Virus record (IMG/VR): IMGVR_UViG_3300022074_000259
Coordinates: 1-29,666 of that record
Origin: a virus
DNA length: 29,666 bases
Direction: 5' to 3' (one strand)
The notes beneath the pieces were generated by a model. The model was not told the DNA's origin. It ran no database searches and saw only the letters and a list, made by a program, of their open reading frames with translations. Positions 1-29,666 of this stretch are shown in pieces. The position numbers and the translations under genes are program-made. The first letter of the stretch is position 1. Each line of letters begins with the position of its first letter.

Positions 1-10
1 ATTTAGCTGG

Positions 11-307
11 TTACTCCTCCGTGTCTATATGAATTGAGATATCATCTGGCAATTCTTCTGGGTTCTCTAAATCAATTGGGAACAAACACGGGTGTAATTC
101 TTCTTCTACAAGGTATCCATAATATTGATACATCTCATCATCATTAAATGTACGATGTTTATCTGCTTCTTTAATTAACTCTTGATCTTCTAAATGACCA
201 TCAGGTAATTCGTCAAAGGTGAAAGGCATTCCATTGATGAAATACATTTTGACAATCATACTTCCACCACGAAACCAACAGCAGTGAGTGGTTATCTTGT
301 ATTTCAT
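11..307 (-). CDS. small hypothetical phage protein (98 aa)
   Basis: I do not recognise this protein. It is acidic in its C-terminal half (many Glu/Asp, ending DTEE) and has a Cys-Cys pair near the N-terminus. The start at 307 is chosen because it follows directly on the stop codon of the upstream 69-aa gene (TAAATG), which suggests translational coupling. Internal Met codons at residues 17 and 21 are alternatives. A GATAAATA box (309-316) sits immediately upstream but is probably too close to act as its promoter. With the 69-aa gene it forms a two-gene unit behind a sigma70-like promoter, apart from the fibre genes. Function unknown; the ORF itself is likely real because of the tight packing. 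Confidence 0.6.
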   Translation of the reverse strand: MKYKITTHCCWFRGGSMIVKMYFINGMPFTFDELPDGHLEDQELIKEADKHRTFNDDEMYQYYGYLVEEELHPCLFPIDLENPEELPDDISIHIDTEE

Positions 308-517
308 TTATTTATCTGAAGTAATTGCTAAATCCGCATAAACAATCATGCATGGTTCAAGCATTTTGTCGCAAACTTCCAAAACTCTCATAAATTCATC
401 AATATCATCACATGCAATTATCTTATCATCTCCGTTGTCGCTTTTTAATTTAAAGGTTCTAGAACAGATGTCAACTACAACCTCGAATACGAAATCATCC
501 ATGTCCTGATAATACAT
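308..517 (-). CDS. small hypothetical phage protein (69 aa)
   Basis: An unrecognised acidic protein with alternating hydrophobic and charged stretches, for example FVFEVVVDI near the N-terminus, suggesting a small alpha/beta fold. No signal peptide or membrane segment is evident. It lies downstream of a plausible sigma70 promoter (525-552) with a very short leader, and its stop abuts the start of the 98-aa gene. Its host-type promoter, different from the late-promoter-like boxes of the tail genes, hints at earlier expression, but that is inference. Function unknown. Confidence 0.6.
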   Translation of the reverse strand: MYYQDMDDFVFEVVVDICSRTFKLKSDNGDDKIIACDDIDEFMRVLEVCDKMLEPCMIVYADLAITSDK

Positions 518-524
518 TATTCTT

Positions 525-552
525 ATTATAGCATATGTATAAAAATAGGCAA
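525..552 (-). promoter_or_regulatory. sigma70-like promoter for the two small left-end genes
   Basis: On the minus strand, TTGCCT (547-552) is followed after 16 nt by TATAAT (525-530). The predicted transcript would start a few bases before the ATG at 517. The box lies in the 37-bp gap after the stop of the collagen-like fibre gene, so it would uncouple the small genes from the fibre operon. The -10 is perfect and the -35 is partial. Confidence 0.5.
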
Positions 553-554
553 TA

Positions 555-1667
555 CTACGTTTTCATTATCCAACAGAGAGCATAGTAAGGTGGTCTGTTC
601 TCGTGAGAATTTCCACTTCCATTAGAACCAGTAGTACCACTAACAGGATGACTGTGTGAAGCATCAAAATCAACACCAGCAGTAGGACTATTGGAAGAAC
701 TTCCCGTTACAGGTGAGTTTCCAGTATTTTTCTTTGAAAATACACCAGTAGCACCACCAGCCACATTATAGCATTCTGATATTTTTGTGATGTCACCTGT
801 TAAAGATATCTGTGACGCTGCTAATGATCCATCTCCATGAGTGTGAGATGGCATCTGTGCTGTTGTAAGAGTTACAGAATCAGAACCACCAGTATTGCCA
901 GGTGAGTAGTTAGCACCAGTACCAGCACCCACAATGAATCTACTTCTTAAATCAGGTGTACTATTTGATCCATTACATAGTACCCATCCAGATGGAATTG
1001 ATGCTTCACTTCCTGACCATGCCACTATAACACCAGCAGGTAAAGAAGCATCTGTACCTGATGGACCTGGAGGTCCTGTGGGACCTGTTGAACCACCTGA
1101 ACCTGAAGGACCTTGAGGACCTGTGGGACCTGGTGGACCTGCTGAACCATCTGCACCAGGAGATCCTTGTGGACCTGTAGGTCCAGTGCCACCAGTGGTA
1201 CCACCTTGCCCTTTCTGTCCTTTATCTCCTTGAGGACCTGTAGGACCTGTTGCACCTTGAGGACCTTGAGGACCAACTGCACCCTTATCACCCTTCGCAC
1301 CAGTAGGACCTGTATCACCTTGAGGTCCTTGTGCACCTGTATCTCCTTTTTGTCCTTTAACTCCTTGTGCTCCTTGAGGACCTGTATTTCCTTGAGGACC
1401 TGTGGCACCTTGAGGACCTTGAGCACCAGTCGCACCTTTTTCTCCTACCTCACCTTTATTACCTTTCTGTTCAACATCACCTTTTTCTCCTTTTTGACCT
1501 ACAGATCCAGTTAATCCTACTTCACCTTTTTGACCTTTCTCTCCAACTTCACCTTTTGCACCAGGATCGGGTACACGATTCCAAGCGTACCCATTCCATC
1601 TCCACGTTATATTACCAACAGAAAAGGTATCACCACTATTCGGATTGTTTGGAAAATCTATAGCCAT
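555..1667 (-). CDS. collagen-like tail fibre with tail-collar tip (370 aa)
   Basis: A modular fibre protein. Residues 1-35 are the FPN-P-GDTF...TWRWNGYAWNR attachment-like module shared with the 411-aa and 215-aa fibres. Residues 36-204 are Gly-X-Y collagen repeats (KGQKGE, GPQGPQG), which should form a trimeric stalk. From residue 209 comes a phage tail-collar type domain (IPSGWVLCNGSNSTPDLRSRFIVGAG) ending in [16 protein letters not shown]. The same tip is carried by the 712-aa fibre at the other end of the array. The collagen run is broken once at GDVEQKGNKG (residues 63-72), a break repeated in two other fibres. It is the last fibre of the array, directly downstream of two oxygenase genes. 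Likely an adhesin or part of the tail-fibre complex; receptor unknown. Confidence 0.85.
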   Translation of the reverse strand: MAIDFPNNPNSGDTFSVGNITWRWNGYAWNRVPDPGAKGEVGEKGQKGEVGLTGSVGQKGEKGDVEQKGNKGEVGEKGATGAQGPQGATGPQGNTGPQGAQGVKGQKGDTGAQGPQGDTGPTGAKGDKGAVGPQGPQGATGPTGPQGDKGQKGQGGTTGGTGPTGPQGSPGADGSAGPPGPTGPQGPSGSGGSTGPTGPPGPSGTDASLPAGVIVAWSGSEASIPSGWVLCNGSNSTPDLRSRFIVGAGTGANYSPGNTGGSDSVTLTTAQMPSHTHGDGSLAASQISLTGDITKISECYNVAGGATGVFSKKNTGNSPVTGSSSNSPTAGVDFDASHSHPVSGTTGSNGSGNSHENRPPYYALCWIMKT

Positions 1668-1682
1668 GATTTATTTATTGAA

Positions 1683-2363
1683 TTACACACAATATACAGC
1701 ACTGTCATCTACTTTATCATGAAAAAAGTATACTTGATTTTTTCTTCTCTCTCCATTAAAGTATCTGTTAGTCGATATATCCATGCCATGAAGAAACTTT
1801 AAACCATCAAAAAATACAAAACGATTATATTTTGGTTCTAAAGTTTTGAGCAATTCATAATCAATTTTAGATCTCCACGGTGCATGGTGTTCATTTACAA
1901 TCATATTATCTTTAATATCAGTCGTTTCATTTGAATATAAATTTGTACCACCCTCTTCAGTGAAATAGACTATGCCAGTGTATCCATAATCTCTATGCGG
2001 CCACCAATAATTATCTTGAAAATTGTTAAAATCTTTACTTTCATCAATATCCCTAAACGTTGTAACATTAGTGTATATCTCAGGTTTAAAAGGCATATCA
2101 TTAATTAACTCACCCAAAAATAAATAATTATCAATCACTTTCTCATCAAAATCCGTAAATCTACGATCTTCAAAATGTATTCCATTGTACGATGGTTTTT
2201 CAGTTATCTTCCACAAACAATCTCTTCCTTCCTGATAAGGTTTTTCAAAAATATAATGGTAAACTTTTTCAGGATGTTTATAAAAATTATCAATTGTATA
2301 TATTGCTGAGTCATCAAGATACTCGACCTCAACATTTTTATTGTTTAATTCAAAAATATTCAT
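1683..2363 (-). CDS. putative 2OG-Fe(II) oxygenase-like protein, DUF6445 type (226 aa)
   Basis: The double-stranded beta-helix iron site is readable: His123-Arg-Asp125 in WWPHRDYG, a distal His192 in FLHGMD and a likely 2-oxoglutarate-binding Arg at 206/207 (NGERRKNQVYFF). The order H-x-D...H...R and the context FFDGLKFLHGMDISTNRYFNGERR match the DUF6445 family as I remember it, which is predicted rather than proven to be an oxygenase. It overlaps the upstream prolyl-hydroxylase-like gene by 4 nt (ATGA), so the two are translated together, and it is followed by a collagen-like fibre. I infer that it modifies a virion protein. Alternatives are modification of a host protein or a small metabolite. 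Confidence 0.72.
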   Translation of the reverse strand: MNIFELNNKNVEVEYLDDSAIYTIDNFYKHPEKVYHYIFEKPYQEGRDCLWKITEKPSYNGIHFEDRRFTDFDEKVIDNYLFLGELINDMPFKPEIYTNVTTFRDIDESKDFNNFQDNYWWPHRDYGYTGIVYFTEEGGTNLYSNETTDIKDNMIVNEHHAPWRSKIDYELLKTLEPKYNRFVFFDGLKFLHGMDISTNRYFNGERRKNQVYFFHDKVDDSAVYCV

Positions 2364-2956
2364 TGTTTCTCAACGTAATACCAAGTGACCGCCACTCTTT
2401 TCTTACCAGATGTAACAGGTTCACCTGCGTGAGGATAACACCAGTTTGATGGAAATATTAAAGCAGACCCCACTTTTGGTTTAAATGCGTCATTATAAAA
2501 TAATGTTCTACCACCTTCAAAATCACTTGAAAGATATAATATGATTGATATTGTTCTGTGATATTCTTGTCTATTCTTTTCATCAGCTACATCATGATGA
2601 AATTTATATTCCTGTGTTTTCTCATAATCTAGTATTTGTATACCCTCTCTCCAAGAATTTGTTTCATATCCACCTGGAACTGGATAGTATTGAAAATTAC
2701 TATGAATTTTAGATACTTTTTCTTTATACTCGTCTAATCCAGCATTTAATTTAAGATGAAGGTTTTTAGTTAGCTCATGATCATCATATAAAGTACACCC
2801 TATACTACTTCTTAGATTAGGATTAGTTCTTGGATTTTTATTTTCTCCCTCACCAAATACAGTGCTTTTTTCAAATTTAAGAGTATCAATATAATTATTT
2901 AAATTTTGTACCTCGGTTTCAGATAATATTTCAATTGTTTGTATTAATTCATTCAT
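2360..2956 (-). CDS. 2OG-Fe(II) oxygenase, prolyl-4-hydroxylase-like (198 aa)
   Basis: A dioxygenase of the P4H-type double-stranded beta-helix. The iron ligands are His120 and Asp122 (KFHHDVAD) and His176 (CYPHAGEP), and the 2OG-binding basic residue lies in SGKKR (185-187). It is clearly paralogous to the 232-aa protein at 6694-7392: both share YPVPGG, FEGG-T-F, IFPSNWC-PH-G and SGKKRV-VTWYYV. Enzymes of this family hydroxylate Pro (or other residues) using O2, Fe(II) and 2-oxoglutarate. It lies between the 852-aa and 370-aa collagen-like fibres and overlaps the DUF6445-like gene. Collagen-like Gly-X-Y stalks are the obvious candidate substrate, but this is inferred from synteny. Confidence 0.85.
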   Translation of the reverse strand: MNELIQTIEILSETEVQNLNNYIDTLKFEKSTVFGEGENKNPRTNPNLRSSIGCTLYDDHELTKNLHLKLNAGLDEYKEKVSKIHSNFQYYPVPGGYETNSWREGIQILDYEKTQEYKFHHDVADEKNRQEYHRTISIILYLSSDFEGGRTLFYNDAFKPKVGSALIFPSNWCYPHAGEPVTSGKKRVAVTWYYVEKQ

Positions 2957-2991
2957 AATGTTGTAAATAATTATTCAAGATTGTATGAGAA

Positions 2992-3246
2992 TCACTTTAA
3001 ATTTAGTGCATCGTTATTTCTGTCAGGTGAAGTTTCAAAAGGCGGTATCCATTTATGAGTTGTATCACCTACAGTTGTTCCAATACCAACTCCCTCTGAA
3101 TTATATATCCAACCTATTCCACCGTCACCAGGATGTTCAACACAATAATGTCCAGTAGGAGGTTGCCACTCATTTGTGTCACCTGACCACATAATAATAT
3201 TTACAACTTCATTTGTTGTGCTGTTAATAAGATTGTACTTTGCCAT
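2992..3246 (-). CDS. small fibre-associated hypothetical protein (84 aa)
   Basis: A small soluble protein rich in Trp, Gly and Pro, with short beta-forming segments (NEVVNIIMWSGD, GWIYNSEGVGIGTT). It begins within the stop codon of the 852-aa fibre (TAATG, 1-nt overlap), so it is translationally coupled to it. Small proteins made directly after a phage fibre are often trimerisation chaperones or tip proteins, and that is my best guess. I cannot assign a family. It ends shortly before the prolyl-hydroxylase-like gene. Confidence 0.7.
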   Translation of the reverse strand: MAKYNLINSTTNEVVNIIMWSGDTNEWQPPTGHYCVEHPGDGGIGWIYNSEGVGIGTTVGDTTHKWIPPFETSPDRNNDALNLK

Positions 3247-5804
3247 TACATTTCTAAAATAAAAACAATTCCCGATGCACCACTACTACCTGGAATATTA
3301 CGTCCATAGGCTCCACTGCCACCTTGTCCATAGTTACGCCACATATATTGTATTCCTCCTGCTCCACCACCGTAACCACCATGACCAGCTTGACCAGATT
3401 GTCCACCATTACCACTAGCAGTCAACTGACAGTTGCTTGAACCACCGCCACCTCCAGGTGAATTATTGCGGTTTCCTCCTCCACCACCATTTCCATAGCA
3501 AGTCTGTCCACTTCCATGAGGATCGACATAAGATTGCCCACCTCCTCCTTCGCTTCCACCACCGCCACCAATTGAGACATTGAAGTGACTACCCATTTGT
3601 GCCGAATCAAACATATTAATTCCTAATCCACCAGATCCACCACCACCAGAAACACCAGCCCATCTTCTTGCTCCAAATTGTGTTCTACCACCACCACCTC
3701 CTCCACCTATCATGAAGCAGAGATACTTTGCGGTATTAGATGATACAGCAACACTATTGGCACTACTAGTCCATACTCTAAAGTTTGCTGCAGAAGTACT
3801 ATTACCAGGAGGACCTGTAGGACCTGGACCACCACTCGAACCACCTGGACCTTGTGGACCTGAAGGACCTTGAGGACCTGAAGGACCTTGAGGACCTGTA
3901 TTACCTTGAGGACCTTGTGCTCCAGTTGCACCTTTTTGACCTTGAGGACCTGTGCCACCTTGAGGACCTGTACCACCTTGAGGACCTGTTCCACCTTGAG
4001 GACCTTGAGGACCTGTTGAACCTGTATTTCCTGTTTGTCCCTTTTGTCCTTTACTACCAGTCGATCCAGTGCCACCTTGAGGTCCTTGAGCACCTTGAGG
4101 ACCTTGAGGACCTGTTGAACCTGTGTTTCCTGTTTGTCCCTTTTGACCTTTATCTCCCGTAGAACCAGTATTACCTGTACCACCCTGCGGACCTTGTGCT
4201 CCAGTTGCACCTTTCTGACCTTGAGGACCTGTAGATCCTGTTACACCCAATTCACCTTTTTGTCCTTTATCACCAGTAGAACCAGTATTACCTGTACCAC
4301 CCTGCGGACCTTGCGGACCTGTAGCTCCCTGAGGTCCTGTTACACCCAATTCACCTTTTTGTCCTTTATCACCAGTAGAACCAGTATTTCCAACGTTACC
4401 TTGAGGTCCTGTAGAACCTTGAGGACCTGTGTTACCAGTGATACCTTTTTGACCTTTCTCTCCCTTCTCTCCTGTATCTCCTTTTTGACCTTTTGGACCT
4501 TGAGCACCTTGAGGACCTTGTGCTCCAGTTGCACCTTTATCTCCTGTAGCACCAGTTACACCTATTTCACCTTTTTGTCCCTTATCACCAGTAGGTCCCA
4601 CCACTGTAGATCCTTCACCTTTTTGTCCTTTCGTTCCAGTCGCATTATTTCCATCCGCACCAGTGTCACCTTTTTGTCCTTTGTTTCCTTTTGCTTCTAC
4701 ATCTCCTATGTTTCCTTTATCTCCTTTCTGTCCTATCTCACCTTTCTGACCCTTTGTTCCTTTCTCACCCTTTTGTCCCTTATCTCCCTTATCTCCTTTT
4801 TGTCCTTTATCACCTACTTCACCTTTTTGTCCTTTTTGACCTGTATCACCTGCGAGTTTGATATGTGCAGTATCACCATTTACAGTAATAGAGTTACCTG
4901 TACCAACAAATCTTAAATTTGTAATACCAGTTCCAACAACTAATCCTTCAGATTGAATACCTACAGCAGAAACAAAGTTAGAACTACTACCTGTTAAACC
5001 CTGTCCACTTCCTCTAAATGTGCCACCAGAAGCATGAAATCCAGAACGACCCGTGACAATACCAATCGCATCTACATTTGCTACATCTTCATATGTTAAT
5101 TTACCAGCAACAGTCATATCACCAGTAATGTTCGCTGATGTAAATTCAGCATTTAAAGGTAGTCTTGCAGCATCAAGTCTTCCTGAAGTAATTAATGATG
5201 CTGGTATTTTTAATCCTGACTTCGCATTTCTACCAGAGTCAAGAACTCGATTACCGCCAATATATAATTCGTTTGCTCTAATACCTTTTCTATTACCTGT
5301 TTTATCTACAACTTCTAAATCACCACTAGAATCTTTTTTTAATTTTGTTTCTCCAAGATTAATTGAATCATCAGAAGGATCAATCGTAATTGAACCCGTA
5401 CCAATTGTCAATATACCCGTTACTCTCGCATCGCCAGTTACAACTAAATCTTCACCAAAAGTCGTGCCACCACCAACATGTAATTTGGCAACTGTCGTGA
5501 TACCTGCTGAAAGATCACTTATACCTACTCCTGCGACAATCGGACCACTGAAGGTTGATGCTGTAACCACACCAGCAAATACCGCTGCACCTGAATTATA
5601 AATTGTCGCACCATGACCTATTGGTGTATCTGCACCAAGAATATTGATATGTGCTACTTCAATACCAATATTATGTACGTTACTTGTTCCAGTTTTAAAA
5701 TTAGATGCAGTCGCAATTCCAGTTAGAGTTATGTCTTCACTAACTATGTGAGACTCCGTGTGAATACCAGGACCTGTAATTTGTGATATATCGTTCAACG
5801 ACAT
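3246..5804 (-). CDS. large collagen-like tail fibre with glycine-rich tip (852 aa)
   Basis: Three parts are visible. Residues 1-318 form a beta-rich stalk with phage-fibre repeats (TASTFSG, VVTGDARVTGILTIG). Residues 319-668 are a long Gly-X-Y collagen run, first Lys-rich (KGQKGDKGDKG) and then Gln/Pro/Thr-rich (GPQGPQGGTG). Residues 699-838 are a glycine-rich tip with several clusters of four or more Gly, followed by SGASGIVFILEM. The tip resembles the polyglycine layout of T-even gp38-type adhesins and glycine-rich fibre ends. The collagen part has breaks at GDVEAKGNKG (367-376) and at GNNATG and GSTVVG. It carries exact direct repeats at the DNA level. A TATAAATA late-promoter box lies 25 nt upstream. 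Probably a receptor-binding fibre. Confidence 0.85.
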   Translation of the reverse strand: MSLNDISQITGPGIHTESHIVSEDITLTGIATASNFKTGTSNVHNIGIEVAHINILGADTPIGHGATIYNSGAAVFAGVVTASTFSGPIVAGVGISDLSAGITTVAKLHVGGGTTFGEDLVVTGDARVTGILTIGTGSITIDPSDDSINLGETKLKKDSSGDLEVVDKTGNRKGIRANELYIGGNRVLDSGRNAKSGLKIPASLITSGRLDAARLPLNAEFTSANITGDMTVAGKLTYEDVANVDAIGIVTGRSGFHASGGTFRGSGQGLTGSSSNFVSAVGIQSEGLVVGTGITNLRFVGTGNSITVNGDTAHIKLAGDTGQKGQKGEVGDKGQKGDKGDKGQKGEKGTKGQKGEIGQKGDKGNIGDVEAKGNKGQKGDTGADGNNATGTKGQKGEGSTVVGPTGDKGQKGEIGVTGATGDKGATGAQGPQGAQGPKGQKGDTGEKGEKGQKGITGNTGPQGSTGPQGNVGNTGSTGDKGQKGELGVTGPQGATGPQGPQGGTGNTGSTGDKGQKGELGVTGSTGPQGQKGATGAQGPQGGTGNTGSTGDKGQKGQTGNTGSTGPQGPQGAQGPQGGTGSTGSKGQKGQTGNTGSTGPQGPQGGTGPQGGTGPQGGTGPQGQKGATGAQGPQGNTGPQGPSGPQGPSGPQGPGGSSGGPGPTGPPGNSTSAANFRVWTSSANSVAVSSNTAKYLCFMIGGGGGGGRTQFGARRWAGVSGGGGSGGLGINMFDSAQMGSHFNVSIGGGGGSEGGGGQSYVDPHGSGQTCYGNGGGGGNRNNSPGGGGGSSNCQLTASGNGGQSGQAGHGGYGGGAGGIQYMWRNYGQGGSGAYGRNIPGSSGASGIVFILEM
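3291..3710 (-). other. glycine-rich fibre tip domain
   Basis: This encodes residues 699-838 of the 852-aa fibre. Repeated Gly runs are separated by short variable segments (RTQFGARRW, SEGG, NRNNSP, SNCQL, YMWRNY). Such an arrangement suits a polyglycine-II bundle that displays loops for receptor contact, as established for the T-even gp38 adhesin of phage S16. The homology here is only compositional. Confidence 0.55.
3992..4124 (-). repeat. 34-bp direct repeat pair at 99-bp spacing
   Basis: Copies at 3992-4025 and 4091-4124 are identical over 34 bp and lie exactly 99 bp apart, which is 33 codons or 11 Gly-X-Y triplets. They lie inside the collagen part of the 852-aa fibre gene. Identity at synonymous positions points to recent duplication rather than protein constraint alone. 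Confidence 0.8.
4159..4313 (-). repeat. 38-bp direct repeat pair at 117-bp spacing
   Basis: Identical 38-bp copies at 4159-4196 and 4276-4313 inside the collagen stalk of the 852-aa fibre. The 117-bp offset equals 39 codons (13 Gly-X-Y triplets), so the reading frame and triplet register are kept. Confidence 0.75.
4236..4388 (-). repeat. 54-bp direct repeat pair at 99-bp spacing
   Basis: Copies at 4236-4289 and 4335-4388 are identical over 54 bp and 99 bp apart. They encode the recurring unit containing [19 protein letters not shown] in the 852-aa fibre. With the 34-bp pair nearby, they show that the stalk has grown by in-frame duplication of a 33-codon unit. Confidence 0.85.
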
Positions 5805-5829
5805 TTGTTACGAATTATGCAATATAATG

Positions 5830-5837
5830 TATTTATA
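5830..5837 (-). promoter_or_regulatory. T4-type late promoter box TATAAATA
   Basis: An exact TATAAATA on the minus strand, 25 nt upstream of the 852-aa fibre start. The same box at the same 25-nt distance precedes the gp26 gene. In T4 this motif is read by the gp55 sigma factor with gp33 and the gp45 clamp; gp33 is encoded in this window. Confidence 0.6.
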
Positions 5838-5850
5838 TATGTATCGGTTA

Positions 5851-6018
5851 TTATAATTCTTTCCAACTTGACCCGTTATAATATTCAATTTTATTTGTGT
5901 CAAGATTATATATCATTGAACCAGTCATAGTTGTAAGTCCGACTTTTTCATCTGTAAAAAACATAGGTGGAACTATCTGCCCATCACTTCCAATGCCTGT
6001 TCTTCTAATTTGTTCCAT
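5851..6018 (-). CDS. small fibre-locus protein with WNG-like motif (55 aa)
   Basis: A 55-codon gene starting MEQIRRTGIG and ending NGSSWKEL, between the 215-aa and 852-aa fibres. Its second half, TGSMIYNLDTNKIEYYNGSSW, is the short motif commonly found in phage tail-fibre proteins (G-M-Y-D-T-N-K-YNG-W). It also echoes the N-terminal WNG-W module of the neighbouring fibres and the DLWWESDT modules of the 712-aa fibre. It could be a small structural cap, or a remnant of a larger fibre. The start at 6018 gives a complete ORF ending in TAA, and no clear Shine-Dalgarno is seen. It is real in my view because it fills an otherwise unexplained 237-bp gap with recognisable fibre sequence. Confidence 0.65.
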   Translation of the reverse strand: MEQIRRTGIGSDGQIVPPMFFTDEKVGLTTMTGSMIYNLDTNKIEYYNGSSWKEL

Positions 6019-6041
6019 AATTTTTAATTATTTATTGAAGA

Positions 6042-6689
6042 TTAATTGGGTTTCATTTCCATAACAAATAAGTAACAATTTCTGACAATAGCATATGAAG
6101 CTGCGTTATTCCTCTTCCATTGAATACTATAAGTTCTAGTTGTACCGCTACCAACATCAATGACTACATCACCAAAACCAGCCCAGCTACTGGAAGTATG
6201 ACTACCACCAGTGCTTCCAACACCAAAACTACCACCAGTTAATTGAATTTGAGCCTGTGCATTATTACCAGAACCAGAAAATATTTCACCACGCCAAACT
6301 ATTAAAATGTGTGAACTACTATCTACGCCACTTAATGTTAATGTAAGTTTAGTATTCCAACCAGTACCAGAATAAACATATTGCTGAGACGTATTTTCTG
6401 CTTTTTTAATTTGTGGTACGGTGGCAGGACCAGAAGGACCTGTTGGACCTTGAGGACCTGTTGAACCTTGAGAACCTTGAGCACCTTGAGATCCTTGAGG
6501 ACCTGTGGGTCCTGTAGGTCCAGTTGCTCCTTGTGCTCCTTGTGATCCTTGAGGACCAGTTGAACCTGGTTCACCCTTAACTGCACCTGTGTTTCTCTTC
6601 CACGATATTCCATTCCAAGTGAATGTTATACCGTTCGCTGAATATGTTTGTCCATTTGAAGGACTATTAGGGAAGTCGAAAGATGCCAT
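6042..6689 (-). CDS. short collagen-like tail fibre (215 aa)
   Basis: The smallest of the collagen-like fibres. Residues 1-36 are the shared [22 protein letters not shown] attachment-like module, about 39-88 a short Gly-X-Y stalk ([16 protein letters not shown]), and about 95-215 a beta-sandwich-like tip ending LFVMEMKPN. The tip resembles in layout the C-terminal domain of the 411-aa fibre (NKILV / SHILIVW core strand, terminal MEM/MELEA), suggesting a common trimeric head fold. It has an X-Pro-Gly triplet (KGEPGSTG), a possible prolyl hydroxylation site. It follows the 232-aa prolyl-hydroxylase-like gene with almost no gap. Confidence 0.82.
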
Positions 6690-6693
6690 AATT

Positions 6694-7392
6694 TTATTTA
6701 TTAATTTGCATGTGATTTCTTAGTAGTGCTAATTCCTCTGCTTGTTTCTCATTCTGTATAACATAAGGTTCTATTATATTATCTCCAATACATCTTTGAT
6801 CATCAACATAATACCAAGTTACTATAACTCTTTTTTTTCCTGATATCACTTTAGTTCCAGAATGAGGAAAGCACCAATTAGAGGGAAAAATGAGACCATA
6901 TCCCGCTGCTGGTTTATATTTTTTATGTACAAATGCAGTATATCCACCCTCAAATCCTTCACTTAAATATATGATAATTGCTATTTTACGATAAAACTCC
7001 TTTGCACCTACCATCGAAGACTCATCTACATGAAAAACAAATTTTTGATCTTTAACATAATCTAATACTTGTATTACTTCTCTATGTGAAGTTGTATCTT
7101 TACCGCCTGGCACTGGATATGAATCAAAAATTACATGCTCATTTATTAAATTATCCCGATATGTGAGCAACACATCATTCATTCTTTCATGAATAAAATT
7201 AGCAACTTCAGAATTATCTTGTAAATATAGACCCGTGCTTGAACGAATTGATTTCTCTATTCTAGAACTTCCTGTCTGTCCATCTGTAAATCCAACAGGA
7301 CATCCACTAAACTCCATCTTATCTATTTTTTCATTAAGATATTTTAATTCATCATCACTGAAGAATTTTAATTCTTGTATCAGTTGGTGCAT
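6694..7392 (-). CDS. 2OG-Fe(II) oxygenase, prolyl-4-hydroxylase-like (232 aa)
   Basis: A P4H-type dioxygenase with iron ligands His121 and Asp123 (FVFHVDESS) and His177 (CFPHSGTK), and the 2OG-anchoring basic cluster SGKKR ending at Arg188. It is a paralogue of the 198-aa enzyme at 2360-2956 over most of its length, with a longer C-terminal tail (about residues 200-232). The pair therefore reflects a duplication, or separate acquisition of two cassette members. It ends 4 nt before the 215-aa collagen-like fibre start and follows the 118-aa protein closely, so it should be co-expressed with fibre genes. Substrate inferred, not shown. Confidence 0.87.
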
Positions 7393-7395
7393 TAA

Positions 7396-7752
7396 TTAAT
7401 ATTCTCCTTTCTTAAAAGAGTTCTTAACACTAGTAATACCAACATACCATGAACCAGTGGTAGCTGCAACACCAAGTTTACCATCTGCCATATCTCGATA
7501 TAGCATATCTAATTGTTGTTCTATATCTGGATAACCAGCAGTCAAACCAATCCCAGTTCTACGGTAAGACTGATAAGCATTTTGTTTCTCTAATGCCTCT
7601 ATTTCTGCAAGAGCAGTATCAATCTTAGATTGTTCTAGTACAATTTCATTATCATCCTTATCAAAAGCCCCTCTCTCATCATCGACAAGTATAGCTTCAG
7701 GATATGCTCGATATACTGCCTGAAAATTATATGGTGGTTGATATACGCTCAT
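7396..7752 (-). CDS. hypothetical fibre-locus protein with YPDIEQQLDMLYRDM motif (118 aa)
   Basis: The N-terminal half is acidic and partly helical (SKIDTALAEIEALEKQNAYQ). The C-terminal half contains GYPDIEQQLDMLYRDMADGKL. This resembles the YPPIGDQLDMLWHDI-type motif found in small proteins near phage tail fibres. Such proteins are usually uncharacterised; some are thought to be fibre-assembly or attachment factors. It lies between two predicted oxygenase genes and starts 17 nt after the upstream one ends. I assign no function, but its place suggests a role in fibre maturation. Confidence 0.7.
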   Translation of the reverse strand: MSVYQPPYNFQAVYRAYPEAILVDDERGAFDKDDNEIVLEQSKIDTALAEIEALEKQNAYQSYRRTGIGLTAGYPDIEQQLDMLYRDMADGKLGVAATTGSWYVGITSVKNSFKKGEY

Positions 7753-7769
7753 AATTAATTAATTTTAAT

Positions 7770-8390
7770 TTATTTATTGTACCAAGAAGTATTATTTGAT
7801 GAGTCACCACCACCATAAAATCCTGTAGGTACAAAATTAAATGCAAGTGAGTACCTTATATCATTAGTCGTATTTTCATTTGGTTTATGCATTATGTAAC
7901 TTGGAAAAAATATTAACAAATTTTTTTGTGGTTGTATTGCCCACTCCTGAAAGTTTATTGGTGTATCTTCTTCGTTTTCAATGTAAAATTTTTCTAATTG
8001 TGATAAGGGATTGCGAAGACTTAATGTGCTTGATTCATCTGTATAGTCACTAAAATATAGTAATCCACTGTAGAAACAATTACGATGGTCGTGCACTACA
8101 GTCCTAGTTCCTTTTTTTAATTTTGTTATCCAAGACGTTGATATATCAAAGTCACCACATTTTTTTAGTAACTGTTCATTAAATTCATAAAATTTTTGAA
8201 TAATTAATTTCTTAATATTAGGGTACTTTTCCAACACTCTTTTATCTAAAGATGAAACATTTACATCCAATATGTCAGGATTATTATGCTCAAAAAAATC
8301 AAAATCATCTGGATTTATTTCTGAAGTGTCCTCATCTAAAACCATAGCACCCATGACAGATGCAAACATCATAAGTTCAAATTGTTTCAT
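7770..8390 (-). CDS. putative 2OG-Fe(II) oxygenase, 2OG-FeII_Oxy_5 type (206 aa)
   Basis: The motif VVHDHRNCFYSGLLYFSDY (His100, Asp101, His102), the distal FFPSYIMHKPNE (His168) and DIRYSLAFNF (Arg179) match the family of putative phage and bacterial 2OG-Fe(II) oxygenases that carry H-x-H...SG-YY...FPS-L-H...R-S-AFN. This is a different family from the two prolyl-hydroxylase-like genes nearby. The first 95 residues are a helical, acidic N-terminal extension. It follows the 411-aa fibre gene by 6 nt. It may be one of several enzymes modifying the fibres. Another reading is that it acts on host or metabolic targets, as suggested for some cyanophage oxygenases. Confidence 0.75.
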   Translation of the reverse strand: MKQFELMMFASVMGAMVLDEDTSEINPDDFDFFEHNNPDILDVNVSSLDKRVLEKYPNIKKLIIQKFYEFNEQLLKKCGDFDISTSWITKLKKGTRTVVHDHRNCFYSGLLYFSDYTDESSTLSLRNPLSQLEKFYIENEEDTPINFQEWAIQPQKNLLIFFPSYIMHKPNENTTNDIRYSLAFNFVPTGFYGGGDSSNNTSWYNK

Positions 8391-8396
8391 GAAAAA

Positions 8397-9632
8397 TTAA
8401 GCTTCTAATTCCATTGCAGTAAGTGAGCAGGGTGCTTGTGCAACATTACCCCATCCAGTGGTATAACTTCTTCCTAAAGTTAGATACCAAGAATATGATC
8501 CACCATGATTTGCTCCTTGAACTAACACACGATACTGCACTTGTTGAGTTGTTCCAGGACTATCAAGATATTCGTGTGCTAAAAGACAGATATCCTGATT
8601 ACCACTTGTTTGTGCACCACCTGTGATATAAGTATAAGTGTTATTACTTGGTCCACCTGGTACGCTAGGTATTAATGGTATTGATCCTTGACCTTGATTA
8701 CCTTGAAAAACTGTGCTCCAACCACCACTACCTATTCTTCTTTGTAAATATGATGCAAGTCTACTTCTGTTTGTAGTTGATGTACCAAAACTAGCTCCTG
8801 ATCCACCACAATAAACAAAGTATCTTACAAGTATTTTATTACTATTATCGTTAGGTGTCAAACTTGTTAGTAATCCAACATCTACAGTTGAGTTGTAATA
8901 TCTAAGAGACCAAGCACCTGTTTTTGTATTTGTAGCAACATTTCTTATAGATCCGTTGAATGAAGTTGGACCTGTTGGACCTTGAGAACCTGTAGGACCT
9001 TGGGGTCCTGTTGGACCTTGAGGACCTGTATTTCCTTGAGGTCCTGTAGGACCTGTAGGACCTGTGCCACCACCCGCACCTGCTTCACCTTTTTGACCTT
9101 TATCACCTCCAGTGCCAGATGGACCTTGAGGACCAGTTGGACCTGTGACACTATTCCCTACTTCACCTTTTTGACCCTTAGTGCCTCCTGTACCAGATGG
9201 TCCTGGTGCTCCTGTTGGACCTTGACCACCTGAAGTTCCTATTTCACCTTTTTGTCCCTTAGTGCCTCCTGTTCCTTGAGGACCTTGAGCACCAGTGTTT
9301 CCCTTATCACCTGTTACACCAATTTCACCTTTCTGACCTTTTTGTCCAACTTCACCTTTTTGTCCTTGTCCACCAGTACCACCTAATTCACCTTTCTGAC
9401 CTTTATCACCTTTATCACCAATTTCACCTTTTTGCCCTTTGTCACCAGTTACACCCTGCGGTCCTACTTCTCCTTTTGTTCCTTTATCACCTGTTACACC
9501 AATTTCACCTTTCTGACCTTTTGTTCCCGAACCAGCTGGTAGTTTCCACGCACTACCATCCCACACAAAAGTTACACCATTCTCTGTAAAGGTATCATTA
9601 GTATTTGGACTATTTGGAAAATTAACTGCCAT
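8397..9632 (-). CDS. collagen-like tail fibre (411 aa)
   Basis: Residues 1-35 are the shared module [25 protein letters not shown]. Residues 36-222 are Gly-X-Y repeats, Lys-rich at first ([14 protein letters not shown]) and later GPTGPQG. Residues 225-411 are a beta-rich tip containing [29 protein letters not shown] and a C-terminal LTAMELEA. The YLDSP-TT segment is common in phage fibre heads. The stalk has a Gly-X4-Gly break, GNSVTG (159-164), identical in sequence to one in the 712-aa fibre. An A-rich leader with an AATAAATA box lies just upstream. Probable adhesin; oxygenase genes follow directly. Confidence 0.84.
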
Positions 9633-9644
9633 GATGATATTTAT

Positions 9645-11783
<2,139 letters not shown>

Positions 11784-11784
11784 A

Positions 11785-12825
11785 TTACGACGTACTGTTC
11801 TCTAGGATACTAGCAATAAGTTCCATTTGTAATGGTGCGAAGAATCCACCTGAAGCACTTGCTCCTACATTCACACGTATTTGAGTTGTTGAATATATTG
11901 ATACTGATAATACACCGTTGTTTAAATCAGATGTATTTACTGATGCTGGATCTGTTGATCTAGGATAAGCATGTTCAGTCGCACGGTTATCCATTGTACA
12001 TGTAAATATAAGTGAATTATCTGTTATTGATATTGTGTCATTAGCTTGTAAATTATGTGTTCCTATCGTAAGAACAATCTCTCCCTCTGCGAGTGAAATA
12101 CCATGAATAGTTTTTGTTCCTGGTCCACCGTTATAAACTGCGTCAGTAACATTAAATTTAGTTCCATTTGAAGGATTGCCATCTTGACTGTTCACAACTG
12201 TGACTGCATTATCTCTTGCCCTCTCAAAGTAATGTATAGCTGAATTATAAAAGTGTGGGTACCCTTTACTGCTGCCTACTACAGTTGAAAATTCTTTAAC
12301 ACCTGCGACTGTATCAACTGTATATGACTGTTGAGGATCTGGGAATATAGTTGTGGTAATACCTGTGCTACCTGAACATGTAAATGCAATACCACTTAAA
12401 GTAATAGGATCAGTCACACTGAAATTATGATTCGTTTTTGTAAATACAGTCGCTATACCAGATGGTTCATCATAAGTAACGTTTGTTATAATACCTACTC
12501 CCTCTTGTTTCCCTTGAATATAAATTTGATCTAAAACAAGAGGTGTTTTCTCTAATACTAATCTACCATCAATTAATATAACTGCATCATTAGGAGGTAT
12601 CTCTGCGTCTTTTACTACTCTTATATCTCTTGTATTTCCTGTACTTCTTGAAGTTCTTTTCTGTGTAAATGTAACAGTTGGGTATGTTGTACCAATACCA
12701 ACATTAGCAACTTGAGTATACAATAATAAAGCAGATGTACCAGTCGGAACCTCATACAACTTCTGCAGACCTGGTGCAACAGGAACTGCGATAGAAACAA
12801 ATTTATTAACTGGTGCGATTGCCAT
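11785..12825 (-). CDS. virion structural protein, fibre/wedge associated (346 aa)
   Basis: A beta-rich protein with no signal peptide. Two copies of a small element are visible: [19 protein letters not shown] in the middle, and [21 protein letters not shown] followed by [14 protein letters not shown] near the C-terminus. This element occurs in many marine T4-like phage fibre and structural proteins as I recall them. It lies between the gp10-like wedge fibre and the first collagen-like fibre with 1-nt gaps on both sides, so it is probably part of the baseplate-periphery/fibre attachment complex. A role like T4 gp11 or gp12 is possible by position only. Confidence 0.7.
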
Positions 12826-12826
12826 A

Positions 12827-15800
12827 TTATCTCAATGCTAAAATCAGTGGTGTAAGTTGTGCTTGGATTGCTCTATTAAAATCTCTTCCTCTTATGGTGG
12901 ATGTTGTTTGGTCAATTGTCAATCCATCTCCGATTCTAAAGTTACCTTTTTGGTCGGTGCTGGTAAATGGAATCTGACCACCATTTATAGCAATCACTTC
13001 ATTTTCAGGTATCGGTTTTCCACCTTGGAATGGGTTTGAGGTATTTATGTCTGTACCTGCACCGATATATTCAAATGAATGAGAACTGGTTATAATACGA
13101 CTTAATCTTACAAACTTTACAGGTGTGGTATTAAAAATAGGATAAGGTATAAATTCGTTAAATGTGACTGTAGATATTCCTATGACTGCTGATGATTCAG
13201 TTGCCTCACTTACGGTGAATAAGATTGGATCTGTGTTTACTTTAAAAGTAGCATTTCCACTTGAAATATTTGCTGTTAGATTTTGAGTAGGTAAAAAATT
13301 ACGACCACTATTGAGCACGTCAACTGAAGTTATAGTTCCAGCAGCACTAACATTAGGAGAAAATTCTGGAAGTATAGACTCAGGTCCTAAAGGTGACTGA
13401 TTTAATGTTATTAGTGGAGGAGCACCAGCACTGTAATCACCATCATTTCCACCGTTGATGACCTCAATCGATCTTATAATTTGAAGAGGTGCTGAAACTG
13501 TATCTGTCGATGGACTATCATCATAATCATTCATATCCAAAACAAAATATACACCTTGACCATCAAAAGGTATTCTTATATTGTTACCACTATCTTTTGT
13601 ATTTGTACTAATTACTGTATCTGCCTGTGCATCAGTCGTGCCTAAAGTTGTACCTGTGAATTCAATATCTCCATAACCATCAGCAACTAAACCTTTGATA
13701 CCAAATGAACTGTTTGAGTTTGTTAGGTCACATTGTCCACCAGACGATACTCCAATACCTATCTCACAACCAATAGTGAAGATTGATACTAACTGTGCAT
13801 ATCCATTATTAGATATTGATACACCAATACCAGCTTCATTATATTGTGTAAATGAATCACACACCATAGATTTTAAATCTTGACCACCATTATTAGTTCC
13901 TGTAAAAGCAGCGTCAGCATGGTCTCCGTTTATTTTCATTCCAATACTACCAGTCATGAAGTTTGTACAGTTTCTCACGTAAGGAGATCTCCATCTACCA
14001 GCAGCACCTTCATTCGCAGGACCTAAAGGTGTGAATCCTGAAACTGCCTGAAAATCTAGACCTGCATTGACAGTCTCTTGAATTGGTGGAAATGCTACTG
14101 CACCACATCGTGGATGATTAGTGGTAATAGTTGCTCCAGCAAAACTTAAGTTTTCAATCAAACAACCTCTTCTTACATGAAATACATCTTTATTCGTATT
14201 GTTTGGTACGATTGTCACTAATCTTAAGTCTTCTCCTGTAATCGCAACGTCAGTTCTTAATCCAATAGGATTATTTTCAATATAAACACCTGACCTTACT
14301 TTAATTGTATCACCTTCTTGTGCTATGGCAGCTGCAGATGCGATAGTGTATTTCGCATCTCCCTCAAGTAATCCACTATTAGTATCACAACCATTTTTAG
14401 AAACCCATAATGTTCTCTTTGTTTGAACTCCTGATGGTCTCCAAGATACCCCTACACCAACTCCAGAAACATTGAAGGATGATAAACGGTAATCTGTTTT
14501 ACAAGCACCAACACCTTGATCACCAAAGAAGTCTGTTAGTTGTGCATCTAATTCTAAATTACCTAAAATTTTTGCATTTTGACCGACATTTAAATTTTTA
14601 ACTATACCAACTCCACCATCAACTACAAGTGCACCTGTAGTGGTACTAGTTGATTGGGTTGTATCATCTACATCTAGTCTACCAGCAAAAACACCACTAC
14701 CACCTGAATTCAAATTTTTAGCTAAACCTAATCCTCCATCTATGACAACCGATCCAGTTGTGATTGATGATGACTCTGTTTGATCATCAACATCTAACCT
14801 TCCTGTAAATGTTCCTGAACCACCAATGTTTATATTTTTTTCAACACCAACTCCACCCTCAACAACTAAAGCACCTGAATCTTTAGATGTACTTTGAGTC
14901 ACTCCATTTATCTTAGTATCATCACCTACATTTAACTTTTTAACTATACCTACACCACCATCAATTTGAACTGAACCACTTGTGGTTGATGTTGAATCAG
15001 TCGCATTATTAAATGTAACTACACCATCAACATCCAAATTTGAATTAAAAGTAACACCACCATCAACATTAAGAGCTGAATCAAAATCAACTGAAGAAGA
15101 TACATGCAAGTCTCCACCAACATCCAATTGAGTAGATGGATTTGCCTGATTAATACCTACTCTAGATTGTCTGTAAATTGCTGCACCAGCACCAGTTCCT
15201 TGATGACCCCATAAGTCTTGTGTGAATATGGTTGATATACCAGTAATCTGACTTGGATCTTGTGCTGTTGCTTCTAAAGTATCAGTCCCTTGTCCAAAAC
15301 TATTTCGTTGAACAAAATTCAAAACTGTAAATGATTGTGCAGCACCTACAGATGGAACATATACACCTTCATTCTGTAAAAATACACCCTCAGTTTCTAC
15401 TGGTGTAAATGATACCCAACGAATACCATTTGCATCTCGATTCATGAAGAATCCATTTTGACCTGGTGAACCAGAAGAATCGTAAATATTTCTTGATACT
15501 CTTATACTTCCATCAAAATCAGCTTTAAGTTCTCCATGTGCACTGTTGTCTATCCCAAATGCACCAGGATTAGTAGACCCAATACCAAGTGTTCCAACAC
15601 CAGTTATCACAAGTGAATTTGTTCCAGAACCTAGTTGAAATTTTTGATCTGGTTGTGTTGTACCAATTCCAACTAAACCAAATTCGTCAACTATAAATGA
15701 TGTTTCTCCAATACCAACTTGGAATCTAGCATCAGGTTGAGTACTACCAATTCCAACTCTACCTCCAACTTGACCATCTGAATCTGATGTGCTTGATATC

Positions 15801-16093
15801 GCAACAAATACAGTTCCAGCAGCACCAACGTTATGTCTCTGATAGACAGTAAGGTAATCTACATCAACAGGACCAAAGAAACTTGATACTCCTGTAACAA
15901 AAAAATCATCATTTATAGTAACACTTTGAAACTGTTGATTCTCTGCAAAGGTTATATCAGCTGAATCTATATCAGCATATAGTTTACCATAGATGAATAC
16001 ATCATCAGTAAATTCAGCTTTCCTATTAAAATTATCTGTATCAGCAGCGTCATAATCAGGATATGGAACGTTACCTCCTTGAAATTTTGACAT
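12827..16093 (-). CDS. 10: gp10-like baseplate wedge / beta-helical tail fibre (1088 aa)
   Basis: A long trimeric-fibre-type protein. Residues 1-90 resemble the marine T4-like wedge/fibre N-terminus. Residues 112-325 hold repeats of the type VGIGSTQPDARFQVG. Residues 367-504 are four tandem copies of a T-S-T-GALVVDGGVGI-KNLNVG unit. From about 560 (WVSKNGCDTNSG...GDTIKVRSGVYIE) there is a right-handed beta-helix like pectin-lyase-fold fibre domains. The C-terminus (FRIGDGLTIDQTTSTIRGRDFNRAIQAQL) is a conserved end. It starts inside the stop codon of the needle gene. The link to T4 gp10 is by position and general cyanophage annotation habit, so the symbol is tentative. It could also be classed simply as a structural tail fibre. 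Confidence 0.72.
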   Translation of the reverse strand: MSKFQGGNVPYPDYDAADTDNFNRKAEFTDDVFIYGKLYADIDSADITFAENQQFQSVTINDDFFVTGVSSFFGPVDVDYLTVYQRHNVGAAGTVFVAISSTSDSDGQVGGRVGIGSTQPDARFQVGIGETSFIVDEFGLVGIGTTQPDQKFQLGSGTNSLVITGVGTLGIGSTNPGAFGIDNSAHGELKADFDGSIRVSRNIYDSSGSPGQNGFFMNRDANGIRWVSFTPVETEGVFLQNEGVYVPSVGAAQSFTVLNFVQRNSFGQGTDTLEATAQDPSQITGISTIFTQDLWGHQGTGAGAAIYRQSRVGINQANPSTQLDVGGDLHVSSSVDFDSALNVDGGVTFNSNLDVDGVVTFNNATDSTSTTSGSVQIDGGVGIVKKLNVGDDTKINGVTQSTSKDSGALVVEGGVGVEKNINIGGSGTFTGRLDVDDQTESSSITTGSVVIDGGLGLAKNLNSGGSGVFAGRLDVDDTTQSTSTTTGALVVDGGVGIVKNLNVGQNAKILGNLELDAQLTDFFGDQGVGACKTDYRLSSFNVSGVGVGVSWRPSGVQTKRTLWVSKNGCDTNSGLLEGDAKYTIASAAAIAQEGDTIKVRSGVYIENNPIGLRTDVAITGEDLRLVTIVPNNTNKDVFHVRRGCLIENLSFAGATITTNHPRCGAVAFPPIQETVNAGLDFQAVSGFTPLGPANEGAAGRWRSPYVRNCTNFMTGSIGMKINGDHADAAFTGTNNGGQDLKSMVCDSFTQYNEAGIGVSISNNGYAQLVSIFTIGCEIGIGVSSGGQCDLTNSNSSFGIKGLVADGYGDIEFTGTTLGTTDAQADTVISTNTKDSGNNIRIPFDGQGVYFVLDMNDYDDSPSTDTVSAPLQIIRSIEVINGGNDGDYSAGAPPLITLNQSPLGPESILPEFSPNVSAAGTITSVDVLNSGRNFLPTQNLTANISSGNATFKVNTDPILFTVSEATESSAVIGISTVTFNEFIPYPIFNTTPVKFVRLSRIITSSHSFEYIGAGTDINTSNPFQGGKPIPENEVIAINGGQIPFTSTDQKGNFRIGDGLTIDQTTSTIRGRDFNRAIQAQLTPLILALR
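14582..14995 (-). repeat. four-copy tandem fibre repeat (GGVGI-KNLNVG)
   Basis: This region of the wedge/fibre gene encodes four imperfect copies of a 34- to 46-residue unit (STSTTSGSVQIDGGVGIVKKLNVG and relatives). Copies differ in the length of an inserted GGSG-F-GRLDVDD segment. Repeats of this type are characteristic of cyanophage fibre shafts. Confidence 0.8.
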
Positions 16094-16611
16094 TATGCAC
16101 TCCAGACACTTTCAGATACTTTTGTACCTGCAAATACTCCTCCCATCCAAGAGACTTCACGAACTCGTATCTTTCCATAAGGAGCTGTAAGATACATATT
16201 TGTTGATGTCATATTTACAGTATTATTAGCAATTACTCTAAAATCTCCACCTGCATTTATTTCTACATTTTTATCTGCATCTAAAATAATATTCTGACCT
16301 GTTACTCTGACATCCCCACTACTCATAGCTGTGATTGCTACATCACCATTAGCACCAGTTATATTAACACATACACCACCACCATCTACTTTATTACCGC
16401 CAATTATTTCTATACATTGATCATTGTACATATGAAATAACCCTCCTTGAGTCATACCAACTGTACTTGTATTTCCATCAGCACCAGAACCTAATAGGTC
16501 ATAAACTACTGTTCCATTATAACCTAATTGCGGATTGCCAGAATCGATTCTAAAATGTGGACCAAAAGAATCGTACTGTCTACCTTCCCAATTGTTTTTT
16601 TCTTCTGCCAT
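16093..16611 (-). CDS. gp5-C-like tail spike needle, beta-helix (172 aa)
   Basis: Central residues (about 75-155) repeat short beta strands ending in polar turns (GDVAITAMSSGDVRVTGQNIILDADKNVEINAGGDFRV). This is the signature of the triple-stranded beta-helix that forms the membrane-piercing needle of T4 gp5 and of VgrG-type spikes. In T4 the needle is the C-terminal part of gp5; here it is a separate gene next to the OB-fold protein. A GATAAATA box lies 19 nt upstream of the ATG. The C-terminal VSWMGGVFAGTKVSESVWSA may bind a tip protein. Good confidence for the fold, less for details of assembly. Confidence 0.78.
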   Translation of the reverse strand: MAEEKNNWEGRQYDSFGPHFRIDSGNPQLGYNGTVVYDLLGSGADGNTSTVGMTQGGLFHMYNDQCIEIIGGNKVDGGGVCVNITGANGDVAITAMSSGDVRVTGQNIILDADKNVEINAGGDFRVIANNTVNMTSTNMYLTAPYGKIRVREVSWMGGVFAGTKVSESVWSA

Positions 16612-16630
16612 AGTTTTTATATCGTATTAA

Positions 16631-16638
16631 TATTTATC
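16631..16638 (-). promoter_or_regulatory. late-promoter-like box GATAAATA before needle gene
   Basis: GATAAATA on the minus strand, 19 nt before the needle ATG and straddling the end of the upstream gp5-like gene. It fits the NATAAATA form of late promoters in marine T4-like phages. An isolated 8-mer in AT-rich DNA is weak evidence. Confidence 0.4.
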
Positions 16639-19033
16639 AGTATCCTGAGTAACTCCCACCTGATCTCGAAGACCCGCTATCACTAGAAGTGTTATCAGGA
16701 ACAGAAGTGTTACTCTGTCCAATCGTTTGCTGACTTGTGTTGTTAGTTGTGTTAGTTTGAATAGTGCTACTTGTAGTAGTCTGGGTTGTGGTGTTGGAAA
16801 CATTTGTCTGTGAAATTGTTGCGGTTGATGTTCTACTTTGTTGAGGTGTGTCATATATTATGATGTCACTATCAGAGTGTTTTACACCTGTCATTTTAAC
16901 ACCATTAGACATGACGTGGAAAGGACCATAATAAGCCTCTCCATTTACATATCCTACTATTCCATCACGAGGACTAATACAATCAATAACTTGCTTGATT
17001 TCACCTTGATATTCTGGTCTAGGTGATATTTGTGCTTTAAGTACTGCACCCGAACCTGTAGAGGTTTGTATGGTAAGTTCTGGTAAATCAGTTACAGGTT
17101 CAAGATTAGATAATGCGGGATTAGGAGGGATAACATTCAATATTCTACCATCAAGATCTAAAAATGCGTTGTAAACATTTCCTTTATCATCAGATATAAC
17201 ATCATCGGGTGAATAATTTCTACCAGGATTAGCAACTACAACATGATCAACATTATAAACTGCATCAGATCCATCTTCAGATTCTATTAAAGGATAATTT
17301 TCTCCACCAGTCACAACATAAACATCCACTACTTGTTGATATGTTGAAGAATTAGGATCATAATCCACAACTGCTCTCGCAACAGCACCATATCCTTGAT
17401 TACAATTATCTACAATCTCCACAAATGGAGGTGTTCGATAAGAACTACCACCATTGGTTAATTTAATTCCTATTAAACTTGCTGTCTGTGATGCAAATGC
17501 ATCACCCACTACTGCACCTAATATTGGCATAGCAGATGCTCCTTCTCCTCCACCACCAAACATGTTAATTTTAATACCAGAGCAATTTAGAGGAGGTCCT
17601 GTGTAACAATCACTTAATTGACTACTAAATCCAGGTGTGCTAACATCAGGTCTCATAAAGTCAAATATACCAAGATTTCCTAATATTCCACCAGGACTAC
17701 CTGCTGCTTCTTGAAGTTCCTGAGCTGCGTTAGCAACACTTAATATTGCATCCGCTGTTGTTCCTATGATGTTTTTAGGACCCTTACCTATGACCCATTG
17801 ATTTGTTTTTGCACCCAATCCCTCTCCAGCACTGGGCAATTCACAATCAAATGCAGAAGCTATTCCTAACAAACCCTCTGCATTTGATCTTAACATATCC
17901 ACTAAATTTCCATCAAATATTTTTGACACTCCTTTCATTAAACCGCCAAGTTGATCATTTATATTACCAATAATATCATTAAATAATGCACCAATAAATT
18001 GATCTCCTATACATGAAACAAAATTCTTTACATTGTCAAGTAAACCTGTTAATAAATTACGTACTGAACCAAATAAATTATCAGTTATATTTTTAATAGC
18101 ACAAGGCAAGAAATTTTGTAATGCTTTTACAGGACCAACCATAGCAGTTTGTGCTATTGTCCCTGCCTTTTTTGCTATCGCTCCATTTTGAGTTGCTAAT
18201 AATATTTTACCATATACGTCTTTATATAAATTATGTAAACCCTTATTTAAATCTGGTGCTAAATCTTTGAAAGTTTTGTTTAAAAAACTGCCTGATAAAG
18301 ATTGTGCAATACCAGTTATCTTTCTAGATGCACTGTCAATGATTCTAAATTTATCTTTGGAACTTGAAGCAGCAACTTCGTTGACAGCATTTTCAATTTC
18401 AGATTTTACCTTTGCAATTGAGTTCTGATTGTTTCCACCAAAAGTTATTACTTTGTTTATAGCAACACTAGCAGATACTTCTTTCTTTTTTGTTTTTTCC
18501 TCAATTTTATCAGCTAAATTTTGGTCAGTTTGTCTTGGTGATACTTGGACTGTGCTTCCTGATGAATCTCCAGACTCATTTTTTAATATGTAATCATTTG
18601 GTTTAATATTCTTTGTATATCCAGTAAACGCACTAAAAGGAACTGTGTATCCATCTAAACTTCCAAAATTATAATCCGAACTTGTATTGGCAAACAATCC
18701 CATGATCATTGGAAGTTGTGCATCATCACCATCAAGAAAGAATCCTAGAACTGTGTCGCCTGGCGATATTCTAAGAGATCTACCACGATTAGCTTTACCA
18801 GAACCTCCTTGAGGTGATAGTAGTACATGTGCCCAAGGAAGATCTTTATTAGGCAATTCAGTTTCATTGGGAGGATGATATCCAAAAATTCGTACCTTTA
18901 ATCTGCAACCCCAAGCAGACCCAGATTGTTTTAATTGATCACCTTGAGCATCTTCAGGTGCAACTTGCCCTATCCACCAACGAAATCCATCTTTACCTAT
19001 AAAATTTGTTTTTATTAAACTATTTTCTATCAT
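16637..19033 (-). CDS. 5: gp5-like baseplate hub OB-fold protein without lysozyme (798 aa)
   Basis: Residues 1-125 match the N-terminal OB-fold domain of T4 gp5 (FRWWIGQV...RLKVRIFGYHPP...LPWAHVLLSP...GDTVLGFFLDGDD...PMIMGLF), which sits on the gp27 torus. No lysozyme domain follows. Residues about 180-450 are helical and partly hydrophobic. Residues 520-640 hold G-G-x-x-Y repeats (GGSSYRTPP, GGENY, PGRNYSPDD). Residues 690-727 contain YYGPFHVMSNGVKMTG. The last 65 residues are Ser/Thr/Asn/Gln-rich. It overlaps the gp27-like gene by 4 nt and precedes the separate needle gene. It probably forms the trimeric platform carrying the needle; the roles of the middle domains are unknown. Confidence 0.75.
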   Translation of the reverse strand: MIENSLIKTNFIGKDGFRWWIGQVAPEDAQGDQLKQSGSAWGCRLKVRIFGYHPPNETELPNKDLPWAHVLLSPQGGSGKANRGRSLRISPGDTVLGFFLDGDDAQLPMIMGLFANTSSDYNFGSLDGYTVPFSAFTGYTKNIKPNDYILKNESGDSSGSTVQVSPRQTDQNLADKIEEKTKKKEVSASVAINKVITFGGNNQNSIAKVKSEIENAVNEVAASSSKDKFRIIDSASRKITGIAQSLSGSFLNKTFKDLAPDLNKGLHNLYKDVYGKILLATQNGAIAKKAGTIAQTAMVGPVKALQNFLPCAIKNITDNLFGSVRNLLTGLLDNVKNFVSCIGDQFIGALFNDIIGNINDQLGGLMKGVSKIFDGNLVDMLRSNAEGLLGIASAFDCELPSAGEGLGAKTNQWVIGKGPKNIIGTTADAILSVANAAQELQEAAGSPGGILGNLGIFDFMRPDVSTPGFSSQLSDCYTGPPLNCSGIKINMFGGGGEGASAMPILGAVVGDAFASQTASLIGIKLTNGGSSYRTPPFVEIVDNCNQGYGAVARAVVDYDPNSSTYQQVVDVYVVTGGENYPLIESEDGSDAVYNVDHVVVANPGRNYSPDDVISDDKGNVYNAFLDLDGRILNVIPPNPALSNLEPVTDLPELTIQTSTGSGAVLKAQISPRPEYQGEIKQVIDCISPRDGIVGYVNGEAYYGPFHVMSNGVKMTGVKHSDSDIIIYDTPQQSRTSTATISQTNVSNTTTQTTTSSTIQTNTTNNTSQQTIGQSNTSVPDNTSSDSGSSRSGGSYSGY

Positions 19034-20340
19034 TTTTTACCTGCTGTATCTTTAGCTAAAACAAGTTTCGAGTAAGATCCTGAAGTATCAAATAAATGAG
19101 TCAAACTCTTTATCATATATATTCCACTTATTTCAGAATCTGCCTCCTTTCTCTCTTCAGTATCAATTCTAGGAAAAGTTAATTTAATAGTCTTACCAGC
19201 ATTTAAATTAGTGTTGAGTGGTATAGTAATTTCAATAACATTATTAAATAATTGATTATACCTCATGACTGATTGTGATTGATATCTTGATGGATTAGAA
19301 TTTCTCTCTACATCATTATTCCATCCCATTGTTGTAGTTTCTGAACCTATGGTTCCGATATCCATAATACCAACAAATATTCTACTCGGTTTATCTCCAA
19401 CTTGTTCATCGTTTATAACTGGAAAATCTATAGGTTCAGATCCCAAAAGTGTCATGTCTTCATATTCCTCCTTTGTAAATCTTTTTATTTCTGGTACAAA
19501 AGATAATGGGTTTATATAATATCTGTCAGAACTAAAGACACCTCTCTCTAATTTTGATATTAAATCTTGTGTTCTATTTACGTTTGCCTCTATAACTTTA
19601 AAATTTCCATCATCGCCATTTAAAACTACATCAGGACTAAATTCATATTCCTCTTTATATGGTTTTTGTTCAACTAAGTTTCCTAAACCTCTAAAATTAA
19701 ATCCTTCACTTGTTTCGTAAAATAAAAACCCTGCACCAGAACCTCCAGAATCCGAACCTGATACTGATTTAGATGCTAACCATTCTATAAGAGTGAATGG
19801 TTTTTTAAGATTTCCTATAAAACCATATGGATTAGAGGTTTCATCTGATGTCAATTCCTTATCTGTTTTTAAATAATTTTTACATATATCTTTCACACTA
19901 TCAGTTATAGTTTGAGAAACTGGAAACATTTTACCGACCTGAGTTTCAAGATTAGTTATTGCTTCTCGTTGTACTAAATTAAGAGTTAAAATTTCACTTC
20001 CAGCTGATTTAATAACATTAGTAATAGATGCTACATAAAAAAACATTCCCTTACTATCGAATGTCAATCCTTCATTAGATTCTGAATTACCTGCAATTTT
20101 TATTGTAACTTTCTCACCACCTCTTAATGGTAAACCACTGAATAATGATTGAAACTTTCCATCTTTACCTTCTACAGTGTTTCCTGTATTTGTTATAATT
20201 GCTTTTGCAGTTAAATACGGAGAAAATATATTTTCAAAATAAACAAACGAAACCACACCAAGTCTAATATCTACTTGCTTAGAACCATCTGCACTTAATA
20301 TGGAAAACTTTTCGTATTCTGATTTATCTTTATTTGCCAT
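19030..20340 (-). CDS. 27: gp27-like baseplate hub protein (436 aa)
   Basis: A beta-rich protein with the layout of the trimeric hub ring. Its N-terminal domain reads KQVDIRLGVVSFVYFENIFSPYLTAKAII, with later strands such as GMFFYVASITNVIKSAGSEILTLNLVQREA and a C-terminal IPLNTNLNAGKTIKLTFPR...SGIYMIKSLTHLFDTSGSYSKLVLAKD. The last segment is the typical hub-domain ending. Position directly before the gp5-like gene (ATGA overlap) matches the T4 gp27/gp5 partnership. It is slightly longer than T4 gp27. Assigned by domain pattern and synteny. Confidence 0.72.
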   Translation of the reverse strand: MANKDKSEYEKFSILSADGSKQVDIRLGVVSFVYFENIFSPYLTAKAIITNTGNTVEGKDGKFQSLFSGLPLRGGEKVTIKIAGNSESNEGLTFDSKGMFFYVASITNVIKSAGSEILTLNLVQREAITNLETQVGKMFPVSQTITDSVKDICKNYLKTDKELTSDETSNPYGFIGNLKKPFTLIEWLASKSVSGSDSGGSGAGFLFYETSEGFNFRGLGNLVEQKPYKEEYEFSPDVVLNGDDGNFKVIEANVNRTQDLISKLERGVFSSDRYYINPLSFVPEIKRFTKEEYEDMTLLGSEPIDFPVINDEQVGDKPSRIFVGIMDIGTIGSETTTMGWNNDVERNSNPSRYQSQSVMRYNQLFNNVIEITIPLNTNLNAGKTIKLTFPRIDTEERKEADSEISGIYMIKSLTHLFDTSGSYSKLVLAKDTAGKK

Positions 20341-21716
20341 TATGTATTTAATATGATTGTTTGAATTACTTTCATTGTTTCACTATCATTCATATTAGCA
20401 AAATCTAAATCTAATTTAGAATTACTACCACCTATTACTGCACCTTGATTAGAAGCTACTTGCACTGGTTTTTCAATTATAGTTATCGTATTCCTCTTCT
20501 TCCTATTATTTAATCGTACTTTAGATGTAGGTTTTTTAAGAGCAATTACATCTTTGCTATCTATATTTTTAAAAATTTTTTCAGTTGCAGATTCTAATTC
20601 CTTCTTAAAATTATCATCTGATACTGTCTCTAAATTATCACTTAAATCAAACTTAGTTGTAGAGGCAATTTTTTGATTTTCAGTATCTTTTTCTGCCTTT
20701 GTACCAAACATATTTGATATGTAATTGTTTATCTTGGTTCTTATACCCTCTACATTTTCTTGATTTTGATTCTGATCTTCTTCCTCTTGATTTTTTACAT
20801 CAATGGTATCACCCTTAGATTTTTTCTTGGTTTCATCTAATTTTGCTAATAATACATCACCCATCTTATCTTTTCCTTCAACACTTTGAGAGTCATTCAA
20901 TCCTAATTTTACTTCAGATGGTTCTACTCCCTCATTTTGATTTCCAGATTCCGTTTCCTTATCGGTGCTCTTTTTATTTTCAGTTTTTTTAGTATCTTCA
21001 GAAGGAGTATCTAAATTTTGATTATTGTTATTATTTTGAACATCAGTTAAAGAAATGGCATCTTCATTAAAACTTGTAAGTCCAATGTTTTTTGGGTTTG
21101 CTGCATCGTTTGCACTTGATACCAAATCACGTTGCATCATCACTAAACTATTCTCAGTTTTTTCAATTTCATTTTCAGCATCGTTTTTAGCTTTTAAGAA
21201 ATCAAAAGAAGGTAAAGCATCAATAGCACCCCTTATCGCTCTTTTCATCCCAACTAATATATTAGTTACACCCTCTACAAAACCAGACAAAACACCTACC
21301 AATTGACGAATTCTCGTTATAACTTTCCCTATAGCATCAAGAATTTTAGGTAGTCTTGTAACAAACCAACCTATTAAGATAATTCCAAAGAAATCTAGTA
21401 TTCTTCCTAGAAATCCTTTCGTGCTCGTTCTAGATATTGTTCCTTGTTTTTTAACAACACCCGTAACTGATGCTGCCTCTAATTCATCCTCTCTCTCTTT
21501 ACGTCTTACATTTTCTCTTCTTCTACTAAAAAATTCGTTATCACTTCTTACTAATCTTCTTTTAAAAAGATTTGATTCTCTTGTTTTTTTAACTAATTCT
21601 GTTGCTGTCTTTTTTGCCTTTGTAATACCACTAGTAAAATTTGAAACAGTATCTCTCATCGATTTGATACTTATCGATGATTTTAATAGTGAGTTTCTTC
21701 TACTTCTTATACTCAT
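20340..21716 (-). CDS. tape-measure-like / hub protein 2 (458 aa)
   Basis: The N-terminal 95 residues are very basic and coiled-coil-like. A hydrophobic stretch, GFLGRILDFFGIILIGWFVTRL (about 101-122), follows, then more hydrophobic helices to 150. A long Asn/Gln/Glu/Lys-rich, probably unstructured middle (about 215-330) comes next, and a C-terminal segment with KLDLDFANMNDSETMKV. It shares the LxRLxxFFxIxxxGW element and the order of segments with the preceding 522-aa protein, so the two look paralogous. It overlaps both neighbours by 1-4 nt. It may act with its partner in tail-length determination or as an inner hub component (T4 gp29-like). The assignment is by architecture. Confidence 0.55.
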   Translation of the reverse strand: MSIRSRRNSLLKSSISIKSMRDTVSNFTSGITKAKKTATELVKKTRESNLFKRRLVRSDNEFFSRRRENVRRKEREDELEAASVTGVVKKQGTISRTSTKGFLGRILDFFGIILIGWFVTRLPKILDAIGKVITRIRQLVGVLSGFVEGVTNILVGMKRAIRGAIDALPSFDFLKAKNDAENEIEKTENSLVMMQRDLVSSANDAANPKNIGLTSFNEDAISLTDVQNNNNNQNLDTPSEDTKKTENKKSTDKETESGNQNEGVEPSEVKLGLNDSQSVEGKDKMGDVLLAKLDETKKKSKGDTIDVKNQEEEDQNQNQENVEGIRTKINNYISNMFGTKAEKDTENQKIASTTKFDLSDNLETVSDDNFKKELESATEKIFKNIDSKDVIALKKPTSKVRLNNRKKRNTITIIEKPVQVASNQGAVIGGSNSKLDLDFANMNDSETMKVIQTIILNT

Positions 21717-23281
21717 ACTGCCACCACATTAAATAAAGATTCTGTAAGTGCAATATAATTATTAGTTGGATCTTCACTAGGTATTGCAGGTGTACTATTT
21801 GCACTACTTCCCGAATTATTAGCAACCACACCAGATTCATTGCTGCCCATGTTAGTATTCAATGGTATTGTCACAATATTTGCTGATTCATCTAGACTTG
21901 ATATTTGAGCAGCAACGTTCATTTCTTTCTTATTATTAATTGGGGTTACATTTTCACTTAAATCAAGAGTTACAGGTGAAATATTTTTTTCACCATTCGT
22001 AGTCGTGATAGTCTCATTATTTTGGTTTGAATTTGTTTCTACGCTATCATTGTTTGAATTATTAGCACCAGTCAATTCATCTGCTACTTTACCACCAAAC
22101 ATTCTTGTTAAAAAAGGTAAAGTAAGTAAAGTTAACGTGCCAGCAACACTAGAAAAAGGTTCTGGAAATATTGTTAACGCTATTGCAGCACCAGTTATAC
22201 CACCGACTACTTCACCACTAACTCCAGCACCAGCTTGAACATTAGTCTGACCTTGATCTTTTCTGTCCATAAAATCAAAAATACCGAGTATACTCTCAAT
22301 CGCTATATCAACTGGAACTAAGTAATTAAATGCATTTCTTAATCCTTCTTTAAATCCCTTTTTCATGAATGTATCATTACCTAAAATTTTATTCATCACA
22401 GTTCTATTCTTAGGAATTGGAATGTCGTCCGCTGTTTTTGCAATATCCTTACCAATTCCAAGTTTTTTAGCTAAAAAAGGTCCTACTATCGGTATACCTA
22501 TTAAAGCCGAGCCTAATAATCCTAGTAAACCACCACCAGGTAAATTTCTGAAAAAAGTAATTACTTGATTTTTAAAATTCAAGACATTGTTTTTTAAATA
22601 TCTTAATATCGCTCTAATTGGTGTTTTTAAGATTCGATTGAATGTAATTTTAAAGGCAGCTGCACCCAATCTACCAACTAAACCTAAGATTCTACGAATA
22701 CCTATTGTAAATGTTAGTCCTATTCCACCAAGTATTAATAAGTCTTTTATTAATTTATCTTTAAATTCATTCAACGCATCAATATTATCTCCAGAAGTTA
22801 ATCTAATAAATGTCAATGCCTTATCTGTCAACCATCCTCCTGCAAGTATCATAAAGAAATTACCTAATCTTGCTAGTAATCCCTGTGCTTTTCTTGCAAT
22901 TCTACGAACAGGCATCAAAAGTGCGTTTTGTATTTTTCTTTCTAACTCACTTTCTTTACCTTCCCTTAAAGCCTGCTCTGCTAAAATTCTATCTCTTTTT
23001 CTCTTTTCGTTTTCTCTTTGTCTTTCTAAAGTATCACTTAATACTAAATTATCCTTAATAATATTAAGAGAATTATTAAGTGAACTGACCTGTACACTAA
23101 CAGTCCTTAAATTTCTTGATAAATTATTTAATGCTAACGAATTTTGCTGTAGTAAACTTGTTGTTTGAGGATCTGGTTGTGCTGCAGCAGGACGAGCACC
23201 AAAAATACTAGAAGATACACTTCTTCTAATACCTCTGATTCCACTTGCTATTGGCGAGACTAATCCCTGTTCCTCATCCAT
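21713..23281 (-). CDS. putative tape measure protein, gp29-like (522 aa)
   Basis: Directly downstream of the tail-assembly chaperone pair, where tape measure genes sit in most tailed phages. An N-terminal coiled coil (about 40-120: NNLSRNLRTVSVQVSSLNNSLNII, then a charged Arg/Glu helix) is followed by hydrophobic segments (LLARLGNFFMILAGGWL at 135-151; a GGGLLGLLGSALIGIPIVGPFLA region; GGITGAAIALTIFPEPF). The C-terminus is Asn/Ser-rich. Such alternating helical and membrane-active segments are typical of tape measures. The start overlaps the 59-aa ORF by 8 nt. The match to T4 gp29 is by position and composition rather than direct sequence recognition. Confidence 0.6.
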   Translation of the reverse strand: MDEEQGLVSPIASGIRGIRRSVSSSIFGARPAAAQPDPQTTSLLQQNSLALNNLSRNLRTVSVQVSSLNNSLNIIKDNLVLSDTLERQRENEKRKRDRILAEQALREGKESELERKIQNALLMPVRRIARKAQGLLARLGNFFMILAGGWLTDKALTFIRLTSGDNIDALNEFKDKLIKDLLILGGIGLTFTIGIRRILGLVGRLGAAAFKITFNRILKTPIRAILRYLKNNVLNFKNQVITFFRNLPGGGLLGLLGSALIGIPIVGPFLAKKLGIGKDIAKTADDIPIPKNRTVMNKILGNDTFMKKGFKEGLRNAFNYLVPVDIAIESILGIFDFMDRKDQGQTNVQAGAGVSGEVVGGITGAAIALTIFPEPFSSVAGTLTLLTLPFLTRMFGGKVADELTGANNSNNDSVETNSNQNNETITTTNGEKNISPVTLDLSENVTPINNKKEMNVAAQISSLDESANIVTIPLNTNMGSNESGVVANNSGSSANSTPAIPSEDPTNNYIALTESLFNVVAV

Positions 23282-23453
23282 TCTTTTCTTGTTGAGCTTT
23301 TAAATTTTCTTCTTCAATATACTGTTGTAAGAGTGAAATGTAAATTTCTCTCTCCCAAGGTATCATATTTTCAAGTTCTGTCAAACTATATTTATGATGC
23401 TGCATTAAGGAAAAATTCAATTTGTAGTATGACACAAGATCTTCATGTGCCAT
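23274..23453 (-). CDS. 59-aa tail-assembly chaperone extension ORF (-1 frame of gp26)
   Basis: A short ORF reading MAHEDLVSYYKLNFSL...SLTELENMIPWEREIYISLLQQYIEEE. The LTELENMIPWERE-Y--LL motif is like the second (frameshifted) domain of tail-assembly chaperones, where a conserved Pro-Trp-Glu/Asp-Arg precedes a helix. Its ATG begins 2 nt after the gp26 stop and lies in the -1 frame, behind a slippery heptamer and hairpin. It may therefore be made as a C-terminal extension of gp26 (about 300 aa fusion), by reinitiation at its own ATG, or both. It overlaps the tape-measure-like gene by 8 nt. Confidence 0.8.
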   Translation of the reverse strand: MAHEDLVSYYKLNFSLMQHHKYSLTELENMIPWEREIYISLLQQYIEEENLKAQQEKNG

Positions 23454-23468
23454 ACTTATGCGAAAAAA
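23428..23468 (-). promoter_or_regulatory. probable programmed -1 ribosomal frameshift site
   Basis: On the minus strand, the gp26 reading frame ends AAT TTT TTC GCA TAA, giving the canonical slippery heptamer T TTT TTC (23462-23468). A 7-nt spacer (GCATAAG) follows. Then comes a stem-loop: left arm TATGGCACA (23446-23454), loop of 9 nt, right arm TGTGTCATA (23428-23436), 9 bp with one G-U pair. Slipping by -1 gives ...F-F-R-I-S-M-A-H-E and enters the 59-aa ORF. The hairpin also covers the ATG of that ORF. Confidence 0.7.
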
Positions 23469-24175
23469 TTCTGCAGCCCCTCTAATACAATTTCACTTTC
23501 GACCTTGGTATTTGGATTGGTTACTTTGACTGCATGAGATAATTTTGGCATTGTTTCAAAGAATTTTTCAACTTCTTTGAATTGTGAGGAATTTAATTGA
23601 TCAACGAATTCAGTCAATTCTTTTTTTGTACACTCCTGATGAGACCAAGACTCTTCATCTGAGTACACTTGATCTATACATGATGCAATCAAATCAAATG
23701 TATCATCTACATTCATATTTGAATCAAAGTTAAAATTACTCTTTATAAATTCATCTAAAGATGGATACTTCATTCTTAATGTATAGATTTCATCAAGTTT
23801 AATGTCAGTCGAATGTTGATCATCAGTTTTAACTTTAATACTATCGATGTTAATAGACATTGGAACTTGTGTTTTCTTGTCATCAGGACAAGTAACCATA
23901 ACTTCAATTTGTTCACCTACAGACTTTCCACGAATGTTTAGAAACAAATATTCAATATCAAAGGTAGAAAGTCTTTCAACTTTAATTCCTTTAGATAGAA
24001 TACATTTTGATATAACATCTTTAACTGCTCTTGCAATTTGTTTAGGATCTTGAGATTCCATTGCTAAAATAAGAATCTTTTCTTCCTTCACTAAAAATGG
24101 TCTGTATTTAATTTTTCTGTTTGACGAAGGTAACACTAACTCGTAAGTCGGTGTTGAAATGGTTGGTAAAGGCAT
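23456..24175 (-). CDS. 26: gp26-like baseplate hub / tail assembly chaperone (239 aa)
   Basis: The sequence YELVLPSSNRKIKYRPFLVKEEKILILAMES near the N-terminus is the hallmark of the T4 gp26 / T4_baseplate family. The middle contains TFDIEYLFLNIRGKSVGE and VMVTCPDDKK, also typical. In T4, gp26 is needed for hub assembly; homologous proteins in other phages act as tape-measure chaperones. It lies downstream of the gp54-like gene with a TATAAATA box 25 nt before the ATG. The 3' end carries a slippery heptamer and a hairpin that could extend the protein into the 59-aa -1 ORF, like lambda G/GT. The tape-measure-like gene follows. Confidence 0.85.
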   Translation of the reverse strand: MPLPTISTPTYELVLPSSNRKIKYRPFLVKEEKILILAMESQDPKQIARAVKDVISKCILSKGIKVERLSTFDIEYLFLNIRGKSVGEQIEVMVTCPDDKKTQVPMSINIDSIKVKTDDQHSTDIKLDEIYTLRMKYPSLDEFIKSNFNFDSNMNVDDTFDLIASCIDQVYSDEESWSHQECTKKELTEFVDQLNSSQFKEVEKFFETMPKLSHAVKVTNPNTKVESEIVLEGLQNFFA

Positions 24176-24200
24176 AATATTCTGAGCACTTCAGTAAATT

Positions 24201-24208
24201 TATTTATA
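24201..24208 (-). promoter_or_regulatory. T4-type late promoter box TATAAATA before gp26
   Basis: An exact TATAAATA on the minus strand in the 50-bp gap between the gp54-like and gp26 genes, 25 nt upstream of the ATG. It would give the tail-core operon its own late start. Confidence 0.6.
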
Positions 24209-24225
24209 GTGGTTTCTGAAACCTA

Positions 24226-25071
24226 TTATCTCTGATACTGTGATATTACTTGATTTGTAAGAAACTTTTCTGCATTTCCTATATCAGGATTATCTGTAAT
24301 ATTAATATTATTACCAAATCTTTGTGCTAATGTGCCATCGTTCAATAATGCTAAACTATTTTGTGTTGTGATTTGATTTAAAAATGTATCATCATTATAA
24401 CTATATGCTCCAGTACCCGAAGAACCAGACCCACTCTTATTATTTAAATCTAAACCAAGTGCTCTTGCAAGTGAAGATGATTCACCACAAATATAACGAT
24501 CATAACTAAATGATGCTGTTGCTTTTAAAACTGTAGAACTTTGATAAGAAACTTTTGTTGAATTGAGTGACATTGGAAATAAACCTACAAATCTATACTC
24601 TAAGAATTGAAAATGATTTTTTTCAAATTTTACAATTCTAGTATCATTTGACTTATAATCGTCAGGATACTGCATTCTAAAATAATATGCGTCTCCTGAT
24701 GGATTCTTTGGAGAAGCACCAGAAATATATTCCATCCAATGTTCTAAGAATCGAAGTGATTTATACTCATTATCTACATAAAATTCAAAATTTATTTGAG
24801 TAAAGTTTCGAGTATGTGCAAATCTCTCAACTACACCTTGATAATCACCAGCAGTATTTTTAGTAGCCATCGCACTACCAGGTAAAGATGCATCATAACA
24901 TAATAGACCTACATCCTCCGCTATAAAACGATCATTTATTCCTTTTCTTCTCAAATGAGTTTTTAAATCACTTGGAGGTAATGCAAATTTAACAAGGTAT
25001 TTTGATGTCTGAGCTACATTCTGTAACTTAGGCATTATATCTGATATTCTACTCGGTCTTGGTGCTGGCAC
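24226..25071 (-). CDS. 54: gp54-like baseplate tail tube initiator (281 aa)
   Basis: A tail-tube-fold protein. QINFEFYVDNEYKSLRFLEHWMEYISG and RFVGLFPMSLNSTKVSYQSSTVLKATASFSYDRY correspond to the strand-helix and final strand pattern of T4 gp54/gp19. In T4, gp54 sits on the gp48 cap and starts tube polymerisation. The start is GTG at 25071, which keeps the N-terminal MPAPRPSRISDIMPKLQ; an ATG at residue 13 (25035) is the alternative. The C-terminal 80 residues are Ser/Gly/Asn-rich with a helix. It is the first leftward gene after the divergent promoter region, opposite gp4. Confidence 0.7.
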   Translation of the reverse strand: MPAPRPSRISDIMPKLQNVAQTSKYLVKFALPPSDLKTHLRRKGINDRFIAEDVGLLCYDASLPGSAMATKNTAGDYQGVVERFAHTRNFTQINFEFYVDNEYKSLRFLEHWMEYISGASPKNPSGDAYYFRMQYPDDYKSNDTRIVKFEKNHFQFLEYRFVGLFPMSLNSTKVSYQSSTVLKATASFSYDRYICGESSSLARALGLDLNNKSGSGSSGTGAYSYNDDTFLNQITTQNSLALLNDGTLAQRFGNNINITDNPDIGNAEKFLTNQVISQYQR

Positions 25072-25079
25072 TCTAAATA
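25072..25079 (+). promoter_or_regulatory. late-promoter-like box TCTAAATA (rightward)
   Basis: TCTAAATA on the plus strand, 23 nt before the gp4 ATG. It would drive gp4, the 115-aa gene, gp48 and gp53. A mirrored copy faces it at 25096-25103. Confidence 0.5.
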
Positions 25080-25095
25080 CTTACTATATCATACC

Positions 25096-25103
25096 TATTT
25101 AGA
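25096..25103 (-). promoter_or_regulatory. late-promoter-like box TCTAAATA (leftward)
   Basis: The same TCTAAATA on the minus strand, overlapping the first base of gp4 and 24 nt before the GTG of the gp54-like gene. Together with the plus-strand box it makes a compact divergent promoter. Confidence 0.5.
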
Positions 25104-25537
25104 TGTCTTACAAGGGAAAATATTATCCTTCATTTCCTAGAAAGTATAAAGGTGATCCTACTAATATAATTTACAGATCACTCTGGGAAAGAAAGTTTAT
25201 GGTTTACTGTGATAAGAATCAGAATATTTTAGAGTGGGCAAGTGAAGAGATAGCAATCCCTTATCGTTCTCCAATTGATAATCGGGTGCATAGATATTTC
25301 CCAGATTTTTACATGAAAGTGAAAGAGACAAATGGTAAAATTAAAAATTATGTGATTGAAGTTAAACCAGCAAAGCAAACCAAACCACCAGCAAAACCAA
25401 AAAGACAAACAAAAGGATATATTCGTGAAGCATACGAATATGCTAGAAATCAAGCAAAATGGAAAATGGCTAAGGAGTATTGTGCTGACCGTCAATGGGA
25501 GTTCAAAGTGGTTACTGAAAAAGAATTAGGAATATGA
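25103..25537 (+). CDS. 4: gp4 head completion protein (144 aa)
   Basis: The N-terminus YPSFPRKYKGDPTNIIYRSLWERKFMVYCDKNQNILEWASEEI is very close to T4 gp4 (also called 50/65) as I remember it. The core carries PD-(D/E)XK-like residues: Glu in LWERK, Asp in RYFPDFYMK, and Glu-x-Lys in YVIEVKPAK. This is consistent with the TnsA/endonuclease-like fold proposed for the family. Gp4 acts after DNA packaging, completing the head so that the neck and tail can attach. The C-terminal half is Lys/Pro-rich and then helical. It overlaps the next gene by 4 nt (ATGA) and is the first gene of the rightward operon. Confidence 0.92.
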   Translation: MSYKGKYYPSFPRKYKGDPTNIIYRSLWERKFMVYCDKNQNILEWASEEIAIPYRSPIDNRVHRYFPDFYMKVKETNGKIKNYVIEVKPAKQTKPPAKPKRQTKGYIREAYEYARNQAKWKMAKEYCADRQWEFKVVTEKELGI

Positions 25538-25881
25538 GTAGAATAGATCCAATAATGAAAAATCTCATAGGCACCGAAAGTGCTGATGATTTGGCACAGG
25601 AAATACTTGATGTATTGACTGAGGGTAGTAATGTCCCTGAATCTGGAAACTATTATGTATTTGTATATAAACCAAAAACACCTGGCATAGCTTATGATGA
25701 ACATCCACTCGTAGCTGTGACTGACGTTTTTCAATGGGGTTTTCGTGGATTAAATTATCATTGGGGTGAAATGAGACAATATACATTCCCAGAAGTAGTG
25801 GGTGGATTATATAAAGTAGATGAAATGGAACTAAGAGATTTAAGAACTCTACCTTTTGTCAAAATTCGACTAAATAGTTAA
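25534..25881 (+). CDS. conserved hypothetical protein between gp4 and gp48 (115 aa)
   Basis: A soluble protein with a helical N-terminus (SADDLAQEILDVLTEG) and a beta-rich core: NYYVFVYKPKTPGIAYDEHPLVAVTDVFQWGFRGLNYHWGEMRQYTFPEV. The block HPLVAVTDVFQWGFRGLNYHWG is strongly patterned and is familiar to me from marine T4-like phages, but no function is known to me. Its 4-nt overlap with gp4 and place before the tube-cap gene suggest a structural or head-tail joining role. Confidence 0.75.
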   Translation: MSRIDPIMKNLIGTESADDLAQEILDVLTEGSNVPESGNYYVFVYKPKTPGIAYDEHPLVAVTDVFQWGFRGLNYHWGEMRQYTFPEVVGGLYKVDEMELRDLRTLPFVKIRLNS

Positions 25882-25895
25882 AAAATTAATATTTC

Positions 25896-27041
25896 ATGGG
25901 ACAAGGTTCATACTCAAAAACGTTTACAAAAGATTTTAATGCAGCAATATCAAGTGGTATGTCTCGTGGTGATGCTTTAAAATTTGCATCATCAATGGTA
26001 AATAATACTGGTAGATCTGATGTATTTCAGGTTAGTAGAGGTAATGGATCAAGCAATCAAGTTTTATCATATCCAATAAAGAGAAACAATAATGAAAAAA
26101 CTGGTGATACATTAATGATAAAATGTATTCAGTATCGCCCACCTAAAAATGGGTCAGGTCTTACCATGACTGTAAATAATGTATTCAATACTGATGGATC
26201 TGTTGTTTCTAAGAAACAAGCGGAAGAACAAAAAATACCTAAACCAGAATTCTCACACAATTTTGAAGATGCGAATACAAGACTTAAAAACAATCAGATA
26301 ATAAAGTACTACGTTGAACTACCAGCACCACAAGAAATTAATGACTCCAATTCAGTTACTTGGGGTGATGATAAATTAAATGCTCTTCAACTCGCTGGTT
26401 TGACGGTGGCACAAGCAGCTATATCTGGTGGAAGTGATGATGCAGTTGAACTTGCTCAAAAAGCGATGGCTGTCTTGCAGAGAGGTATTTCCATACCTGG
26501 TTTAACTCAAGATACTCAAAATGCAATTAAAGCTTCTATATCTGGTGCTGCTATTAATGCTTTAGGTGCAAACGTCAGTGCAGGAAGCATCCTATCAAGG
26601 TCAACTGGTCAAATTCTTAACTCTAATTTAGAATTACTTTTTCAAGGTGTCAACCTTAGAACTTTCCCATTCACATTTACATTTTCTCCTAGAAATAGTA
26701 AAGAGGCAGATGTAGTAAAATCAATTATTAAATCACTAAAAGCATCAATGTCACCTAAAGCAGGAGATTACAATGGTTCTGCTCAAGGTATATTTTTAAA
26801 ATCACCAGATTTATTTCAACTTAAGTATCTACATGATGGTGAAGATCACCCCTTCTTAAATACATTTAAGTTATGTGCCTTAACTGGTATGCAAGTAAAT
26901 TACACCAATGCAGGAACATATGCTTCCTATGGTGATGGAACACCAGTTATGATTCGTATGAACTTAAACTTTAAAGAAATTAATCCAATATACAATGAGG
27001 ATTACTCTTCGGATGAAGCAGGTTCGGGAGTAGGTTTCTAA
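25896..27041 (+). CDS. 48: gp48 baseplate tail tube cap (381 aa)
   Basis: The C-terminal segment LRTFPFTFTFSPRNSKEADVVKSIIKSLKASMSPK...FLKSPDLFQLKYLHDGEDHPFLNTFKLCALTGMQVNYTN is the tail-tube-like domain of the T4 gp48 family (R-F-F-F-PR--KEAD-V--I). In T4, gp48 seats on the gp27 hub and holds gp54, where the tube starts. The N-terminal 100 residues are less conserved. Between about 165 and 245 there is an Ala/Gly-rich helical insertion. It starts 14 nt after the preceding gene and shares its stop with the gp53 start (TAATG). Confidence 0.85.
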   Translation: MGQGSYSKTFTKDFNAAISSGMSRGDALKFASSMVNNTGRSDVFQVSRGNGSSNQVLSYPIKRNNNEKTGDTLMIKCIQYRPPKNGSGLTMTVNNVFNTDGSVVSKKQAEEQKIPKPEFSHNFEDANTRLKNNQIIKYYVELPAPQEINDSNSVTWGDDKLNALQLAGLTVAQAAISGGSDDAVELAQKAMAVLQRGISIPGLTQDTQNAIKASISGAAINALGANVSAGSILSRSTGQILNSNLELLFQGVNLRTFPFTFTFSPRNSKEADVVKSIIKSLKASMSPKAGDYNGSAQGIFLKSPDLFQLKYLHDGEDHPFLNTFKLCALTGMQVNYTNAGTYASYGDGTPVMIRMNLNFKEINPIYNEDYSSDEAGSGVGF

Positions 27042-27760
27042 TGGGATATTTTAGAGAATTACCAAATATATTATATCAATCACCATTACTTCATAAAAAT
27101 TCTTCAACAGATTTTATTAGTGTAAAAAATTTGTTTCGTAGAGCGAAACTCTACGATTATTTGAATGAAAATGTTTCAATATTTAATAAATTTGTAATAG
27201 GTGATGGTGATAGACCAGATACAATAGCAGAGTCTTTATATAATGACTCTTCATTAGATTATGTTGTTGTTCTTGTTGCTGGAATCACTAATATAAATCA
27301 CGAATGGCCACTTCAAGATTTTCAAGTTTACGATTATGCTTTACAAAAATATGGTGCTGAAAGTGAAATGTTTGAAAATCATCATTATGAAACCTTTGAA
27401 ATAAAAGATGATAAAGGAAGACAAATATTACCACCAGATTTAATTGTTGATAAAGATTTTAAAATAGATGGAAGTGCATTAAGATTTAATTCAACATACA
27501 CACTTATTTCAGAAGCAGGTAATACTCAATTAGATGATAAAAATGAATATACGGTATCAACAGATAATATTGCTCGTGCAGTGAGTAACTTTGAATATGA
27601 AATTTCTGAAAATGAAAAGAAAAGAGAAATTAATGTTTTAAGAAATGGATATCTTAGTATTTTTATTAATGATTTAAGAGATGTGGTTAAGTATGATAAA
27701 AGTTCTGGATATATAACTAATAATTTAGCGAAGACAGAAAATACAAACGTCATTTCATAA
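27041..27760 (+). CDS. 53: gp53 baseplate wedge subunit (239 aa)
   Basis: The N-terminal part (FRELPNILYQSPL...KNLFRRAKLYDYL...FNKFVIGDGDRPDTIAESLYNDSSLDYVVVLVAGITNINHEWPLQDFQVYDYALQKYG) matches the gp53/LysM-like wedge family: a short N-terminus, P--IA---YG/D--L-WVV and a following Trp-Pro. Gp53 is the last wedge protein to join and lets six wedges close round the hub. The C-terminal half is charged and less recognisable. It ends just before a hairpin terminator shared with gp32 coming from the other side. Confidence 0.88.
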   Translation: MGYFRELPNILYQSPLLHKNSSTDFISVKNLFRRAKLYDYLNENVSIFNKFVIGDGDRPDTIAESLYNDSSLDYVVVLVAGITNINHEWPLQDFQVYDYALQKYGAESEMFENHHYETFEIKDDKGRQILPPDLIVDKDFKIDGSALRFNSTYTLISEAGNTQLDDKNEYTVSTDNIARAVSNFEYEISENEKKREINVLRNGYLSIFINDLRDVVKYDKSSGYITNNLAKTENTNVIS

Positions 27761-27788
27761 AAAATGGGGTCAAATGACCCCTATTTAA
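27756..27788. terminator. bidirectional hairpin terminator between gp53 and gp32 units
   Basis: GGGGTCA (27766-27772) and TGACCCC (27775-27781) pair as a GC-rich stem, flanked by A-rich and T-rich runs on both sides. For leftward transcripts the stem is followed by T6 (complement of 27760-27765), a strong intrinsic terminator. The rightward tail (TATTT) is weaker. It overlaps the stop codon of the 22-aa ORF by one base. Confidence 0.8.
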
Positions 27789-27849
27789 AAATTAAGTTAA
27801 TCCAAGCTGCAATTACTAAAAGAGTAAGGCAGATTTGATTATATTTCAT
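27781..27849 (-). CDS. 22-aa hydrophobic microprotein coupled to gp32
   Basis: The ORF reads MKYNQICLTLLVIAAWINLI then FK. Its start overlaps the gp32 stop (TAATG) and the gp32 3' end supplies a GAGGAATA ribosome binding site. It has a single hydrophobic stretch of about 15 residues between Lys/Asn-rich ends, as in small one-pass membrane peptides. It stops exactly at the terminator hairpin. Function unknown. It might be a chance reading frame, but the coupling, good Shine-Dalgarno and perfect fit between gp32 and the terminator favour a real gene. Confidence 0.6.
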   Translation of the reverse strand: MKYNQICLTLLVIAAWINLIFK

Positions 27850-28736
27850 TATTCCTCTGCAAGTTTAGCAAAGTAAGATAGTGCATCATCCTCTTCTTCT
27901 GCAACTGCAGGAGTTGGTTTTGATACAGCAGCAGTTACTAACTCTTCTGCTTGACCACGATCATTATCTTCCTCTTCAAACTGTGGTGCAGCGGACTTCT
28001 TGTTTCCAAGAACATAATCTAGACGAGTCTTTAACTCATCATATGTCTTGAACTGGTCTGGTGCAACAATTTCAGCAAGTGAGAACTGTTTTTTCCAGAG
28101 TGATTCCATTGCATCATCGTCATCAAGTAAAGGACTTTGTGCAGCAAACTCAGAACTATCATAGTTTCTGTATCCTGCTACGTTCTTTGCTTTCAACTTG
28201 AAGTTAGCACCTTGCCAGAAATCGAATGGATCGATTGCTTCCTCGTCTTCAAACTCAGGTTGCATTGCTGCAGTAAGTTTGTCAAAGATTTTCTTCCCAT
28301 ACTTGTATAGGAATACTTTACCTTCGTTGTCAGGATTCGCAGGGTCTTTTACAACATAAATGTTGCTGACGTAAGTTAACTTACGCTTTTGCTTTCTTGC
28401 TGTTTCTTTTCCAGCATCAGTACCATTATTCCAGAGTAATGAGTTGTACTCAGAAACAGGGTCTTTCTGTCCAAGTGTTGTGAGTGAGTTCTCAATGAAC
28501 CATCCACCAGGTCCTTGGAATGCGTGTGAATATAGTTTTACAAATGGTAAATCTTCACCTTCGGGTGCAGGTAGGAATCTGATAACAGCATAACCGTTAC
28601 CTCCTTTGTCTACATCTAGCTTCCAGATACGGTCATCAGCGTTACCGCCCGTGTTGTTCATCTTCTCAACTTCTTTAACTAGTTTTGCTGTTAAAGAGCC
28701 AAGTTTAGACTGCTTTTTAAGGTCTTTAAAAGACAT
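27849..28736 (-). CDS. 32: gp32 single-stranded DNA-binding protein (295 aa)
   Basis: The N-terminal basic region (MSFKDLKKQSKLGSLTAKLVKEVEKMN) precedes the OB-fold core (WKLDVDKGGNGYAVIRFLPAPEGE, SNIYVVKDPANPDNEGKVFLYKYGKKIFDK, FDFWQGANFKLKAKNVAGYRNYDSS), all matching T4 gp32. The last 50 residues are acidic (EEEDNDRG, AEEEDDALSYFAKLAEE), as expected for the tail that contacts replication proteins. The T4 zinc cysteines are absent: the corresponding stretch reads ENSLTTLGQKDPVSEYN. A GAGG ribosome site lies before the ATG, and a perfect sigma70 promoter lies 38-66 nt further upstream. It coats ssDNA in replication, recombination and repair. Confidence 0.95.
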   Translation of the reverse strand: MSFKDLKKQSKLGSLTAKLVKEVEKMNNTGGNADDRIWKLDVDKGGNGYAVIRFLPAPEGEDLPFVKLYSHAFQGPGGWFIENSLTTLGQKDPVSEYNSLLWNNGTDAGKETARKQKRKLTYVSNIYVVKDPANPDNEGKVFLYKYGKKIFDKLTAAMQPEFEDEEAIDPFDFWQGANFKLKAKNVAGYRNYDSSEFAAQSPLLDDDDAMESLWKKQFSLAEIVAPDQFKTYDELKTRLDYVLGNKKSAAPQFEEEDNDRGQAEELVTAAVSKPTPAVAEEEDDALSYFAKLAEE

Positions 28737-28775
28737 TTAGATACCTCGGATAAATTGGATATTTTGGATAATTAG

Positions 28776-28804
28776 ATTATAACAGATTAAGAATCAATTG
28801 TCAA
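28776..28804 (-). promoter_or_regulatory. perfect-consensus sigma70 promoter for gp32
   Basis: On the minus strand, TTGACA (28799-28804), a 17-nt spacer and TATAAT (28776-28781). Both hexamers and the spacing equal the bacterial consensus. The -35 overlaps the end of gp33. It would give gp32 strong transcription by unmodified host polymerase. Confidence 0.85.
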
Positions 28805-29126
28805 TAGAGTTCTTAAGATTCTCGATAGTATTTGACATACCAGAGAATAATAACAACATATCAGTTCCTTCTGGGAAACCCATAAGTTCAACTGATTTTT
28901 GTAAATGAATCTTGAGTTCAATTGCTTCTGGGTCATCAGAGAGACTAATGCGAGTGTACATTACTTTTTGTCTTTCTAATAATTCAGTAAGTCTTTCTAT
29001 GTGGTCAACTTTATCTTCACGACTAAAAGTTCCAAACTTCATTGCATTCTTGTAAATAGATAACTGCAATTCGTTTATCTCTTGTAGTTCTTCACGAACT
29101 ATGTTTGAATCGAAAAAATCACTCAT
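28794..29126 (-). CDS. 33: gp33 late transcription co-activator (110 aa)
   Basis: A small helical protein upstream of gp32 in the order 59-33-32 found in T4 and marine relatives. Marks include FGTFSREDKVDHIERLTELLERQKVMYTRI and the end segment LMGFPEGTDMLLLFSGMSNTIENL. T4 gp33 bridges RNA polymerase and the gp45 sliding clamp to activate late promoters, so this product would be expected to act on the TATAAATA-type boxes in the tail region. It overlaps gp59 by 8 nt. Assigned by synteny, size and familiar sequence. Confidence 0.82.
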   Translation of the reverse strand: MSDFFDSNIVREELQEINELQLSIYKNAMKFGTFSREDKVDHIERLTELLERQKVMYTRISLSDDPEAIELKIHLQKSVELMGFPEGTDMLLLFSGMSNTIENLKNSIDN

Positions 29127-29666
29127 TTACGATTTCCCGTAGTATTTTTTTAAAGTTGAATACATTAATATTTAGGAAAGGTTTATACTTCCTTATCTTC
29201 AAACTTACGGTTTCCCATACGGGATCGAGTAGTTTTTCATCAAACTTATCTGAAAACGCAAATATAATATCAAAGATAACAAATGTTTCTAATGATATAT
29301 CACCACCTAGAAATCTCTTCAATATAATCGGATGTCCTTTTCCACACTCAAACAACTCATCAAGTTTATATTCTTCCAATAATTTAGAACATTCTTCTTT
29401 AAACAGATAAGAAATACTCTGTTGTCTTCTTGTCCAATCTGCATATGTTCTTTCACCAGAATTGATAATCTCACCTATCCATAGGTTCTTTGGATTATCT
29501 GTGGTCACAAAGTTTGCTAATAGAAAATCAACAATCTGGTCATCAGAATATTTTCTCGATGTTTTCTCGAACCAATACTTATCTTTCCTTTTATTAAAGG
29601 ATGTCATAGTTGCACGAGATTTACCACCATACCTAAAAAAGTCATACTTACGGTTCGTAAAATGAC
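29119..29666 (-). CDS. 59: gp59 helicase loader, 5' end outside the window
   Basis: NKRKDKYWFEKTSRKYSDDQIVDFLLANFV, WIGEI and the C-terminal RFLGGDISLETFVIFDIIFAFSDKFDEKLLDPVW...KIRKYKPFLNI match T4 gp59, which loads the gp41 helicase onto gp32-coated forks. The ATG at 29607 is not the true start: the frame stays open to the window edge, and the extra residues (KYDFFRYGGKSRAT before MTSF) line up without gaps with KYDVIKY... of T4 gp59 as recalled. The gene is therefore partial here. It overlaps gp33 by 8 nt. Confidence 0.9.
   Translation of the reverse strand, partial: HFTNRKYDFFRYGGKSRATMTSFNKRKDKYWFEKTSRKYSDDQIVDFLLANFVTTDNPKNLWIGEIINSGERTYADWTRRQQSISYLFKEECSKLLEEYKLDELFECGKGHPIILKRFLGGDISLETFVIFDIIFAFSDKFDEKLLDPVWETVSLKIRKYKPFLNINVFNFKKILREIVNE

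Follow-up and report, generated by a model that had tools for sequence, protein, structure and literature searches.

Predicted -1 programmed frameshifting at gp26 of a marine T4-like phage and its relation to T4 gp26 and gp51

A single gene of a marine T4-like phage very probably gives rise to two tail-assembly chaperones through -1 programmed frameshifting at the heptamer T TTT TTC, as judged from comparative sequence analysis. The abundant zero-frame product would be gp26 (239 aa; TAC-N, G-like), and the minority product would be a 300-aa fusion with a gp51 C-terminal domain (TAC-NC, GT-like). The site and its frame, their conservation, the covariation and Shine-Dalgarno (SD)-like element that accompany them, and the homology to gp26 and gp51 of T4 were established by sequence comparison. 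The window, the whole stretch of DNA that was analysed, comprises the 29,666 nt of IMGVR_UViG_3300022074_000259; all genes described below lie on its minus strand.

The gp26 junction and its neighbourhood

The gp26 gene (23456..24175, minus strand) matches PF12322 T4_baseplate over residues 9-239, a full-length profile match (E 1.3e-75), and the baseplate hub family phrog_150 over its whole length (E 3e-80). Its minus-strand sequence ends in ...CTG CAG AAT TTT TTC GCA TAA, with the heptamer T TTT TTC (23462..23468) in frame with gp26 at 23468-23462 and a single codon ahead of the stop. The 59-aa ORF that follows (23274..23453, minus strand), called gp51 in the annotation of relatives, lies exactly in the -1 frame relative to gp26, and its ATG stands 2 nt past the TAA. 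The first-pass annotation had placed the heptamer and the short ORF in this way, and both placements were confirmed on the minus strand; the fusion that it had put at roughly 300 aa has a computed length of exactly 300 aa, namely 238 up to the heptamer plus 62. From the slip site the -1 frame runs on as an extension of 62 codons without an interrupting stop (23274..23462, minus strand, its own stop being 23274-23276). The peptide across the slip site in the predicted fusion is NFFRISMAHEDL, whereas a 59-aa product from the ATG would begin MAHEDL; in P-SSM2, which also carries the heptamer, the spanning peptide of the predicted fusion is ...LQSFFRISMAHEDLESYYK. In PHROG comparisons the short ORF belongs with gp51: it hits the C-terminal half of phrog_634, known as the 'hub assembly catalyst' family (E 9.5e-28), a link that the first-pass annotation had not made. 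It also hits the last columns of phrog_150, so that some database members have both parts in one chain.

Upstream of gp26 lies a tail tube protein gene (24226..25071, minus strand; phrog_45, E 2e-37; PF23849 Phage_TTP_2, E 2e-15). Downstream, a 522-aa ORF (21713..23281, minus strand) shares 8 bp with the end of the extension. Since this ORF had no Pfam or PHROG match, its identity as a candidate tape measure is positional; in relatives the extension is followed by an ORF of 600-860 aa, in some cases with weak tape-measure matches. The presumed tape measure region (20340-23281, minus strand) is divided into two ORFs of 522 and 458 aa. P-SSM2 likewise has two (529 and 516 aa), and S-PM2 has one ORF of ~1167 aa after gp51. 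Elsewhere in the window, collagen-like (Gly-X-Y) ORFs of the tail-fibre type occupy 555-1667, 3246-5804, 6042-6689, 8397-9632 and 9645-11783 (minus strand), with PF01391 confirmed for 3246-5804 and 9645-11783. Among them lie three 2OG-Fe(II) oxygenase genes (2360-2956, 6694-7392 and 7770-8390, minus strand; PF13640 twice, PF13759 once), and together they form a possible prolyl-hydroxylation module for phage collagen.

Chaperones of the lambda G/GT type are made in a set product ratio, bind the tape measure and the tube protein, and are absent from the virion. If lambda and P2 are a guide, the short form would serve here as the coat of the tape measure, and the minority long form would bring in subunits of the tail tube or the hub. 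We infer ribosome slippage itself, a product ratio and this chaperone role, the last because of gene position (tail tube before, large ORF after), the family link to T4 gp26/gp51 and the G/GT layout.

Conservation of the predicted slip site and its flanking elements

We assembled 253 split loci with an extension from close IMG/VR relatives, wider scans and named phages, and reduced them to 131 non-redundant loci, in which the final 100 aa of gp26 together with the extension are <90% identical. Among 79 close IMG/VR relatives there was no change in the heptamer, and every readable short ORF lay in the -1 frame. T TTT TTN, read as T TTT TTC, TTT or TTG, stood before the gp26 stop in 253/253 split loci, followed by a -1 extension of 55-73 aa. 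These loci include the phages S-PM2, S-CRM01, Melnitz-2, Sinorhizobium phiN3 and phiM9, Stenotrophomonas BUCT608, Citrobacter Ci1, Aeromonas Aeh1, Acidovorax ACP17 and Vibrio D525 (VH7D was read directly). The run has six T in the window and reaches eight in a few relatives. Six loci (L198, L224, L243, L244, L246 and L258) have their zero-frame stop 8 codons further downstream, with heptamer and extension in the usual place.

An in-frame T TTT TT occurred at only 17 of 30,546 other gp26 codon positions (0.06%), compared with 253/253 at the slip site, and the heptamer is therefore not a product of chance. Within the split loci the first Phe codon was always TTT (68% elsewhere in gp26) and the codon ahead of it (Asn, Ser, Asp or Ala) always ended in T (31-78% elsewhere), counts that treat related sequences as independent, with formal probabilities overstated as a result. 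A stronger argument is that the pattern occurs in several phage families. Phe-Phe itself is a constraint on the protein: T4 gp26 retains FF as TTC TTT.

Relatives that keep both ORFs and lack the heptamer had been named in the first-pass annotation as evidence against frameshifting. There was none among the split loci, but three very distant phages (~23-27% identity to the window gp26) do lack a canonical heptamer: Vibrio D503 (L087) has A CTT TTC, and the Ackermannviridae Kevin (L272) and VP-1 (L275) have G GTT TTC and C GTT TTT. All three retain the -1 extension; in Kevin there is no ATG near its start. They may use a related slip site or a different slip mechanism, the former because chaperone genes of Vandenendeviridae and Andersonviridae have been suggested to carry a GTTTTT slippery motif (PMC12846349).

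Start codons of the short ORF are far less constant. Among the 131 non-redundant loci, ATG is present in 90, GTG or TTG is the only start in 18, and 23 have none of the three. Conserved residues run directly from the heptamer (RIALSH...), ahead of the ATG. The P-HM2 annotation cuts gp51 to ~30 aa and those of S-SSM4 and Aeh1 have no gene over the extension (L276, L274 and L088), artefacts that trace back to the absence of a start codon. Similarly, gp51 is entered as a free short protein, omitted or truncated, as in these three phages, in hundreds of records of cyanophages and marine phages; it should be recorded there as a ribosomal-slippage product.

An SD-like GAGGGG (23477..23482, minus strand) ends 8 nt before the heptamer and is a probable upstream stimulator. 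In relatives a purine-rich GAGGG ends ~7-8 nt ahead of the heptamer. The duplex of this element with the anti-SD averaged -6.6 kcal/mol over the 131 non-redundant loci and reached -4 kcal/mol or lower in 89% of them, as against 7% at random gp26 positions; the element was present in 83% of the loci without an ATG. At 23 nt from the ATG of the window it lies too far away to serve the short ORF, and the short-ORF ATGs showed no SD of their own (mean -0.74 vs -0.75 at random positions). Frameshifting of the dnaX type likewise has an SD-like element 5' of its slip site. The GAGGGG would pair with the 16S rRNA of the elongating ribosome, probably aiding slippage.

Downstream, a putative stimulatory hairpin with an 11-bp stem and a 9-nt loop (23426..23456, minus strand) starts 5 nt after the heptamer and probably aids slippage as well. 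Its minimum free energy is -15.4 kcal/mol (z -3.77), and 0/200 shuffles were as stable. The hairpin and loop had been recognised in the first-pass annotation as a 9-bp stem at 23428-23454 behind a 7-nt spacer. Those 9 bp are the inner part of the longer stem, which shortens the spacer to 5 nt; the remark that the hairpin covers the short-ORF ATG was accurate, the ATG bases being buried in the stem. Across 65 sequences of the window's clade 92.7% of hairpin cells are paired, and one pair covaries (U-A in 25, G-C in 19, A-U in 16). It accounts for 35 double changes, a value reached by 0/500 shuffles and far above slid controls. In the S-PM2 clade another hairpin takes its place, of 12 bp, and here a C-G pair has become U-A. 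Beyond the window's own clade, loci have a substitute hairpin, a weak one or none; there is only one covarying pair per clade, and no Rfam family matched the junction region. Thus the heptamer and the SD-like element are constant and the hairpin turns over. The predicted conservation of heptamer and frame was borne out among relatives, and that of the stem, with compensatory changes, within clades. A fixed heptamer with clade-wise turnover of the stimulator offers a useful natural series for the study of frameshift tuning.

T4 gp26 and gp51 and the competing readings

T4 gp26 and gp51 both match phrog_150, gp51 up to its very end, and they are paralogues of each other (blastp down to 3e-8; hhalign 99.1%). 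In hhalign, T4 gp51 covered the entire fusion, slip site included (99.7%; 97.0% for the C-terminal part alone), whereas T4 gp26 ends at the slip site and scored 0.4% against the extension. T4 gp26 is homologous to the short form, and T4 gp51 to the fusion over its full length. T4 differs in having two separate genes without the heptamer, of which gp51 is encoded in frame; the 3' end of T4 gp26 reads TTC TTT and the heptamer is gone. AlphaFold models of the window gp26 and a T4-type gp51 have the same order of elements, with three additional C-terminal helices in gp51, and the gp51 model matched gp26-type models in BFVD. One T4-like contig (L104) has a gp51 homologue broken by a stop at codon 121. 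In a tree of gp26 and gp51 proteins, T26, T51 and all others each made up one side of a branch; long branches meet in this tree and its root is unknown, and it does not date the duplication.

A 2016 review named T4 as the exception among long-tailed phages, whose chaperones otherwise involve a frameshift (PMC5009743). The sequences fit a derived state of T4, because the slip site is retained in relatives, among them Aeh1 and KVP40-type phages from the family of T4 itself. T4 and its close kin would make the same two products from the paralogous genes gp26 (short) and gp51 (long), and T4 gp51, traditionally described as a hub assembly 'catalyst' of obscure action, would correspond to the frameshift product. 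We consider it likely that a dnaX-like two-part stimulator, with a near-universal 5' SD-like element and a 3' hairpin replaced independently by clade, is ancestral, and that the Tevenvirinae exchanged it for two paralogous genes, with the FF codons going from TTT TTC to TTC TTT.

The same observations bear on whether gp51 could instead be a separate 59-aa protein, started at the ATG 2 nt past the stop through reinitiation or translational coupling, with the heptamer incidental. Such a protein would agree with the ATG in the window and in 90/131 relatives, with TAATG-type overlaps in several named phages and with the annotation of gp51 as its own gene in most records. It is nevertheless highly improbable when 23/131 loci lack any start codon, the ATG has no SD and lies inside the hairpin, conserved residues stand ahead of it, and T4 gp51 is a full-length protein with both a gp26-like and a C-terminal part. 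As the main mode, reinitiation was ruled out by start-codon loss, SD position and the T4 gp51 homology. An arrangement in which frameshifting makes the fusion and ATG-bearing members also make free 59-aa gp51 draws on the same retention of ATG in 90/131 relatives. We regard it as unlikely, given the missing SD and the covering hairpin; in the window's clade, moreover, the ATG bases lie within the stem, which could alone retain them. Probably the 59-aa ORF is not expressed on its own.

Slippage of RNA polymerase on the run of six T would insert an additional U into the mRNA, so that translation enters the -1 frame. The outcome at the protein level would be the same, and the run does reach T8 in a few relatives. 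Six T followed by C is a short run, however, the Rhizobium-type sites are T TTT TTG, and a conserved hairpin behind a 5-nt spacer and an upstream SD are stimulators of ribosomes that are irrelevant to a polymerase; this explanation is scarcely credible. Frameshifting by the ribosome at T TTT TTC is the reading that we retain.

Published work and other tail chaperones

The first-pass annotation had called such frameshifting undescribed for T4-like phages, a statement that is wrong or, at the least, out of date. Vladimirov, Gautam and Davidson 2022 (Virology 566:9-15), available to us through the citing papers PMC10885494 and PMC12846349, has the tail assembly chaperones of T4-like phages as its subject, and the idea of an unpublished link to T4 was dropped when that study was found through them. 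As cited in PMC10885494, some T4-like phages have a short gene and a longer fusion gene instead of frameshifting; as cited in PMC12846349, TAC-N genes of T4-like phages contain poly-T slippery sequences. Both the two-gene form of T4 and slippery sites in other T4-like phages thus seem to have been reported already. In the accessible literature, which represents Vladimirov et al. through these citing papers, we found no mention of a two-part stimulator, start-codon loss or the breadth covered here. The SD-plus-hairpin stimulators, the start-codon loss and the survey may add detail to the published picture.

Frameshifted tail chaperones are a known kind, with lambda G/GT and P2 E/E' as examples. 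Comparison of gp26 with lambda G and P2 E by hhalign with single sequences gave no significant similarity, a Phage_TAC_7 match was weak (best E 0.13), and the extension had no Pfam match above noise to GpE or other chaperone families. A scan of viral contigs with P2 E returned near-identical copies only and no useful profile. In a Foldseek search of the PDB for the short form, the HK97 chaperone 2ob9 had the highest probability (0.47), yet at E 1.2.

Lambda G/GT differs from the window in its heptamer (G GGA AAG) and its extension of ~144 aa, without detectable sequence homology. The gp143/gp144 pair of Bacillus phage 0305phi8-36 is a published two-gene G/GT without frameshift (PMC2147016), the form found in T4 in an unrelated phage lineage. 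P2 E/E', an annotated -1 frameshift, differs in that gpE has 91 aa and its stop lies 6 codons past the heptamer, compared with 1 in the window. P2 has the same layout, with a contractile tail, a T TTT TTG heptamer and a 57-aa extension, and its tape measure gene T overlaps E+E' by 8 bp, as the 522-aa ORF of the window does with the gp26 extension.
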